NCBI GenBank assembly: GCA_021824575.1
Contig: JAKAKJ010000081.1
Span: 1 to 58,928 of the forward strand
Length of the DNA stretch: 58,928 nucleotides
Reading direction: 5' to 3'
Source: Chloroflexota bacterium
Lineage (GTDB): Bacteria > Chloroflexota > Anaerolineae > Anaerolineales > Villigracilaceae
Shown here: in pieces, positions 1-58,928 of the stretch
Position numbering within the stretch: position 1 is the first letter of the stretch
Layout: every line of letters begins with the position of its first letter
The notes under the pieces: model-generated
Databases searched by the model: none
What the model was told of the DNA's origin: nothing
Seen by the model: the letters and a program-made list of their open reading frames with translations, nothing else
Position numbers and translations under genes: made by a program

Positions 1-1
1 T

Positions 2-114
<113 letters not shown>

Positions 115-115
<1 letters not shown>

Positions 116-144
116 AAAGTGGCGGCTCATGAGCCGCCACTTTT
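115..144. terminator. Bidirectional rho-independent terminator
   Basis: A perfect inverted repeat: AAAAGTGGCGGCTCA facing its exact complement, with the run of A on one side and T on the other. It sits between the plus-strand SDR gene and the convergent minus-strand regulator and should terminate both. Confidence 0.85.
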
Positions 145-697
145 ATTCTCTCCAATAATCGCCTCCCCCACCTTCGCGATTCATCAACCCAAAACCAACC
201 AATTCGCGTCGCAACGAAGCAGTATCTTCATGATAACCGCTCAGGATTTCATTGACTTTTTTCTCGCTGTAACGCTTTCCCGGCTCAAAAGCTTTGACCA
301 CGTATCGCAAAATTGCTTCCAGTTTTTTGCGTTGTGCGGGAATCGTCTTCAGACTCCCATCTTTGCGCGTGTAATCGGTGATGACTTTGCGATCATACGT
401 GTCCAGATCAACATCGGCAATGGCCGTTGAAAAATCTTCGCGTGAAAGCAAGCGGCGCGTCTTTTCCTCTAACGCCTTTTCCTCGAGGCGATAAACATTG
501 TAGTAACTTTCTGTCTTCGCGCTCACGAGGCCAACCTGCGTCAACTTGGCTAAATGATGAGAAATCGTCGATGGTTTGAGCTTCAACAATGCCGCAAGCT
601 CCTCGACGCTATACGCGTGCCCCGCCAGCAAGCCGACGATCTTCAGGCGATTAGGATCCGCTAAAGCTTTGTAAAAAGAAACCAATTCATCGCTCAT
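143..697 (-). CDS. ArsR-family HTH regulator with DUF2087 domain (second of pair)
   Basis: 184 residues. The N-terminal ~85 residues form a winged helix of ArsR type (FYKALADPNRLKIVGLLA, then a recognition helix around KPSTISHHLAKL). Residues ~100-184 match DUF2087: DGSLKTIPAQRKKLEAILRYV, YSEKKVNEIL, LRRELV, and a terminal YWR. No metal-binding Cys pair typical of ArsR/SmtB sensors is seen, so the effector is unknown. Its ATG overlaps the last 4 bases of the upstream paralogue (ATGA), so the two are translationally coupled and controlled from the palindrome upstream of the first gene. Confidence 0.85.
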   Translation of the reverse strand: MSDELVSFYKALADPNRLKIVGLLAGHAYSVEELAALLKLKPSTISHHLAKLTQVGLVSAKTESYYNVYRLEEKALEEKTRRLLSREDFSTAIADVDLDTYDRKVITDYTRKDGSLKTIPAQRKKLEAILRYVVKAFEPGKRYSEKKVNEILSGYHEDTASLRRELVGFGLMNREGGGGDYWRE

Positions 698-1251
698 GAT
701 GGTCTCCAGTATTTTGAGCCATCGCTTTTACGAGCCAGCAAACCTGCATCGACCAAATCACGGCGGAGTCCAGCAGTATCTTCATGGAACCGTTTGATGA
801 TCGTATTGACTTCCTTTTCCGTATAATCTACGCCGGGCGTGAAGGCCGCGACGAGGTAATTCAGGATCACGCGCAGTTTTGCAGACTGGAGAGGAATCTG
901 TTTGATGGTCCCATCAGAATTGAGATGTGCAGCAAGCACCTTACGCGATTTCTCATCCAAGTCGGGAGCCGGGACGTACGTTTCGCGTTCATCGCCGAAT
1001 TGGTTTTTAGAAAGCGATTCAAGCGCTTTGGCATCCAATATATAAAGATCATCCGTCTTTCGTACCGCGCCGGCGAATTCAAGGTATGACAAATGATTGA
1101 ATACATCGCGGAACGTCATCTCCAATTCCGATGCAATCTGTTTAATGGCCGCCGGATGTTGTGCCAGCACGCCAATGATCCGAAGCCGGTCGGCATCCGA
1201 CATGGCTTTCACGAAATCGAGCGTATTTGGCATTTCGTCCATATTCCACAT
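694..1251 (-). CDS. ArsR-family HTH regulator with DUF2087 domain (first of pair)
   Basis: Same architecture as the downstream gene: winged helix (VKAMSDADRLRIIGVLAQH, HLSYLEFAG) then DUF2087 (DGTIKQIPLQSAKLRVILNYL, YTEKEVNTII, LRRDLVDAGLL, YWR). The frame stays open upstream to a TTG at 1311, but that codon lies in a TTGACA box and the extension would code through a 30-bp palindrome. The start is therefore placed at the ATG at 1251 (185 residues); ATGs at 1242 and 1233 are also possible. No clear ribosome binding site is present, so the transcript may be leaderless. The pair probably regulates itself; other targets are unknown. Confidence 0.82.
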   Translation of the reverse strand: MWNMDEMPNTLDFVKAMSDADRLRIIGVLAQHPAAIKQIASELEMTFRDVFNHLSYLEFAGAVRKTDDLYILDAKALESLSKNQFGDERETYVPAPDLDEKSRKVLAAHLNSDGTIKQIPLQSAKLRVILNYLVAAFTPGVDYTEKEVNTIIKRFHEDTAGLRRDLVDAGLLARKSDGSKYWRPS

Positions 1252-1256
1252 CCGTA

Positions 1257-1286
1257 AATCTAATTTGATATATATCGAATTAGATT
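1257..1286. promoter_or_regulatory. 30-bp palindromic operator before the ArsR/DUF2087 pair
   Basis: AATCTAATT-x-GATATATATC-x-AATTAGATT: 14 of 15 base pairs of the dyad match, with one mismatch pair (T1266/G1277). It lies immediately upstream of the likely start at 1251. A TTGACA hexamer (minus strand, 1311-1306) is just upstream, but no -10 hexamer lies at ideal spacing. Size and position fit an autoregulatory ArsR-type operator. The palindrome is seen; its binding by these proteins is inferred. Confidence 0.7.
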
Positions 1287-1473
1287 CGAACGGGAATTTT
1301 TTGGCTGTCAAGGGTTTTCAAAAGATTGATCGAATTTTTCGATGCAGGGATCGTCAATGAATCAGTAGCCTCGACGCACTCCATGAAAAATTTTGGATCA
1401 AGTTCGAGCTTAGAAAAAGATTAGTTAAGTGGCGGCCGCCTCAATGTTCAAACGGAAGCGGCGTTGAATGCGT

Positions 1474-1479
1474 TATAAT
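1474..1479 (+). promoter_or_regulatory. Probable -10 box of ilvE
   Basis: A perfect TATAAT lies 49 bases before the GTG start of ilvE. No good -35 hexamer is seen at 16-18 bases. The rest of the 1312-1522 gap shows nothing I can name. Confidence 0.45.
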
Positions 1480-1522
1480 GCGCTCGTAAGAGCTGGTCCC
1501 ATTTCGCTATTGGAGGTGTCTT

Positions 1523-2440
1523 GTGGATCTCTCGAAGCATGCATTCTTTGAGGGAAAAATTGTCCCGCTTGCGGATGCCAAAATCAACATAGCCACGCAT
1601 GGCTTCCTGTATGGCACAGCAGTATTTGGCGGCATACGAGGTTATTGGAACGAAGAGAAGAAGCGTCTCTTCGTTTTTCGTCCCTATGACCATTATCGCC
1701 GCCTTCTTCACTCAGCGCACATGATGGCCATGTCAACCAGTTACGATGAAGAAAGCCTGATCGAGCTGACTTTGGAGGTGCTGCGCGCGGACAACTATCA
1801 GCAGGATGTTTACATGCGCCCGACATTCTATAAATCTGATTTGGGCATTGGCGTGCGCCTGCATGATTTGAAAGACGAGTTTTGTTTGTTTACAATGCCG
1901 TATGAAAAATATGTCAAGAACGACACGAACGCGCACGTGACGATTTCTTCGTGGCGGCGGATTGATGACAACATGATCCCCGCGCGTGGAAAGGTGGCGG
2001 GGGCGTACGCCAATTCGGCTTTGATCAAAACCGACGCCAACCGCGCCGGTTTCGATGAAGCGTTGGTGCTGGATCAAAACGGCCACATCTCGGAAGGCTC
2101 GGCAATGAACGTTTTCATGATTCGCGATGGAGTTGTGATCACACCGCCAGTGACCGATAACATTCTGGAGGGCATCACACGCAAGTCGGCCATCGAATTA
2201 TTGCGAAACGAGATGGGGCTTCAAGTGGTCGAACGATCCATTGACCGCACGGAAGTTTCCATTGCAGACGAATTCTTCATGACCGGCACCGCCGCGCAAA
2301 TCATGGCAGTAACCAAAGTGGATCACCGCCCCATCGGGCGCGGCGAGATGGGGCCAATCACAGCCAAGTTACGCGACCTTTATGATGGTGTATTGCGCGC
2401 AAAGAATCCAAAATACGCTCATTGGAATGTGGCAGTATAA
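1523..2440 (+). CDS. ilvE: Branched-chain amino acid aminotransferase
   Basis: 305 residues, normal length for fold-type IV PLP aminotransferases. It transfers the amino group between glutamate and the 2-oxo acids of valine, leucine and isoleucine in the cytoplasm. Visible family features are the N-terminal GTAVFGGIRGYW, the PLP lysine K157 in ARGKVAGAYANS, E191 in GHISEGSAMNVF, and FMTGTAAQI near the C-terminus. The start is GTG at 1523, chosen because GGAGGT lies 5 bases upstream and all family motifs follow. It stands alone, closed by a terminator. D-amino acid transaminase or ADC lyase share the fold, but the motifs fit IlvE best. Confidence 0.93.
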   Translation: MDLSKHAFFEGKIVPLADAKINIATHGFLYGTAVFGGIRGYWNEEKKRLFVFRPYDHYRRLLHSAHMMAMSTSYDEESLIELTLEVLRADNYQQDVYMRPTFYKSDLGIGVRLHDLKDEFCLFTMPYEKYVKNDTNAHVTISSWRRIDDNMIPARGKVAGAYANSALIKTDANRAGFDEALVLDQNGHISEGSAMNVFMIRDGVVITPPVTDNILEGITRKSAIELLRNEMGLQVVERSIDRTEVSIADEFFMTGTAAQIMAVTKVDHRPIGRGEMGPITAKLRDLYDGVLRAKNPKYAHWNVAV

Positions 2441-2455
2441 GATAGCCATAATAAA

Positions 2456-2484
2456 AAATGCCCGCCGTTCAACGGCGGGCATTT
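2456..2484. terminator. Bidirectional terminator between ilvE and the convergent gene
   Basis: AAATGCCCGCCGTT and its complement separated by one base, flanked by A and T runs. It lies in the 54-base gap between two convergent genes. Confidence 0.85.
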
Positions 2485-2494
2485 ACGTTTATGA

Positions 2495-3238
2495 TTATCG
2501 ATTCTTTTTGAAACGGACGAGAACCAGGTTCTTCGAGCAATCCGTATAGGTGTTGATGTAAATATTATTCGAGAGCGGAAGCCCGGCCTGGTCCAGCAAT
2601 TGAACATAAAGGGTTTTGGTGGAAGCAACCGGCGTATCGCCAAGAACAAACTCCCAGCCAGATTGGCCATAATCTGGACTGGTTCCACTTACGTTTAATT
2701 TATTAATCGGCGTCCCATTCAATGTGCCGACGAGCCGTACAGACATGTAAATCATCGGGGCATTATTGGCATCCACAACAGTTCCACCGACACCAAGCCA
2801 CTTACAGTCGCTATCAGGATGAATAATGGTGCTTTGAATATAAGAAACATTGGCAGAAAATGGCGCCGTTGGAGTTGCGGTCGGCTTCGGTGTCTTGGTC
2901 GGCTGGGGAGTTTTGGATGGCGGGATGAGCGAGAATCCAGTCGGTGACGGCTGCAAAGTAATTGTGGAAACCAGCGTCGGTGTATCGGTGATGTCAACAA
3001 AAGTCGGCGTCCAGGTTGCAGGGGGCTGAATCGGCGTGATGGTCGCGGTGGGAAAAGTCAGCGGTGTCGGCAGCGGAGGAAACGGATTGAACGGCGAGTT
3101 TGGATTGATAAAGATCAAGAGAAAATAGCCGCCGATACAAACCGTTGCCAGCAAAACCAGGGCGGTCAGCAGGTCCCAAATGCTCAATTGCGAGCCGGAA
3201 CGTTTAACAGGTTGGTCGTTGAAATCGTAATTGTCCAT
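2495..3238 (-). CDS. Membrane-anchored protein with Pro/Thr linker and C-terminal beta domain
   Basis: 247 residues, not assigned to a named family. There is a short cytoplasmic N-terminus, one membrane segment at ~20-45 (WDLLTALVLLATVCIGGYFL), a Pro/Thr-rich stalk at ~48-130 with repeated TPT/KTPKPTATPT motifs, then a compact ~115-residue extracellular domain with a Cys at each end (DCKWLGVGG and TDCSKN). The domain alternates short hydrophobic strands and may be an Ig-like or jelly-roll fold (inference). It follows the PpiC foldase gene by 15 bases, so the two are probably co-transcribed and the foldase may help mature it. Confidence 0.75.
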   Translation of the reverse strand: MDNYDFNDQPVKRSGSQLSIWDLLTALVLLATVCIGGYFLLIFINPNSPFNPFPPLPTPLTFPTATITPIQPPATWTPTFVDITDTPTLVSTITLQPSPTGFSLIPPSKTPQPTKTPKPTATPTAPFSANVSYIQSTIIHPDSDCKWLGVGGTVVDANNAPMIYMSVRLVGTLNGTPINKLNVSGTSPDYGQSGWEFVLGDTPVASTKTLYVQLLDQAGLPLSNNIYINTYTDCSKNLVLVRFKKNR

Positions 3239-3253
3239 TGCGTCACTCCAAAG

Positions 3254-4150
3254 CTATGGGGCCAACACAACCGTGGCCTGTGCGCGCTGCTGCGAAACCC
3301 AGGCCCTCAAAGCGCTATCCTGCAATACAAGATAAGCATCGGGCGAAAGAGGGTGTTGAGCATCGCGTTCCAGCACCTTGATAATGATATATCCGGCATC
3401 TGTTTGGATCACGTCGCTGATCTGCCCAACCTGTAAACTGAAAGCCGCTTCTTCGACTTTCGGATCGAGTAAGTAGCCTTTTGGGAACCAGCCCAGATCG
3501 CCATTGGCGTTCGGGTCATATTGTGAGGCCAGCGTGGAAAAATCCGCGCCGCCTTTGAGCTGGTCCAACACCGACTGCGCGTCAGTCGCATTATAGAGCA
3601 AAATCTGCTGAACGTGCACCTGGTCGGCAGTCTTCGGAACCGCGTTTACGATCTTGTCGCGCATCCACGCGGCTTCGGCAGACAGCGTCAATGCGGAGCG
3701 GAAGGACGCGTCGGTGTAACCGTGAGCGGATTCCCATGCCGATAATTTGCCCGCACCGCCGAGCTGGGTTGTCAGCGCGTCGATCCGGGACTGCAAAGCG
3801 GAATCCGTTAAAGTGAATCCTGCAGCCTTTGCGCCTTGCGCGAGCAAAACCTGCGCGATCAAATCTTCGAGCACGGTTTTGTTTGCGTCCTGATCGGTGA
3901 CGGTTTTACCAAGCGCGGTCTGCGACGCTTTATAACGCGCAAGTTCGGATTGAAATTCAGCCACGCTGATCACTTCACCGTTAACGGTCGCGGCAGCTGG
4001 TTCCGCGGTGGCAGTGGGAGGCACGGGCGTTGCCGTCGGCTTGATTGGGGTCGGCGTCGCTTTGGGTCCGGACAAAGAGCCGCAGGCAGCCAATCCAAGC
4101 GCGAGAATCATCGTCAATTGGATCAAAAATACACGGGGGCGAAAAAACAT
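3254..4150 (-). CDS. PpiC-type peptidyl-prolyl isomerase lipoprotein (PrsA/SurA-like foldase)
   Basis: 298 residues from the ATG at 4150. It has a lipoprotein signal peptide ending in LGLAAC (lipid-modified Cys 23), a TPTPIKPTATP linker, a SurA_N-like helical region (AEFQSELARYKASQ), then a parvulin domain: VHVQQILLYN, GADFSTLASQYDPN, GDLGWFPKG, EEAAFSLQVGQISDVIQTDAGYIIIKV. Its expected role is folding of exported proteins at the outer face of the membrane. The open frame extends to a GTG at 4186, but that lies inside the groEL terminator, so the ATG is preferred. First gene of a two-gene unit. Confidence 0.88.
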   Translation of the reverse strand: MFFRPRVFLIQLTMILALGLAACGSLSGPKATPTPIKPTATPVPPTATAEPAAATVNGEVISVAEFQSELARYKASQTALGKTVTDQDANKTVLEDLIAQVLLAQGAKAAGFTLTDSALQSRIDALTTQLGGAGKLSAWESAHGYTDASFRSALTLSAEAAWMRDKIVNAVPKTADQVHVQQILLYNATDAQSVLDQLKGGADFSTLASQYDPNANGDLGWFPKGYLLDPKVEEAAFSLQVGQISDVIQTDAGYIIIKVLERDAQHPLSPDAYLVLQDSALRAWVSQQRAQATVVLAP

Positions 4151-4169
4151 TGTCCAAATTATACCAATT

Positions 4170-4206
4170 AAAAAATACAGGGGCACAACAGTGTTGTGTC
4201 CCTGTA
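4170..4206 (-). terminator. groEL terminator built from a dispersed hairpin repeat
   Basis: Arms 4176-4189 and 4193-4206 pair over 14 bases with one G-T wobble and a 3-base loop. On the minus strand the stem is followed by six T, as expected for a rho-independent terminator after groEL. The core (GGGACACAAC / GTTGTGCCCC) resembles the hairpin at 53416-53454. Confidence 0.85.
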
Positions 4207-4222
4207 AGTTTGTGATGCAATT

Positions 4223-5866
4223 TTAATACTCAGGCATTGGCGGAGGAGCCGGTTTTTCCTTTTCAGGAATGTCGGTGATCAAAACATCGGTCGTCAGGAT
4301 CATGGATGCGATGGACGAAGCGTTTTCGAGCGCGCCGCGTACCACCTTGACCGGGTCAATCACGCCGGCTTCGATCATGTCAGTGTACTCGCTGGTCAGC
4401 ACGTTGTAGCCGATGTTCTTGTTCTTCTGCTCGGCGGCAGTGCGGCGAACAGTGTCAATGATGACCGAGCCATCCTGTCCGGCATTCGAAGCCAGCTTGC
4501 GGATCGGGGCTTCGAGAGCCTTCTTGACAATGTTGATGCCGACGCGGGTTTCCTCGTCTTCCGAATCAGCGGCTTTCAGCATCTTATCCAGTTTGCCCGA
4601 GGCGTTGATCAGGGAAATTTCGCCGCCGGGAACAATGCCTTCTTCCACAGCCGCGCGCGCCGCCGACAAAGCATCTTCGACGCGATGCTTCTTTTCCTTC
4701 ATCTCAGTCTCGGTCGCCGCGCCGACGCGGATGATTGCAACGCCGCCGGAAAGTTTGGCAAGGCGCTCCTGCAATTTTTCCTTATCGTAATCGCTGGTGC
4801 TCTTGTCAATCTCCGCGCGGATTTCCTTGATGCGCGCTTCGATATCGCTCTTCTTGCCTTTGCCGCCAACGATGGTGGTGTTCTCCTTATCGGAAACGAC
4901 TTTCTCGGCGCGACCGAGGTCTTGAATCGTCGCGGTCTCAAGTTTGCGCCCAGTCTCTTCGGAAATCACAGTACCGCCCGTGAGAACGGCAATATCCTGC
5001 AGCATGGCTTTGCGGCGATCACCAAAGCCCGGTGCTTTGACGGCCAGCACGTTCAGCATACCGCGCAGTTTGTTCAATACAAGTGTGGCCAGGGCTTCGC
5101 CGTCAATATCTTCGGCAATGATGACAAGTTCGCGCTTTCCAAGCTGGACAAGTTTCTCCAGCAGCGGGACGATATCCTGCGCGGCGGAAATCTTCTTTTC
5201 ATTGATCAGGATGTACGGATCGGAGATGACAGCTTCCATCTGGTCTGTGCTGGTGATGAAGTAAGCCGAGATGTAGCCGCGGTCGAACTGCATGCCTTCG
5301 ACGTATTCCGTTTCATCGGCTGTAGTTTTGGATTCTTCCACCGTGATGACGCCGTCTTTGCCGACCTTGTCCATCACGTCCGCAATCAGGCCGCCGATCT
5401 TTTCATCCGCGGCGGAGTTGGTGGCAACCGAAGCGATTTCTTCCTTCGTGTCAATCTTGACCGCCATCTTTCGCAGTTCTTCAATGACAGAGTCGGTGGC
5501 CTGCTCGATGCCGCGCTTGATCAGCATCGGGTTGTAGCCAGCTTCGAGGGCTTTGAGGCCTTCGTTCACGATAGCGTGGGCGAGAACGGTCGAGGTGGTC
5601 GTGCCGTCGCCAGCGATATCGTTGGTCTTGGTCGCGGCTTCCTTGAGAAGTTGGGCGCCCATGTTCTCGAACGGGTCTTCGAGTTCGACTTCCTTGGCAA
5701 CAGAAACGCCATCGTGCGTGATGGTCGGTGAGCCAAACTTGCGGTCCACCGCCACGTTGCGGCCTTTGGGACCGAGCGTCGCGCCGACCGCGTTGGCAAC
5801 CACGTTCATGCCATTCTTCAATTTGCGGCGCGCTTCCTCAGAAAATACAAGTTGCTTTGCAGCCAT
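4223..5866 (-). CDS. groEL: Chaperonin GroEL (60 kDa, Hsp60)
   Basis: 547 residues, full length. It folds non-native proteins in an ATP-driven double ring with GroES. Hallmarks are [45 protein letters not shown], the ATP site [32 protein letters not shown], and [27 protein letters not shown]. The C-terminus ends in PAPPPMPEY instead of the Gly-Gly-Met repeats usual in proteobacterial GroEL. It follows groES by 17 bases in one operon under CIRCE control. Long open frames on the opposite strand here are shadows of this conserved gene. Confidence 0.98.
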
Positions 5867-5883
5867 GATTCATTACCTCCAAA

Positions 5884-6186
5884 TTAGCTTTCGACTATGG
5901 CCAAAATGTCGCTTTCGCGCATGATGAGCAATTTCTTGCCATCCATTTTGACTTCGGTGCCGGAATATTTAGCAAACAGCACCTTATCGCCAACCTTGAC
6001 ATCCATCGGGACGCGAACGCCTTTCTCATCGCGGTCGCCGGGTCCCGCCGCCAGGATTTTGCCTTCCTGCGGTTTCTCTTTGGCGGTGTCCGGCAGGATG
6101 ATGCCGCCTGCGGTCATCTCTTCCTGCTCGATAGGCTCGACGATCACGCGTCCGCCCAGAGGTTTGAGCTTGAGCTTGCTTGCCAT
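5884..6186 (-). CDS. groES: Co-chaperonin GroES
   Basis: 100 residues from the ATG at 6186, selected because GGAGGT precedes it by 5 bases; the longer frame to 6237 runs into the CIRCE element. Family features: [38 protein letters not shown] with the mobile loop, [33 protein letters not shown]. It caps the GroEL ring. First gene of the groES-groEL operon. Confidence 0.97.
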
Positions 6187-6230
6187 CTTTGACCTCCTGA
6201 ATAAGTTTGTATCTCGAAATAAGCACGAAA

Positions 6231-6257
6231 TTAGCACTCCAAAGTATCGAGTGCTAA
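6231..6257. promoter_or_regulatory. CIRCE element (HrcA operator)
   Basis: TTAGCACTC-N9-GAGTGCTAA, a perfect match to the CIRCE consensus. It lies directly downstream of the groES promoter and 44 bases before the groES start, so HrcA repression and heat induction are expected. hrcA is not in the window. Confidence 0.97.
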
Positions 6258-6261
6258 TCGT

Positions 6262-6290
6262 ATGATACCGAATTCACAAGCCAACGTCAA
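6262..6290 (-). promoter_or_regulatory. groES-groEL sigma-70-type promoter
   Basis: On the minus strand TTGACG (6290-6285), exactly 17 bases, then TATCAT (6267-6262). The start point would fall at the edge of the CIRCE dyad, the usual arrangement for HrcA-controlled chaperonin operons. Confidence 0.85.
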
Positions 6291-6327
6291 GAGGAATCTA
6301 AAATCTCTTATGCAATTCTGACATTTA

Positions 6328-7782
6328 TCAGGGCTGTGTGTTGTATGAATTTGAAGTTGGGAAAGGCGTGGACGTGGCGAGGAAAAGCGGCGTGCCTACC
6401 GCAACCGGCGTGGGCGTCGAATTTGACGGGGAACATTCCTGGCGGGCAATTGCCATATTGGCTGCAATATCGGGCCTCGCGGCAATCAATCCGCTGGCCT
6501 GGACTTTATCCGCAATGCTCATCGCTTTCGGGCAATATGTCGGGTCGCGTGGACCAAGGGCGGCCAGCACGGAAAAATAAACCTGATAGTAATCCACAGT
6601 GCTGGGAGAAAGCGGCAGCCCCTTCACCGTGACAGGCGGATCCTGGGCATCGCAGGCATCCAAACCGCGGCCCTGGCAGGAGACATCGCCGCTGCAACCT
6701 TCAACGGCACACTGCAAAGCCGGGATCGAACCTTCGTAGTTACGCGACTTGAAATAAACTATTCCCAACTGTCCATAGATATCCGCATTGTCAGGCTTGA
6801 AGGCCAGGGCTTTCTGCACGTTCCGCGCCGCAATGAAGAACTGACCTTCCTGCGAATAGGTTTTGGCAATCGAAATATAGGGATTAGGATCCTTAACACC
6901 CAGTTGCTCATTGATGCTGACTGCCTTGGCAAAGTACTCCAGCGATTTGTCGTATAACTGCGTTTGCGTCTCTTCATTCGGGCTGCGGAATCCAAGCTGG
7001 CGGTAGTTTAGTCCCGCACTCAGGTACAGGAAAGTCAAGTTGGGGTCAATGGCAATGGCCTTATCGTATTCCTGAATGGCCTGATTATAGAGTCCCAATG
7101 ATTCAAGCACATACGCGTAGACGCGATGCACATCCATTAGAGTAGGATCGCGGTCAGCTGCCTGCTGGATGTAATCCTGCGCCTGCGACCACTTTTGTTC
7201 ATCAACCAGAATTTCGGCATAAAACGCGAGAGCGCGCACATTATTACCATCCAGCTGCAGGGCGCGCAGGGATTCCTGATCGGCTTGGGCCAGGTAGTCC
7301 TGAACTTGATTGTTATCCACCAGGAGGGGATTGGCATTCCAGTCGAGGACAAAGGCGCGGATGGCATGCGCGGTGCTGTCATCTGGAGCGAGGGTGGTGG
7401 CTTGTGTCGCAGATTTGAGCGCATCCTGCAAACGCGTCTCTTTCTCCGCGTCGATGGTCAGAAGCGTGGTCGAATAGGTTTGGATGCGCGCCAGGTTTGC
7501 CCAGGCTTCCGCGTTGGTCGGATCCACGCGCACGGCTTGCTGGTAAGCGGAAATTGCCGCGTCGAGGTTTCCGGCAGTGAATTGGGCCTCTCCCTCCAAT
7601 TCGTAGGAAGTGGAATTGCGCGTGGGCGTCGGCGTTGGCTGGAAGGGCGATTTGATACCGCCCTGCTGGATTTGAATGATCAACCATACCCCCCCAAGCG
7701 CGAGGATCGTCCAAAAGAACATGCGATAGATGCTTGATTCCGCGCGGCGATTGAAAATAGGACGGCGAGGAGAAACGTTCAT
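6328..7782 (-). CDS. Membrane-anchored TPR repeat protein (second of pair)
   Basis: 484 residues. An N-terminal cytoplasmic stretch is followed by one membrane segment (~20-37, FFWTILALGGVWLIIQI), a short QPTPTPT linker, then successive tetratricopeptide units such as AQFTAGNLDAAISAYQQAV, NAEAWANLARI, LYNQAIQEYDKAIAI and NADIYGQLGIVYFKSRNYEGSI. The C-terminal third holds several Cys and ends in a Thr/Pro-rich tail. TPR arrays usually scaffold protein complexes; the partner is unknown. Its start overlaps the upstream paralogue by 4 bases. The two share the layout anchor-linker-TPR and look like an old tandem duplication. Confidence 0.85.
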   Translation of the reverse strand: MNVSPRRPIFNRRAESSIYRMFFWTILALGGVWLIIQIQQGGIKSPFQPTPTPTRNSTSYELEGEAQFTAGNLDAAISAYQQAVRVDPTNAEAWANLARIQTYSTTLLTIDAEKETRLQDALKSATQATTLAPDDSTAHAIRAFVLDWNANPLLVDNNQVQDYLAQADQESLRALQLDGNNVRALAFYAEILVDEQKWSQAQDYIQQAADRDPTLMDVHRVYAYVLESLGLYNQAIQEYDKAIAIDPNLTFLYLSAGLNYRQLGFRSPNEETQTQLYDKSLEYFAKAVSINEQLGVKDPNPYISIAKTYSQEGQFFIAARNVQKALAFKPDNADIYGQLGIVYFKSRNYEGSIPALQCAVEGCSGDVSCQGRGLDACDAQDPPVTVKGLPLSPSTVDYYQVYFSVLAALGPRDPTYCPKAMSIADKVQASGLIAARPDIAANMAIARQECSPSNSTPTPVAVGTPLFLATSTPFPTSNSYNTQP

Positions 7783-9110
7783 GGTGTAGAAGTTATAACA
7801 GGTATTTCTATTGTGGGCGTTATGGCAATTTCAGGCGTGGAAGTTATAGCGGGCGCTTCGACGGTACCTGTCGAAGCGAGAGACACGGTTCCGGTCGGGA
7901 CGGGAGGCGAGGCAAGATTCTGCTGGCAAATTTGCTCGGCGGCAGTCGCGTTATCCATAGCAATTTGATCTGAAGGAACGAGCGCCTGGATTTTCTGAAC
8001 AATTTGCAGCGCCTCGCCGCAGCGATTCAAGCGGGCCAGCACAAGTGCGTCGGTGAAATAATATTCGTCTACAAGCGGATCGCCCGCGGTAAGTGAAACA
8101 GGTTCCACTTTTTTCCCGTCATTGGTCATGCCGCCATTTATGGCCAGGCTTAATTCCTTGACGGCATTGGCCCAATCTGCATTGTGGTAATACATCACGC
8201 CCAGGTTGCCGTGCAGCCTCGGATCGGTTGGTGCGGCACTCACTGCTGATTGCGCATATTGTTGCGCTTTAGCAAACTGGCCGACATTAGCATAGGTGCG
8301 CGAGATCTGATAGGGAGCCTGCCAGTCTGTTGGATTAAGGGCATTGGCAACAGAGAATTCCTGAATGGCTTTATCAGAAATGCCAAGCGCCCTGTAGTTG
8401 TATCCAATCTGGAGATGCAAGTCTGCAATGTTGTTGTTGATCGCGGCCGCAGCCTGATATTCCTGGATGGAATCCTGATAGTTGGCGGTGGCTTGAAGGA
8501 CGTAACCGCGGGCGCGCAGCGTTTCGAGTGTATTGGGCGCCAGCGCAATGGCCGTCTGCGATTCGGTGATCGCTTTGGGAATCGTATCCGGCCCCTCATC
8601 CACCAAAATCTCGGCATAATAAGCATGGGCTATTGCGTTCTTCGGATCGAGTTCGAGCGCCTTTTGAATGGAAATCTCTGCATCCGGGTAATCGCCCTGG
8701 AAATCCAACGCCCAGGCGCGCACTGCATGCGCCATCGAGTTATTTGGATTTAAAAGCAAGGCATCTTCAGCGCTGGTCTGTGCGCCTTTGTAATCGCCGG
8801 CAAAAACCTGCACCTGCGCCATGGCAACATAGATCGCGGGGTCATTGGGCTTGACCGCAATCGCCTGTTGATACGCCTGAATGGATTGCAGAAGTTTTCC
8901 CTGCTGGAACAAATTTTGCGCGTCGGTTATGTAAGATTCAGGCGGACGCGTGGCCGTCGGCGTTGGCTCGAACGGCGACGGCGTATTGGGAATGATGGCT
9001 TTGTCCAGATAAAGTCCGCCAGCGATCAGCAACAATAGCAAAATAATGCGGAACCAATTGAAATGCTGGCGCCGCCGGTTCATACTCCATTTACTGCCTT
9101 TCAAATACAT
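7779..9110 (-). CDS. Membrane-anchored TPR repeat protein (first of pair)
   Basis: 443 residues. A membrane segment at ~19-36 (FRIILLLLLIAGGLYLD) leads to a FEPTPTATRPP linker and about eight TPR-like units (AQNLFQQGKLLQSIQAYQQAIAVKPNDPAIYVAMAQV, ANYQDSIQEYQAAAAI, SDKAIQEFSVANALNP, LHGNLGVMYYHNADWANAV), ending in a Thr/Pro/Ile-rich tail. The start may instead be the ATG at 9083 (MNRRRQ); neither has a strong ribosome binding site. It should display the TPR domain on the outer face of the membrane. Specific role unknown. Confidence 0.83.
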   Translation of the reverse strand: MYLKGSKWSMNRRRQHFNWFRIILLLLLIAGGLYLDKAIIPNTPSPFEPTPTATRPPESYITDAQNLFQQGKLLQSIQAYQQAIAVKPNDPAIYVAMAQVQVFAGDYKGAQTSAEDALLLNPNNSMAHAVRAWALDFQGDYPDAEISIQKALELDPKNAIAHAYYAEILVDEGPDTIPKAITESQTAIALAPNTLETLRARGYVLQATANYQDSIQEYQAAAAINNNIADLHLQIGYNYRALGISDKAIQEFSVANALNPTDWQAPYQISRTYANVGQFAKAQQYAQSAVSAAPTDPRLHGNLGVMYYHNADWANAVKELSLAINGGMTNDGKKVEPVSLTAGDPLVDEYYFTDALVLARLNRCGEALQIVQKIQALVPSDQIAMDNATAAEQICQQNLASPPVPTGTVSLASTGTVEAPAITSTPEIAITPTIEIPVITSTP

Positions 9111-9187
9111 ATAATCATCTTACCATCCGCCGCAAACCAGCGTCAAGCAGGCATTCTAAGCAAGCTCTAATTCGCAATCACCTATGC

Positions 9188-9193
9188 TAAAAT
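9188..9193 (+). promoter_or_regulatory. Possible -10 of trmD giving a leaderless transcript
   Basis: TAAAAT (overlapping TATGCT at 9183) ends 6 bases before the trmD ATG and there is no Shine-Dalgarno sequence. A leaderless mRNA would result. The -35 region is not convincing. Confidence 0.35.
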
Positions 9194-9199
9194 CCAGCC

Positions 9200-9931
9200 A
9201 TGCAATTCGAAGTATTCACGCTTCTGCCCGAAGTTTTTTCCCCATATCTTGAAAGCAGTATTTTGCAGCGCGCGCGCCAGCATGGATTGATTGACGTTCG
9301 AGTCCACAACATCCGCGATTACACACACGACAAACATCACACAACGGACGATATTCCCTACGGCGGCGGAGGCGGGATGGTGATGAAGCCGGAACCAATT
9401 TTTGAAGGCGTCGAATCCATCCTTGGACCGAAAGCGGGTTGCCCGATCATTTTACTGACTCCGCAGGGACGCGTTTTCAATCAAACCATCGCGCAGGAAT
9501 TATCCGGCCACGAAAAAATCGCATTGATCTGCGGACGCTACGAGGGCGTGGACGAGCGCATCCGCAAACATCTGGTCACGGATGAAATTTCCATTGGCGA
9601 TTACGTTTTGACCGGCGGTGAAATTCCAGCGCTGATTCTCATCGACGCGGTTTCGCGTTTGATTCCCGGCGTGCTCGGTGATCCCGACGGCGCGGCAGAC
9701 GACTCACACGCGTCAGGCTTGCTGGAATACCCGCATTACACGCGCCCGCCTGAATTCCGCGGCGAGAGCGTGCCGGACATTTTGCTTTCGGGTGATCACG
9801 CGAAGATTGCGAAATGGCGTCGCGAACAATCCTTGTTGCGAACGCTGGAGCGCCGTCCCGATCTTTTGGAAAAAGCGCAGCTCACCGACGAAGATCACAA
9901 ATTCCTTTTGAAACAGAAGGGAAATCGATAA
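9200..9931 (+). CDS. trmD: tRNA (guanine-N1)-methyltransferase TrmD
   Basis: 243 residues, typical length. It methylates N1 of G37 next to the anticodon using S-adenosylmethionine, preventing +1 frameshifting. SPOUT/trefoil-knot motifs are clear: [90 protein letters not shown]. It is not beside rpsP/rimM/rplS as in many genomes; here it precedes an MFS transporter by 39 bases. Confidence 0.97.
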
Positions 9932-9970
9932 CTTTTGCTTTCTTCTTAATTCTTTTTTGCGGAGGGCATC

Positions 9971-11242
9971 GTGACACAAAAATTTGGGTACGGGAAAATC
10001 TTTCTGCTCGGCTTCGGCTTCTTCGGCGTGAGCATCATCTGGGGAGTATATAACGCCTTCGTGCCGATCTTTTTGCAAGACAAATTTCATTTGGAACCGG
10101 CAGTCATCGGTTTCTTCATGACGCTCGATAACATCGCGGCGCTCTTCATCCAGCCGCCCGTCGGCGTTTGGTCCGATCGTTTGCGGACGAACATCGGACG
10201 CCGCATGCCATTCATCTTGATCGGCGCGCCAATTTCGGCGATTGCTTTCGGGTTGATTCCCATCGCGGCTATTCTTCCGTTCTTTGTTGCTTGCACAAGC
10301 ACATTGCTTCTCAGCATGGCTTTCTGGCGGACGCCGGTTATCGCATTGATGCCTGACATCACGCCGTCTGAAAAACGCTCGCAAGCCAACGGCATCATCA
10401 ACTTAATGGGCGGACTCGGTGCGATCATTTCGTTCCTCGGCGGAAGTGCGTTGTACAAAATGAATCCATCGTTTCCGTTCTGGCTTGGATCCGCTCTGGT
10501 TGTCATTTCCGCGATCCTTGTTTTTGTATTTATCAGAGAACCAAGAGATTACAAAGAAAGTGAAAAACAGCCGAACATGTTCGAGAGTCTGCGCGAAGTT
10601 TTTCAAGACGAAGACAAATCCGCACTTCGCCTACTGTTCGCGATTTTCTTTTGGTTCCTCGGCTACACCGCCATCGAAGCGTTCTTCACGCTTTACGCGA
10701 AAAATTATCTCGGCATGAACGAAGCGGATGGAAGCCGCCTGCTCGGTCATCTTTCGCTATTCTTTGTTTTGTTTGCTTTGGTCGCTGGCCTGATTGGTGG
10801 AAAGATCGGGCGCCGCGTGACAATCTCATTCGGCATCATCATGTTGGCAGCATTGATTGCCGGAATCTATTTCACTCCGCCCGCAACACTCACAACTGTG
10901 TTAACAAAACTTCCAGTTCTCGGACAAATTCCGGTCATCAGCATTTTCCTGATGCTGGCGGGAATCGCCTGGGCGCTGATCAACATCAATTCTCTGCCAA
11001 TGGTTGTTGACATGACGACCGCCGCGCGCCTCGGCACGTTCACCGGGCTTTATTATTTGTTCTCGACACTTTCCGCCATCGCCGGGCCAAACGTCAACGG
11101 CTGGCTGATTCAATTGACCGGCAACGACTACAACATGATCATGTTTTTCTCGCCGATCTTTTTGATCGTCGCGTTGGTGCTGATGCTTGGCGTCCGCAGA
11201 GGCGAAGCCGTTCAGACGGAACCAGCCGCGCTCGAAGCGTGA
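9971..11242 (+). CDS. MFS transporter (sugar/GPH-like)
   Basis: 423 residues with about 12 hydrophobic segments. The N-terminal half has the loop GVWSDRLRTNIGRRMPFILIGAPISA, a variant of the MFS loop 2-3 signature also found in sucrose/maltose carriers and GPH cation symporters. The middle loop (REPRDYKESEKQPNMFESLREVFQDEDKSAL) separates two six-helix halves. GTG start at 9971 is supported by GGAGGG 4 bases upstream. Its stop overlaps the start of the BMP lipoprotein gene, hinting at co-expression with the importer. Substrate unproven. Confidence 0.85.
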   Translation: MTQKFGYGKIFLLGFGFFGVSIIWGVYNAFVPIFLQDKFHLEPAVIGFFMTLDNIAALFIQPPVGVWSDRLRTNIGRRMPFILIGAPISAIAFGLIPIAAILPFFVACTSTLLLSMAFWRTPVIALMPDITPSEKRSQANGIINLMGGLGAIISFLGGSALYKMNPSFPFWLGSALVVISAILVFVFIREPRDYKESEKQPNMFESLREVFQDEDKSALRLLFAIFFWFLGYTAIEAFFTLYAKNYLGMNEADGSRLLGHLSLFFVLFALVAGLIGGKIGRRVTISFGIIMLAALIAGIYFTPPATLTTVLTKLPVLGQIPVISIFLMLAGIAWALININSLPMVVDMTTAARLGTFTGLYYLFSTLSAIAGPNVNGWLIQLTGNDYNMIMFFSPIFLIVALVLMLGVRRGEAVQTEPAALEA

Positions 11243-12315
11243 TCCACTTCCTGCTCAAGCCGCCGCCTAAAACAAAGTTTTCCACCACATCCTTCGTGAC
11301 GATAAACCGGCTGCCGTTTCTGATCCTCTTCCTCGCCCTGACGCTTTCCGCGTGCGCGCCAACTCCGCAGGATTGTGCGAAGGCCAACGTTTTTTGCGCG
11401 GGGCTGGTTACTGCATCCGGTTCGGTCAGCGATAACGGCATCAATCAGCAAGCCTGGTTTGGATTGCAGGATGCAAAAGCCGCGGGCCTGGTTGACAGAA
11501 TTGATTACATCGAAACCGTCGACTCGCGTGACCGCGCGAAGAACATTGAATTCTTCGCGGAGAATGGATATGACGTTATCATCACGGTCGGCTCCTCGCT
11601 TTCCGACGGCACAATCGCGGCCGCACAAAAATATCCAAACCTGAAATTTATTGGCGTGGAACAAGAGCAAACAGAGAAATATCCCAACGTGGCCGGCCTG
11701 GTCTTTCATGAGGATCAAAGCGGATTTATGGCAGGCGCGTTGGCTGCGATGATCACACAAACAAATCATGTGGGCGCAGTCTGCGAGGCAAAATTTATTG
11801 ACGCCATGCGGAGATATTGTGATGGCTTTCGAGCCGGTGTGCTCTATATCAACCCAAATATTGATGTAATGCTGGCGTATCGCGATGGCTCGCAGGAAAA
11901 ATTGTTCAATGATCCGGGCTGGGGAACCGCGGCAGCATCACAGATGGTCAATGATGGCGCAGATATTATATTTGCGGCTGGAGGCGGCACAGCAGATGCC
12001 GCACTGGAGACCGCGGCCCATGACGGCATGTATGTAATCGGTTCGGAAACGGATGTTTACGCGCGTTTAACGGGAATCCGCTCTCAGCTTGTATCCAGCG
12101 CGGTCAGCGACGTCCGCTCCGGTGTCCGGGATTTGATGCGACTGGCCAGGAGCGGCCAACTGCCATCGGGAGATTACTTCGGTCAAACGGGTCTTGCTCC
12201 GTTCCATGATCTTGAGAATCAAATCTCGCCAGGTGTCGTCGAAAAATTGAATACCATCCAATCGGGTTTGAAAAACAGTTCTATACAAACTGGAATTCCA
12301 TATATTAATCCTTGA
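11239..12315 (+). CDS. BMP-family lipoprotein, ABC substrate-binding protein (first copy)
   Basis: 358 residues. Lipobox LTLSAC is followed by a Bmp/PnrA-type periplasmic-binding fold: ASGSVSDNGINQQAWFGLQ, IETVDSRDRAKNIEFFAENGYDVIITVGSSL, PNLKFIGVEQ, LVFHEDQSGFMAGALAAMIT. Family members bind purine nucleosides. The GTG at 11239 overlaps the MFS stop; another GTG at 11296 gives a more compact signal peptide and is a real alternative. It lacks the long Ala/Pro linker of the next copy. It is separated from that copy by a clear promoter, so it may serve the same importer under different control. Confidence 0.85.
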   Translation: MIHFLLKPPPKTKFSTTSFVTINRLPFLILFLALTLSACAPTPQDCAKANVFCAGLVTASGSVSDNGINQQAWFGLQDAKAAGLVDRIDYIETVDSRDRAKNIEFFAENGYDVIITVGSSLSDGTIAAAQKYPNLKFIGVEQEQTEKYPNVAGLVFHEDQSGFMAGALAAMITQTNHVGAVCEAKFIDAMRRYCDGFRAGVLYINPNIDVMLAYRDGSQEKLFNDPGWGTAAASQMVNDGADIIFAAGGGTADAALETAAHDGMYVIGSETDVYARLTGIRSQLVSSAVSDVRSGVRDLMRLARSGQLPSGDYFGQTGLAPFHDLENQISPGVVEKLNTIQSGLKNSSIQTGIPYINP

Positions 12316-12336
12316 TTGCACCGTATGGCACAAGTC

Positions 12337-12365
12337 TTGCACAAAGGTGTGTAAGGCTGTATACT
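12337..12365 (+). promoter_or_regulatory. Promoter of the BMP importer operon
   Basis: TTGCAC (12337-12342), 17 bases, TATACT (12360-12365). It gives a leader of about 110 bases before the ATG at 12481. I recognise no riboswitch in this leader. Confidence 0.7.
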
Positions 12366-12480
12366 TTTGCCGAATACGCGCCGTTAATAATTGAGGAGGT
12401 GCTTTCACAAAAAAGTGATCCCTTTCGTTTTTCATCGGTCCCCACATTAACTTCCTAAATTAAACAGGAGAAGAAGAATA

Positions 12481-13656
12481 ATGAAAAAGCTTTACTCACT
12501 TATGGCCCTTGTGTTATTGGCCTCCATGCTCTTAAGCGCTTGCGGTGCCACCACTCCCGCCCCAGCCGCAACCCAGGCTCCGGCCCCGGCTACTTCAGCG
12601 CCTGCCGCAACGTCAGCTCCCGCGACGCAGCCAGCTGCTACACAAGCATCTTCAGGCACAGCGCCGGATTGCACGCAGGCGAATGTTTTCTGCGTCGGCG
12701 ATGTCACTGACGTCGGTCACGTGGATGACAAATCCTTCAACCAGTCCACCTGGGAAGGCCTACAGAAGGCCAAAGCCGATGGCAATGCTGATTGGATTCA
12801 ATACATTGAAACAGCAGACTCAAAAGACTACGCCAAGAACATTGATACATTCGCACAGGCTGGTTACAAGGTCATCGTGACCACTGGCTTCAACCTGACT
12901 GACCCTACGTATGCAGCCGCCAAGAAATATCCAAATATTTTGTTCATCGGCGTGGACCAATTCCTCTCCAAGGATGCCAACCACCCCGATTGGCCGCTCC
13001 CGAACCTGGTCGGCCTGGTTTATAACGAAGATCAATCCGGTTTCCTGGTCGGTGCTTTGGCTTCCATGATGTCCAAGTCGCACACCATTGGCGGCGTGTT
13101 CGGAACCGACGCAGTCCCGCCCGTATGGCGCTATGGTGAAGGCTATCGCGCGGGCGCGGCCTATGAAGATGCCAAGAATGGAACCAAGACCACGGTCATC
13201 AATGTTTATCACAATGATGTTGGCTTCGATAAAACCTTCACAGACCCAACCTGGGGCGCAACCACCGCTCAATCCATGATTGACAAAGGCGCCGATGTGA
13301 TCTTCGGCGGCGGCGGCTTGACTGGCAACGGCGCGGTGGATAAGGCTGCTGCTGATAAAGTGCTGGCCATCGGCGTAGATTCAGATCAGTATTACACCTT
13401 ACCCGAGGCCGACGCCTATCTGCTCACAAGCGCCTTGAAACCCCTCACGGCTCCTGTCGCTGAATTGATCGGCATGGCGAAAGCTGGGAAATTCCCAACA
13501 GGCGGTCTGTATTTTGGCGCAGCCGGCTATGCTCCATATCACGATACAGCCAGCCTGGTCCCGGCCAATGTGGATGCCGAAATGCAGGCGCTCCTCAAAG
13601 GTCTGACGGATGGCTCTATCAAGACCAACGTTCCGCCGGTAAAACCGGCTCAGTAA
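12481..13656 (+). CDS. BMP-family lipoprotein, ABC substrate-binding protein (second copy)
   Basis: 391 residues. Signal peptide with lipobox MLLSAC (Cys 21), an Ala/Pro/Thr-rich linker to ~60, then the BMP domain: VDDKSFNQSTWEGLQKAK, IETADSKDYAKNIDTFAQAGYKVIVTTGFNL, PNILFIGVDQF, LVYNEDQSGFLVGALASMMS, YGEGYRAGAAYEDA. It should capture the substrate, probably a nucleoside, outside the membrane and deliver it to the permeases downstream. AGGAG lies upstream of the ATG. A strong hairpin follows, so this gene is likely expressed above the permease genes. Confidence 0.9.
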   Translation: MKKLYSLMALVLLASMLLSACGATTPAPAATQAPAPATSAPAATSAPATQPAATQASSGTAPDCTQANVFCVGDVTDVGHVDDKSFNQSTWEGLQKAKADGNADWIQYIETADSKDYAKNIDTFAQAGYKVIVTTGFNLTDPTYAAAKKYPNILFIGVDQFLSKDANHPDWPLPNLVGLVYNEDQSGFLVGALASMMSKSHTIGGVFGTDAVPPVWRYGEGYRAGAAYEDAKNGTKTTVINVYHNDVGFDKTFTDPTWGATTAQSMIDKGADVIFGGGGLTGNGAVDKAAADKVLAIGVDSDQYYTLPEADAYLLTSALKPLTAPVAELIGMAKAGKFPTGGLYFGAAGYAPYHDTASLVPANVDAEMQALLKGLTDGSIKTNVPPVKPAQ

Positions 13657-13675
13657 TCTGATTTAATCAACTTGC

Positions 13676-13712
13676 AAGGGGAAAGAGGTCTTCCTCTTTC
13701 CCCTTTCTTTTT
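13676..13712 (+). terminator. Intra-operon terminator/attenuator after the binding protein
   Basis: Arms AAGGGGAAAGAGG (13676-13688) and its exact complement (13693-13705) with a 4-base loop, followed by TCTTTTT. Placed between the binding-protein gene and the permeases, it probably lowers read-through so that binding protein is made in excess. Confidence 0.85.
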
Positions 13713-13747
13713 ATGACATTATTCGATTGATTATCAAGGGAGCTTGA

Positions 13748-14875
13748 ATGCAAAGCACCGCTGAAAAAGGATTCATAAAGCGACTGGGCCAACTGCTGGA
13801 ACCTTTACTTGTGCCTTTCCTGGCCATCTTCACAGCAGTCATTCTCGGTGGGATCATTATAAAAGTGGTCGGCGGTGATCCAATCGCTGCTTATAAAGGC
13901 CTTGTTCAGGGAGCCTTTGGCTCTCCCCAAGCTTTGAGCGAAACTGCTGTATGGTCTACGCCTTATATATTTGCAGGATTGGCAGTGGCATTGGGTTTCA
14001 AAGGAGGTCTATTCAATATTGGCGCTGAAGGCCAACTGGCGTTCGGTGCCGTGGCCGCGGCCTTGATTGGGTATGCGCTGCCCGGCTGGCTGCACACAAG
14101 CATTCCTCCCTACATTCACATTCCCCTTGCGGTTGGGGCAGGCGTGCTGGCTGGGGCGATCTGGGGTGGCATCCCGGGCGCGCTGAAAGCCTATACAGGG
14201 GGACACGAAGTCATCAATACCATCATGATGAACTATATTGCCCTTAACATCACTTCTTATCTTCTAAATGGGCCCATGAGAGACCCTAATCCATTGAACT
14301 TATCTGCGCGCACGCCTGAGATTGCAGTCAGTGCGCGTATTCCCCCAATCTTCGATATTCCCGGCATGCGCATCCATTGGGGATTCGTTCTTGCATTGCT
14401 GATGGCCGTTGTGGTCTGGTGGCTTCTGTGGAAAACCACGCTCGGATTTGAAATTCGAACCGTTGGCGCCAACCCCGACGCGGCTAAATATGCAGGCATC
14501 AACGTCAAATGGATCATCACGTTGAGCATGGCACTTTCCGGTGCGTTGGCGGGGTTGGCTGGTGCCATAGAGGTCACCGCATTGAATTACCGTCACGAAC
14601 TTGGGTTTTCAACCGGCTACGGTTTTGACGCCATTGCTATCGCTCTGCTAGGCAAAAATAATCCTTTTGGTATCATACTGGCCGCCATCCTATTCGGGGC
14701 GATGCGTAATGGCTCAACACGAATGCAATTTCTGACACAAATACCCGTTGACATCATCTCCGTGATACAAGCCTTGATTCTCCTCTTCGTCGCGGCAGAC
14801 GCGATCATCCGTTTCATTTATCGCATCCGTGCCCATGAGGAACGAGTTGTTTTAACACGCGGCTGGGGCGGCTAG
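13748..14875 (+). CDS. ABC transporter permease, BMP/nucleoside type (subunit 1)
   Basis: 375 residues, about nine to ten hydrophobic segments. The branched-chain-permease-like motif GGLFNIGAEGQLAFGAVAAALIGY and the cytoplasmic loop FEIRTVGANPDAAKYAGINVKWIITLSMALSGALAGLAGAIE mark the BPD_transp_2 family, as in YufP/NupB nucleoside importers. It pairs with the next gene to form the channel. It sits 9 bases before the second permease. Confidence 0.92.
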   Translation: MQSTAEKGFIKRLGQLLEPLLVPFLAIFTAVILGGIIIKVVGGDPIAAYKGLVQGAFGSPQALSETAVWSTPYIFAGLAVALGFKGGLFNIGAEGQLAFGAVAAALIGYALPGWLHTSIPPYIHIPLAVGAGVLAGAIWGGIPGALKAYTGGHEVINTIMMNYIALNITSYLLNGPMRDPNPLNLSARTPEIAVSARIPPIFDIPGMRIHWGFVLALLMAVVVWWLLWKTTLGFEIRTVGANPDAAKYAGINVKWIITLSMALSGALAGLAGAIEVTALNYRHELGFSTGYGFDAIAIALLGKNNPFGIILAAILFGAMRNGSTRMQFLTQIPVDIISVIQALILLFVAADAIIRFIYRIRAHEERVVLTRGWGG

Positions 14876-14883
14876 GAGGCAAC

Positions 14884-15954
14884 ATGGACTGGCGGCGTTT
14901 TGCTATTATTGCTCTCGTTATCGTGATCATGTTCGGGACAGTGGTACTGATTGGCACTTCCCAGAACACCCCTCTTGTCATTATCACCAGTATGATGGCG
15001 ACAACAATTGCGGTGGCCACTCCGTTAACGCTTGGCGCACTCTCCGGTATTTATTGCGAACGCGCCGGCGTGGTCAATATCGGCATTGAAGGTATGATGC
15101 TGGGAGCCGCCTTCTTCGGCTGGCTGGCTGCCATTTATATGAACACCATCTTTCATTATCCCGCCATGCCCAGTCTGATTGTCGGCGTGATCGCTGCGGT
15201 TTTGACCGGCGGCTTATTTGCTCTATTGCATGCGGTTTTGTCCATCACTTTCAAGGTGGACCAAATCATCGGCGGGACCGTGATCAATATTCTGGCCACC
15301 GGCATCACCGGCTTCTTGAACCGTCAACTTTTTTTTGGAGCCGGGAGTGTTTTTCAGGGTCACATCCCGAATGCGCCGGGCGTTCTGCCCACCATTCGCA
15401 TTCCCTGGCTTGCTGATATTCCAACTGTGGGCCGCATCTTTGAACAGCAGCCCATTGCAATCTCTGCCATCCTTCTGGTTATCATTACTCATTTCGTTTT
15501 GTTCCGTACGCGTTGGGGACTACGAACGCGCGCGGTCGGCGAACATCCACGCGCAGCTGATACGGTCGGCATAAATGTAATCCGCATGCGCTATATGAAT
15601 GTAATCATTGGCGGTTTTCTGGCAGGTTTGGGCGGCGCTTATTTCACTCTCGAATCGATTTCTTCCTTCGAAGCAAACATGACCAACGGACGCGGCTTCA
15701 TTGCCCTAGCTGCCATGATTTTTGGAAATTGGACACCCTTTGGGGCATGGACGTCCGCGCTCGTTTTCGGCGCCGCGCAAGCCTTGCAGATCAACTTGCA
15801 ATTCTTCCGGGAATTGATTCCGCCTCAATTGGCAATTCTTCAAAACTCTTACGTAGTCGGCCTGGCTCCTTATCTCCTGACCATGCTGATCCTGACCGGT
15901 ATCATAGGCAAGACCATCCCGCCCGCGGCCGATGGTCAGGTCTACGAGAAATAG
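14884..15954 (+). CDS. ABC transporter permease, BMP/nucleoside type (subunit 2)
   Basis: 356 residues with about nine hydrophobic segments. Family signatures: LTLGALSGIYCERAGVVNIGIEGMMLGAAFFG and GLRTRAVGEHPRAADTVGINVIRMRYMNVIIGGFLAGLGGAY, the coupling loop for the ATPase. GGAGG precedes the ATG. It forms the heterodimeric channel with the previous gene. Confidence 0.92.
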   Translation: MDWRRFAIIALVIVIMFGTVVLIGTSQNTPLVIITSMMATTIAVATPLTLGALSGIYCERAGVVNIGIEGMMLGAAFFGWLAAIYMNTIFHYPAMPSLIVGVIAAVLTGGLFALLHAVLSITFKVDQIIGGTVINILATGITGFLNRQLFFGAGSVFQGHIPNAPGVLPTIRIPWLADIPTVGRIFEQQPIAISAILLVIITHFVLFRTRWGLRTRAVGEHPRAADTVGINVIRMRYMNVIIGGFLAGLGGAYFTLESISSFEANMTNGRGFIALAAMIFGNWTPFGAWTSALVFGAAQALQINLQFFRELIPPQLAILQNSYVVGLAPYLLTMLILTGIIGKTIPPAADGQVYEK

Positions 15955-15963
15955 GAGCATGGC

Positions 15964-17514
15964 ATGACAGAGAATGATGTTGTTCTGGAAGCAAAAGAAA
16001 TTACCAAACAATTTCCTGGTGTGCTTGCCAACGACCATGTAAGCATTGACTTACACAAGGGTGAAATCCATGCGCTGCTCGGTGAAAACGGCGCAGGCAA
16101 GACCACGCTGATGAACATCCTTTACGGTTTGTATAGGCCGGATTCGGGCCAGGTATTCGTCAACGGAAAACCGATCGTGATTCATTCGCCAAAAGATTCG
16201 ATTCAAGCTGGCATCGGCATGGTTCACCAGCACTTCATGTTGATCCCGGTCTTCAGCGTGGCGGAAAACATCATGCTCGGCGACGAGACCACCCATTTGG
16301 GTGTGCTGGATATCAAAGCTGTGTCTCAGCGCGTTCGCGACTTGTCGCATCAATACGGACTTGAAGTGGACCCTGACACCAAAGTTGGGCAGCTATCGGT
16401 GGGCGCCCAGCAGCGCGTCGAGATCGTCAAAACGCTTTACCGCAACGCAAACATCCTCATCCTGGATGAACCGACCGCCGTTTTGACCCCTCAGGAGACT
16501 GAAGACCTGTTTCGCATCATGCGCCAGTTGGCCGCGCGCGGTGTTTCCATCATCTTCATTACTCATAAATTGAAGGAAGTGTTGGCCGTCGCGGACCGAA
16601 TCACCGTGATGAGAGCCGGGCATGTGGTTGGGACTACGAAGCCCAATGAAACGAATGAACCCAAACTGGCCTCCATGATGGTTGGCCGTGAAGTTATTCT
16701 CACAGTTCAAAAACAGCCAGCCAAACCCAAAGACGAAGTTTTGCGCGTCGAAGATTTGAGCGTGCTCGATGACCGGGATCTCGAAGTTGTCAAAGGCGTG
16801 TCATTTGACGTTCACGCCGGGGAAATTCTCGGCATCGCAGGCGTGCAAGGCAACGGGCAGACCCAGCTTGCCGAAGCACTGACCGGCTTGCGTCCGATTA
16901 AGAGCGGGAAAGTTTTTATATCAGACAAAGATGTCAGCGGCAAAACGCCGCGTCCAATCATCGAAACCGGTCTCGCGCACATTCCCGAAGATCGTCAGCG
17001 CCACGGTTTGGTGCTTTCCTACACAGTAGCGGATAACATGGTATTGTGCAATTACTACCTTAAGCCCTTTGCGAAATGGGGAGTTCTCCAACAGGATAAA
17101 GTGGATGAAAATGCGCGCAGGTTGATCAAAGACTTCGATGTTCGCACGCCCTCGCCCTATGTGCCAACATCCAAGCTTTCGGGAGGCAACCAACAAAAGG
17201 TGATCGTGGCGCGTGAGCTGAGCCGGCCCATCAAATTACTGATCGCGTCACAGCCAACCCGGGGCCTGGATGTCGGTTCGATTGAATACATCCATAAGGA
17301 AATCGTCGCGATGCGCGACCGCGGCATTGGCGTGCTTTTGATCTCTGCTGAATTGGATGAGATCATGGCTTTGTCCGACCGCATCGCAGTGATGTACCAG
17401 GGCCAGATCATGGATGTCATCAAGGCGGGCCAAGCTACCAAAGAGTCTTTGGGATTGTTGATGGCAGGGATTAAACCATCAGTGGCGGCCGAGGCTGCTG
17501 CGCCAAAGCCATAA
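15964..17514 (+). CDS. ABC transporter ATPase with two nucleotide-binding domains
   Basis: 516 residues, two fused ABC domains as in ribose/nucleoside importers. Domain 1: Walker A GENGAGKTTL, signature LSVGAQQRVEI, Walker B ILILDEPTAVLTPQE. Domain 2 has a degenerate Walker A without lysine (GVQGNGQTQ), signature LSGGNQQKVIVAREL, and ASQPTRGLDVGS in place of a normal Walker B acidic pair. Degeneracy of the second site is usual in this family. It powers the two permeases upstream and ends the operon. Confidence 0.93.
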   Translation: MTENDVVLEAKEITKQFPGVLANDHVSIDLHKGEIHALLGENGAGKTTLMNILYGLYRPDSGQVFVNGKPIVIHSPKDSIQAGIGMVHQHFMLIPVFSVAENIMLGDETTHLGVLDIKAVSQRVRDLSHQYGLEVDPDTKVGQLSVGAQQRVEIVKTLYRNANILILDEPTAVLTPQETEDLFRIMRQLAARGVSIIFITHKLKEVLAVADRITVMRAGHVVGTTKPNETNEPKLASMMVGREVILTVQKQPAKPKDEVLRVEDLSVLDDRDLEVVKGVSFDVHAGEILGIAGVQGNGQTQLAEALTGLRPIKSGKVFISDKDVSGKTPRPIIETGLAHIPEDRQRHGLVLSYTVADNMVLCNYYLKPFAKWGVLQQDKVDENARRLIKDFDVRTPSPYVPTSKLSGGNQQKVIVARELSRPIKLLIASQPTRGLDVGSIEYIHKEIVAMRDRGIGVLLISAELDEIMALSDRIAVMYQGQIMDVIKAGQATKESLGLLMAGIKPSVAAEAAAPKP

Positions 17515-17540
17515 TCAGAATCTCTTTCTCATCTTCCCGG

Positions 17541-17573
17541 ATAAAGAGCTGGTCCGCCCAGCTCTTTATTTTT
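17541..17573 (+). terminator. Terminator of the BMP importer operon
   Basis: ATAAAGAGCTGG (17541-17552) and its complement (17558-17569) with a 5-base loop, then TTTTT. Confidence 0.85.
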
Positions 17574-17665
17574 CCCGGCGGATGGTTTTTCGCGATAGGA
17601 ATTAACGGGGGTATGCCTTTCCTCAGATTGCATTAGAATCAGGGCACATTGAGAGGAGAATCACC

Positions 17666-18550
17666 ATGCGAAAACGTTCCTATATCCTGGCAGGAATTGC
17701 AATCATCGCCGCAATCATGGCGTGCAATCTGCCATCCAATCAACCGACGCAACCGGACCCGGGCGCAGTGATGACAGCCGCAGCATTGACTGTGCAAGCC
17801 GAGTTACCTCAGGCAACTGAAACAACGGCTGCTCCAGCTGCGACCGCCACATTTACATCGGTGCCGCTGCCCACCATACCGCTGCCAACGCTGCCCCCAT
17901 CTGCCACCGCGACATCGAATTGTGATAACGCACAATTCGTTACGGATGTGACATATCCTGATAATGCGGTAGTTGCTGCGGGGGATAGCTTTACCAAAAC
18001 ATGGCGATTGAAAAACATCGGCGCTTGTTCCTGGACGCCATCTTACGCCCTCGTATTCATCAGCGGAAATTCGATGAACGGCCCGGCCGTGCAGGCATTA
18101 TCCGGTAATGTCAACCCCGGTCAGACAGTGGACATTTCTGTTGCGCTTACTGCTCCATCCAACAACGGCACTTATACCGGCAACTGGGGACTGCGTAACG
18201 CGAGCGGCGTGATCTTCGCGCACTTTTATGTTCAGATCATAGTCGGCAGCGGAAGCGGCGGCGCGTTTGCGGTCAACCATGTGAATATGTCGGCATCCGG
18301 AAGCTGCGGCCATTTCACGATCACCGCAAGCATCACCACAACCGGCGCAGGCTCTGTGACTTATCACTGGATTCGCAGCGATGGAGCCACCGACACCGCA
18401 ACACACCCGGCTATCGTGTATGGCAGCGCGGGCACACAATCGGTGAGTACCGATTGGTACGTCAGTGCGCATGGCAGTTTCTGGATGGACATCTATATTG
18501 ACAGCCCCAACCATCAACAATTTGGGCGAGCCAATTTCACTTGTCCGTAA
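17666..18550 (+). CDS. NBR1-type Ig (four-tryptophan) domain lipoprotein 1
   Basis: 294 residues. Lipobox AIMAC (Cys 20), a helical motif MTAAALTVQAEL, a Pro/Thr/Ala linker to ~90, then an NBR1-type Ig domain at ~92-195: VTYPDNAVVAAGDSFTKTW, CSWTPSYALVFISG, VNPGQTVDISVALTAPSNNG, NWGLRN. The fourth Trp of the family is Tyr here (HFYVQI). Residues ~203-294 form a second beta domain shared with lipoprotein 2 (YHWIRSDG, SVSTDWYV, FGRANFTC). AGGAG precedes the ATG. First of five tandem paralogues; surface display is expected, ligand unknown. Confidence 0.85.
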   Translation: MRKRSYILAGIAIIAAIMACNLPSNQPTQPDPGAVMTAAALTVQAELPQATETTAAPAATATFTSVPLPTIPLPTLPPSATATSNCDNAQFVTDVTYPDNAVVAAGDSFTKTWRLKNIGACSWTPSYALVFISGNSMNGPAVQALSGNVNPGQTVDISVALTAPSNNGTYTGNWGLRNASGVIFAHFYVQIIVGSGSGGAFAVNHVNMSASGSCGHFTITASITTTGAGSVTYHWIRSDGATDTATHPAIVYGSAGTQSVSTDWYVSAHGSFWMDIYIDSPNHQQFGRANFTCP

Positions 18551-18572
18551 CATAAAAATTCGATACTGTGAA

Positions 18573-18606
18573 CGCCCGGTATAAACGCCGGGCGTCCTCT
18601 TTTTAA
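18573..18606 (+). terminator. Terminator after lipoprotein 1
   Basis: ACGCCCGG (18573-18580) and its complement (18589-18596) with an 8-base loop, followed by CCTCTTTTT. Confidence 0.75.
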
Positions 18607-18612
18607 AACGGG

Positions 18613-18618
18613 TATAAT
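18613..18618 (+). promoter_or_regulatory. Probable -10 box for lipoprotein 2
   Basis: A perfect TATAAT right after the preceding terminator gives a leader of about 108 bases before the ATG at 18733. The -35 region is poor. Confidence 0.4.
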
Positions 18619-18732
18619 ATTTCCCAGCCGCATACAAGTTGTTGCGTAATACCGCCCCAAAAATACATTAACAGGTTTAACGATTTACGCAGCATATAGC
18701 ATTCGAACGGCTGATTGTTGAAAGGAACCCAA

Positions 18733-19677
18733 ATGGATTTCAAACCCAAATATGTTCTTACCTCGGTACTGATAATTTTGACGATTGCCTTGAGCGCCTG
18801 CGGCCCATCTTCGACCGCTTCCACGATCGGAACTGCGGTTGCAATGACGGTGCAGGCGCAGAACACACAACAAGCCCTGCTCACGCCCACGCCTCAGGCT
18901 GTTGACGTACCATCGCCTCTGCCGCCAACAGCGATGGATGCCACACAGGCGCCTCCCACCGCGCCTCCCACCGGGGCGGCGGGTGGTAATTTCTGCACAG
19001 CCAGCGCCCAATTCGTGAGTGAAACGGTCCCGGATGGGACCATTGAACAGCCCGGCGCGACCTTCCTCAAAACATGGACCATAAAAAATACCGGCACCTG
19101 CCCGTGGGATACAACCTGGAAATTCGTCTTTTATAGCGGCGACATCATGGGCGGCGCTTACGTTTATCCATTTCCCCAGCCAACGGCGCCTGGGGATACT
19201 GTCAATGTGCCCATTTCGCTGGTCGCTCCAACCACGAACGGCCAATTTACAGGTTATTGGAAAATCCAATCGCCATGGGGCATGACGTTCGGCGACAGTG
19301 ACAGCGGAAACCCGTTTTGGGTGCAGATCGTGGTCGGCAGCGGGACTCCGGGCAAAGGCACCGCCTCAGCTTATTCGATCACATCCGTCACGTACGACAT
19401 TGCCTGCAGACTGCAAGGATCGAATTTCTTCTATACGATCACTGCCACCATCACATCCAATGGGCCGCTGACCATTAAATATTACTGGCAGCACAGCGAT
19501 GGCCCGACGGTTGGTAAATCCACCCTAACCTTCGCCAGTGCAACGTCCCAGTCCGTTTCTGATGTGTGGTCTCTGAAAACCACCGCCAACGATCAGCAGC
19601 GTTGGGATCAATTCGTGGTTACAGATCCATATTATCAAGCGTTCGGCAAAGCCACGTTTTCTCGCGGCTGCCAATAA
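18733..19677 (+). CDS. NBR1-type Ig domain lipoprotein 2
   Basis: 314 residues from the ATG at 18733 (AAAGGA 6-7 bases upstream; the TTG at 18715 is rejected). Lipobox ALSAC (Cys 23), motif IGTAVAMTVQAQNTQQA, Pro/Thr linker, then an Ig domain with all four Trp of the family: FLKTWTIKN, CPWDTTW, GYWKIQS, PFWVQIVV. A C-terminal ~95-residue beta domain resembles that of lipoprotein 1 (IKYYWQHSDGPT, VSDVWSL, FGKATF). Own promoter and terminator on either side, so this member can be regulated separately. Confidence 0.85.
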   Translation: MDFKPKYVLTSVLIILTIALSACGPSSTASTIGTAVAMTVQAQNTQQALLTPTPQAVDVPSPLPPTAMDATQAPPTAPPTGAAGGNFCTASAQFVSETVPDGTIEQPGATFLKTWTIKNTGTCPWDTTWKFVFYSGDIMGGAYVYPFPQPTAPGDTVNVPISLVAPTTNGQFTGYWKIQSPWGMTFGDSDSGNPFWVQIVVGSGTPGKGTASAYSITSVTYDIACRLQGSNFFYTITATITSNGPLTIKYYWQHSDGPTVGKSTLTFASATSQSVSDVWSLKTTANDQQRWDQFVVTDPYYQAFGKATFSRGCQ

Positions 19678-19685
19678 GCGGCAGG

Positions 19686-19718
19686 AAAGAGCCTGTGTGC
19701 TCCACAGGCTCTTTTTTA
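19686..19718 (+). terminator. Terminator after lipoprotein 2
   Basis: AAAGAGCCTGTG (19686-19697) and its complement (19703-19714), 5-base loop, then a T run. The remaining gap to 19885 contains only the AGGAGG of the next gene that I can name. Confidence 0.85.
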
Positions 19719-19885
19719 TTTTACCTCTTGCACAAAGCCAATGTTCTACGATGTCAGCCACGCCTGATGACATTTTATTGTGACACGTTGAGGATAGGAT
19801 ATCTTTGAGAGGTTTGTTTCGGGAACTTCTCCGGTCAATGCAACGTCCTGTGAAATTGAAAAGCAAATGTTTTTCAGGAGGATGA

Positions 19886-21154
19886 ATGAAACACCGAATC
19901 CGAATGTTGATTGTGCCTGTTGTTCTGCTTATTGCCAGCCTTGCCTGCAATTTGCCGTCCACCGTGAATTCCACACCGGCAGCCATCTCGACGCTCAACG
20001 CGCTTTACACCGAGGCCGCGCAGACTGTGCAAGCCGCATCTACGCCCGAAGGCAGCGCGACGCCGCTTCCATCTCCAACCAATCCTTTTCCCGCATACCC
20101 GACGGCCACATACTTCCCCACCAGCACATCTGCGCCGGTGGTTCTGTGTGACGCGGCAGCTTTTGTCAAGGATGTGACGGTCCCGGATGGAACCACGTTC
20201 GGGCGCGATGTCAACTTCACAAAGACATGGCGCATCCGGAACGTCGGCATTTGTTCATGGACGCCGGCCTATGCGTTGGTTTTCATTAGCGGCACTGGCA
20301 TGGGGGCGCCAACAGCTGTCAGCCTGCCCGGAAATGTCAATCCCGGCGATACCGTTGACATCTCGGTAAACATGACCACGCCAAACAGTAACGGTCATTA
20401 CATCGGTTACTGGAAATTGCGGAACGCATCCGGCATTCTTTTTGGAATCGGTGCGGATGCCTCCGGCGCGTTTTGGGTGGATGTCAATGTGAGCGGCCCG
20501 GTTTACACCGCCTACGATTTCACCGCAAATTACTGCGATGCGACCTGGGATAACAACAGCGTAAACCTGCCCTGCCCCGGTTCGCAAGGCGATAACAGGG
20601 GTTACGTGATCGGACTCAATCACCCCGTCATGGAAAGCGGAAAGACGGAGGATGAAGCGGGGCTGCTCGCAGTTCCACAGCAGACATGGAACGGGTTGAT
20701 CCGCGGCACATATCCGGCGTTCAAGGTTCAGAATGGCGATCATTTCCGCGCCCTGGTGAATTGCCAGTATCAAGCCTATCCGTGCAACGTCTTCTTCCGT
20801 CTCGATTATCAGATCGGCAATGGCGCAATCCATACCCTGGGTCAATGGCACGAAATTTATGATGGCCAGTTCTATCCCGTCAACGTGGACTTAAGCTCGC
20901 TGGCCGGGCAAAACGTAAAATTCATGCTGATCGTCACTGCCAATGGTTCGCAAAACCAGGACTATGCCTTGTGGGTAGGGCCGCAAATCATCCGGCCTGG
21001 GACACCGCCTCCGACCTCCACTCCAACCGCAACGCCTACCTCGACGTCAACACCGGATTTCCCGCTAACACAGACTGCCATAGCCCAAACAGTGATCGCC
21101 AACCTCACTGCTACCGCGTCTGCCTGGACCGCTACACCATCGCCTGCGCCTTAA
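19886..21154 (+). CDS. NBR1-type Ig domain lipoprotein 3 with extra C-terminal domain
   Basis: 422 residues, the largest of the family. Lipobox ASLAC (Cys 21), motif ALYTEAAQTVQAAS, Pro/Thr linker, Ig domain at ~88-205 with four Trp (FTKTWRIRN, CSWTPAY, GYWKLRN, AFWVDV). A unique ~165-residue domain follows (YDFTANYCDATWDNNSV, LPCPGSQGDNRG, FFRLDYQIGNG, YALWVGPQI) that could be a carbohydrate-binding jelly roll (inference). The extreme C-terminus after a TPTATPTSTSTP stretch repeats the family helical motif (TQTAIAQTVIANLTATASAW), almost as at the start of mature lipoprotein 5. AGGAGG supports the ATG. Confidence 0.85.
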   Translation: MKHRIRMLIVPVVLLIASLACNLPSTVNSTPAAISTLNALYTEAAQTVQAASTPEGSATPLPSPTNPFPAYPTATYFPTSTSAPVVLCDAAAFVKDVTVPDGTTFGRDVNFTKTWRIRNVGICSWTPAYALVFISGTGMGAPTAVSLPGNVNPGDTVDISVNMTTPNSNGHYIGYWKLRNASGILFGIGADASGAFWVDVNVSGPVYTAYDFTANYCDATWDNNSVNLPCPGSQGDNRGYVIGLNHPVMESGKTEDEAGLLAVPQQTWNGLIRGTYPAFKVQNGDHFRALVNCQYQAYPCNVFFRLDYQIGNGAIHTLGQWHEIYDGQFYPVNVDLSSLAGQNVKFMLIVTANGSQNQDYALWVGPQIIRPGTPPPTSTPTATPTSTSTPDFPLTQTAIAQTVIANLTATASAWTATPSPAP

Positions 21155-21166
21155 AACAAGGTGCGT

Positions 21167-21202
21167 TATAATGATGTTGAGAAAGTTACTTGATTCTCAA
21201 CA
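21167..21202 (+). promoter_or_regulatory. Promoter -10 and 9-bp inverted repeat before lipoprotein 4
   Basis: TATAAT at 21167-21172 is followed at once by TGTTGAGAA-N10-TTCTCAACA (21175-21202), perfect arms. The dyad covers the expected transcription start, so it may be an operator; if transcribed it could fold near the 5' end. No good -35 is seen. Confidence 0.5.
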
Positions 21203-21242
21203 CAATTTTCAACGCAAGGAATACAAGCAACGGAGGTTTATC

Positions 21243-21971
21243 ATGCAGTTCAAGAAACTACCCTGGGTGATGACGGCGGTTCTTCTGGCTGCCAGTCTTT
21301 CATCCTGTAACATTGGAAAGGCCCCGGAACCCACACAGGATGTCAACGCCATCTATACCGCCGCGGCCGGAACGATGCTTGCTCAATTCGGCGATCAGAT
21401 GACGCAAACCGCGCAGGCAATTCCGCCAACGCCTGCAGAAAGCCCCACGCCATTGGCTACATTCACATCCCTGCCGACGTTCTCGGTTGCGCCGGGGACC
21501 ACTCCTTTCGGCGCAGCCGGAACGCAATTCGTTTTCAATACTCCCGCCGGCGCGGGGACTCCGCTTCCAACGCTCAGCACGGGAGGCAGCACCGGCTCAA
21601 CCAGCTCCACGGCAGTTGGGTGCAGTGATTCGGCATATGTCACTGAGGCATCAGGTTCGGGCTTCACGGTAGATGGAGATACAGTTGCTTCCAACAAAAA
21701 ATTCTCTGTGGGTTTCCAGATGGCGAATACTGGCACCTGCTCCTGGGATCAGGGTTATTCCTTCGTCTTTGTCAGCGGCGATCAAATGAACGGCAATAAC
21801 ATATTGATCAAAAGCGGTGACAGGGTCACGGCACCCGGAAACAGCAACACCTTCATCGTTAATTTCCAGGCGCCAGCTGCTTCTGGAGATTATAAAAGCT
21901 TCTGGAGAATGAAGGATGATAAAGGCAACTTATTCGGCCAGACAGTATACATTCAGATTACCGTCAAATAA
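21243..21971 (+). CDS. NBR1-type Ig domain lipoprotein 4
   Basis: 242 residues from the ATG at 21243, chosen because GGAGG precedes it by 7 bases and a signal peptide follows at once. Lipobox SLSSC (Cys 22), motif VNAIYTAAAGTMLAQ, long Ser/Thr/Pro/Gly linker to ~140, then an Ig domain at the C-terminus (CSWDQGYSFVFVSGDQMNGNN, FIVNFQAPAASGDYKSFWRMKDDKGNLFG, VYIQITV). Two of the four Trp are replaced (FQMAN and VYIQI). No terminator separates it from lipoprotein 5. Confidence 0.83.
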   Translation: MQFKKLPWVMTAVLLAASLSSCNIGKAPEPTQDVNAIYTAAAGTMLAQFGDQMTQTAQAIPPTPAESPTPLATFTSLPTFSVAPGTTPFGAAGTQFVFNTPAGAGTPLPTLSTGGSTGSTSSTAVGCSDSAYVTEASGSGFTVDGDTVASNKKFSVGFQMANTGTCSWDQGYSFVFVSGDQMNGNNILIKSGDRVTAPGNSNTFIVNFQAPAASGDYKSFWRMKDDKGNLFGQTVYIQITVK

Positions 21972-22008
21972 TGCCGCCAGCAGTATATGAAATAAGACGA
22001 GAGGCGTC

Positions 22009-22635
22009 ATGAAAACAAATTTGATCGTTCTGATCCTGCTTGGTGCGATCCTAATCGCTGCCTGCGCGCCAGCTTCGACACCAGCGCCAACGCAAGACAT
22101 ATCTTTGATTCAAACGGCGGCAGCCCAGACTGTCATCGCCAACTTCACCGCCACCGCATCATCCTGGACTGCCACGCCGCTTCCAGCGCAAACAAACACG
22201 CCGACACTCACCCTGATACCAGCCAACACGGTATCCGCCCCGCCCACTGCCACCCCCACGCTCCTAGGCGGGATTACTGCAACGCCAACTCTCTGTGACG
22301 CGCTGACTTTCGACCCGGCAACGGTGGATGTCAACGTTCCCGATAACACCCAAATGACGGCAGGCCAGCAATTCGTCAAGACTTGGCGCGTCAGGAACAA
22401 TGGCTCCTGCACATGGGGCGCGGGATACGGTTTGGTCTACGCTGGCTACAGCGATCAAATGTCCGGCAAAGCCCAAGCGTTGGCGGGCGCAGTAGCCCCG
22501 GATCAGGAAGTGGAAGTTTCGGTCCAGTTCATTGCTCCCAGCAAAGCTGGTCAATACGTCAGCGCCTGGGAAATGGCAAACGCCAGCGGCAGGGTATTCC
22601 CCAAAGTGATCTTCGTAAAGATCATTGTCAAGTGA
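22009..22635 (+). CDS. NBR1-type Ig domain lipoprotein 5
   Basis: 208 residues, shortest of the family. Lipobox LIAAC (Cys 19), then motif IQTAAAQTVIANFTATASSW, a Thr/Pro linker, and a C-terminal Ig domain (FVKTWRVRNNGSCTWGAGYGLVYAG, VAPDQEVEVSVQFIAPSKAGQYVSAWEMANASG, FVKIIVK). Its stop overlaps the GTG start of queG (GTGA), so lipoprotein 5, queG and rdgB form one translationally coupled run. Confidence 0.84.
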   Translation: MKTNLIVLILLGAILIAACAPASTPAPTQDISLIQTAAAQTVIANFTATASSWTATPLPAQTNTPTLTLIPANTVSAPPTATPTLLGGITATPTLCDALTFDPATVDVNVPDNTQMTAGQQFVKTWRVRNNGSCTWGAGYGLVYAGYSDQMSGKAQALAGAVAPDQEVEVSVQFIAPSKAGQYVSAWEMANASGRVFPKVIFVKIIVK

Positions 22636-23690
22636 TTTCCTCGCTCGAACAATCCATAAAAAATGAAGCGCGCCGGCTGGGATTTGTCCTGGCCGGCGTT
22701 GCGACTCCCGACCCGCCGCCGCATATATCTGCTTTTGAAAATTGGCTGAGTCGGGGACGGCACGCGTCCATGGACTATTTGGCGGATGACCACTCCCGCG
22801 CCCGCCGCGCGGACCCGCACCTGATCCTGCCCGAATGCAAATCCATCCTCGTGCTGGCGCTTCCTTACTCGTCTCCTTCCTCTCTTCCAAAGGGAGAAGG
22901 GAGAGGGGTGATGGGAAAGATTGCGGCATACGCATGGGGAACTGACTATCACGTTATCATTCCAGAAAAACTTCAAGCGCTTATCAAATTTATTGAACAG
23001 CAAGTCGGGTATCCTTTTTCGAATCGCTGGTACACGGACACCGGCCCGATTCTCGAACGGGATTTGGCTCAACGCGCCGGGTTAGGTTGGATCGGCAAGA
23101 ACACCTGCCTCATCAACCCAAAACTTGGTTCTTATTTTTTACTCGCAGAAATTCTTCTTGGCATCGAACTCGAACCCGACCCGCCTTTTACAACCGATCA
23201 CTGTGGAACCTGCACGCGCTGCATCGAAGCCTGCCCAACGGAATGTATCCTTGAAGATCGGACAATTGACGCAGGCCGCTGTATTTCTTATCTCACCATC
23301 GAACTAAAAGAAGATATTCCAGAGGATCTTCGGCCATTGATCGGCAATTGGTTTTTTGGTTGTGACGTGTGCCAGATGGTCTGTCCGTGGAATCGATTCG
23401 CCGCGCCAGATGGCGACTCATCGCTCAAGGCGCGTGAAGGCATGGCGCGTCCACAATTGATTCGAGAACTTGAACTCACGCCAGAGGACTTCAACAAGAA
23501 ATTTAAAGACAGCCCTGTCAAACGCACCAAGCGACGCGGATATTTGAGAAATGTCGCGGTTGCGTTGGGAAACTCCGCGAATCCAGAAGCTATTCCAGCT
23601 TTGAAGAAAGCCCTGGAAGATAAAGAGCCGATGATTCAAAGACACGCAGCGTGGGCCTTGAAACAAATTACAAAGAAATCAAATGGCTGA
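22632..23690 (+). CDS. queG: Epoxyqueuosine reductase QueG
   Basis: 352 residues from a GTG at 22632. It reduces epoxyqueuosine to queuosine at tRNA position 34 using cobalamin and two 4Fe-4S clusters. Visible features: SRGRHASMDYL near the N-terminus, RWYTDTGPILERDLAQRAGLGWIGKNT, cluster motif CGTCTRCIEACPTEC, second set CDVCQMVCPWN, and a C-terminal HEAT-like stretch (NPEAIPALKKALEDKEPMIQRHAAWAL). The open frame extends far upstream through lipoprotein 5, but similarity starts at this overlap. It is followed by rdgB with a one-base overlap. Confidence 0.93.
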   Translation: MISSLEQSIKNEARRLGFVLAGVATPDPPPHISAFENWLSRGRHASMDYLADDHSRARRADPHLILPECKSILVLALPYSSPSSLPKGEGRGVMGKIAAYAWGTDYHVIIPEKLQALIKFIEQQVGYPFSNRWYTDTGPILERDLAQRAGLGWIGKNTCLINPKLGSYFLLAEILLGIELEPDPPFTTDHCGTCTRCIEACPTECILEDRTIDAGRCISYLTIELKEDIPEDLRPLIGNWFFGCDVCQMVCPWNRFAAPDGDSSLKAREGMARPQLIRELELTPEDFNKKFKDSPVKRTKRRGYLRNVAVALGNSANPEAIPALKKALEDKEPMIQRHAAWALKQITKKSNG

Positions 23691-24289
23691 TGAACAAATT
23701 ATTGATCGCAACAAACAATAAGGGAAAAGTAAAAGAGATCCGCGCTTTGCTTGACGATTTGAAAATTGAACTCGTCACGCCAGCCGATATTCATTTGAGT
23801 TTAGATGTTCATGAAGATGGCAAGACATACGCAGAAAACGCGACGAAGAAAGCTGTCGCGTTTTTTCGCGCAAGTGGTTTGATCTGCCTTGCTGATGATT
23901 CCGGCCTCGAGGTGGATGCACTGAATGGCGCACCCGGATTATTTTCTGCAAGATATTCTTCCAAGCCCGGAGCATCAGACGCAGACAGGCGGACTTTTCT
24001 TTTACAAAATTTACGTGATAAACCTCGGCCGTGGACAGCGCGATTTCATGCCACAGTTGCCATCGTTGTTTCAGAAAACGATATTCGACTCGTCGAGGGA
24101 GAATGCAAAGGCGAGATCATTCCAGAAGAACGCGGTACGAGCGGCTTTGGATACGATCCGATTTTTTTAATTCCAGAGCTTAATCGAACAATGGCTGAAC
24201 TTGAAATGGACGAAAAAAACCGCCTGAGCCACCGGGCGCGGGCGATACTAAATGCAAAGCCAATTCTGATGAAGATATTTGATCTTTAA
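23690..24289 (+). CDS. rdgB: XTP/dITP pyrophosphatase (RdgB/HAM1 family)
   Basis: 199 residues from the ATG at 23690, which shares one base with the queG stop. It hydrolyses non-canonical purine triphosphates such as dITP and XTP, keeping them out of DNA and RNA. Motifs: LLIATNNKGKVKEIRALL (substrate loop), YAENATKKAVAFFRASG, ADDSGLEVDALNGAPGLFSARY (catalytic Asp), GTSGFGYDPIFLIPE, and the C-terminal LSHRARAI. The 123-base gap that follows holds nothing recognisable. Confidence 0.93.
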   Translation: MNKLLIATNNKGKVKEIRALLDDLKIELVTPADIHLSLDVHEDGKTYAENATKKAVAFFRASGLICLADDSGLEVDALNGAPGLFSARYSSKPGASDADRRTFLLQNLRDKPRPWTARFHATVAIVVSENDIRLVEGECKGEIIPEERGTSGFGYDPIFLIPELNRTMAELEMDEKNRLSHRARAILNAKPILMKIFDL

Positions 24290-24412
24290 TCAAATTCCAA
24301 TCGCAGCTATTCCGGTTAACATGAATCGCCTGGCAACTAACTTCTGCTTTAGCCGCCGTCCTCGCCGCCGAGAGCATGGCCTTGTAAACCAATCAAGGTT
24401 AACCTGAATAAT

Positions 24413-25189
24413 CTATTGTCCCGGTTGATACGAGACCGTGTTCAAAAAGTCATCTAAAATCCCGGCTGTTTTTTCGGGCTGTTCCAGCATCACCATGTGG
24501 CCTGCATTAGGCACCACTTCCATGCGCGCTCCTGCGATATGGTCGCGTAAAAATTCAGAGTATTTGGGCGGCGTCATTTGGTCCTTGTCGCCGCATAACA
24601 CAAGCGTTGGCACGGAAATCTCCGAGAGCTGATCCATTGCATTAAACGCGTCACACGCCACAAAGTCCCCGTGAAGAACCGTGGGGCGCGTCTCCGACAT
24701 TCTCTGCGCGGCCAATTCCTTCAGTCGTTCGCCTGTCTGCGGAGCAAAAGAAAAATCCGTGACCATTTGAACCGCATTCGCGAACGCGGACAGATTGGAC
24801 GCGCTCTGCAAAATGGCCGGCGCGACGCGCAACTTTGCCCCGCCCCCCACCAGAACAAGGCCGACCACGCGCTTCGGAAAACGAATCGCCGCTGAGAGTG
24901 CGATCGCGCTTCCCATCGAATGGCCCGCAAGAACAGCGCCGCTCAACTTGAGCGCCTCAAGAAATTCAATGATGCTGTCTGCATAATCGTCAATCGTGTG
25001 ATAACCGAGGCCCTCGGATTTCCCATGACCCGGCAAATCAACCGCAAAGATGCGCTGATTGGGCAGGCGGCGAACCTGCGGCGGCCAATATAAATGATTG
25101 CCGCCCGCGCCGTGGATCAAAATCACTGGCGGGCGGGCCAGATGATCTGCTTGATTGGCAAAATAGTATAAACCAGATGCAACGGGCAT
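24413..25189 (-). CDS. Alpha/beta hydrolase
   Basis: 258 residues. Canonical fold: oxyanion region VILIHGAGGNHLYW, nucleophile Ser in GHSMGSAIALSAA, Asp in LVLCGDKDQMTPPKYSEFL, and catalytic His in VPNAGHMVMLEQPEK. Cytoplasmic, no signal peptide. The substrate cannot be told; esterases and C-C hydrolases look alike here. It follows the histidine kinase gene by 8 bases and is probably co-transcribed with it. Confidence 0.88.
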   Translation of the reverse strand: MPVASGLYYFANQADHLARPPVILIHGAGGNHLYWPPQVRRLPNQRIFAVDLPGHGKSEGLGYHTIDDYADSIIEFLEALKLSGAVLAGHSMGSAIALSAAIRFPKRVVGLVLVGGGAKLRVAPAILQSASNLSAFANAVQMVTDFSFAPQTGERLKELAAQRMSETRPTVLHGDFVACDAFNAMDQLSEISVPTLVLCGDKDQMTPPKYSEFLRDHIAGARMEVVPNAGHMVMLEQPEKTAGILDDFLNTVSYQPGQ

Positions 25190-25197
25190 AATTTGAT

Positions 25198-26946
25198 TCA
25201 GCGCGACTTGGCGTTATGCAAACGGTCGGCAGCTTCCTCGGTCAACGGGATATAGACGGATATCTTTGTGCCCTTGCCAATCGTGGATTGAATGTTGAGC
25301 AAGCCGTTGACCAGTTCGGTGCGCTCGCGCAGATTGACCATGCCGAGGCTGGAACGTTTATCGTACGCCTTGTTTACCGCATCCACATCGAAGCCAATGC
25401 CATCGTCTTCGACTTCAAGCAAAGCCGCGCCTTGCTGAAACGGTTGTAAGCGAACCCAGATGTTGGCTGCGTTGGCATGTTTGCGCGCATTGTTGATTGC
25501 TTCTTCGATGATATAAAAAATCACACCTTGTTTTCCCATTTCCATCTGGCTGGAGATATTATCGTCAATGTTGACGATCACGTTCTGATTGTACGTCTCA
25601 CGCATCTTATCGGCCATGGATTTCAGCGCCGCGCTCAATCCCTGCGACTCAAGGATGAGCGGTCGCAGCGTGAACAGCATGTGGCGGATTTCCTTCGTTG
25701 TGCGATGCGCCAGTTCTTCGATCTTGGAAAGCTCATCCACTGCGCTCTTTGTGTCTTTTTCCATCAGGCGCCGGGCGAGGTTGATTCGCATCGCCATCGC
25801 CGCCACCGACTGAGTCGGCCCGTCGTGAAGATCGCGCGCCAATTTCTTGCGCGCCTCTTCATGGACTTCAACCATCCTTTCCTTCTCTTCGACTAAATCC
25901 TGATAAAGCCGCGCGTTCTGGATGGCAACAACTGCCTGACGGCTGATGATATCCAGCATATCGCGGCGGTCGGACTCAAAATAATCCGGTTCGGGGTGTG
26001 CGAACAAAATCGCGCCATATACGTTGAATCCGCTTCGAAGCGGGAAACAATAAGCCGACGTGCAATTGCGGAATGCGATCACGCGTCCCAGCTCCGGATC
26101 GTAGCCGATGTTTTTCGAGAAGACCGGCTCGCCTTCGTCAAAGACTTTTTTCAAAATCCCCTCGCTGCCATCGAAGCCGAGACGCATATCCGCGCTGGTA
26201 AAGCGCCGCGCGGAGGCGACGCGCAATTGTCCGCCGCGGAATAACAGCACCGCGCTGACCAGCGGATTGTTCTCGCTGGCGTCCATTGAATCGGGATTGA
26301 GCGCGGCATATCCAACGTCCAGCGCCGAGTCGAGCACGCGCTTGTAGGAAAGAGTCGCCGTCAGCGTGGAAGTCAATTCGTAGATTGCGCGCAGGCGTTC
26401 GCCCTGAACGTGCCGCTTCTTCTCTTCGGCATCCAGCCACATCTGCCGTTTGAGCCGCAAGCGCGACATCAACTGTGTACCCAGAAAACCGAACAAAATA
26501 CCAAGCCCCAGGATTGCCGCCATCCAGATCAAGGCTAGGGAAGATCGCGCAGGCACATGGATTTGCGCCATCACAAAAGCAAGGACGGCAAACAGCCCCG
26601 CGGCAATCAGCGCACCCGAATAATCGAAATAAACCGCACCGGTCAGGATGGGCAATAGTCCCGTCCAGGATGCCGGGCCAGACAAACCGCCCTGCGCCCA
26701 GAAAAAAACTCCGCTCAATAAAATGTCCACAGCCAGGTTGACCTGGCGATGAAAACTTATACGTGTGTTAAGGCTGGCAAGGATGGTCATGCTCATGTTC
26801 CAAAAGATCAGCACGATCAACGGCCAGGCAAGGGTTAAACTCAACGATCCCCCCAGCGAAAGCGATACGACCAGTCCCAGAATCACTGCCCAGCGAAGCG
26901 AAATCGCGAACCAGTCTGCTACGTAAGGAGTTTCAAAAGTCCGCAT
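25198..26946 (-). CDS. Membrane sensor histidine kinase, GAF + HisKA_3 (NarL partner type)
   Basis: 582 residues from the ATG at 26946 (the frame opens at a TTG at 26982). About six membrane segments in residues 1-170, a GAF domain at ~205-350 (YELTSTLTATLSYKRVLDSAL to ISRQAVVAIQNARLY), then a HisKA_3 helix pair with the phosphorylated His in RDLHDGPTQSV, and a HATPase domain (NNARKHANAANI, DDGIGFD, GMVNLRERTEL). Such kinases signal to LuxR/NarL response regulators; none is adjacent, so this is an orphan in the window. Ligand unknown. Confidence 0.9.
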   Translation of the reverse strand: MRTFETPYVADWFAISLRWAVILGLVVSLSLGGSLSLTLAWPLIVLIFWNMSMTILASLNTRISFHRQVNLAVDILLSGVFFWAQGGLSGPASWTGLLPILTGAVYFDYSGALIAAGLFAVLAFVMAQIHVPARSSLALIWMAAILGLGILFGFLGTQLMSRLRLKRQMWLDAEEKKRHVQGERLRAIYELTSTLTATLSYKRVLDSALDVGYAALNPDSMDASENNPLVSAVLLFRGGQLRVASARRFTSADMRLGFDGSEGILKKVFDEGEPVFSKNIGYDPELGRVIAFRNCTSAYCFPLRSGFNVYGAILFAHPEPDYFESDRRDMLDIISRQAVVAIQNARLYQDLVEEKERMVEVHEEARKKLARDLHDGPTQSVAAMAMRINLARRLMEKDTKSAVDELSKIEELAHRTTKEIRHMLFTLRPLILESQGLSAALKSMADKMRETYNQNVIVNIDDNISSQMEMGKQGVIFYIIEEAINNARKHANAANIWVRLQPFQQGAALLEVEDDGIGFDVDAVNKAYDKRSSLGMVNLRERTELVNGLLNIQSTIGKGTKISVYIPLTEEAADRLHNAKSR

Positions 26947-26969
26947 GGATTTAATGATAACGAAAGAAC

Positions 26970-26991
26970 GCGCCCGCCGCAACGCGGGCGC
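26970..26991 (-). terminator. Possible terminator of the polysaccharide cluster
   Basis: GCGCCCG and its complement with an 8-base loop, followed on the minus strand by GTTCTTTCGTT. The T tract is imperfect. Confidence 0.5.
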
Positions 26992-27023
26992 ATTACAACA
27001 CGATTACACCTTTGTAAGCAAAT

Positions 27024-27752
27024 CTATTTCTCATAACCCATTTTGGCTAAAGCGGTTCCAAAACGATCCGACAGGATTTTTTGCTGTTCGGCTGAATAGA
27101 CTTCACGGAAACGTCCGATCTTGCCTTTGAAGAAATGCGTGCCCTGATAACCTTCCGCCTTTTCGGGACGATACTGCTCGATCACCTCCCGGACTTTGGG
27201 TTGGCTTCCGTCTAAATGGAGGTAATCCACCAACCGGGCAGACTCCGCATCGTAGTTCGTCAGCAAATCCTCGTAGCGGGCGACGAGAACATTTTTCTCG
27301 CCCATCCACTTTTCCCAAATGCGGACGTAATCCGTGATGAAAACCAGCGATTTATCGAAGTCGGTTAAATGCGAGAAGGCGTTCGGGCGGCCTTTGGTCA
27401 ACGCACGCTGTCCGTACTCGAAGGCGGAGAGCATGGCATCGCGCGGGTCACGGTAAATGTACGTGAGGCGCAGCAGACCCAACGTTGAGAGCAGACGCGA
27501 AGCGGGCGTCGGCCCCGCATGCGCTTTGATGACGAATGTGTTTCCCATCAAAGCGGGAACCGTCACCATTGCCAATCGCCGTACCGAAAGCACGCCAATA
27601 TTACAGTTAACTTCAGTAAGAATATTTTGCAGATGATATTTTGTGCGAATTTCATTTGCGTCGGCGCAGCCGGTTGTTTGCATAAGATCGTGAATGAGAT
27701 TGTAGTGCCAGCCCGAACCGGCGCGCGGCATTCCCACGGAAAGAACGATCAT
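27024..27752 (-). CDS. Sulfotransferase-domain protein
   Basis: 242 residues from the ATG at 27752, which overlaps the Wzy-like gene by 4 bases. The start IVLSVGMPRAGSGWHYNLIH matches the PAPS 5'-phosphosulfate loop, and YIYRDPRDAMLSAFEYGQR the 3'-phosphate motif. KNVLVARYEDLLTNYDAESARLVDYL is also typical. It probably transfers sulfate from PAPS to a polysaccharide or surface glycan, given its place at the end of a polysaccharide operon. No PAPS synthesis genes are nearby. Confidence 0.82.
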   Translation of the reverse strand: MIVLSVGMPRAGSGWHYNLIHDLMQTTGCADANEIRTKYHLQNILTEVNCNIGVLSVRRLAMVTVPALMGNTFVIKAHAGPTPASRLLSTLGLLRLTYIYRDPRDAMLSAFEYGQRALTKGRPNAFSHLTDFDKSLVFITDYVRIWEKWMGEKNVLVARYEDLLTNYDAESARLVDYLHLDGSQPKVREVIEQYRPEKAEGYQGTHFFKGKIGRFREVYSAEQQKILSDRFGTALAKMGYEK

Positions 27753-29203
27753 TCGTTTTCCTCGTTTGATTTCTTTTGCTGGATCATAAACGCCGCAACG
27801 CCGACCAACATGCCAAGGTTGATCCACATATCGGGCAGGGCAAGCGAATCCTGCGTCATGTTGTTAAAGATGACGGCGATCCACGTGAAGATCGCGGCGA
27901 TGCCAAGAAACTGCCAAAAGGTTGATCTTTGTTTCAGTGCGGCGAGCGCATCGCCCAAAATCGAAAACTGAAAAGCAAGGAACAGAAAGAATCCGATCAG
28001 GCCGGTTTCGGCCAGAAGCCGCACATAAAGATTTTTTGGATTCGGATAGAGCGCACTTTGCGGACTCAATTGACGCGCAATATCCGGCACGATGGTCAAT
28101 GTCCAATCGGGCAAATTGTTGTAGATGTAAAATCCGCTTGCGCCCAGGCCCACGCCCGTCAACGGATGCTGTTCGTACGCACTGTATGCGCCCAATATAT
28201 ACGCGGCGCGCGCGCCTGCAGAGTTTTGAATGATGAAGGATTCGATGGAATCTGCCTGTCCGCTCCAGAGACGCGCAATGTAATTCTTACTGCCGAGGAA
28301 CCACAACGCGCCAACTGCAGCAACGACGATGGCAAGAATCAAACCCACGCGCCAAATCCAGCCGAGGCCGCTTCGAAAGCCGGAGACGAACCAAATCCAC
28401 GCGGCGCGGATTTGCGAACGGCCAACCAGTAGAAAAGTCAACACAACTGTTACGCCGACTGTCAGCAATCCGCCGCGCGAGAACGTCGCCAGCAGGAGTA
28501 AAACGGAAACAGCCAGCAGAGTTGGCTCCAGCCATTTGAAACGCGTCAGCCGTTGGCGGGTCAGGAGTGCCGCGAACAACCAGGGAAGAAAGACGGTCGA
28601 AATTTGCCCGGCGAGCCAGGCGGGCTCGTACGCCAATCCGGAAATGCGATTCGTTTTGATTAACTCGCGCATCGAGAATGCGCGCTGCCAATGCGTCACC
28701 AGCGGTTTCGGCAAAATGTGCAAGTAGAATGTTGCGCCCTGCACGCCGCTCCAGAGAACGTCGAGGATGAATCCGGCAAACAGCCATTTCAGCGAAAAAC
28801 GCAAATCATCTTCATTCTGATTCATCCAAACCGCGGAGATAAAGAACACCGCGCCGATCACAACCGTAGCCCAGGCGCGGACGATGCGCCCAAAAATATC
28901 CTGGCCGCGCATCGGCGGCGGCGCATAAAGAAGTGCGATGACACTGGTTGCAAGCGCGACCAAAATGAACGCGACAAAAGGAGTCAACGCACTGGCGCGC
29001 GGAAAGGTTGTTTTGCGGCGAATGAGTTGAATCAATAACACCGGTGCGAGCAGCATCAACGGATAAAGCGCCAGCGGACGGACATAAGTTGTATCACTTG
29101 CCGGGAAATAACGGAAACTTGTGACCGGCAGAGCCAGCAAGGCCGCAGCCCATAAAGCGCGAGCAATAAAATCAAGATTCAAAAAGCGGGAAGCCGGGTT
29201 CAT
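27749..29203 (-). CDS. O-antigen ligase/polymerase-like membrane protein (Wzy_C family)
   Basis: 484 residues with about 11-12 hydrophobic segments. The central stretch SGLAYEPAWLAGQISTVFLPWLFA, then LLLATFSRGGLLTVGVTVVLTF, and the large outer loop with HPLTGVGLGASGFYIYNNLPD are typical of the Wzy_C/O-antigen ligase superfamily, which polymerises or ligates lipid-linked glycans outside the membrane. It overlaps both neighbours by 4 bases (Wzz-like before, sulfotransferase after). Confidence 0.87.
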   Translation of the reverse strand: MNPASRFLNLDFIARALWAAALLALPVTSFRYFPASDTTYVRPLALYPLMLLAPVLLIQLIRRKTTFPRASALTPFVAFILVALATSVIALLYAPPPMRGQDIFGRIVRAWATVVIGAVFFISAVWMNQNEDDLRFSLKWLFAGFILDVLWSGVQGATFYLHILPKPLVTHWQRAFSMRELIKTNRISGLAYEPAWLAGQISTVFLPWLFAALLTRQRLTRFKWLEPTLLAVSVLLLLATFSRGGLLTVGVTVVLTFLLVGRSQIRAAWIWFVSGFRSGLGWIWRVGLILAIVVAAVGALWFLGSKNYIARLWSGQADSIESFIIQNSAGARAAYILGAYSAYEQHPLTGVGLGASGFYIYNNLPDWTLTIVPDIARQLSPQSALYPNPKNLYVRLLAETGLIGFFLFLAFQFSILGDALAALKQRSTFWQFLGIAAIFTWIAVIFNNMTQDSLALPDMWINLGMLVGVAAFMIQQKKSNEENE

Positions 29204-29829
29204 TTCTTGATATCGAAAAACAAAATAATCAACGCACTGGTGGCGAGAGACGCAATGGAGCCAACCAAAAGGTACCTGCTCAAACTAACGCTGCGTTGTG
29301 CGGTGAGATGCTGCGTCTGCGATGGGACGGCAGTAATATATTTTTCCAGGCTGGTCGCCGGATCGGTCATCTGGGTTTGAACATTTTGCGCGAACGCCTG
29401 TGCCCATGCGGATGCCAGTGCCTCGGCTTTTTGCGCGTTGGAGTCGTCTGCAAAGAAATGCCAGCCGCCGTTTCCCGGCTGGCTCAATTGCAATTCCCGC
29501 CCGCGCAGTTGTTGAACCGTCACGCCCCCGACCTGCGATGCAACCGCGTTCAAAACGGTGTCAGACATGGCGATCTCTTCCAGTTTGCGCGTCTCGCGTT
29601 CGAGATAATAAAACTGTTCGCTGGGTGTGTTCTGCGGCCAGGCTTGTTCGAGATGGAAGTCCACATTGACGACGGCGCGGGCGCGGTACGGCGGCGGCGC
29701 AATGTAATAAACTGCCGCTCCAATCAACGCGCCGGCGATTGCGCCCAGCAGCCAGAAGCGCCAGGCTTTCAATAATCGAATGAGATCATCCGAAGATGGA
29801 GGAGAAAAAATAAATTTCATGATCACCAT
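29200..29829 (-). CDS. Wzz-like polysaccharide chain-length/co-polymerase protein
   Basis: 209 residues from the ATG at 29829, supported by AGGA 5 bases upstream; the longer frame to 29964 would run into the GT2 gene. Two membrane helices flank a periplasmic-type domain: FWLLGAIAGALIGAAVYYIAPPPYRARAVV at ~28-55 and YLLVGSIASLATSALIILFF at the C-terminus, with a helical middle. This is the layout of Wzz/YveK-type proteins that set polymer length with Wzy. No kinase domain is fused. Confidence 0.8.
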   Translation of the reverse strand: MVIMKFIFSPPSSDDLIRLLKAWRFWLLGAIAGALIGAAVYYIAPPPYRARAVVNVDFHLEQAWPQNTPSEQFYYLERETRKLEEIAMSDTVLNAVASQVGGVTVQQLRGRELQLSQPGNGGWHFFADDSNAQKAEALASAWAQAFAQNVQTQMTDPATSLEKYITAVPSQTQHLTAQRSVSLSRYLLVGSIASLATSALIILFFDIKK

Positions 29830-29918
29830 TTTTCCTGCCGAAGATTTTTTAACCACGGATAAACGCCGATAATTTGATAAAAGCAGTTCCTGGCACTCGC
29901 AAGGCAAACGTTTTGTAA

Positions 29919-30692
29919 TCAAGCTTTTTCGATTTTGAACTGTCTGCGCCGACGCCAATTCCAAAACGGTGCGGCAATTTTGCGGAGATAATACTTTGCC
30001 ACGAACCTGGAAAAGAAACTGCCGCCGTCGCGGTAATGGATGCGCAGCATTTCAGGCCAGCAGCGTTCGTCCGCATAAATGGTTTTTCCGGCGGCGTGCA
30101 GCCGAAAGTTGGCCCATACCTGCGGGACGTATTTTACCTGCGAACGCCGCGCAATGCGTATCCATAAATCATAATCCATGGCGAAATAGAATGATGGATC
30201 GAGAGGCCCCACCGCATGCCACAGGTCCGCGCGAAAGAATGCGGATTGCTGCGGGATATGGACATATCCATGTTCCAGACGCTGAAGGCTGGTCGGCGCG
30301 GCATTAAATTTGCCGATGATCCTGCCAGCATCATTGATGAAATTCGCATCGCCATAAACAAGCCCCACGTCGGGATGATCCACCAGAAATTTTACAGCGG
30401 ATGAAACCGCGCCAGGTGCGTATGTATCGTCCGAATTCAGCCATGCGAAGATTTCTCCTTTCGCATGTGCGAAACCTTTATTGATCGCATCAGTCTGACC
30501 CTTGTCCGGTTCGCTGACCCACCAGGCGAGTCTACCCCCATATTTTTTTAGGACATCCAGGCTGCCGTCGGTCGAGCCGCCATCCACGACGATGCACTCA
30601 ACATGCGGATAATCCTGCGACAGCACCGATTGGATCGTCTGTTCGAGATAGCGAGCCTGATTATAGGAGGGAATGACAATTGAAACTAACAT
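29919..30692 (-). CDS. Family 2 glycosyltransferase
   Basis: 257 residues. GT-A fold: VSIVIPSYNQARYLEQTIQSVLSQDYPHVECIVVDGGSTDGS, WWVSEPDKGQTDAINKGFAHAKGEIFAWLNSDDTY with the DxD-like SDD for metal and nucleotide sugar. It lacks membrane helices and probably adds a sugar to a lipid-linked precursor on the cytoplasmic face. First gene of the polysaccharide cluster (GT2, Wzz-like, Wzy-like, sulfotransferase). Confidence 0.9.
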   Translation of the reverse strand: MLVSIVIPSYNQARYLEQTIQSVLSQDYPHVECIVVDGGSTDGSLDVLKKYGGRLAWWVSEPDKGQTDAINKGFAHAKGEIFAWLNSDDTYAPGAVSSAVKFLVDHPDVGLVYGDANFINDAGRIIGKFNAAPTSLQRLEHGYVHIPQQSAFFRADLWHAVGPLDPSFYFAMDYDLWIRIARRSQVKYVPQVWANFRLHAAGKTIYADERCWPEMLRIHYRDGGSFFSRFVAKYYLRKIAAPFWNWRRRRQFKIEKA

Positions 30693-30768
30693 TGACGCTC
30701 ATCGAATACGGCAAATTGATTGGCCAATTATATTGGTTTTGCAAAAATTGATGGCGGCATAACTCAAT

Positions 30769-31449
30769 TCATTTGGAAAGCAGTGCACCCGGCTTGATTT
30801 TCTCTTTTTCCGCGTTCGGACGCAAAATCCACGCATCGCCGCGGACGAGAGTCGTTTTCCGCCCATCAACTTTGATATAAGCCCCGTCGGACATCATGAT
30901 GACAGGATTATCGTGAAAGAAACCGTAATCGGCCAGCCAATCATCATGAACAGATTGACCATAAGCATCCTGTGCGTAATGAACCAGAAAATTGAACGGT
31001 GTTAGATTCAAGCCATCGAAATAAGTCGTGCTGACGGTATTCATGTCTTTGGATGTGAGGATATTGGGCCCGCACAAAACAGTCCCCGCACTGAATGCGA
31101 CCAATGGCAAGCCAGCTTGAATTTTCCTGCGAAGATAATCCATCAGCTTGCTGATGTGCAGACGATGGTTCAGCAAAAAAGTATTTCCGCCGGGAATATA
31201 AGCAAGCGAAGCGCGGCGCAGGATATCTTCCATCTCTTTCAAAGTCATTAACTCTGCGTTGATCATTTCAAGTTGCGCCAAACTTTGAAATGATTTTTGA
31301 TTATCCTCCAGCCATTTCTCGGCATAAAGAGATGCCAGCGGCAGATACGCCACGGTGGGATCAGACTTACCTTCCAAATAGGGACGGCTGGCTTCGATTA
31401 CATAGCGAATATCATTTTCGCCCGGTGAAGAAAAAAGGTGCAGTTCCAT
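30769..31449 (-). CDS. Peptidase E-like protein (family S51, class I glutamine amidotransferase fold)
   Basis: 226 residues. YIPGGNTFLLNHRL and the nucleophile elbow PLVAFSAGTVLCGPNI with Ser match S51 peptidases (alpha-aspartyl dipeptidase or cyanophycinase relatives). The middle and C-terminus (HDNPVIMMSDGAYIKVDG) fit the same fold. It follows tmk by 2 bases. Substrate uncertain. Confidence 0.82.
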   Translation of the reverse strand: MELHLFSSPGENDIRYVIEASRPYLEGKSDPTVAYLPLASLYAEKWLEDNQKSFQSLAQLEMINAELMTLKEMEDILRRASLAYIPGGNTFLLNHRLHISKLMDYLRRKIQAGLPLVAFSAGTVLCGPNILTSKDMNTVSTTYFDGLNLTPFNFLVHYAQDAYGQSVHDDWLADYGFFHDNPVIMMSDGAYIKVDGRKTTLVRGDAWILRPNAEKEKIKPGALLSK

Positions 31450-31451
31450 GA

Positions 31452-32078
31452 TTATTCTTTACTGAATGTCAGCCTCGTCAGAATTTTCTCCCGCAGGTTT
31501 TCCTGCACCTTATCCCAGCTTTGACTCGCGTCCACCACAACCCATCGTTTGGGTTCAGCCTTCACCAATTCCAAATAACCTTTACGCACGCGCTGATGAA
31601 ATTCAACCGTGTACGCGTCGAGGCGATTCCATTCCATGCCGTTTTGCGTTTTGCGCTTCAACCCGACCTCGACATCGAGGTCAAGCAAAATCGTCAAATC
31701 AGGAGTCAAGCCGCCCGTGGCATATTTGACCAAAGCGCGAACTTCATCCAAATTTTGCTGATGGCCATAACCTTGATATGCAATCGTCGAATCGTAATAA
31801 CGGTCAGAAAGAACAATCTCGCCTGCCTCCAAACGCGGACGAATTACCTGTTCCACAATTTGTGCGCGCGCTGCTTGATAAAGCAGCGTCTCCGTGCGCG
31901 GATGCATCTCGGCATTTTTCAAATCATGCAGAATCTCGCGGATTTGCTCGCTGATGGATGTTCCACCTGGTTCGCGCGTCGGGAAAACAGTGTAGCCTTT
32001 CTCGCGGAGATATTCAACGAGATACGGAATGTGCGATGTCTTGCCGGAGCCTTCAGGACCTTCGAGGGTAATAAACAT
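31452..32078 (-). CDS. tmk: Thymidylate kinase
   Basis: 208 residues. It phosphorylates dTMP to dTDP. P-loop LEGPEGSGKTS, FPTREPGGTSISEQIREILHD, the DRY motif LSDRYYDSTIAYQGYG, and ILLDLDVEVGLKRK. Middle gene of a three-gene minus-strand unit (DMT protein, tmk, S51 peptidase) with gaps of 6 and 2 bases. Confidence 0.95.
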   Translation of the reverse strand: MFITLEGPEGSGKTSHIPYLVEYLREKGYTVFPTREPGGTSISEQIREILHDLKNAEMHPRTETLLYQAARAQIVEQVIRPRLEAGEIVLSDRYYDSTIAYQGYGHQQNLDEVRALVKYATGGLTPDLTILLDLDVEVGLKRKTQNGMEWNRLDAYTVEFHQRVRKGYLELVKAEPKRWVVVDASQSWDKVQENLREKILTRLTFSKE

Positions 32079-32084
32079 GTTCTC

Positions 32085-32522
32085 TTACCTGACGATCAAA
32101 TATCCGCCGACGATCAACAACAGGACACCGGCCAGCCGCACCAAGTCCACGTGACGAACGGCCACGCCAAATAAGCCAAATTGGTCAATGATGATTCCCA
32201 TTGCCAGTTGTCCAATAATTATCAACGCCAGTGCCGTTGTCGCGCCGAGCCGCGGCATCGTGTGATTCAACGTCAGGTACAAAATCACCCCGAAAGCGCC
32301 AGAGATCAGCATATACCACGAAAGGCTGCGCCAGTTTCGAATATTCTCGCCGCCCAGTCCCAACACCAACGCACCTGACAAGATCGCGCCGCTGATATGC
32401 ACGACAAAACTGCTGGCCGCGCTGCCAATCCGCTGGCTCATCTGGGACGCAATCGGTCCCTGCAATCCAACAGAAAGCCCGCCCAAGATTCCGATCAAAA
32501 CCGTCAATGCAATGCTCAACAT
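32085..32522 (-). CDS. DMT-superfamily membrane protein (DUF606/YdcZ)
   Basis: 145 residues from the ATG at 32522. Five hydrophobic segments with the family pattern ILGGLSVGLQGPIASQMSQRIGS, HISGAILSG, ALIIIGQLAMGIIIDQFGLFG, and the terminal VRLAGVLLLIVGGYLIV. DUF606 proteins work as small inner-membrane transporters or dimers; substrate unknown. Confidence 0.85.
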   Translation of the reverse strand: MLSIALTVLIGILGGLSVGLQGPIASQMSQRIGSAASSFVVHISGAILSGALVLGLGGENIRNWRSLSWYMLISGAFGVILYLTLNHTMPRLGATTALALIIIGQLAMGIIIDQFGLFGVAVRHVDLVRLAGVLLLIVGGYLIVR

Positions 32523-32698
32523 CAATTATGCCTTTCCAGCGTGAAGCATGAATGAACTATTCCCGATCCTTCACAAACTTTTTGTTTACGAAACGCATAC
32601 AATCTCTTATTATACGTTTAGATTCGGTTTAATACCTTTGTCATTTTCAAATACTACAATCGCCGTATAGAACAAAAGAGAAATTACAGGAGGTCGAA

Positions 32699-33853
32699 AT
32701 GACTACAAAAAGGATTCTCTATGTGGTTCTGATTATGGTGGTCGCCGCAGTATCGGCCTTGTCGGGAGTTGTTGCGGGTGGATTCGTAGTTTACAGAGCA
32801 GTGCAGCAGGGACAAGCAGGCAAACTACCAGCGCCCATCCAGGCAGCCGTACCTGCAAACAGCACCCAACCGGGTCAGAATCTGGTTATCAACACAACGA
32901 ATATTCAAACCACGATCACACAAGCCGTACAAAAAGTTGGTCCGGCTGTAGTAACAGTGGTCGGCACAATCCCCGGGCAGCAAACATTCTTTGGCACATC
33001 CCCAAGTGAAACTGTCAGCGGAAGCGGCATCTTCATTTCCAACCAGGGCTACGTGCTCACAAACAACCACGTAATCCAGGGAGCACAGAATGTGAACGTC
33101 GTTCTTTCTAACGGGACGCAGGAAAAGGCGACCGTTGTCGGAGCCGATCCGTACAATGACATCGCCGTGCTAAAGGTCAGCGGGAAAGTTCCGGCAGTTG
33201 CGACGCTTGGCAATTCGGACGTTCTCAAACCGGGTGAGACTGCGATCGCGATCGGTTCGCCACTGGGCGACTTCAAGAATACGGTGACCGTTGGCGTGAT
33301 CAGCGCAACGGGTCGTTCAATAGACACCGGTAACGGATACTCGATCGAGGGCCTGATCCAAACAGATGCGGCCATCAACCAAGGCAACTCCGGTGGTCCG
33401 CTCGTGGACCTGGCAGGTGAAGTTATCGGCATCAACACACTGATCGTCCGCAATACGGGGACCGGAACGGTTGCGGAAGGACTTGGTTTCGCCATCCCGA
33501 TCAATACCGCGCAGGCCGTCGCCACGCAGATCATTCAAAAAGGATATTTCGCTCATCCGTATCTCGGCATTAGTTATCAGCCCATTGCACCCGACATCGC
33601 CGCGGCATATAACTTGCCTGTCCAATGGGGCGTCTATGTGACGAGCGTCGCGGCCAACAGCCCGGCCAGCAAAGCCGGATTGCAGCAGGGCGACATCATC
33701 ACCCAAATCGATTCCCAGATATTGGATGCGAATCATTCCTACCTCAACACGCTGTACACGTACAAGCCCGGCGACACGGTCACGCTTTCGGTCATGCGCA
33801 ATGGACAGACTCTGCAAATGAAGGTCACGCTCGGCGAAGCAACACACGGTTAA
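32699..33853 (+). CDS. HtrA/DegP-type serine protease with PDZ domain
   Basis: 384 residues. One N-terminal membrane anchor (~7-32), linker, trypsin-like domain with the triad H124 (LTNNHVIQGA), D154 (DPYNDIAVLKV) and S231 (NQGNSGGPLVDLAGEVIGINT), then one PDZ domain at ~285-380 (YLGISYQPI, GVYVTSVAANSPASKAGLQQGDIITQID). It degrades or refolds damaged exported proteins outside the membrane. AGGAGGTCGAA immediately precedes the ATG. Monocistronic, ended by a hairpin. Confidence 0.94.
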   Translation: MTTKRILYVVLIMVVAAVSALSGVVAGGFVVYRAVQQGQAGKLPAPIQAAVPANSTQPGQNLVINTTNIQTTITQAVQKVGPAVVTVVGTIPGQQTFFGTSPSETVSGSGIFISNQGYVLTNNHVIQGAQNVNVVLSNGTQEKATVVGADPYNDIAVLKVSGKVPAVATLGNSDVLKPGETAIAIGSPLGDFKNTVTVGVISATGRSIDTGNGYSIEGLIQTDAAINQGNSGGPLVDLAGEVIGINTLIVRNTGTGTVAEGLGFAIPINTAQAVATQIIQKGYFAHPYLGISYQPIAPDIAAAYNLPVQWGVYVTSVAANSPASKAGLQQGDIITQIDSQILDANHSYLNTLYTYKPGDTVTLSVMRNGQTLQMKVTLGEATHG

Positions 33854-33873
33854 CATTCCCCACAAAGAATACG

Positions 33874-33907
33874 GTAGCGGCAGGTTTTAGACCTGCCGCT
33901 ACTTTTT
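33874..33907. terminator. Bidirectional terminator between htrA-like gene and AAA-R3H gene
   Basis: GTAGCGGCAGGT (33874-33885) and its complement (33891-33902), 5-base loop, then TTTTTA. It lies between convergent genes. Confidence 0.85.
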
Positions 33908-35540
33908 ATTCCCTAAATATTCTCACATGCCTTCTCGGTTCTTTGCCATACGAGTGACTCACCAATTCTGCCTGACGGGCCATCTCGTGTTCCAAGCGCC
34001 GCACGAGTGATGGACCCGGCGGCAAATCCACCCAGCGCTCGCCGTTCAAGACTGCGGCAATTGCCTGTTGCGTTTGCTCTTTCACTGCATCAATGTCAGA
34101 TGATGCAAACTGCTCGCCTTTCAAGTTGAACAAATCGCCCAAAAACTGTTCCATCTGTCCAACCGTGCTCGAACGCAAAACATAAATCGGCAAGCCGCGG
34201 TGTTCAGCATCCACGATCGTTTGCTGACGGTCGCGGTAATACGTTCGCAAGGTCACCAGCGCATTCGCCTCATCCGGCTCCTTCACAACAACAACCGGCA
34301 CGCCGAGTCGCTTGGCGGCTTGCATCAGACGATTGCGCGCCACGCCATACGGATAAATCTTCACCGTCTGCATTACGCTGTGCGTCACGCTGCGAACCGG
34401 CTCGAAGTGCGGAGGCGCGGACGCGGCGGACGACTCATCGAAAGACGCGGCCGGCTGACGTCCCATCGAAGATCCGGGTGCCCTTCCAGAGCGCCGAGGC
34501 GTTTTCGATTCTTTCGCGTCCATCCTCGACTGTGGAACAGTTGCAGTTTTCTCGATCTGAATCTTGCCATCGGCATCCCGCGTGCGAACTTCAGGCAGGA
34601 TTGGATAGCCGCGCAGGAGCGCATCAACAGATTCCATGATATCGAGGTGAACCGCGAAGCGATCACGATTTTGAATCTCGATCAGCACATCGAACGTGGG
34701 CGGAGCGCGTCGCTCGAGGACCGTTTTCTGCGTGCCGCGTCGACGCGCTTCCTCGTCTGACAATGTGACCGCTTCGATTCCGCCAACGAGATCGCTCAGC
34801 GTTGGGTTGAGCAAAAGATTATCGAGGGTTTGTCCATGTGCCGTGCCAATGAGCTGCACGCCGCGTTCCGCGATGGTACGCGCTGCGGCCGCTTCGAGTT
34901 CACGCCCGATCTCGTCAATCACGATGACTTCGGGATTGTGATTCTCAACGGCTTCGATCATCACTTCGTGCTGAAGCATCGGCTCGCGCACTTGCATACG
35001 GCGCGCCTTGCCAACTGCAGGATGGGGCACATCACCATCGCCGCCGATTTCGTTGGAGGTATCCACGATGACGACGCGCTTGGCTTCTGCCAGAATGCGC
35101 GCGGCCTCGCGCAAAAGAGTCGTTTTACCAACGCCGGGACGCCCAAGGATCAGCACTGACTTGCCTGATTCGATGATGTCCTGGATGATGTCCACTGTGC
35201 CATACACGGCGCGTCCCACGCGCAAAGTCAGACCGACGATGTGCGTACGCCGGTTGCGGATGGCTGAGATGCGATGCAGCGTACGTTCGATTCCCGCACG
35301 GTTGTCAGCGTCGAATTCGCCCGTGCGTTCATCCACGTAATCAATTTCGGGGCGCGTCACTTCCGATTCGCGCAGGACAATTTCACGATCCACAAAGCGC
35401 GCGGTCGGGACGCGGCCTAAATCCAAAATGATCTCCAGCAGGTTCTCGCTATCGTCCGCTTTTTCCACCGCGCGGCGGATATCCGCGGGCAGAACATCGA
35501 GAAGCGCTTCAAGGTCATCAGTTATTTTAAGTTGAGTCAT
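33906..35540 (-). CDS. AAA ATPase with C-terminal R3H nucleic-acid-binding domain
   Basis: 544 residues from the ATG at 35540 (TTG at 35561 rejected). Residues ~1-110 are helical; P-loop LILGRPGVGKTTLLREAARIL; Walker B EVIVIDEIGRELEAAAARTIAERG; then LIGTAHGQTLDNLLLNPTLSDLVGG, as in SpoIIIAA/ycf45-like ATPases. A low-complexity basic linker (~340-395, rich in Arg, Ser, Pro, Ala) precedes a domain with VRSVTHSVMQTVKIYPYGVARNRLMQA and a terminal R3H motif (RRLEH). It probably binds single-stranded nucleic acid; role unknown. Confidence 0.87.
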   Translation of the reverse strand: MTQLKITDDLEALLDVLPADIRRAVEKADDSENLLEIILDLGRVPTARFVDREIVLRESEVTRPEIDYVDERTGEFDADNRAGIERTLHRISAIRNRRTHIVGLTLRVGRAVYGTVDIIQDIIESGKSVLILGRPGVGKTTLLREAARILAEAKRVVIVDTSNEIGGDGDVPHPAVGKARRMQVREPMLQHEVMIEAVENHNPEVIVIDEIGRELEAAAARTIAERGVQLIGTAHGQTLDNLLLNPTLSDLVGGIEAVTLSDEEARRRGTQKTVLERRAPPTFDVLIEIQNRDRFAVHLDIMESVDALLRGYPILPEVRTRDADGKIQIEKTATVPQSRMDAKESKTPRRSGRAPGSSMGRQPAASFDESSAASAPPHFEPVRSVTHSVMQTVKIYPYGVARNRLMQAAKRLGVPVVVVKEPDEANALVTLRTYYRDRQQTIVDAEHRGLPIYVLRSSTVGQMEQFLGDLFNLKGEQFASSDIDAVKEQTQQAIAAVLNGERWVDLPPGPSLVRRLEHEMARQAELVSHSYGKEPRRHVRIFRE

Positions 35541-35704
35541 ATAGAAACAGCCTGTTAGCAAAAAGTACGGTGTGATTTCAACGAGGAGACACCAAATCCC
35601 CTGAGATACTTACGCCGTGTGAAATTCACTGAAACAACGGCTTACAAAACCAAGGCAAAATCTTGTCCATGTCGGCGTTACCTGCCAGTCAGTGAGATAT
35701 TTAT

Positions 35705-35710
35705 ATTATA
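35705..35710 (-). promoter_or_regulatory. Possible -10 box of the AAA-R3H gene
   Basis: TATAAT on the minus strand, about 165 bases before the start at 35540; the -35 region is weak. The intervening leader (35541-35704) has an 11-bp palindrome GTGAAATTCAC at 35619-35629 but no element I can name. Confidence 0.35.
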
Positions 35711-35766
35711 CGAGAAACGGGAATTGCAGTAATGGCGAATTACTCACGGATGCGGCAAATTTGTGC

Positions 35767-36684
35767 CTATTTCTTTGCCCCAATGCGACTCACGCGCGAA
35801 GGCTGCACACTGACCCCCGCGGGCTGGACCGCCTTTACCATCTGTCCATCCTTCACCAACCGTGTAAGATGTTTGACCATGACCGCCTGACGCGCTCCCG
35901 CGCGTGCGCCAAGATCCTCGAGCACTGGTTCAAGCCAGGCTTGATAGGAGCGGACGCAAATATAAATAGGCCGCCCACCGCGGTCGGGAAAATGGTTGAT
36001 GAGTGAAATCAACTTCGCACTGACGTTTGTCGCTTCAGGATGGATCAATGGCATCAACATGATGCCAACCATTCCGCTCGATGCGCCAACATAACAGTTA
36101 ACTCCCTCGTTGCAGATAAATCCAACGGCGCGCTTCGGCATCTGCTCGACAGGTTGCAAGAGCGGCGGAACAATTTGGTGATATAGAGTTTGAATGGATG
36201 GCAAGTCAACTGAGTTGACGCGCGACCACTTGCAATTCGAGTTCACATTAGAAAGATTACTGACATCCCACATGCGCTGCCACGCGTAGACAGAAAACCC
36301 TGCGACGCGCAATGGAGAAAAGGCGTCGCCGACTTCATCCACTTCCGCGAGGATATGAAACGCACCCCAGGTTCCGGCTTGGGATGTAAGGCTCTCAATG
36401 AGCAAGGGAAGTGAAGGATGATCAAGAAGCGTTATTGGGGCAAGGTATAGTAATCTGGCAAAAGAATCGCCATTTGTGTGAATGATTCCGCCAAGTAATG
36501 TTGAATGCTCCTCGTCTGCCACAGCAGAATAAATGTGACGACGCGGATTTATATAAGACATCGCACCCATCGCCCCAAGTGGGTTGCCGCGCGTCAACAA
36601 GCGTGCGGAGTCAAGACTGATGGCTTCGTCGCGGTAACGATATAAAGTGGGCAGATCGCGTAGATCGAGTGGGCGAATGGACAT
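35767..36684 (-). CDS. Uncharacterised protein, possible GNAT-like fold
   Basis: 305 residues, no signal peptide or membrane segment. The beginning (MSIRPLDLRDLPTLYRYRDEA) and the alternating strands (RHIYSAVADEEHSTLLGGIIHTNGD, WGAFHILAEVDE, VAGFSVYAWQRMWDV) resemble a double-GNAT arrangement, but the acetyl-CoA loop is not clear. It follows pdxT by 40 bases on the same strand. I do not assign a function. Confidence 0.7.
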   Translation of the reverse strand: MSIRPLDLRDLPTLYRYRDEAISLDSARLLTRGNPLGAMGAMSYINPRRHIYSAVADEEHSTLLGGIIHTNGDSFARLLYLAPITLLDHPSLPLLIESLTSQAGTWGAFHILAEVDEVGDAFSPLRVAGFSVYAWQRMWDVSNLSNVNSNCKWSRVNSVDLPSIQTLYHQIVPPLLQPVEQMPKRAVGFICNEGVNCYVGASSGMVGIMLMPLIHPEATNVSAKLISLINHFPDRGGRPIYICVRSYQAWLEPVLEDLGARAGARQAVMVKHLTRLVKDGQMVKAVQPAGVSVQPSRVSRIGAKK

Positions 36685-36724
36685 CTTTCACGTCCGAACG
36701 TTTAAACGCTGGAACGTTCAAACA

Positions 36725-37303
36725 TTAATCAGCCAGCGAAAGAAAATATTCGTGGAAACGCGTATCGTTCGTCAGCTCAGGGTGGAAAGACGTCGCCAAA
36801 AGATGCACCTGTTGCGCGGCGACGATTCTCCCGTCCGCGACGGAGGCGAGAATCTTTGCGTCCCCATTCACTGACTCGATGATCGGTGCGCGGATAAAGA
36901 CCGCGTGAAACGCATCCTTCGTGCCGGTAACTTGCTTGAGTTCGGGAATATCAAGATCGGCTTCGAACGAATCCACCTGACGGCCAAAGGCGTTGCGTTC
37001 CACTTTTATATCCATTAGATTCAACAATGGCTGATTGCGACTAGCATCCTTCGACATGAAAATCGCACCCGCACATGTTCCCCAAACGGCATGGCGTTGA
37101 CCAAATTGACGCAGCGGTTCCATCAAACCATAATCCGTTGCAAGTTTTCCAATCGTCGTTGACTCGCCACCTGGAATGATCAAGCCATCCAAACCTTTGA
37201 GATGTTCCGGCAAACGCACTTCGACGGCTTCCACGTTGAGGCGTTTGAGCATGGCAATATGTTCGGCAAAGTCGCCTTGAATTGCAAGCACACCAATTTT
37301 CAT
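36725..37303 (-). CDS. pdxT: Pyridoxal 5'-phosphate synthase glutaminase subunit PdxT
   Basis: 192 residues. It releases ammonia from glutamine for PdxS. Motifs: IGVLAIQGDFAEHIAMLKRL, GLIIPGGESTTIGKL, nucleophile Cys in WGTCAGAIFMSK, and the His/Glu pair in ATSFHPELTNDTRFHEYFL. It lies downstream of pdxS with a 107-base spacer, wider than usual for this pair. Confidence 0.95.
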   Translation of the reverse strand: MKIGVLAIQGDFAEHIAMLKRLNVEAVEVRLPEHLKGLDGLIIPGGESTTIGKLATDYGLMEPLRQFGQRHAVWGTCAGAIFMSKDASRNQPLLNLMDIKVERNAFGRQVDSFEADLDIPELKQVTGTKDAFHAVFIRAPIIESVNGDAKILASVADGRIVAAQQVHLLATSFHPELTNDTRFHEYFLSLAD

Positions 37304-37331
37304 AATCGTTTACGGTGGTCGCGTAGGCGGC

Positions 37332-37400
37332 GGGTTTCGATATGGGCTTGATACGCTTCGCTACTCAGCCTTACTCAACCATCGCCGCCGTATCGAGACC
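37332..37400. repeat. Imperfect inverted repeat between pdxS and pdxT
   Basis: GGTTTCGATATGG (37333-37345) faces GGTCTCGATACGG read on the other strand (37388-37400), 11 of 13 matching, around a 42-base centre containing GATACGCTTCGCTACTCAG. It looks like a decayed palindromic intergenic repeat. It could also cut transcription between the two genes. Confidence 0.4.
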
Positions 37401-37410
37401 ACACATGAAA

Positions 37411-38298
37411 TTACCAACCGCGACCAGCAATCTTTTCAGCTTCGGGCATCTGCGAGACATTGCGCCCAACCATTGGCTCGCCAAGATTCTTGCTGACTTC
37501 TGCAAGAATGGACGCGTCCTGATAATGCGTCACTGCCTTGACAATCGCCGCGGCGCGCTTGGCGGGATCACCGCTCTTGAAAATACCAGAGCCGACGAAC
37601 ACGCCGTCCACGCCAAGCTGCATCATCAGCGCTGCGTCAGCTGGAGTCGCCACGCCGCCCGCCGCAAAGTTGACAACGGGCATGCGCCCGAGTTCTTTGG
37701 TTTCTTTGACAAGCTCGTATGGCGCGCCAAGTTCTTTCGCGAATGCCATCAATTCTTCATCGGCCATTGTGGTCAAACGGCGAATATCGCCAAGCACTGT
37801 GCGCGCGTGACGCACCGCTTCAACCACATCGCCCGTCCCAGCCTCGCCTTTGGTTCGGATCATGGCTGCACCCTCGCCAATGCGCCGTAATGCTTCGCCA
37901 AGGTTTCTGCATCCGCATACGAACGGCACCTTGAATAAATGTTTATTGATGTGATTCGCTTCGTCCGCGGGTGTCAACACCTCGGACTCGTCAATGTAAT
38001 CCACGCCGATCGCTTCGAGAATTTGCGCCTCGACAAAATGTCCAATGCGGCATTTGGCCATCACCGGTATCGTGACTGCATCCATAATCCTTAGGATAAG
38101 TTCGGGGTCCGACATGCGCGCTACGCCGCCTTGTGCGCGAATATCCGCCGGGACGCGTTCGAGCGCCATCACCGCGCACGCGCCGGCATCTTCAGCAATC
38201 TTGGCGTGTTCAGGAGTCACAACATCCATGATGACTCCGCCTTTGAGCATTTGGGCCAAACCTTTTTTGACAGCAAATGTACCAGTCTGTTGTTCCAT
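37411..38298 (-). CDS. pdxS: Pyridoxal 5'-phosphate synthase lyase subunit PdxS
   Basis: 295 residues from the ATG at 38298, preferred because AAGGAG lies 6 bases upstream; the ATG at 38304 abuts that site. It makes PLP from ribose 5-phosphate, glyceraldehyde 3-phosphate and ammonia. Signatures: [133 protein letters not shown]. Confidence 0.97.
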
Positions 38299-38443
38299 CT
38301 TCATCTCCTTGATTTTCCTGCGCAAAGATTCTACCACGCAGACTTATACGCGCCATACCCAACGGGAAGCGGGTCGCCGTTTAAAAAGCCAAATCTTGCC
38401 AACCAACTTTTTAACGTTATCAGTGACAACGAAGTTTTTCTCC

Positions 38444-38498
38444 TTGACAAAATAACACACAATGATACAATTGTGACAATCATACAATTAGTACAATT
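38444..38498 (+). promoter_or_regulatory. Promoter and repeat-type operator of the GntR operon
   Basis: TTGACA (38444-38449), 16 bases, TACAAT (38466-38471). The heptamer TACAATT occurs three times (38466, 38483, 38492), and ATTGT-G-ACAAT (38470-38480) is a perfect small dyad. The sites cover the -10 and start region, so autoregulation by the GntR protein is likely. Confidence 0.7.
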
Positions 38499-38503
38499 CT
38501 GAG

Positions 38504-38926
38504 ATGAACGATAAGCCCATCCTTTCTCTCCGCCTCGACTTCCATTCCGGATTGCCAATCTATATCCAGATCATGAATCAGATTGAGCAACAGGTTTCTG
38601 GCGGAGTCCTAAAAGCAGATACCCAATTGCCCACAGTCCGGGCCTTGGCGGCTGAGCTGCGCGTCAATTTCAATACGGTAGCACGAGCCTATCGTTTGTT
38701 GGATGAAGCAGGCGTTATATCAACGCAACAAGGACGCGGCACGTACATTATTGAGAAACCACCGCCGGAAGTTGAAAAGAAGCTGCGGAGTCAAACGCTT
38801 GAAGCGCTGGCCCGTCAATACATTGGCGAAGCAAAACGGCTTAAATTTTCAGACGCAGAAATAAGCCAAATGATGAAAGCCCAGTTGAAGTCCTGGGAAG
38901 AAACGCAGGAAACAAATTTGGAATAG
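38504..38926 (+). CDS. GntR-family transcriptional regulator (YtrA subfamily)
   Basis: 140 residues. Winged helix at ~8-80: PIYIQIMNQIEQQVSGGVL, LPTVRALAAELRVNFNTVARAYRLLDEAGVISTQQGRGTYI. The short C-terminal helical tail (about 55 residues) has no large effector domain, the mark of YtrA-type regulators that control membrane-stress and ABC operons. It heads a plus-strand run with slipin, SdpI-like and YhfC-like genes; pdxS is divergent. Confidence 0.9.
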   Translation: MNDKPILSLRLDFHSGLPIYIQIMNQIEQQVSGGVLKADTQLPTVRALAAELRVNFNTVARAYRLLDEAGVISTQQGRGTYIIEKPPPEVEKKLRSQTLEALARQYIGEAKRLKFSDAEISQMMKAQLKSWEETQETNLE

Positions 38927-38953
38927 GTTTTGAATGAAAGAAGGAGAACGCAA

Positions 38954-39895
38954 ATGGACGCAAAATTCATCAAGAATGTTTTTCAAAAGAATAGATCCGT
39001 GAAAGTGGATCAACACATCCCAGCTGTCGCAGGTTTTCTGTTCGGAATCTTTTTGATCGTTGCCTTGCTTGGTGCGGTCATTATGAGCAGCAAAATTAAT
39101 GACAATTGGATCTCCGTTTGGGTCGCAGGTTGGACGCTGATCGGTGTCATTCTGTTATTTGCATTGAAAGTGGCATCGCAATGGGAAAAGGCAGTTGTGT
39201 TGAGATTAGGCAAATTCCGTTCATTGCGCGGTCCTGGCTTTTTCTGGATTATTCCAATCCTGGATACAATCCCAACCTGGATTGACAGCCGCGTCATGGT
39301 AACGCCATTCTCTGCCGAGAAAACGCTGACCAAAGACACCGTGCCGGTGGATGTTGATGCCGTGTTGTTCTGGGTGGTTTGGGATGCAGAAAAAGCCGCG
39401 CTGGAAGTCGAAGATTATCGCGCTGCAATCGCATGGGCGGCGCAGACGGCACTGCGCGACATCATTGGACGCATGATGCTGGCAGACATCCTCGTTGGCC
39501 GGTCAGCCATTGACGAGGAACTCCAGCACATCATTGATGAACGAACCACACCATGGGGTGTGACCGTGCAGTCGGTAGAAATTCGTGACATCGTCATCCC
39601 ACAAAATTTAGAGGATGCCATGTCGCGGCAGGCGCAGGCCGAACGCGAACGCCAAGCGCGCGTCATCCTCGGCGAGTCAGAACAACAGATCGCGGCCTCG
39701 TTTGCCGAGGCATCCAAAGCTTACGTTGACAATCCCACCGCACTCCACCTGCGCGCCATGAATATGCTTTTTGAAGGATTGAAGGAAAAAGGCGCACTGG
39801 TCATCGTGCCGTCGTCCGCTGTGGACACAATGAACTTGGGCGGTCTCAGTGGCATGGTCGCCATGGCACAGGCAAACAAGCCGAAAGAAAGTTAG
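38954..39895 (+). CDS. SPFH/band 7 membrane protein (slipin/stomatin type)
   Basis: 313 residues from the ATG at 38954 (AAGGAG 7 bases upstream). Two hydrophobic segments at ~20-45 and ~52-75, then the SPFH domain: EKAVVLRLGKFRSLRGPGFFWIIPILDTIPTWIDSRV, the stomatin-like DVDAVLFWVVWDAEKA, TALRDIIGRMMLADILVGRS, WGVTVQSVEIRDIVIPQNLEDAMSRQAQAERERQARVIL, and a coiled-coil tail. Such proteins oligomerise on the membrane, organise lipid domains and guard proteases. Position between GntR and SdpI-like genes suggests a membrane-stress role. Confidence 0.9.
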   Translation: MDAKFIKNVFQKNRSVKVDQHIPAVAGFLFGIFLIVALLGAVIMSSKINDNWISVWVAGWTLIGVILLFALKVASQWEKAVVLRLGKFRSLRGPGFFWIIPILDTIPTWIDSRVMVTPFSAEKTLTKDTVPVDVDAVLFWVVWDAEKAALEVEDYRAAIAWAAQTALRDIIGRMMLADILVGRSAIDEELQHIIDERTTPWGVTVQSVEIRDIVIPQNLEDAMSRQAQAERERQARVILGESEQQIAASFAEASKAYVDNPTALHLRAMNMLFEGLKEKGALVIVPSSAVDTMNLGGLSGMVAMAQANKPKES

Positions 39896-39971
39896 CAAGT
39901 TTGAAGGTTTGAAAGATGGCGAGTTGTCGTATGCAACGATGACTTGCCAGCCTGTAGATCATAAGCCGCCA

Positions 39972-39985
39972 GTTTCACGTGAAAC
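39972..39985. other. parS-like centromere site (ParB/Spo0J binding)
   Basis: GTTTCACGTGAAAC, a perfect 14-bp palindrome identical to the inner 14 bases of the widespread chromosomal parS consensus (TGTTTCACGTGAAACA); only the two outermost bases differ. It lies about 7 kb from the probable origin, the usual neighbourhood for parS. It overlaps the annotated GTG start of the next gene. parA and parB are not in the window. Confidence 0.85.
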
Positions 39986-40659
39986 GGCATTTTCTGAGAA
40001 AGAAGGAAAGATTGTCCACTCGAACTACTTTAATTGTCGCACTAACTCTGGTTGCCATCGCCGTCATATTCAGCGCGGCAGTCTATAACCAATTGCCCGA
40101 ACAAGTCGCTTCGCATTGGGGTGCGAACGATCAGGTGAACGGATATATGTCCCGCTTCTGGGGAGCGTTCCTGATGCCCATCATCGCTCTGGGGATGCTC
40201 GGCCTGTTTATACTCGTTCCAAACATTGATCCGCTCAAGTCCAACATTGCCAAATTTCGCGAGGCGTTCAACGCCTTCATCGCGGCAATTATGGTCTTCC
40301 TCCTATATATTCATGTTCTGACCCTGGCATGGAATCTGGGTTTTCAGAATTTCGGGATGGGCCAAGCCATGCTCCCGGCTGTCGGTTTGATCTTCGTCTT
40401 CGCTGGTCTAATGATGAGAAAGGCCAAACGCAACTTCTTCATTGGCATCCGCACGCCATGGACTTTGTCCAGCGACCGCGTCTGGGACGAAACACATCGC
40501 GTCGGGAGTTGGCTTTTCGTCGCCATGGGTATCGTCACCATGTTTACCGGTCTTCTTGGGCAGGCAGGCATCTATGTCATGTTCGGTGCGATCTTAATCG
40601 CGGCGCTTGTGCCCATAATCTACTCATATGTGCTGTATCAGCAGGAACTGAAATCATAA
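39979..40659 (+). CDS. SdpI-family membrane protein (DUF1648 + SdpI)
   Basis: 226 residues with about six hydrophobic segments. N-terminal DUF1648: IVALTLVAIAVIFSAAVYNQLPEQVASHWGANDQVNGYMSRFWGAFLMP; C-terminal SdpI motif: RNFFIGIRTPWTLSSDRVWDETHRVGSW. SdpI of Bacillus gives immunity to the SdpC toxin and acts as a signalling receptor. The GTG at 39979 lies inside the parS-like palindrome and lacks a ribosome binding site; a TTG at 40012 with AAGGA 4 bases upstream is a good alternative and would leave parS intergenic. Confidence 0.87.
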   Translation: MKRHFLRKKERLSTRTTLIVALTLVAIAVIFSAAVYNQLPEQVASHWGANDQVNGYMSRFWGAFLMPIIALGMLGLFILVPNIDPLKSNIAKFREAFNAFIAAIMVFLLYIHVLTLAWNLGFQNFGMGQAMLPAVGLIFVFAGLMMRKAKRNFFIGIRTPWTLSSDRVWDETHRVGSWLFVAMGIVTMFTGLLGQAGIYVMFGAILIAALVPIIYSYVLYQQELKS

Positions 40660-40705
40660 GCACAGATTGCGACCTGCGCCATTCTAAACACAAGGAGAAT
40701 TTAAT

Positions 40706-41491
40706 ATGCTTACCGCCGCTTACATCGTTAGTTTTACGGGCATGATCCTCCTGCCCATCCTCGCGTGGATTTACTTCGCACACAAGTTCAGTCTCTCCTG
40801 GAAGCTTTTGCTCGCTGGCGGATTGGCTTTTATCGCTTCGCAAATCCCGCACATCCCGTTGACAATCGTTTTAGCTCCGGCGCTCAAGAGCTGGAGTTTC
40901 CTTACCGACGCTATCGTACTCGGCTTGCTGGCCGGGCTCTTTGAAGAGACCGCCCGCTATATTCTTTTCAAGTTCATCCTGAAGAAGTCGCGGACCTGGC
41001 AAGAAGGAATCTTCGTTGGACTGGGCCACGGTGGAACGGAGGCAATCATCCTTGGGATTCTTGCTGGAGTGTCGTTTGCCAGAATGCTGGCTCTCCGCAA
41101 CGTTGACCTGGCTACTGTGCCAAGCATACCAGCGGACCAACTTGCCTTAGCCAGGCAGCAGCTGGCTGCATTTTGGTCTACTCCTGCTTACATCGCAATA
41201 CTTGGTGTGGTCGAAAGAATCTTCGCGGTCTGTTTGCATGTCTCACTGTCGGTTATGGTCTTGTATGGGATCGCAGTGAACAAACCAGCCTGGTATGGAC
41301 TGGCAGTCCTGTGGCATACCATCGTGGATGGAATTGCCGCGTATTTAGGATTGTTAAAAGTCAATACGCTCACGATGGAAGGCTTGATAGGGTTGATGGC
41401 AATTGCAAGCATTGGACTGGTCTTTGCGCTGCGCGGAAAGTTTCCAGCCGCCGCGCCGGAAGTGGCGCCCATGGAGATCAACAATCCATAG
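40706..41491 (+). CDS. YhfC-family intramembrane glutamic protease (CAAX-like)
   Basis: 261 residues with about seven hydrophobic segments. Motifs of the YhfC/ABI-like families are GLLAGLFEETARYILFKFIL (Glu-Glu pair), VGLGHGGTEAIILG and LAVLWHTIVDGIAAYLG (His), which would form the membrane-embedded active site. AAGGAG lies before the ATG. Relatives are linked to bacteriocin processing or immunity; here it closes the operon with the SdpI-like protein, so a joint peptide-defence role is plausible but inferred. Confidence 0.85.
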   Translation: MLTAAYIVSFTGMILLPILAWIYFAHKFSLSWKLLLAGGLAFIASQIPHIPLTIVLAPALKSWSFLTDAIVLGLLAGLFEETARYILFKFILKKSRTWQEGIFVGLGHGGTEAIILGILAGVSFARMLALRNVDLATVPSIPADQLALARQQLAAFWSTPAYIAILGVVERIFAVCLHVSLSVMVLYGIAVNKPAWYGLAVLWHTIVDGIAAYLGLLKVNTLTMEGLIGLMAIASIGLVFALRGKFPAAAPEVAPMEINNP

Positions 41492-41561
41492 CGGGAGCAG
41501 TTCAAAGGTCAGAAAAGAAGCGAAATTCAAAAATACGATAAACTCTTTTCGCACCCGATAA

Positions 41562-41595
41562 AGACTCCGCCGGTGATTTCCGATCGGCGGAGTCT
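41562..41595 (+). terminator. Hairpin after the GntR-YhfC operon
   Basis: AGACTCCGCCG (41562-41572) and its complement (41585-41595) with a 12-base loop. No T run follows, so termination is uncertain. The rest of the 41492-41742 gap holds only the next promoter. Confidence 0.5.
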
Positions 41596-41707
41596 CCTTC
41601 AACGTGCATCGGCATGATATGCGGGAAATTGTCATCCCGGCTTTGGACATTTCTCAGCCCGCTTTTATCATTCAAATTCGAACATTTGTTCTATATCTTT
41701 TATGGGA

Positions 41708-41736
41708 TTGTATTGCGTTGGCAAAGCCGCTAGACT
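41708..41736 (+). promoter_or_regulatory. Promoter giving a leaderless histidine-kinase transcript
   Basis: TTGTAT (41708-41713), 17 bases, TAGACT (41731-41736), then only 6 bases to the ATG at 41743. There is no ribosome binding site, so transcription should begin at or beside the start codon. Confidence 0.6.
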
Positions 41737-41742
41737 GTTATC

Positions 41743-42987
41743 ATGCCCAGCAAAAAAATCCAAGAACTGGAACAACACAACGAACAGCTCAAACGCCTCG
41801 TTGAGTTAAGTGTCACCCTCAACTCGACGCTTGATCTCGATGCGCTGCTCCAGGAAATTACAAACACCGCAACTGAATTGCTTGACTGCGAAGCCGCGTC
41901 CATTTTGTTGTACGACGAGAAACACCCGCATCTTTATTTCGCCGCCGCAACCGGCTCCGATCCAAAGAAACTGGCCGAAGTCCCGGTGCCGATCGAGGAA
42001 AGTTTGGCAGGCACCATTTTCCGCACCAACCACTCCATCATCCTGAATAACGTCGAACAGGATCCTCGTCATTATTCGCTGGTTTCCGAACATATCCGCT
42101 TTCACGTGCAATCGCTTCTCGGTGTCCCCATGCTGATCAAAGATCGCATCATCGGTGTGCTGGAAGCAGTCAACAAACGAAACGCTGAATTCACGATACG
42201 CGATGAAACCATCTTGTTAGTCACTGCCGCTCATGCTGCGATTGCTCTCAACAACGCTCGTCTATTACGAACGACTCAACAGGCTCTCCAAAAGGTCAAG
42301 GAAGCAGATCAACTGAAGAGCAATTTTTTATCACTGGCATCCCACGAATTGCGGACGCCGCTTGGCATCATTATCGGATACGCATCGTTCCTGCGGGAAG
42401 ATGCCAAAGGGGAAACATCGGAGCACGCACAACACGTATTAAATGCTGCCCTTCAAATGCGCTCCCTCGTTGAAGATATGACAAATTTGACTATGCTTGA
42501 AACAGAAGGTTTGATGTTGATTAAGTCAAGCAACGTCGTTCTTCAAGATGTATTGAAAATTGCCTGCGACGAGGTGAAGGAACTTGCTTTAGCCAAAAGA
42601 CAGAGGCTGATCTTCGCTTTTCAAGATGCGCCAATCATAGTCAACGTAGATCCGAACAAGATGAACATCGCATTTGTTAACCTGCTCAATAATGCAATCC
42701 GATTTTCGCCGCAGGGAAGCGAGATCACAATCGGCGCAACTCAACAGGGAGATCGCATCATGGCATGGGTGCAGGATAGAGGGGTTGGAATTCCAACTGA
42801 CAAATTAAAGAAAATCTTCGAGAGTTTTTATCAAGCCGAGTCTCCCGCTACGCGTCGTTACGGCGGACTCGGCATTGGATTGACCATCGCCAAAGGATTG
42901 ATCGAAGCACAAGGCGGAAAAATTTGGGCCGAGTCGGAAGGAAAAGATAAAGGCTCGACATTCAAAGTCCTTCTGCCAAAAGTATAA
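41743..42987 (+). CDS. Soluble GAF-domain sensor histidine kinase
   Basis: 414 residues, no membrane segment. A GAF domain at ~15-175 (LVELSVTLNSTLDLDALLQEITNTATELL, VQSLLGVPMLIKDRIIGVLEAVNKR), then HisKA with the His in LASHELRTPLGIIIGY, and HATPase boxes NLLNNAIRFSP (N), DRGVGIP (G1) and GGLGIGLTIAKGLIEAQGG (G2). It should sense a small ligand or redox state in the cytoplasm. No response regulator is adjacent. It is convergent with dnaN. Confidence 0.92.
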   Translation: MPSKKIQELEQHNEQLKRLVELSVTLNSTLDLDALLQEITNTATELLDCEAASILLYDEKHPHLYFAAATGSDPKKLAEVPVPIEESLAGTIFRTNHSIILNNVEQDPRHYSLVSEHIRFHVQSLLGVPMLIKDRIIGVLEAVNKRNAEFTIRDETILLVTAAHAAIALNNARLLRTTQQALQKVKEADQLKSNFLSLASHELRTPLGIIIGYASFLREDAKGETSEHAQHVLNAALQMRSLVEDMTNLTMLETEGLMLIKSSNVVLQDVLKIACDEVKELALAKRQRLIFAFQDAPIIVNVDPNKMNIAFVNLLNNAIRFSPQGSEITIGATQQGDRIMAWVQDRGVGIPTDKLKKIFESFYQAESPATRRYGGLGIGLTIAKGLIEAQGGKIWAESEGKDKGSTFKVLLPKV

Positions 42988-43043
42988 AAAAAGAGACAAC
43001 CGATTGGTCATCTCTAACTTCCAACTGTCCAAACTTTAAACTT

Positions 43044-44177
43044 TTAACCCAAGTGCATCGGCATAATTACATGCAGAAATTGATCATCGCCAACCGGCCG
43101 CACCACCCCCGGCGCATTCGGTGCGGATGTTTCCAAGGCTACATTCGGAGTTTTGATTACTTCGAGTGCCTCGCGCAAAAACTTGACATTGAACGCAATT
43201 AAAACGCCGCTTCCATCTACCGTTGCTTCGACAATCGTTTCATTCTTGCCTGTTTCCTCGGAAGTTGCAGAAATCTCGACCTCGCTCGGTTGCAAATCGC
43301 CGCTCGCCGATTTGATATTCAGCCGCGCCACATTCGATCCTTCGCGCGCAAAAATCTCAGCCTGCTTGCAAGCTTTGATCAACGCCGCCGTGGACACGAG
43401 CGTTCGTGATGTATATTTACGCGGAATGATTTGCTGATAATCCGGGAAAGTCCCGTCAATCAATTGCGAAACAACTTCGACATCTTTGACGCGGAACAAT
43501 ACCTGTCCGCGCCCTTTTGGAACCACCATGTAAATCGGCTCCTCGCCATCGCTTGCAACACGCGCCAATTCGACCAAAGCGCGCGCCGGGACAATCGCCG
43601 TCAGCGGTGCGGGCGCAGGCGAAGACAAGGCCGCTTTGCGAACCGAGAGTCGAAATCCGTCCGCGGCGGCCATCGTTAATTTATCTTTCTCAACTTGAAC
43701 CAGCACGCCCATCAAAACGGGGCGCGCTTCATCTGTCGAGGCTGCGAAGGCCACCTGCTGAATCATCTCGCGGAAGTCAGCCACGTTTAGTTGCACCCCG
43801 CCGTCCAAGTCCGGGACGGGAAGCGGAGGAAATTCCTGGGCGTCAATGCACTTGATATCGTTGGTGGAGGTCCCACCGCGTACGTTCAGCGTTTGCGTCT
43901 TGGCATCAAGTGAGAGCAGTACCTGATCGCTCGGCAGCGTATTGACCAAATCAGAAAACGTTCGTGCCGGAACGGTCGTTGAGCCTTCCTGTTCGATACG
44001 GGCTGGAACCCAGCATGTGATTCCCAATTCAAGATTGGTGGCAGAGAGCCGCAAACGACCTTCGTCCGATGCGACCAGCACATTCGCAAGCACTGGCAGC
44101 GTACTGCGCGGCGACACCGCACGTGACACAATGCCAAGACCGCGAGCAAGATTCTCTTGTAATACGGTCACTTTCAT
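43044..44177 (-). CDS. dnaN: DNA polymerase III beta subunit (sliding clamp)
   Basis: 377 residues, full length. It forms the ring that tethers polymerase III to DNA. Features: MKVTVLQENLARGLGIVSRAVSPRSTLPVLANVLV, TVPARTFSDLVNTLPSDQVLLSLDAKTQTLNV, FAASTDEARPVLMGVLVQVEKDKLTMAAADGFRLSVRKA, IDGTFPDYQQIIPRKYTS, and the C-terminal FLHVIMPMHLG. GAGG precedes the ATG. dnaA, commonly adjacent, is absent; the probable origin begins about 2.4 kb upstream, beyond two membrane-protein genes. Confidence 0.97.
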   Translation of the reverse strand: MKVTVLQENLARGLGIVSRAVSPRSTLPVLANVLVASDEGRLRLSATNLELGITCWVPARIEQEGSTTVPARTFSDLVNTLPSDQVLLSLDAKTQTLNVRGGTSTNDIKCIDAQEFPPLPVPDLDGGVQLNVADFREMIQQVAFAASTDEARPVLMGVLVQVEKDKLTMAAADGFRLSVRKAALSSPAPAPLTAIVPARALVELARVASDGEEPIYMVVPKGRGQVLFRVKDVEVVSQLIDGTFPDYQQIIPRKYTSRTLVSTAALIKACKQAEIFAREGSNVARLNIKSASGDLQPSEVEISATSEETGKNETIVEATVDGSGVLIAFNVKFLREALEVIKTPNVALETSAPNAPGVVRPVGDDQFLHVIMPMHLG

Positions 44178-44217
44178 GAGTTAGCCCTCGTCAATGGGAT
44201 GATGCCGAAGTATATCA

Positions 44218-46116
44218 TTAACGTACAAAGGCAGATACAACCAACATCACTAAAGCAAACAGAATTTGCAGACCAAACAACGCGGCCGCGACATAGCCAA
44301 CGATAACCCAACCAGAATTGCCTCCAGTTTGTTGGCGGACGGGTTGGCCCTCAGCTAATTGACGAACGACTTGCGCCGCCTGCTGGATTGCCTGCTTGTT
44401 GACTCCGCCTGCCCAGATGATTCCCTGCGACTCATCCGGGACGATGATGCGGCTTCCACTAAAAGAGCGAATCCACTCTGGGACACCCTTGGCCACCAAA
44501 CTTCCGCTCAGCACAACTGCATCAAATTGACCATCCGGTTTCTCACCAACAACGATCGCCGACACATTTGGCGCAGATTTCACCATCGCGGCTTTGACTG
44601 ATTCGCCAAAACCATCCTCCGAATCCGCAATCAAGACTTTGAAATCGGTTTGTTTCTTTGCCAATGCGCTAGCCGTGAATAATCCATCGCGGCGCAAAAC
44701 CAACAAATGATAGATAAACAAAATGATAAATAAAACGAGCAACTGCAGATCGTTCAAAACTGTGGACAGAAATGAACTATCAATCTGGCCGCCCAATAAA
44801 GCATTCAAGAATTGAAAGACCAGCGCCACAGCCGAAATCATCCCGCCGATCACGCCGGCAAACAATGCCAAATACAAATAAGCTTTTCTGACGATTGACC
44901 GCCGCGCGTGTTCTGCCATATCGCCTTCCGCAAGCGCTTCACGTTGCATCGGGCGCCACGTCAGCAGCCAAAGCGGAAGCCAGGCAGCGATCAGCGAAAT
45001 AGCGGTTGCAAGATTCGAGCGCAATGTATCAGTCAAAAGCAACGAGCCGCCGGTTGATAAATCAATCAGGAACTTGATCAATGCGGCAACGCCGATGAAT
45101 GCTCCGCCCAATCCAAGGGCGGACAAAATATAGAAGTACACGCGCTTCATAGCGGCTTGTCGAACCGGATCGCCAATCGAATCAATGTGACGATTGAGCC
45201 AGTGTCCGTAATAAGCCCACACCACGCCAAGCGGCAAGCCAATCGAAATGGGTCCGCCAATTTGATGGATGAAGTCCGCAGTCGAAATATCTGCGCCAAG
45301 AATTTTCGTGATGACGATATTTACAACCATCGCCGCGGTCGTCAGCACGGTGACGACTCCGCTTAGGGCGAGGATGTAAAGAAAGCCAAGGCGTAGATTC
45401 GACTCTTTTTCCGCCGCGTCGGCCAGCGAGTCCTGGATGATGCGCCACGAATAAAACCACACCGGCGTCCCGATGACCAACAAGGCAATCCCATTGATCA
45501 AAGTCTCGGACGTAAGCTCACCCAGCACGCTTCCCGGAATAAAGAAAATATAGTTCAAAGCTTGTTGCGCACCAAAGATCATCATCAACAAACTGTAGAG
45601 AACCCACACATAACGATACAGTCGACGGACGTCTGCAAAGTTTTCTTTGGATGGGAGCGTCTGCCATTCGCCCCGCAAAATATTCCAGAAGTAAATCGCA
45701 ATGACGCCGTTCATCAGGATTGCGATCAGGTTATCGGGCCAGGTCTGCGAACCACCGACAAAAGCGCGCTCCACAGATAGATGAACCAGCTGCAGAAAAA
45801 TACGATTGAGCAATGCCAGCAAATTTTGAATCAGCGGGATAAGTGTGCCGATCAAAACCCCATAAAGAAAGATGGCGCGCAAGCTGGCGGTTTTCTCTTC
45901 ATCATCACGACCCGAGGTGCGTTGCGCCCATAACCAATGGATTAGGAAAATGGGTACGCCGACTACAACCAGCGCAAGCGCCTGGGCCAACGCCTCCGCA
46001 CTGCCGCCGACAATTTGATCCACAATCGAACGAAGCAGGTTGATCAATCCCCAAAGGACAACCTCGAGGCTGATGAGCGCGACAGCGTAGAAATAAAGTC
46101 TGCGGACAGTTTTCAT
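44218..46116 (-). CDS. Large membrane protein with three DUF5671-like repeats
   Basis: 632 residues. Three units of ~130 residues, each with about four membrane segments, begin VRRLYFYAVALISLEVVLWG, VRRLYRYVWVLYSLLMMIFG and MKRVYFYILSALGLGGAFIG; each carries a copy of a Pro-aromatic-Trp motif (GVPIFLIHWLWAQR, GTPVWFYSWRIIQD, WLPLWLLTWRPMQRE). A soluble ~120-residue domain follows (KVLIADSEDGFGESVKAAMV, VLSGSLVAKGVPEWIRSF, RIIVPDES) and a last membrane helix. Function unknown. AGGAG supports the start; the preceding gene ends 9 bases away. Confidence 0.82.
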   Translation of the reverse strand: MKTVRRLYFYAVALISLEVVLWGLINLLRSIVDQIVGGSAEALAQALALVVVGVPIFLIHWLWAQRTSGRDDEEKTASLRAIFLYGVLIGTLIPLIQNLLALLNRIFLQLVHLSVERAFVGGSQTWPDNLIAILMNGVIAIYFWNILRGEWQTLPSKENFADVRRLYRYVWVLYSLLMMIFGAQQALNYIFFIPGSVLGELTSETLINGIALLVIGTPVWFYSWRIIQDSLADAAEKESNLRLGFLYILALSGVVTVLTTAAMVVNIVITKILGADISTADFIHQIGGPISIGLPLGVVWAYYGHWLNRHIDSIGDPVRQAAMKRVYFYILSALGLGGAFIGVAALIKFLIDLSTGGSLLLTDTLRSNLATAISLIAAWLPLWLLTWRPMQREALAEGDMAEHARRSIVRKAYLYLALFAGVIGGMISAVALVFQFLNALLGGQIDSSFLSTVLNDLQLLVLFIILFIYHLLVLRRDGLFTASALAKKQTDFKVLIADSEDGFGESVKAAMVKSAPNVSAIVVGEKPDGQFDAVVLSGSLVAKGVPEWIRSFSGSRIIVPDESQGIIWAGGVNKQAIQQAAQVVRQLAEGQPVRQQTGGNSGWVIVGYVAAALFGLQILFALVMLVVSAFVR

Positions 46117-46125
46117 GGCATTCTC

Positions 46126-46602
46126 CTATGGCTTTGGGGGTATTTGATACCAGCTGTAATCCCAAAGATTATATGTTGGCATGGATGAGATTTTCCATAC
46201 GCCGTTCTGCTTCACCAACTTCGCTGAACCAACATCGTTAAACCCGCTGGAGAACGGATCATTGGGTGTGTACGTCATGCTGATTTCAACGGCAGCATCC
46301 TCGCCAGTGATATCAACCTTCCCAATCTGGACTCCGTTATTGGCGGGGTCCAGTTTTCCAACTGCAAATGCCTGCCGGAATTGGTTTAGCGTTGGCTTGT
46401 TGTCGAGGTCAGCCAAATATCCGTAGGCTTTCGGATAATCCTTATTGAGCAAAGCCAGCACATAGTTATGCACAACGCCATCGGGAGTATCCTCAGAAAC
46501 ATAGGCTTGTGTATTCTGCCTTGAAAAGAAGAAAGCCAATGCAATCACAATCAATACTGCAATCCCGATCAAAATGCCGGTCAAAAACCGATCCTGTTTC
46601 AT
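46126..46602 (-). CDS. Membrane-anchored NTF2-like (DUF4878-type) protein
   Basis: 158 residues. One N-terminal membrane segment (~8-27, TGILIGIAVLIVIALAFFFS), then a small alpha+beta domain: DGVVHNYVLALLNKDYPKAYGYLAD, QFRQAFAV, VDITGEDAAVEISMTYTPND, AKLVKQNGVWKISSM. The pattern of a helix pair and a curved sheet ending in W-K-I resembles NTF2-like lipoproteins. GGGAGC precedes the ATG. First gene left of the probable origin; likely co-transcribed with the DUF5671-like gene. Confidence 0.77.
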   Translation of the reverse strand: MKQDRFLTGILIGIAVLIVIALAFFFSRQNTQAYVSEDTPDGVVHNYVLALLNKDYPKAYGYLADLDNKPTLNQFRQAFAVGKLDPANNGVQIGKVDITGEDAAVEISMTYTPNDPFSSGFNDVGSAKLVKQNGVWKISSMPTYNLWDYSWYQIPPKP

Positions 46603-46710
46603 GGTCAGCTCCCTGTTTTGATTTCATTGTATAAGGTTTGAATATGGAAAGCAAGAAAGGCGTCTTTCATGTTTGGGCGCTTGTTGGATGTTTCCCAGTA
46701 GGATGTAATG

Positions 46711-46755
46711 ACAGTTTATTTATTTATATATGGAATTCGTAGTCTTAGTAGGGAC
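46711..46755 (-). other. DNA unwinding element with DnaA-trio-like tract
   Basis: Reading the minus strand from the tandem boxes: a GTCC linker (46755-46752), then CTA CTA AGA CTA CGA (46751-46737), then ATTCC and an AT-only stretch (46730-46715, TATATAAATAAATAAA). In Bacillus subtilis the DnaA-trio has the same order: boxes, short GC linker, CTA-rich triplets, AT-rich DUE. The tract is seen; its role in strand opening is inferred. Confidence 0.7.
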
Positions 46756-46773
46756 TGTTGATAATGTGGATAA
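46756..46773 (-). other. Tandem DnaA boxes next to the unwinding element
   Basis: Two 9-mers abut: TTATCCACA (perfect) and TTATCAACA (one mismatch), both read on the minus strand and pointing toward the trio-like tract and AT-rich stretch. Confidence 0.85.
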
Positions 46774-47002
46774 TGAAATGTGGCCGTATCGGTTGGATGT
46801 CTTCGACCCCCTCACTGCCACATCTTTGGGAATCTAGTTATTTTATGGTTTTGAAACTATGTGCACAATATTGGAATAGTTTCTCGCCGAAGCAGGCGGT
46901 TTTTTGATAGCTCTATATATTGGATAATGGGCGTGATTGGAGCCCATATCTAGGGGTCATGTTTTCGGGCTTTTTTGCTAATTTCTCAACGAGTTGTGTC
47001 TA

Positions 47003-47052
47003 TTGTCCACAGGCGATGCCCTTTATCCACAGTTTTACCCCTGTTATCCACA
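47003..47052 (+). other. Second DnaA-box cluster
   Basis: TTGTCCACA (47003), TTATCCACA (47023) and TTATCCACA (47044), all on the plus strand, with starts 20 and 21 bases apart, i.e. about two helical turns. This spacing puts the boxes on one face of the helix. A further perfect box on the minus strand lies inside the next gene at 47293-47301. Confidence 0.85.
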
Positions 47053-47098
47053 AAAAGGACTTTCTAATTTGGAGTTGTCTGACCCAAATATGGACGGC

Positions 47099-48127
47099 TC
47101 ACAGGCTGGTGGATGTTTCCAATCCATTTTCAGCGGCGATTTCGTCTAGCCGGACTTCGATTTCATCCAGATAGCTATCCAAGCCGGAAACGCGCCCTTC
47201 GAACGATGCGCCAAGCAGACTCAATTTTTGGCACGCTTCATTCCACGACTGGGACTGGCTCTCGTTTAAGACGGCAACTGTCAGCGTCCACGTGTGGATA
47301 AGTGGCCAGAGCGCAGTCAGCGGAGTATCGCCAGCGAGCAAGGCCTCCATCGCTTTTTCGTAATAGTTCAGCCGTGCGGCGTGGATGCGTTGATCCACTT
47401 TCGCATTTTCAGCGGCGGCGAGGAACGAAGCTTTCCATTGGGGCATCCATCCGGTGAGTGTATTGGCATCCACTTGACTCGCACCGATCAAATTGAAAAG
47501 TGTCGCTGTGAAATTTGGACGTTCGGCAGCCTGTGCCCGCGCGGGAAAATCGAGCAGGAAACGTCTTTCCGTCAGCGGGCCGCCGCTCAATTCGGCCACC
47601 GTATCCGCCGCGTAGTTTATGGCTCGAAGAAATTGCCTGACTTGCATCGGCCCGGTTTTTTCTGGTTCGATGTCTGACAGATCCATCCAGCCTTTGCGCG
47701 CCTCAGCCAACAGTTTGCGGCAGCGACTCAACATCAGCGACGGCGCCTGGAATTCAAACCCGGCGCGCAAACCAGCCTGTACGAACTCAAAAAATTTTTC
47801 GCTTTGGTACAAAAGCATCGGGTCGTACATTTCGTAGCCGAGCATCGGATCCGCCCGTAGTTCCCGCGGCGACCTGAAATCCGATCTGGCCCGATGTGCG
47901 ATATCGAGATGAAAATCCGGCGTGAGCTTGACGATCTCACGCTTGACAGCTGGCTTTGTGTTATGAACCAGTACGAGGTCGATATCCGCTGTGCCGCCGA
48001 GCATCGGATCCACATCTGAGACAAGCGAGCCCGTCAGATACGCGGCGATCACGTCGCGGTCGTTGAAAGCCCGTTCCTGGGCTGTCTCTTTGGCAATGCG
48101 GATGAGTGACTCTCGTGTGACGCGCAT
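47099..48127 (-). CDS. Nucleotidyltransferase-domain protein
   Basis: 342 residues. The N-terminal ~90 residues carry a polymerase-beta-type motif: AYLTGSLVSD followed by GGTADIDLVLVH (GS-x-D-x-D pattern) and a third acidic residue in FHLDIAHR. The helical remainder (LMLSRCRKLLAEARKGW, QVRQFLRAINYAADTVAELS) resembles the helical half of aminoglycoside/lincosamide-type nucleotidyltransferases, but the substrate is unknown. It follows the deoxynucleoside kinase gene by 9 bases. Its 3' end borders the origin and contains a perfect DnaA box at 47293-47301. Confidence 0.82.
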   Translation of the reverse strand: MRVTRESLIRIAKETAQERAFNDRDVIAAYLTGSLVSDVDPMLGGTADIDLVLVHNTKPAVKREIVKLTPDFHLDIAHRARSDFRSPRELRADPMLGYEMYDPMLLYQSEKFFEFVQAGLRAGFEFQAPSLMLSRCRKLLAEARKGWMDLSDIEPEKTGPMQVRQFLRAINYAADTVAELSGGPLTERRFLLDFPARAQAAERPNFTATLFNLIGASQVDANTLTGWMPQWKASFLAAAENAKVDQRIHAARLNYYEKAMEALLAGDTPLTALWPLIHTWTLTVAVLNESQSQSWNEACQKLSLLGASFEGRVSGLDSYLDEIEVRLDEIAAENGLETSTSL

Positions 48128-48136
48128 AGTTGGATT

Positions 48137-48775
48137 CTACTCGTCGAGCGGCAAACTGGGTTGAAACGGATTCAGGTTCAAAGTCTCGCGGATGCGGTTC
48201 TCGATCAGCTTGAGGTGCTCCGGGTTCTGGATGATATTCAAGGGATTCGTATCAATTGTCAAAACCGGCGTGCTGTCGTATGGTCTGGAAAAGAAATCTT
48301 CGTATGAACGATTCAATAGATCAATATAACTTCGTTCCATATTGCGTTCGTACGGACGGTCGCGCAAAGCGATGCGCTGCATGAGCACGTCAGTGGTGGC
48401 GCACAGGTAAACGATCAAATCGGGTTTCGGGATTTTCTCTCCGAGCGCTTCATGCACTTTGTAATACATTTCCAATTCGTCACCCTTCAGGTTGATGCGT
48501 GCAAACAATGCGTCCTTCGCAAAAGTGTAATCGGAGATCAGGGATTTGCCAGCCGCTAACAGGTCCGGTACAGTGCGGCGCTGCTGGTGATATCGGCTGA
48601 GCAAAAAAAAGATTTGCGTTTGAAACGCATAGCGTTCGCGGTCACTGTAAAAGTCAGAAAGAAAAGGATTCTCCTCAAAGACCTCCAGCAAAATTTCAGA
48701 TTCAAAAACAGGCTGCAACAGGCGGGCGAGGGTGGTCTTGCCAACCCCGATCACCCCTTCGATTGCGACGTACAT
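48137..48775 (-). CDS. Deoxynucleoside kinase (dNK/dGK-dAK family)
   Basis: 212 residues from the ATG at 48775, chosen because GGGAG lies 6 bases upstream; the long upstream extension is not coding. P-loop YVAIEGVIGVGKTTL, then FEENPFLSDFYSDRERYAFQTQIFFLLSRY (substrate pocket), the DYTFAKDALFA motif, and the Arg-rich lid RIALRDRPYERNMERSYIDLLNRSYEDFF. It phosphorylates deoxynucleosides for salvage; purine preference is likely from its dGK/dAK-like layout but unproven. Operon with the nucleotidyltransferase. Confidence 0.9.
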   Translation of the reverse strand: MYVAIEGVIGVGKTTLARLLQPVFESEILLEVFEENPFLSDFYSDRERYAFQTQIFFLLSRYHQQRRTVPDLLAAGKSLISDYTFAKDALFARINLKGDELEMYYKVHEALGEKIPKPDLIVYLCATTDVLMQRIALRDRPYERNMERSYIDLLNRSYEDFFSRPYDSTPVLTIDTNPLNIIQNPEHLKLIENRIRETLNLNPFQPSLPLDE

Positions 48776-48897
48776 GAACGACTCCCAGGTGAGATGTGTC
48801 AAGGATACCATAAAACCTAAAGCTATCACGTCATTACAAAGGCGGGTAGCAAGGGTTTGAGTCGCAGGGCGTTGACATCTTCCGAGTGTCCCTACGA

Positions 48898-48903
48898 TAT
48901 AAT
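48898..48903 (+). promoter_or_regulatory. -10 box giving a leaderless glycosyltransferase transcript
   Basis: Perfect TATAAT ends 7 bases before the ATG at 48911 and no ribosome binding site is present. A TTGACA lies at 48872-48877, but the 20-base spacing is longer than ideal. Confidence 0.55.
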
Positions 48904-48910
48904 TCTTTTG

Positions 48911-49924
48911 ATGACGCGTATTGGCATTGTTCCCAGTGTTGACGGTATCGGCGGGATGGCATCTTTCCGATTCAAATTCGAATCTGGATTGAAAGCTCGC
49001 GGAATCGAGGTGACTCACAATCCTGAGCAATCAACCGATGCTATTCTGGTTATTGCCGGGACGAAGAATCTGCCCCCGTTATGGAAGGCTCGCCGCCGCG
49101 ACGTGCGGATCGTGCAGCGACTCGACGGCGTCAACTGGATCCATCGCAAGCGCAATACCGGCATCAAACATTTTGTCCGTGCAGAGTACGGCAATTTTAT
49201 TCTGTCGCTGATTCGTTCACGGATTGCCACGCGCATTTTGTATCAGAGCGAGTTCTCCCGTCGCTGGTGGGATGATTGGTATGGCAAACCGAATAAGCCA
49301 GCTTTTGTCGTTCACAACGGCGTGGATTTGAATGTGTATCAGCCAAATGCTTTGGATAAGCGCTCAACTGAGCGCTACCGCTTGTTGATTGTCGAGGGCA
49401 ATCTTGGCGGCGGCTACGATATGGGACTTGATCATGCAATTCAGTTGGCTGAGGCTCTTTCCCAGAAATATAATTTTCCAATGGAAGTGATGGTGGTCGG
49501 AAAGATCAGTGACGAACATAAAGCCGCGGTCGAATCCAAAACGCACATTCCGATTCTTTGGACGGGCTCGGTTCCGCGCGAACAAATTCCAGAGATTGAC
49601 CGTTCCGCTCATTTGCTTTTTTCCGCTGACCTTAACGCAGCTTGTCCCAATTCTGTCATCGAGGCGATGGCGTGTGGATTACCGGTAGTCGCATTTGATA
49701 CGGGTGCGTTGAATGAACTTGTGCTTGGTGATTCTGGCCGCGTGGTTCCGTACGGCGGCGATCCGTGGAAATTGGATCAACCGGATATTCCCGCGCTGGC
49801 GGAAGCCGCTGTGGAAATATTGAACGATCAATTGCATTTTCGAACAGCCGCACGAGAGCAAGCTGAAAAGGCTCTCAGTCTCGATAAAATGATTGATGGC
49901 TATTTGAAAGTCTTGTTGGATTGA
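48911..49924 (+). CDS. Glycosyltransferase, GT-B fold (group 1/GT4 type)
   Basis: 337 residues from the ATG at 48911. N-terminal GIVPSVDGIGGMASFRFKFESGLKARGIEVTHNP, then FVVHNGVDLNVYQP, YRLLIVEGNLGGGYDMGLDHAIQLAEAL, and the donor-site motif LNAACPNSVIEAMACGLPVVAFDTGALNELV with the E-x7-E pattern. It should transfer a sugar from a nucleotide sugar. The next gene, 10 bases downstream, is a second GT-B enzyme, so both likely serve the same surface glycan. Confidence 0.88.
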   Translation: MTRIGIVPSVDGIGGMASFRFKFESGLKARGIEVTHNPEQSTDAILVIAGTKNLPPLWKARRRDVRIVQRLDGVNWIHRKRNTGIKHFVRAEYGNFILSLIRSRIATRILYQSEFSRRWWDDWYGKPNKPAFVVHNGVDLNVYQPNALDKRSTERYRLLIVEGNLGGGYDMGLDHAIQLAEALSQKYNFPMEVMVVGKISDEHKAAVESKTHIPILWTGSVPREQIPEIDRSAHLLFSADLNAACPNSVIEAMACGLPVVAFDTGALNELVLGDSGRVVPYGGDPWKLDQPDIPALAEAAVEILNDQLHFRTAAREQAEKALSLDKMIDGYLKVLLD

Positions 49925-49933
49925 TTCCCGCTG

Positions 49934-51013
49934 ATGAATGCAGATAAACGCAGATTCTTCGGAAAACTCGGACTGCAGCAGCGTGTCCTGCCAAATTATC
50001 GCGCGCCATTTTTTGACATGCTCGCTCAATCATGCGATGGCGGGATGAGCTTGTTTGCAGGATTGCCGCGCCCGACCGAGGAAATTACAAGCGGCAAATT
50101 GCAGATTGCAAATTATGTCCCCGCAAAAAATATTCATCTTTTCAGCGGCCCGCTTTATTTTTGTTATCAGCGTGGATTGATTGACTGGCTTGCAGATTGG
50201 GATCCCGATGCGTTGATCGTTGAAGCCAACCCGCGTTATCTTGCGACGCCGTCTGCCGTGAAGTGGATGCATGCGCACGGGCGCAAGGTCATCGGCTGGG
50301 GATTGGGGGCGCCAAAAAGTGCGGGGCTAAAAGTTTGGCGTCAATTCATTCACCAATTTGACGCGTTGATCGCGTACAGTCAGCGCGGCGCGGATCAATA
50401 TGCCGCACTCGGATTCCCGCATGAGAAAATTTTTGTTGCGCCGAATGCAGTGTCGCCGCGTCCCTTATTTCCTCTTCCTTCACGATCATTGAAAGTTGAT
50501 TATCCTGCAATTCTCTTTGTTGGACGTTTGCAAGCCCGCAAACGAGTTGATTTTTTGCTGCGGGCCTGTGCGGAGTTGAAGCAAAATATTCGTTTGATGA
50601 TCGTTGGTGATGGGCCGGAGAGACAAAACCTGGAATCACTTGCGAAGCAGGTTTATCCGTCAGCGGAATTTATCGGGGCCAAACATGGAGCGGAGTTAAA
50701 ACCTTATTTTACGGAAGCCGACCTCTTTGTCCTGCCCGGAACCGGCGGACTGGCTGTGCAGGAAGCGATGAGTTATGGTCTGCCCGTCATCGTGGCGAAA
50801 GGCGATGGCACACAGGATGATCTTGTCCACAGATCGAATGGATGGCAGATTCCGCCAGATGATTATGCCGCTCTGGTCGGCACGATGCGATTAGCTTTAT
50901 CGGATGTCCAGCGATTGCGAAAGATGGGGGAAGAATCATATCGGATTGTTTTGGATGAAATCAACCTGGAGAAGATGGTCACTGTGTTTGTGACTGCATT
51001 GAATTCCTTATGA
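49934..51013 (+). CDS. Glycosyltransferase family 4 protein
   Basis: 359 residues. An N-terminal acceptor domain (QQRVLPNYRAPFFDMLAQ, DALIVEANPRYLAT, VIGWGLGAPKS), then FVAPNAVSPRP, AILFVGRLQARKRVDFLLRACAEL, IVGDGPERQNLESLAKQ and the donor motif ADLFVLPGTGGLAVQEAMSYGLPVIVAKGDGTQDDLV. Cytoplasmic. No strong ribosome binding site precedes the ATG, so coupling to the upstream gene is likely. Confidence 0.9.
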   Translation: MNADKRRFFGKLGLQQRVLPNYRAPFFDMLAQSCDGGMSLFAGLPRPTEEITSGKLQIANYVPAKNIHLFSGPLYFCYQRGLIDWLADWDPDALIVEANPRYLATPSAVKWMHAHGRKVIGWGLGAPKSAGLKVWRQFIHQFDALIAYSQRGADQYAALGFPHEKIFVAPNAVSPRPLFPLPSRSLKVDYPAILFVGRLQARKRVDFLLRACAELKQNIRLMIVGDGPERQNLESLAKQVYPSAEFIGAKHGAELKPYFTEADLFVLPGTGGLAVQEAMSYGLPVIVAKGDGTQDDLVHRSNGWQIPPDDYAALVGTMRLALSDVQRLRKMGEESYRIVLDEINLEKMVTVFVTALNSL

Positions 51014-51068
51014 GGAGGCCGCAGAGGTCTTTTATTATGTGAGAATGACTATGCATCCGCCGCTTTGG

Positions 51069-51359
51069 CTATTTGACCAATTCCTGAAATTCCGGATGCC
51101 GCTTGATATAACCGTCAACGAACCAGCACAATGTTTTCACCCTCAATGAATTCTCCCGTGCGTATGTCAGAGCGGCTTTTGCCAATTTACTCCCGATGCC
51201 TTGACCTTCCAACGCGGGCGGAACGTAAGTATGAGTGAAAATAATCGTGCGACCTTGCAAAACGTAATCTAATTCCGCAAGATACGAATTGACCCCGATT
51301 TCAAACCGTTTTTGTTTGATATTGTGAACAACGTTCACCTTGTCGAGTTCAATGCCCAT
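51069..51359 (-). CDS. Small GNAT-family N-acetyltransferase (YidJ/NATD1-like)
   Basis: 96 residues, the minimal GNAT form. NIKQKRFEIGVNSYLAELDYVLQGRTIIFTHTYVPPALEGQGIGSKLAKAALTYARENSLRVKTLCWFV has the acetyl-CoA loop (EGQGIGSKL) and the terminal HPEFQELVK is typical of this subgroup. Substrate unknown. Confidence 0.9.
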   Translation of the reverse strand: MGIELDKVNVVHNIKQKRFEIGVNSYLAELDYVLQGRTIIFTHTYVPPALEGQGIGSKLAKAALTYARENSLRVKTLCWFVDGYIKRHPEFQELVK

Positions 51360-51360
51360 A

Positions 51361-51510
51361 TTACCGGCCTGATTGCATCTTCCGCGTGATCTTTATCAAC
51401 GGTATAAATCGTCGCATCTCTCCGATCAATTCACGCAAAGCCAATGTGAACGCGCCGCCGGGAGTCAAATTCGCAGGTCTCAAAATATTGGCATGGTCCG
51501 TGTGATTCAT
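51361..51510 (-). CDS. Possible small protein upstream of the GNAT gene
   Basis: 49 codons from the ATG at 51510 (MNHTDHANILRPANLTPGGA...), ending one base before the GNAT start, with GGAAG just upstream. The close spacing suggests it may be translated with the GNAT gene, but no family is recognised and it could be spurious. The rest of the 51360-51656 gap shows nothing else besides the polX leader. Confidence 0.35.
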   Translation of the reverse strand: MNHTDHANILRPANLTPGGAFTLALRELIGEMRRFIPLIKITRKMQSGR

Positions 51511-51632
51511 TTCTTCCAATCGCCAAGCACACGAAGAACGCAAAGGAAAAAAACTTCGCACCCTTAGCAGATTTCGCGGTTTCTTCCTTTCTCAGAAGGA
51601 AATCTCAATATGCTGATGGTATCATAAACACG

Positions 51633-51638
51633 TATAAT
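51633..51638 (+). promoter_or_regulatory. Probable -10 box of polX
   Basis: TATAAT, 18 bases before the first ATG of polX, with AGAGGTG between as ribosome binding site. The -35 region is poor. Confidence 0.45.
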
Positions 51639-51656
51639 TTTCTTTAGAGGTGCGCC

Positions 51657-53384
51657 ATGATGAATAACCGCCAACTAGCTGACACATTTACCCTCATCGC
51701 CAATTTATCCGAAATCAAAGGCGAGATCATTTACAAAACGCTCGCCTATCGCAAAGCCGCGGAAAATCTCGCCGGGCTTGGCCGCGAAGCCTCCGAATAT
51801 TGGAAGGAGGGCAAGCTCGAGGAAATCCCCGGCGTGGGCAAAGCCATCGCGGAAAAAATTGACGAACTGCTTTCAACGGGTAAACTCCAATTTCTGGAAA
51901 AGTTAAAAAAGGAAGTGCCAGAAGATTTAGCCACGTGGCTACAAGTGCCGGGACTTGGTCCGAAGAAGATTGCTCTCATCTGGAAGACATTGAACATCAC
52001 GACTCTCGCGCAGCTCGAAGCGGCCGCCAAAAAAGGAAAGCTGCGCGACCTCCCTGGCATGGGCGAAAAATCCGAGACGGCGATTCTTGCGGGGATCGAA
52101 TCTTTGTCGAGGCGCTCCGGGCGGATTCCACTCGGACGCGCGTATCCGCTCGCACAGGAGATCATCGGTCAACTCAAAAAGGTGAAAGGCGTCGTCGCCG
52201 CTGAACCCGCTGGAAGTCTAAGAAGGATGCGCTCGACTATCGGCGATATTGATATTCTCGTTGCAGCAAAAGATTCCAAGCCGGTCATGGACGCGTTCAC
52301 AAATCTATCCGGCGTGGTACGCGTGCTCGGCAAAGGCGAAACAAAATCGTCCATTGAATTTGGCGATGGCGTGCGCGCACAGGTTTGGGTGCATCCGCCT
52401 GAAAAATTTGGAACCGCACTGCAATATGCGACCGGCTCGAAAGATCACAACGTTCAGTTGCGACAACTTGCGTTGGATAAAGGCTTATCGCTTTCAGAAC
52501 ACTCACTTACGAAAGTAAACGGCAAAGGTGAAATCTTTTGTGCGACCGAAGAAGAAGTTTATCAAACGCTTGGCTTGTCGTGGATTCCGCCTGAATTGCG
52601 CGAAGACCATGGCGAGGTGCAAGCCGCCAAACAAAACAAACTTCCGAAGTTGATCGAAGTCAAAGACATCAAAGCCGATTTGCAGGTTCACTCGAATTGG
52701 AGCGACGGCAAATTGACAATGCTCGAGATGGCACAGGCCGCCGCAAAGCGCGGCATCAAAGTCATTGCGTTCACCGATCATTCGGTCAGCCTCGGCGTCA
52801 CGGGCGGACTGAGCATGGAAGATCACAAGAAACAGGCCGCCGAGATCAAGAAGACGCAGGACAAACTCGGCGACAGTATTTTGATTTTGCATGCAACCGA
52901 GGTTGAGATCAAAGCCGATGGGACGCTGGATTATCCCGATAAATTTTTAGCGAGCCTCGATCTGGTGCTTGCATCGCTTCACACAAGTTTGCGACAACCG
53001 CGTGAGAAAGTCACGCAGCGTGTTATTAATGCCATCCGCAATCCGCATGTGGATATCATCGGTCATCCAACAGGACGATTGATTCCCGACCGTGAAGGTG
53101 CGGATTTGGATATGGACGCGGTGCTCAAAGCCGCAAGCGAAACGGGCGTCGCTCTGGAAATCAATGCGCATCCTGCCCGATTAGACTTGGATGATATGTA
53201 TGCTCGCCGCGCAAAAGAGATGGGCATCCCGATCAGCATCAACACCGACTCGCATTCCGAAGCTGATTTGGATATGTTGTTTTATGGTGTCGCAACCGCA
53301 AGACGCGCGTGGTTGACAAAAGAAGACGTAATCAATTGCTGGTCAACAAAGAAATTATTGGATTGGCTGAAGAAGCGAGGATAA
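51657..53384 (+). CDS. polX: DNA polymerase/3'-5' exonuclease PolX
   Basis: 575 residues, the standard bacterial PolX architecture: N-terminal helical and helix-hairpin-helix region (LEEIPGVGKAIAEKIDELL, LQVPGLGPKKIALIW, LRDLPGMGEKSETAIL), family X nucleotidyltransferase core (AGSLRRMRSTIGDIDILV), then a C-terminal PHP domain (ADLQVHSNWSDGKLTMLEMA, IAFTDHS, INTDSHSEADLDMLFYGV). It fills gaps in base-excision repair. In the first PHP motif the usual first His is Gln (DLQVH). The ATG at 51660 is an equivalent start. Confidence 0.95.
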   Translation: MMNNRQLADTFTLIANLSEIKGEIIYKTLAYRKAAENLAGLGREASEYWKEGKLEEIPGVGKAIAEKIDELLSTGKLQFLEKLKKEVPEDLATWLQVPGLGPKKIALIWKTLNITTLAQLEAAAKKGKLRDLPGMGEKSETAILAGIESLSRRSGRIPLGRAYPLAQEIIGQLKKVKGVVAAEPAGSLRRMRSTIGDIDILVAAKDSKPVMDAFTNLSGVVRVLGKGETKSSIEFGDGVRAQVWVHPPEKFGTALQYATGSKDHNVQLRQLALDKGLSLSEHSLTKVNGKGEIFCATEEEVYQTLGLSWIPPELREDHGEVQAAKQNKLPKLIEVKDIKADLQVHSNWSDGKLTMLEMAQAAAKRGIKVIAFTDHSVSLGVTGGLSMEDHKKQAAEIKKTQDKLGDSILILHATEVEIKADGTLDYPDKFLASLDLVLASLHTSLRQPREKVTQRVINAIRNPHVDIIGHPTGRLIPDREGADLDMDAVLKAASETGVALEINAHPARLDLDDMYARRAKEMGIPISINTDSHSEADLDMLFYGVATARRAWLTKEDVINCWSTKKLLDWLKKRG

Positions 53385-53415
53385 CATCCTATTTTGAGAA
53401 GCCGTATTGGATAAT

Positions 53416-53454
53416 AATAAGTAGGGACACAGCGTCGCTGTGTCCCTACTTATT
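53416..53454. terminator. 39-base perfect palindrome; terminator and dispersed repeat
   Basis: AATAAGTAGGGACACAGCG, one base, then its exact complement: 19 base pairs. It lies between convergent polX and a DUF1801 gene and can terminate both. The core GGGACACA...TGTGTCCC is shared with the groEL terminator at 4176-4206. Confidence 0.85.
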
Positions 53455-53467
53455 TGGTAAATTCATT

Positions 53468-53893
53468 TTATCGCCCGCGTTCTTTTGACGCGTTCACCCT
53501 CACGGCTTCAAGAATGAGCGCCTTTAATGCAGCTTCATTTACAATATCGTCTTCGTGGAAATCAATGGCGCGAACCGACTTGCTATCCAGGCGCGTGTTG
53601 AAGAGTTTCTTCGGATCCTTCATCTGAGCGCCTTTGGGGAATGTCAGCCGCACGGCATTCTTGAGCGTATCTGCCATACAAATTATTCCGTCATGAGACC
53701 AAACGGGGACTCCCAATGGTTTGGATGGCATTTTCCATTTCACTTCTTCGACCACGCCAGAATCAGCTTTCTTGATCAAAGCGCGCAGTTGTGATAATTT
53801 CCTGCCCCGCCAGTCGCCCGGCTCTTTGATGATGGCATCTATCTGTTGAGACGCGGACTTCTCTTTCGGCGAAGCATTCGCACTTGCTTTCAT
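53468..53893 (-). CDS. DUF1801-domain protein (second of pair)
   Basis: 141 residues. SASQQIDAIIKEPGDWRGRKLSQLRALIKKADSGVVEEVKWKMPSKPLGVPVWSHDGIICMADTLKNAVRLTFPKGAQMKDP is the DUF1801 pattern (fold related to iron-chaperone YdhG). The C-terminal stretch KSVRAIDFHEDDIVNEAALKALILEAV is also typical. Cytoplasmic, role unknown. It lies 2 bases after the first copy. Confidence 0.87.
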   Translation of the reverse strand: MKASANASPKEKSASQQIDAIIKEPGDWRGRKLSQLRALIKKADSGVVEEVKWKMPSKPLGVPVWSHDGIICMADTLKNAVRLTFPKGAQMKDPKKLFNTRLDSKSVRAIDFHEDDIVNEAALKALILEAVRVNASKERGR

Positions 53894-53895
53894 AC

Positions 53896-54348
53896 CTAGC
53901 TTACCGCTTTCTTCACGAGCGCGGCGATCTTTTCCTCATCGGCGGGGGTTAACTTAATCAGCGCAAAACTGGTTGCCCACATATTGCCTTCGTCGAGGTG
54001 CGCGGGGCCGTTGAAGCCGAGGGTCGCGTACCGCGCTTTGAACTTGGCTGCGTCTTGGAAGAAGCAGACAACGTTGCCATCCTTGTTGGCGTATGCGGGC
54101 ATCCCGTACCAGGTTTTCGGCATGAGTTCGGGCGCGTTGGCTGTGACGATCTCATGAATCTGCTTTGCCATAGTATGATCCGATCCCTTCATCGAGGCGA
54201 TCTTCGCGAGCAACGCTTTTTCCCCTGCCGCCCTGTCCTTGTTCATGCGCTCTTCCGCCTTCCGCTCTTTGAGGGTCTCCTTCATCGCGGCGATTTCCTC
54301 TGCCGTTAATCCATTGGATTTCTTCGCGGTGCTTTTACTTGGACTCAT
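53896..54348 (-). CDS. DUF1801-domain protein (first of pair)
   Basis: 150 residues. A charged helical N-terminus (TAEEIAAMKETLKERKAEERMNKDRAAGEKALLAKIASM) is followed by the DUF1801 core: AKQIHEIVTANAPELMPKTWYGMPAYANKDGNVVCFFQDAAKFKARYATLGF, and TSFALIKLTPADEEKIAALVKKA. It is divergent from a MarR-family gene across a 103-base control region, which suggests the regulator controls this pair. Confidence 0.87.
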   Translation of the reverse strand: MSPSKSTAKKSNGLTAEEIAAMKETLKERKAEERMNKDRAAGEKALLAKIASMKGSDHTMAKQIHEIVTANAPELMPKTWYGMPAYANKDGNVVCFFQDAAKFKARYATLGFNGPAHLDEGNMWATSFALIKLTPADEEKIAALVKKAVS

Positions 54349-54381
54349 AGAAACTCCTTTTACTAATTAAGGTTTTAACAC

Positions 54382-54433
54382 TTGCGCTCCACTGTATTTA
54401 GTTATATAATAAAGATACTTCAAAATAAAGATA
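54382..54433 (+). promoter_or_regulatory. Promoter and direct-repeat operator of the MarR gene
   Basis: TTGCGC (54382-54387), 17 bases, TATAAT (54405-54410). Two perfect copies of AATAAAGATA at 54408-54417 and 54424-54433 overlap and follow the -10, 16 bases apart. This is a likely autoregulatory MarR site in the divergent gap. Confidence 0.65.
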
Positions 54434-54451
54434 TTGTCAAGAGGCATTGAT

Positions 54452-54925
54452 ATGACGAATTCCACAACAACCGAGTTGAAGAAACGAGCGCTAATGGCGG
54501 TGAGGGATTATGGTATTCATTTGACGCGGCTCCAACATGCGATGGGCGAATGGGCGGGACTCAATGCGACCGATATGGAATGTCTTAGGCTCCTATTCGC
54601 CAGAGGCATTGCCACGCCCTCTGAACTTGCCAGGCACACGGGCCTCACTTCCGGTGCGACGACCGCCATGCTCGACCGGCTCGAAAAGGCGGGGCTGATC
54701 GAGCGGCGGCCCAATCCTGATGATCGCCGCGGGACTCTGATCGCCCCTGCGAAATCGGCGACCGAAAAAGCTGCCTCATGGTTTGAATCGGCAAGAAAGG
54801 CGCAAGACGAATTGATTTCAAGCTACCCGGAAAATGAACTGGAAATCATTTCTGATGTCTTTGAACGATTTACAAAAATATGGGAAGAGGAACGCAAAAA
54901 ACTCGAAAAGAATAAACAGAGGTAG
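54452..54925 (+). CDS. MarR-family transcriptional regulator
   Basis: 157 residues from the ATG at 54452 (TTG at 54434 rejected). Winged helix: MGEWAGLNATDMECLRLLFARGIATPSELARHTGLTSGATTAMLDRLEKAGLIERRPNPDDRRGTLIAP, with the DDRR wing. MarR proteins are dimers that release DNA on binding small phenolics or on oxidation. Divergent from the DUF1801 pair, which are likely targets. Confidence 0.92.
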   Translation: MTNSTTTELKKRALMAVRDYGIHLTRLQHAMGEWAGLNATDMECLRLLFARGIATPSELARHTGLTSGATTAMLDRLEKAGLIERRPNPDDRRGTLIAPAKSATEKAASWFESARKAQDELISSYPENELEIISDVFERFTKIWEEERKKLEKNKQR

Positions 54926-54972
54926 CGATATTCCATCCCCGCAAGGCATCATCAAATTTTTTGGAGTCGATC

Positions 54973-56349
54973 ATGCTTGTAATTGCGAGCGATATTCATC
55001 TCGTTGACGGCACGTGCGCCAAATCCATTTCCCCCAGCGCCTTTCATCTTTTTGCGGATCGCCTGTGCGAGAGCGCATATCAGGCTTCGTGGCGCAGGGA
55101 CAACACGTATCGTCCGATTGATGGCATTGACATTATCTTGATGGGCGATATTCTCGACCCATTGCATTCCACGCGCTGGCTCGATACAAAACCCGGCGAC
55201 GCCAATTACGTCCGCCCGTGGACAAATCCGCACAGCGATGTGTATGTGTCAAAACTTCGTGAAGTGACTCAAGCTGTTATTGGCACAAACGCCGAAGCGT
55301 TGAAAGCTCTCAAGGATGTAACGCACCCGGGAGCGATCACCATTCCGCCGTCCATCAATGGTCAGCCCGATTTTGCGGCGCAGACTCAAATCCCGGTGCC
55401 AGTGCGGATTCATTACACCATCGGCAATCACGATTGGTATTATCACCTGCCCGGCGAGCAATTCGATGAAATACGAAAGGACATCATTGGCGCGATGGGC
55501 CTCGGCAATCCGGCAAATATGTTTCCCTACGAGATTGACGAATATGAACCCATGCAGGATTTATGTGAGCGTCATCAGGTCTTCTTCCGGCACGGCGATT
55601 ATTACGACAAATTCAATTTCGACAAAGATAAAGGCCGCGACGTTGGGACGCTCGGCGACGCGCTGGCAATGGAAGTGGTCAACCGTTTCCCAATCGCGGT
55701 GCAAAACGAACTTGGTTCGGACCTGCCCGAAGGCATCCTCAAAAGTCTGCGGCGAATTGCAAACGTCCGACCCTTGCTGGCAGCGCCGCTGTGGATCGAA
55801 ACACAGATTCAAAAGCATGCCGATTCGTCCGCGCTCGAAGATCAACTTAAAGAAATTTGGGATCGCATTTGCGACGAATTCCTCGCACTGGATTTCGTCC
55901 GCCGGGCAAACAAGCCTTTCAAATTCGACACGGTGGACGCGCTCAATCTGGCAATCAAGATTTCGAACCGCACTTCATTCCACACGATCAGCGAACTGGT
56001 CAATTGGGTACGATCAAGAACAAGCGGCGATGAGATTTCCTACGCGGCGCACGCACTGAACGAACCAGCCATTCAGAAGAAAGAAGCGCGCTTCGTGGTT
56101 TATGGACACACGCATTTTCACGAAATTGTCCCGCTGGATGTTTATAGCAACATGTCCGACCCTGAAAGCCAGGTGTATATCAATTCCGGCACATGGCATT
56201 CGTATTATGCCATCGCCGCGAAGAATTATGCCCGCAGTCACCAGCCGGATGAGTTCGTTCCCTATCAATCCATGACGTACGTGACGTTTTACAAAGATGA
56301 TGAGCGCGGCGGTCACGGTTTTGAATCCTGGTCGGGGACATTTGCGTGA
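54973..56349 (+). CDS. Calcineurin-like metallophosphoesterase
   Basis: 458 residues from the ATG at 54973 (GGAG 6 bases upstream). Metal-binding motifs are in order: ASDIHLVDG, ILMGDILD, YTIGNHDWYYH, FFRHGDYYDKFN, and VVYGHTHFHE. These five motifs form the two-metal site. It has no signal peptide and is longer than typical, with a helical insert at ~240-330. Substrate (nucleotide, lipid or protein phosphate) not told by sequence. Confidence 0.88.
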   Translation: MLVIASDIHLVDGTCAKSISPSAFHLFADRLCESAYQASWRRDNTYRPIDGIDIILMGDILDPLHSTRWLDTKPGDANYVRPWTNPHSDVYVSKLREVTQAVIGTNAEALKALKDVTHPGAITIPPSINGQPDFAAQTQIPVPVRIHYTIGNHDWYYHLPGEQFDEIRKDIIGAMGLGNPANMFPYEIDEYEPMQDLCERHQVFFRHGDYYDKFNFDKDKGRDVGTLGDALAMEVVNRFPIAVQNELGSDLPEGILKSLRRIANVRPLLAAPLWIETQIQKHADSSALEDQLKEIWDRICDEFLALDFVRRANKPFKFDTVDALNLAIKISNRTSFHTISELVNWVRSRTSGDEISYAAHALNEPAIQKKEARFVVYGHTHFHEIVPLDVYSNMSDPESQVYINSGTWHSYYAIAAKNYARSHQPDEFVPYQSMTYVTFYKDDERGGHGFESWSGTFA

Positions 56350-56430
56350 TTCAATAGCCGACGCTGTTCGTTTGTAAAGCTCGGAAAAAGATTTAACGCA
56401 AAGAGAAAGCCGTTGAAGTTGCAACTGATC

Positions 56431-56814
56431 ATGCTTGATAAACTGAAATCCCGCGCCCGCACGCTCAAAACCGAAACATTTGCCATTTATCTCGCAGCAC
56501 GCGACCCGCGCACGCCGTGGCATGCAAAGGCAATTGCCATCGGAACAGTCGCGTATGCGCTCAGTCCCATCGATCTGATTCCGGATTTTGTTCCGGTTTT
56601 GGGCTACCTCGACGACTTGCTCATCGTCCCGGCAGGGATGGCGCTGGCGCTGAAGCTGATTCCGGCGCGGGTGATGGAAGAGTCCCGGGAGAAAGCGCGC
56701 CAGGTTTCGGGTCCGGGGCGAGGCGTAAAAGTTGTCGGCGTGATAATCATTGTCTTAATTTGGATACTGCTTATAATCGGCTTCGCGTCAATCATCCTAC
56801 ATTTCATCAGGTAA
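56431..56814 (+). CDS. DUF1232 (YkvA-type) membrane protein
   Basis: 127 residues from the ATG at 56431. The core [49 protein letters not shown] is the DUF1232 signature, with a C-terminal hydrophobic helix ([22 protein letters not shown]). Role unknown. The next gene starts 5 bases later. Confidence 0.9.
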
Positions 56815-56819
56815 AAAAC

Positions 56820-57263
56820 ATGAACTTGAATATCCGCCGCGCCACGCTCGAAGACAAGCCCGAATGGCTGAGAATGCGTTATGGACTTTGGCCGGAGGCC
56901 GATTTCGAAATTTTGCAGGCAGAGCAAGATCGAATTTTGAACGATCCGATGACGCCCGTTTTTGTATTGGAGCGTCCGGATGGCAGGCTGGCTGGTTTTA
57001 TCGAAGCCGGTACGCGCAAATATGCGGACGGCTGTGAAACCAGCCCGGTCGGTTACATCGAAGGCTGGTTCGTGGATGAGGATTTGCGCGGGCAGGGCTA
57101 CGGTCATGCGCTGGTGCGGACTGCCGAAGATTGGGCGCGTTCGCAAGGCTTGAAAGAGATGGGATCGGATACCTGGCTCGACAACGACGTCAGCATCAAG
57201 GCGCACTTGGCGATGGGCTATGAAGAAGTGGAGCGTTTGATTCACTTCGCAAAAACGCTATAA
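56820..57263 (+). CDS. GNAT acetyltransferase resembling aminoglycoside 6'-N-acetyltransferase
   Basis: 147 residues from the ATG at 56820. IRRATLEDKPEWLRMRYGLWPEADFEIL, then acetyl-CoA loop YIEGWFVDEDLRGQGYGHALVRTAEDWA, and the C-terminal MGSDTWLDNDVSIKAHLAMGYEEVERLIHFAK match AAC(6')-I-type enzymes, where the Asp-Asn pair and E-V-E near the end recur. Chromosomal copies may act on other amines; resistance is inferred, not shown. Five bases after the DUF1232 gene. Confidence 0.85.
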   Translation: MNLNIRRATLEDKPEWLRMRYGLWPEADFEILQAEQDRILNDPMTPVFVLERPDGRLAGFIEAGTRKYADGCETSPVGYIEGWFVDEDLRGQGYGHALVRTAEDWARSQGLKEMGSDTWLDNDVSIKAHLAMGYEEVERLIHFAKTL

Positions 57264-57264
57264 T
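57259..57264 (+). promoter_or_regulatory. -10 box giving a leaderless PEBP transcript
   Basis: Perfect TATAAT overlaps the stop codon of the acetyltransferase gene and ends 7 bases before the ATG at 57272. There is no ribosome binding site. Confidence 0.5.
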
Positions 57265-57271
57265 CATTTTG

Positions 57272-57829
57272 ATGAAACGTTCGATTCTGATTATCGTCGT
57301 TTTTTCCTGGATCTTGAGCGCGTGCGGCACACCCAAACCTTCTCCCTCACCTGCAACTCAAGAGGCACCCATGAGCCTGACAATTTCAAGCGCGGCATTC
57401 GCATCGGGACAATCCATCCCGGCCAAATATTCCTGCGTCGGACGCGAAGTTTCCCCTCCGCTGACGTGGAGCGGCGCGCCCGCAAATACAAAATCCTTCG
57501 CTTTGATCGTGGATGATCCCGACGCGCCTGGCGGTACGTGGGTGCATTGGGTAATGTATAACATTCCCGCCACGACGAATAATCGTCCTGAAGCGGTTCA
57601 AGCTGGCGGACAATTATCTGACGGTAGCTTGCAGGGAAAGAATTCGTATGGCAATTTGGAGTACAACGGACCGTGTCCGCCTTCGGGAACGCATCGCTAT
57701 TTCTTCAAACTTTATGCGCTCGATTCCATGCTGGCATTATCGTCCGGAGCCAGCAAGCAGCAATTGCTTTCCGCCATGCAGGGACATATTCTCGCACAGG
57801 GCGAATTGATGGGAATCTTCTCCAAATAA
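57272..57829 (+). CDS. YbhB/YbcL-family (PEBP, Raf-kinase-inhibitor-like) lipoprotein
   Basis: 185 residues. Lipobox WILSAC (Cys 18), a short Pro/Ser linker, then the PEBP fold: ISSAAFASGQSIPAKYSCVGREVSPPLTWSGAPANTKSFALIVDDPDAPGGTWVHWVMYNIPA, and GPCPPSGTHRYFFKLYALD. The ligand pocket residues DPD, HW and PPSGTHRY are intact. It should sit on the outer membrane face; ligand unknown. Confidence 0.92.
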   Translation: MKRSILIIVVFSWILSACGTPKPSPSPATQEAPMSLTISSAAFASGQSIPAKYSCVGREVSPPLTWSGAPANTKSFALIVDDPDAPGGTWVHWVMYNIPATTNNRPEAVQAGGQLSDGSLQGKNSYGNLEYNGPCPPSGTHRYFFKLYALDSMLALSSGASKQQLLSAMQGHILAQGELMGIFSK

Positions 57830-57844
57830 GTTTCTGGGATACAG

Positions 57845-58843
57845 ATGTTCATAGATTCCCAATCAGGTAGCAAGGCTTTCTCCAAATGGGTGGATATTTT
57901 ATCTATTGTTGGTTTAGTCGGCGTGGCGGTATACATTCTGATAGAGACCGCAATAAGACGAGCACGTCATCTCGACCAGGCAATTTCCATCTTTCAAAAT
58001 TTTTTATCGGGAGCGATCCTCGCCAATTTGGCGGGTGGAATTTTTCTCGTTGTGATCGCGATTGTATGTCTCTGGGCGCGTCGAAAATATCCATCTTTGC
58101 AGAGGGGACTCAACTTAGCAGCGCGTTCAATCGGTGTTTTCCTCCTATTCTGGCTGATCTACCAAGGCACAGCGTATTTCATAGATTACAAATGGTGGAC
58201 GCCGCTTAAATCCTATTTCCCGGATTTGGCGGCGGCTTTCTTGCAAGGCAAGACATATCTCGACGCGCCAAAGGCCTTTGTGGATCTAACCATGTTCCAG
58301 AACAAATGGTACGTATCTTTTCCGCCTCTGGCATCCTTATTAATGCTTCCACAAGTCGCACTAAGCGGTTCGGATTCAGTGAATACGATCCATTTCACGA
58401 TTTTGTTCGGAGCTGCAAGTGTCGCTATAGTGTTTGCAATTCTTGAAAGCCTCTCGCGGCAAGGCTGGACAAAATTGAATCTATGGGGAAATGTATGGTT
58501 GACCATCCTTTTTGGATTGGGAACGATGTACTGGTCAATGGTCGTGGCAGGTCAGGTTTGGTATATCAGTCAAATATTAACCGTCGCATTCGCAGCCTTA
58601 GCAGTCTTACTGGCAATCAATATTGATTCGCCTCTTCCGGCCGGTTTAAGTCTTGCAATCGGAATGCTGGCACGGCCAAACATTGCCCTTCTATGGCCGT
58701 TCCTATTTGGTATTTTCTGGCAACGCAAAATTTCCGAAGGCACAAAGCTTACATGGAAGCAAGCGTTGACTTGGATGCTTCTCTCGATAATTCCCGCTGT
58801 GATAGTAGCTCTAGTGGTGCGTTTGAAAAGTAATGTTACATAG
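57845..58843 (+). CDS. Multi-pass membrane protein, probably a truncated glycosyltransferase (GT-C-like)
   Basis: 332 residues with about nine hydrophobic segments. The loop GKTYLDAPKAFVDLTMFQNKWYVSFPPLASLLMLPQVAL resembles GT39-like membrane glycosyltransferases, in which this follows an Asp-rich first loop. The protein ends just after a hydrophobic helix (SIIPAVIVALVVRL), shorter than the ~500 residues common for such enzymes, so the 3' part may have been lost. It abuts a convergent gene end. Confidence 0.65.
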   Translation: MFIDSQSGSKAFSKWVDILSIVGLVGVAVYILIETAIRRARHLDQAISIFQNFLSGAILANLAGGIFLVVIAIVCLWARRKYPSLQRGLNLAARSIGVFLLFWLIYQGTAYFIDYKWWTPLKSYFPDLAAAFLQGKTYLDAPKAFVDLTMFQNKWYVSFPPLASLLMLPQVALSGSDSVNTIHFTILFGAASVAIVFAILESLSRQGWTKLNLWGNVWLTILFGLGTMYWSMVVAGQVWYISQILTVAFAALAVLLAINIDSPLPAGLSLAIGMLARPNIALLWPFLFGIFWQRKISEGTKLTWKQALTWMLLSIIPAVIVALVVRLKSNVT

Positions 58844-58928
58844 TCAGGAGGACTTCTTTTCAGCCCATTCATGCAGGTCGCGACGGGACCATGACCAGTG
58901 GATGGGTTGAGCCCAAAGGCGATTGTAT
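58844..58928 (-). CDS. C-terminal fragment of an unidentified protein
   Basis: The minus strand reads 27 codons without stop from the window edge to a TGA at 58846-58844, giving LWAQPIHWSWSRRDLHEW and AEKKSS. The Trp-rich, charged ending looks like a real C-terminus, and the stop abuts the convergent stop at 58843. Family not recognised. Confidence 0.4.
   Translation of the reverse strand, partial: YNRLWAQPIHWSWSRRDLHEWAEKKSS

Follow-up and report, generated by a model that had tools for sequence, protein, structure and literature searches.

The question raised by this locus is whether a 496-base gap without a gene (46603–47098) is the place where replication of the chromosome starts, and what besides DnaA might act there. 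The window, i.e., the whole stretch of DNA that was analysed (58,928 nucleotides), is the entire contig C78 of an assembly of 3,636,040 bases in 98 contigs, which is 98.2% complete. A preliminary description had called the gap the chromosome origin on account of its DnaA boxes. We find that the gap is very probably the chromosomal oriC: the call is supported by a local skew minimum, a unique parS, a conserved box array, the lack of a box cluster beside dnaA and the T-A skew of a relative, G010. That earlier picture was nevertheless incomplete, because the DnaA-trios and a pair of NrdR-like boxes were missed. We propose, at a probability of roughly three in four, a wider reading, in which the gap is an oriC whose palindrome pair, phased to the array, would be bound by NrdR in response to dATP, with NrdR predicted to act also at the promoters of dnaA and of the nrdR-reductase operon.

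The perfect TTATCCACA boxes described for the gap were recovered at 46765(−), 47023(+) and 47044(+), together with the fourth at 47293(−) within the next ORF. Three one-mismatch boxes had also been claimed for 46603–47098, of which two were found, 46756(−) (TTATCAACA) and 47003(+) (TTGTCCACA); the next such boxes, at 46016 and 46466, fall within ORFs. The left pair faces left and the starts of the right trio are spaced 20 and 21 bp, as claimed. Dinucleotide shuffles of the gap held a mean of 0.007 perfect boxes, reaching three in 0/1000 and two one-mismatch boxes in 9/1000, which places the cluster (three perfect boxes in 496 bp) well above chance, as expected of an oriC. The window as a whole has 21 boxes with at most one mismatch versus 9.36 expected, a count equalled in 0/100 shuffles. 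Across the 3.64-Mb assembly there are 48 perfect boxes, as compared with 7 for the pattern read backwards, and they are clustered on C78 only; off this contig, the nearest two in the genome are 7.4 kb apart.

Table 1. Features of the origin region and its surroundings (positions in the window).
Feature	Position	Strand	Remarks
parS core GTTTCACGTGAAAC	39972–39985		Sole match in the genome at no more than one mismatch; 7 kb from the gap
dnaN, DNA polymerase III beta clamp	43044–44177	−	TIGR00663, 287.5 bits vs cut-off 137.65; Pfam; 3 kb from the gap
ORF left of the gap	46126–46602	−	Gap lies upstream of this ORF
AT-rich stretch, likely DNA-unwinding element (putative role)	46710–46733		Column frequencies of 71 modules show AT-rich DNA on the left side of the trios
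Five DnaA-trios, TCG TAG TCT TAG TAG	46737–46751	+	Triplets read 3'→5' starting at the boxes
Two tandem DnaA boxes	46756–46773	−	46756 with one mismatch, 46765 perfect; putative DnaA loading onto the trios
Second NrdR-like pair, tentative	46783–46830		46783–46798 and 46815–46830, 32 bp; weak score, 9.4–10.3; beside the unwinding module
NrdR-like box pair I	46910–46956		46910–46925 and 46941–46956; 16-bp palindromes, 31 bp start to start; between the clusters
Three-DnaA-box array	47003–47052	+	47003 with one mismatch, 47023 and 47044 perfect; spacings 20/21 bp
Weak NrdR-like box right of the array	47081–47096		Score 6.5; relatives have stronger boxes near +78 and +88
ORF right of the gap	47099–48127	−	Contains the perfect DnaA box at 47293
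Outlying perfect DnaA box in the next ORF	47293–47301	−	Also present in two congeneric species (L003, L004)

The right cluster was searched for as TTNTCCACA-N11-TTATCCACA-N12-TTATCCACA, with up to three mismatches, in 200 genomes of an order that we took as Anaerolineales from the names of the dnaN relatives; these are mostly called Anaerolineales, Anaerolineae or Chloroflexi MAGs, the nearest (L003) having 98% dnaN identity. This array pattern is present in 164/200 genomes, mostly as a single copy, and the reversed pattern gave 0 matches across all 200. The comparisons below use 83 origin modules, which are part of the arrays among the matches listed in that search. They are not independent, because G024 and G033 each give two modules and some of the species are close. 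Two loci were left out before counting, namely L171, which comes from the same genome as L107, and L109, which has no array at two mismatches or fewer.

The left cluster is a predicted full basal unwinding module, with two tandem DnaA boxes, a GC spacer, five DnaA-trios and AT-rich DNA. In the basal unwinding system as described for other bacteria, co-oriented DnaA boxes stand beside DnaA-trios with the consensus 3'-GAT-5' (PMC10721633, PMC6669920), and the same succession, two co-oriented boxes and then trios, can be read here. Five triplets of the consensus TMG TAG TMG TAG TAG, and a GC-rich spacer, precede the tandem boxes in 71 of the 83 modules (37 genera). The three-base T-(A/C)-G periodicity extends across the five triplets and is lost further left, where the DNA is AT-rich; only the outer trios count as independent evidence, because the search was anchored on the trio adjoining the GC spacer. 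The module lies 223 to 270 bp from the array in 67/71 cases (about 250 bp in the window), and these distances cluster by about one helical turn (genus-level R 0.57 at 10.5 bp for 37 genera, the fit improving slightly at 10.75 and 11). The layout is like that of Bacillus subtilis incC, in which two co-oriented boxes by the trios are accompanied by a distal box group that is reported to be required if the origin is to be fully active (PMC6669920, PMC10721633) and to which delivery of DnaA via a loop is ascribed (PMC6669920). Unlike in B. subtilis, dnaA does not adjoin the origin here, three boxes at a fixed 20/21-bp spacing form the distal group, and NrdR-like pairs are placed between the two DnaA groups.

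These pairs came to light when alignment of the origins revealed a palindrome, CCCCATATATGGGG, between the two DnaA clusters. A site within one mismatch of CCATATATGG is found in 55/83 regions, as compared with an average of 1.4 and at most 5 over 50 shuffles. The palindrome was initially treated as a CArG-like element, a view replaced by the NrdR-like reading. At up to one mismatch to CCCATATATGGG, the window's own genome has three sites, two of which flank dnaA (about 340 bp upstream and about 165 bp downstream), while the third, inside a gene on contig C2, is regarded as a chance match. The copy in the window itself differs at two positions and hence falls outside this list. G010 has 13 sites. 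Of its three perfect copies, one falls within the array gap and another some 340 bp ahead of dnaA; nrdR is closely preceded by a copy with one mismatch, and eight of the sites are elsewhere.

Known NrdR sites are described as paired 16-bp palindromes about 31–32 bp apart (PMC12051234, PMC2892513), and the boxes of reductase promoters stand about three turns from each other (PMC12051234, PMC2892513, PMC9110341). The window pair shares this geometry, with 16-bp palindromes 31 bp apart, and fits the matrix of the clade's own nrdR promoters, which makes it a candidate NrdR site. Training of this palindromic pair matrix was limited to 31 nrdR/ribonucleotide-reductase promoters of the order, 30 of them belonging to the 35 nrdR matches and one to G077; the other five matches are without a locus. 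Three of four seeds, namely the oriC-derived consensus, a general NrdR consensus and the plain core ATATAT, converged on CCCCCATATATGGGGG; the fourth, a blank one, led to another motif, which matched 11/83 origins. With the spacing left free over 20–45, 30 or 31 was chosen by 30 of the 31 nrdR promoters.

When applied from −240 to +160 of the array, the matrix found pairs scoring at least 15 in 66/83 modules (49/54 in the window's own family, f1, and 17/29 in other families), and in 0/83 reversed sequences and 0/159 flank segments. The threshold of 15 was set after the scores had been seen and is the one used for the zero-match controls; at 12, 1/83 reversed sequences passes. The spacing scan of the origins peaks at 30 (48) and 31 (35), followed by 32 (17) and by 28, 33 and 44 (11 each). 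An earlier scan, with a sharp matrix and a high per-box floor, had given pairs in 24/83 origins and none of at least 16 in 1.77 Mb that included the G010 and G077 origins; the matrix was afterwards softened by a pseudocount and the floor and thresholds were lowered, the controls being run with the softened matrix. Further array loci, 15 in number (f4, f6, f8, f10, f11, f14), hold a pair of at least 15 somewhere in their 1.7–4.3 kb in eight cases. Counting against the NrdR reading, 17/83 modules have no pair at this threshold (5/54 in f1, 12/29 elsewhere), among them all three of f2, the single one of f15 and the three of f13 g47.

Specificity was assessed with a leave-out matrix, from whose training the window's genus, G010 and G077 had been removed, on a background of 1.75 Mb sampled from the two relatives G010 and G077. 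The top two pairs are the G010 and G077 origins (28.7 and 22.1); the third and fifth matches (20.1 and 17.1, both in G077) lie away from origin and dnaA and count against the reading. Within the window, the pair at 46910/46941 is the best, with a score of 20.9 and, by the leave-out matrix, 21.2, the best outside the gap being 10.9 and 11.3, respectively, and 46941 is the best single box. As for the two weaker sites of Table 1, several relatives have their best pair near −197, −208 or −218 of the array, and a box scoring 11 or more occurs at +77 to +100 in 36 modules.

The same type of box recurs upstream of dnaA. Within the 450 bp searched, one box of at least 13.7 is found in 18/18 dnaA loci (all f1), at −306 to −353 of the start codon, and 17/18 loci have a site within one mismatch of CCATATATGG. 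The 1.75-Mb background holds 15 boxes of this strength; the two origins account for four and dnaA for one. A pair of at least 14, however, is present at only 7/18 dnaA promoters, most of which show a single good box; this counts against the NrdR reading and makes the dnaA site a weaker case for a standard NrdR operator. E. coli NrdR is reported to need two boxes for tight binding (PMC12051234).

Other features of the dnaA loci were observed in passing. Nearly all of the 18 loci, with L272 as the clear exception, share a conserved block that reads roughly TGGCTGAAACG..TGTTCT and starts some 25 bp past the NrdR-like box, near −300 of dnaA (near 3285–3305 of L255, the locus of the window's own genome). 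A second palindrome of the same type stands about 165 bp past the dnaA stop (L255, 5082–5093) and also occurs in the sister species L260. Rfam gave no match on the window, L255 or L277.

The protein itself is encoded in the genome. The nrdR gene is present at C34:20047–20493 (TIGR00244, 171.8 bits vs cut-off 124.65), directly upstream of the reductase gene, whose domain match begins at C34:20923, and nrdR was found in 35/37 genomes. The usual NrdR box is of the ACAC..GTGT type. Unlike such boxes, those of this clade have the consensus CCCCCATATATGGGGG and are predicted in the origin and the dnaA promoter, and the NrdRs differ as well: Asp15 is kept in the clade, and Arg is absent from position 17 in 31/31 proteins, which have S, T, A, H, L or N there. 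The PDB chain 9gex_A, which we take to be E. coli NrdR, has Arg at the place aligned with residue 17. In Streptomyces coelicolor NrdR, D15 and R17 appear to give sequence specificity, and binding is reported to kink the DNA close to 90 degrees per box (PMC9110341). The non-Arg residue 17 would fit a shifted box, short of proof.

These data bear on whether another regulator, which would also control dnaA and the nrdR-reductase operon, binds the palindrome pairs of the oriC. We regard this as unlikely, given that the 30–31 spacing in the nrdR promoters is the known NrdR geometry (PMC12051234, PMC2892513), that nrdR is so widely present, and that the change at residue 17 is consistent with a changed box; it draws what strength it has from the single good box of most dnaA promoters, from the fact that NrdR binding is read from sequence, and from G012, which carries the boxes and in which nrdR was not found (a 92% complete genome), a case that counts against the NrdR reading. 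In G044, too, nrdR was not found, and neither its box cluster nor its dnaA has a pair or strong box. This again counts against the NrdR reading, in that its genus mate G057 has a pair of 21.3 in the dnaA locus; at the two box clusters of G057 there is none.

The NrdR reading is further tied to the origin by helical phase. A proximal NrdR-like box is present in 66/83 modules, and 65 of the 66 start at −40 to −42, −50 to −52, −61 to −63, −70/−71 or −81 of the array, the remaining one being at −105. Taking one value per genus (30 genera), R for the phase of the proximal box relative to the array is 0.90 at 10.5 bp; the Rayleigh p-values ignore shared ancestry. Genera differ in the turn that the box occupies, and the face of the helix is the same. 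This fixed phase tells against the boxes of the oriC being ordinary operators of a flanking gene with no role in initiation. That possibility, less probable still than a different regulator, arises because the gap is upstream of the left ORF, whose start is about 308–354 bp from the pair, and it is also at odds with the fact that the array's distance from dnaN and dnaA differs between lineages.

As to whether the gap is the origin of the whole chromosome, the cumulative curves of the window reach their lowest points at its left edge for G-C (46613) and for keto (46594), and at 46097 for T-A. The parS core was identified by what we take to be the parS consensus. Exact cores share the contig of the array in G001, G002, G003, G010 and G077, at 6–7 kb from it in the same genus and about 30–40 kb in G010 and G077; when the core was read backwards, with one mismatch allowed, it matched 0 to 12 times per genome and strand. 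In the neighbourhood of the origin, a deoxynucleoside kinase gene (PF01712, 48137–49030) is transcribed towards it, and further off, at 33906–35561, a protein has a partial match to SpoIIIAA, a sporulation ATPase, at 74.7 bits, well below the cut-off of 281.3 (TIGR02858).

The preliminary description had placed dnaA outside the window, and the gene was located on another contig, at C21:3585–4916; with dnaN on C78, the origin is indeed not in a classic dnaA-dnaN region. Nor is there a better box cluster next to dnaA, the finding named earlier as one that would speak for an origin elsewhere: no DnaA box with one mismatch or fewer occurs from −1500 to +2500 of the gene (L255), which also disposes of our own candidate of an origin beside it. 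A second candidate, an origin always within a few kb of dnaN, was ruled out by 80 named loci of dnaN relatives, since the cluster is in the flanks covered, many of them short, of L003 and L004 (own genus) and L037 only.

The position of the array relative to these genes varies. It adjoins dnaA in nine genomes, i.e., f2 (G037, G051), f3 (G038), f4 (G039, G052), f10 (G045), f11 (G046, G059) and f15 (G050); G058 (f10) has two arrays, neither shown beside dnaA. Within f1, array and dnaN share a contig in 13 relatives, at a distance of about 3 to 44 kb for the nearer array; in others they are on different contigs. The array is not beside dnaA in the compared f1 genomes. In G010, a single contig of 4,403,799 bases, the array (505,572) and dnaA (3,067,519) are 2.56 Mb apart, or 1.84 Mb the other way if circular. 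The initiator gene and the origin are therefore mostly parted in f1. Three perfect DnaA boxes adjoin dnaA in G023, an f1 genome without an array match.

Skew of the two relatives agrees in part. The T-A skew of G010 (40 samples of 20 kb) has its best origin boundary at the 495-kb sample (R2 0.57, 0/200 permutations), a switch that coincides with the array within the sampling step of 55–110 kb. Its G-C skew, counting against the call, prefers 1.1 Mb in a two-replichore fit (R2 0.34, 2/200 permutations), not the array near 0.5 Mb; the keto fit is best at 0.99 Mb (R2 0.56), and 440 kb ranks third (0.54). For G077, of which 45 samples were taken, the cumulative G-C curve bottoms out at the 3.92-Mb sample and dips locally at 3,905,073, close by the array (3,905,265); the T-A skew turns near 3.5 Mb, about 0.4 Mb from the array, which again counts against. 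The support from skew is thus good locally and mixed genome-wide. DnaA-box clusters are known at datA- and DARS-like loci too, and although the G-C skew of G010 does not indicate the array, it is highly improbable that the site is such a DnaA-titrating or -reactivating locus with the origin elsewhere, given the unwinding module with its trios, the skew minimum of the window at the gap, the nearby parS and the only clustered perfect boxes of a 98.2% complete genome.

For the oriC with a bound NrdR pair, we propose the following mechanism. DnaA would bind the tandem boxes, load leftwards onto the five trios and melt the AT-rich DNA, and the array, about 250 bp off on a roughly fixed helical face, would supply further DnaA by a loop. 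At high dATP, a response carried over from other NrdRs, an NrdR tetramer loaded with dATP/ATP would bind the pair, whose 31 bp amount to three turns in phase with the array, and might kink the loop between array and unwinding module and so alter the delivery of DnaA. NrdR would bind the promoters of dnaA and of the nrdR-reductase operon as well; initiation, DnaA supply and deoxynucleotide synthesis would therefore share one nucleotide signal. From the observed sequence, spacing, conservation and phasing of the sites we infer NrdR binding, the looping and the sign of its effect. On balance we lean slightly towards the stronger claim that NrdR is a dedicated origin-binding protein in Anaerolineales, held on a fixed face between unwinding module and array, which together with the dnaA site would gate initiation by the deoxynucleotide pool.

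The E. coli oriC has an IHF site between unwinding element and DnaA boxes, and the site of a DNA-bending protein is predicted at the like place here; IHF senses no nucleotide and is unrelated to NrdR. NrdR is a repressor. In Caulobacter, raised dNTP levels are reported to delay initiation by a CtrA-independent route (PMC12186491). On these two grounds, a brake on initiation is somewhat more likely than an IHF-like aid. The predicted binding also has a counterpart in Caulobacter, where the regulator CtrA times initiation by binding oriC (PMC12186491), although CtrA is a response regulator, unlike the dATP/ATP sensor NrdR.

If true, predicted sites of a dATP/ATP sensor in the origin, the dnaA promoter and the reductase operon would make a direct link between the supply of DNA precursors and the start of replication, and the role of NrdR would reach past reductase control. 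It is described that nrdR genes can adjoin replication genes such as dnaA, and a feedback among nucleotide pools, NrdR and replication has been speculated upon in print (PMC4898720). In a literature search of titles and the beginnings of abstracts, no report of NrdR at an origin was found; the oriC call is ordinary, and the link between NrdR and the origin is, as far as searched, unreported.

Several relatives depart from the single-array arrangement. The eight searched genomes of f9 g33 (G044, G057, G151, G160, G168, G187, G193, G199) are all without the three-box array. In G063, four perfect DnaA boxes are packed into 193 bp (C1:359851–360043), 155 kb from that genome's array. G024:C90 has two arrays 49 kb apart, one of which is without the trio signature. 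Finally, G033:C21 (L242/L243) carries arrays at 26086(+) and 86232(−), 60 kb apart on one contig, each belonging to a complete module with tandem boxes and trio signature, NrdR-like pair and array, and is possibly a case of a duplicated origin.
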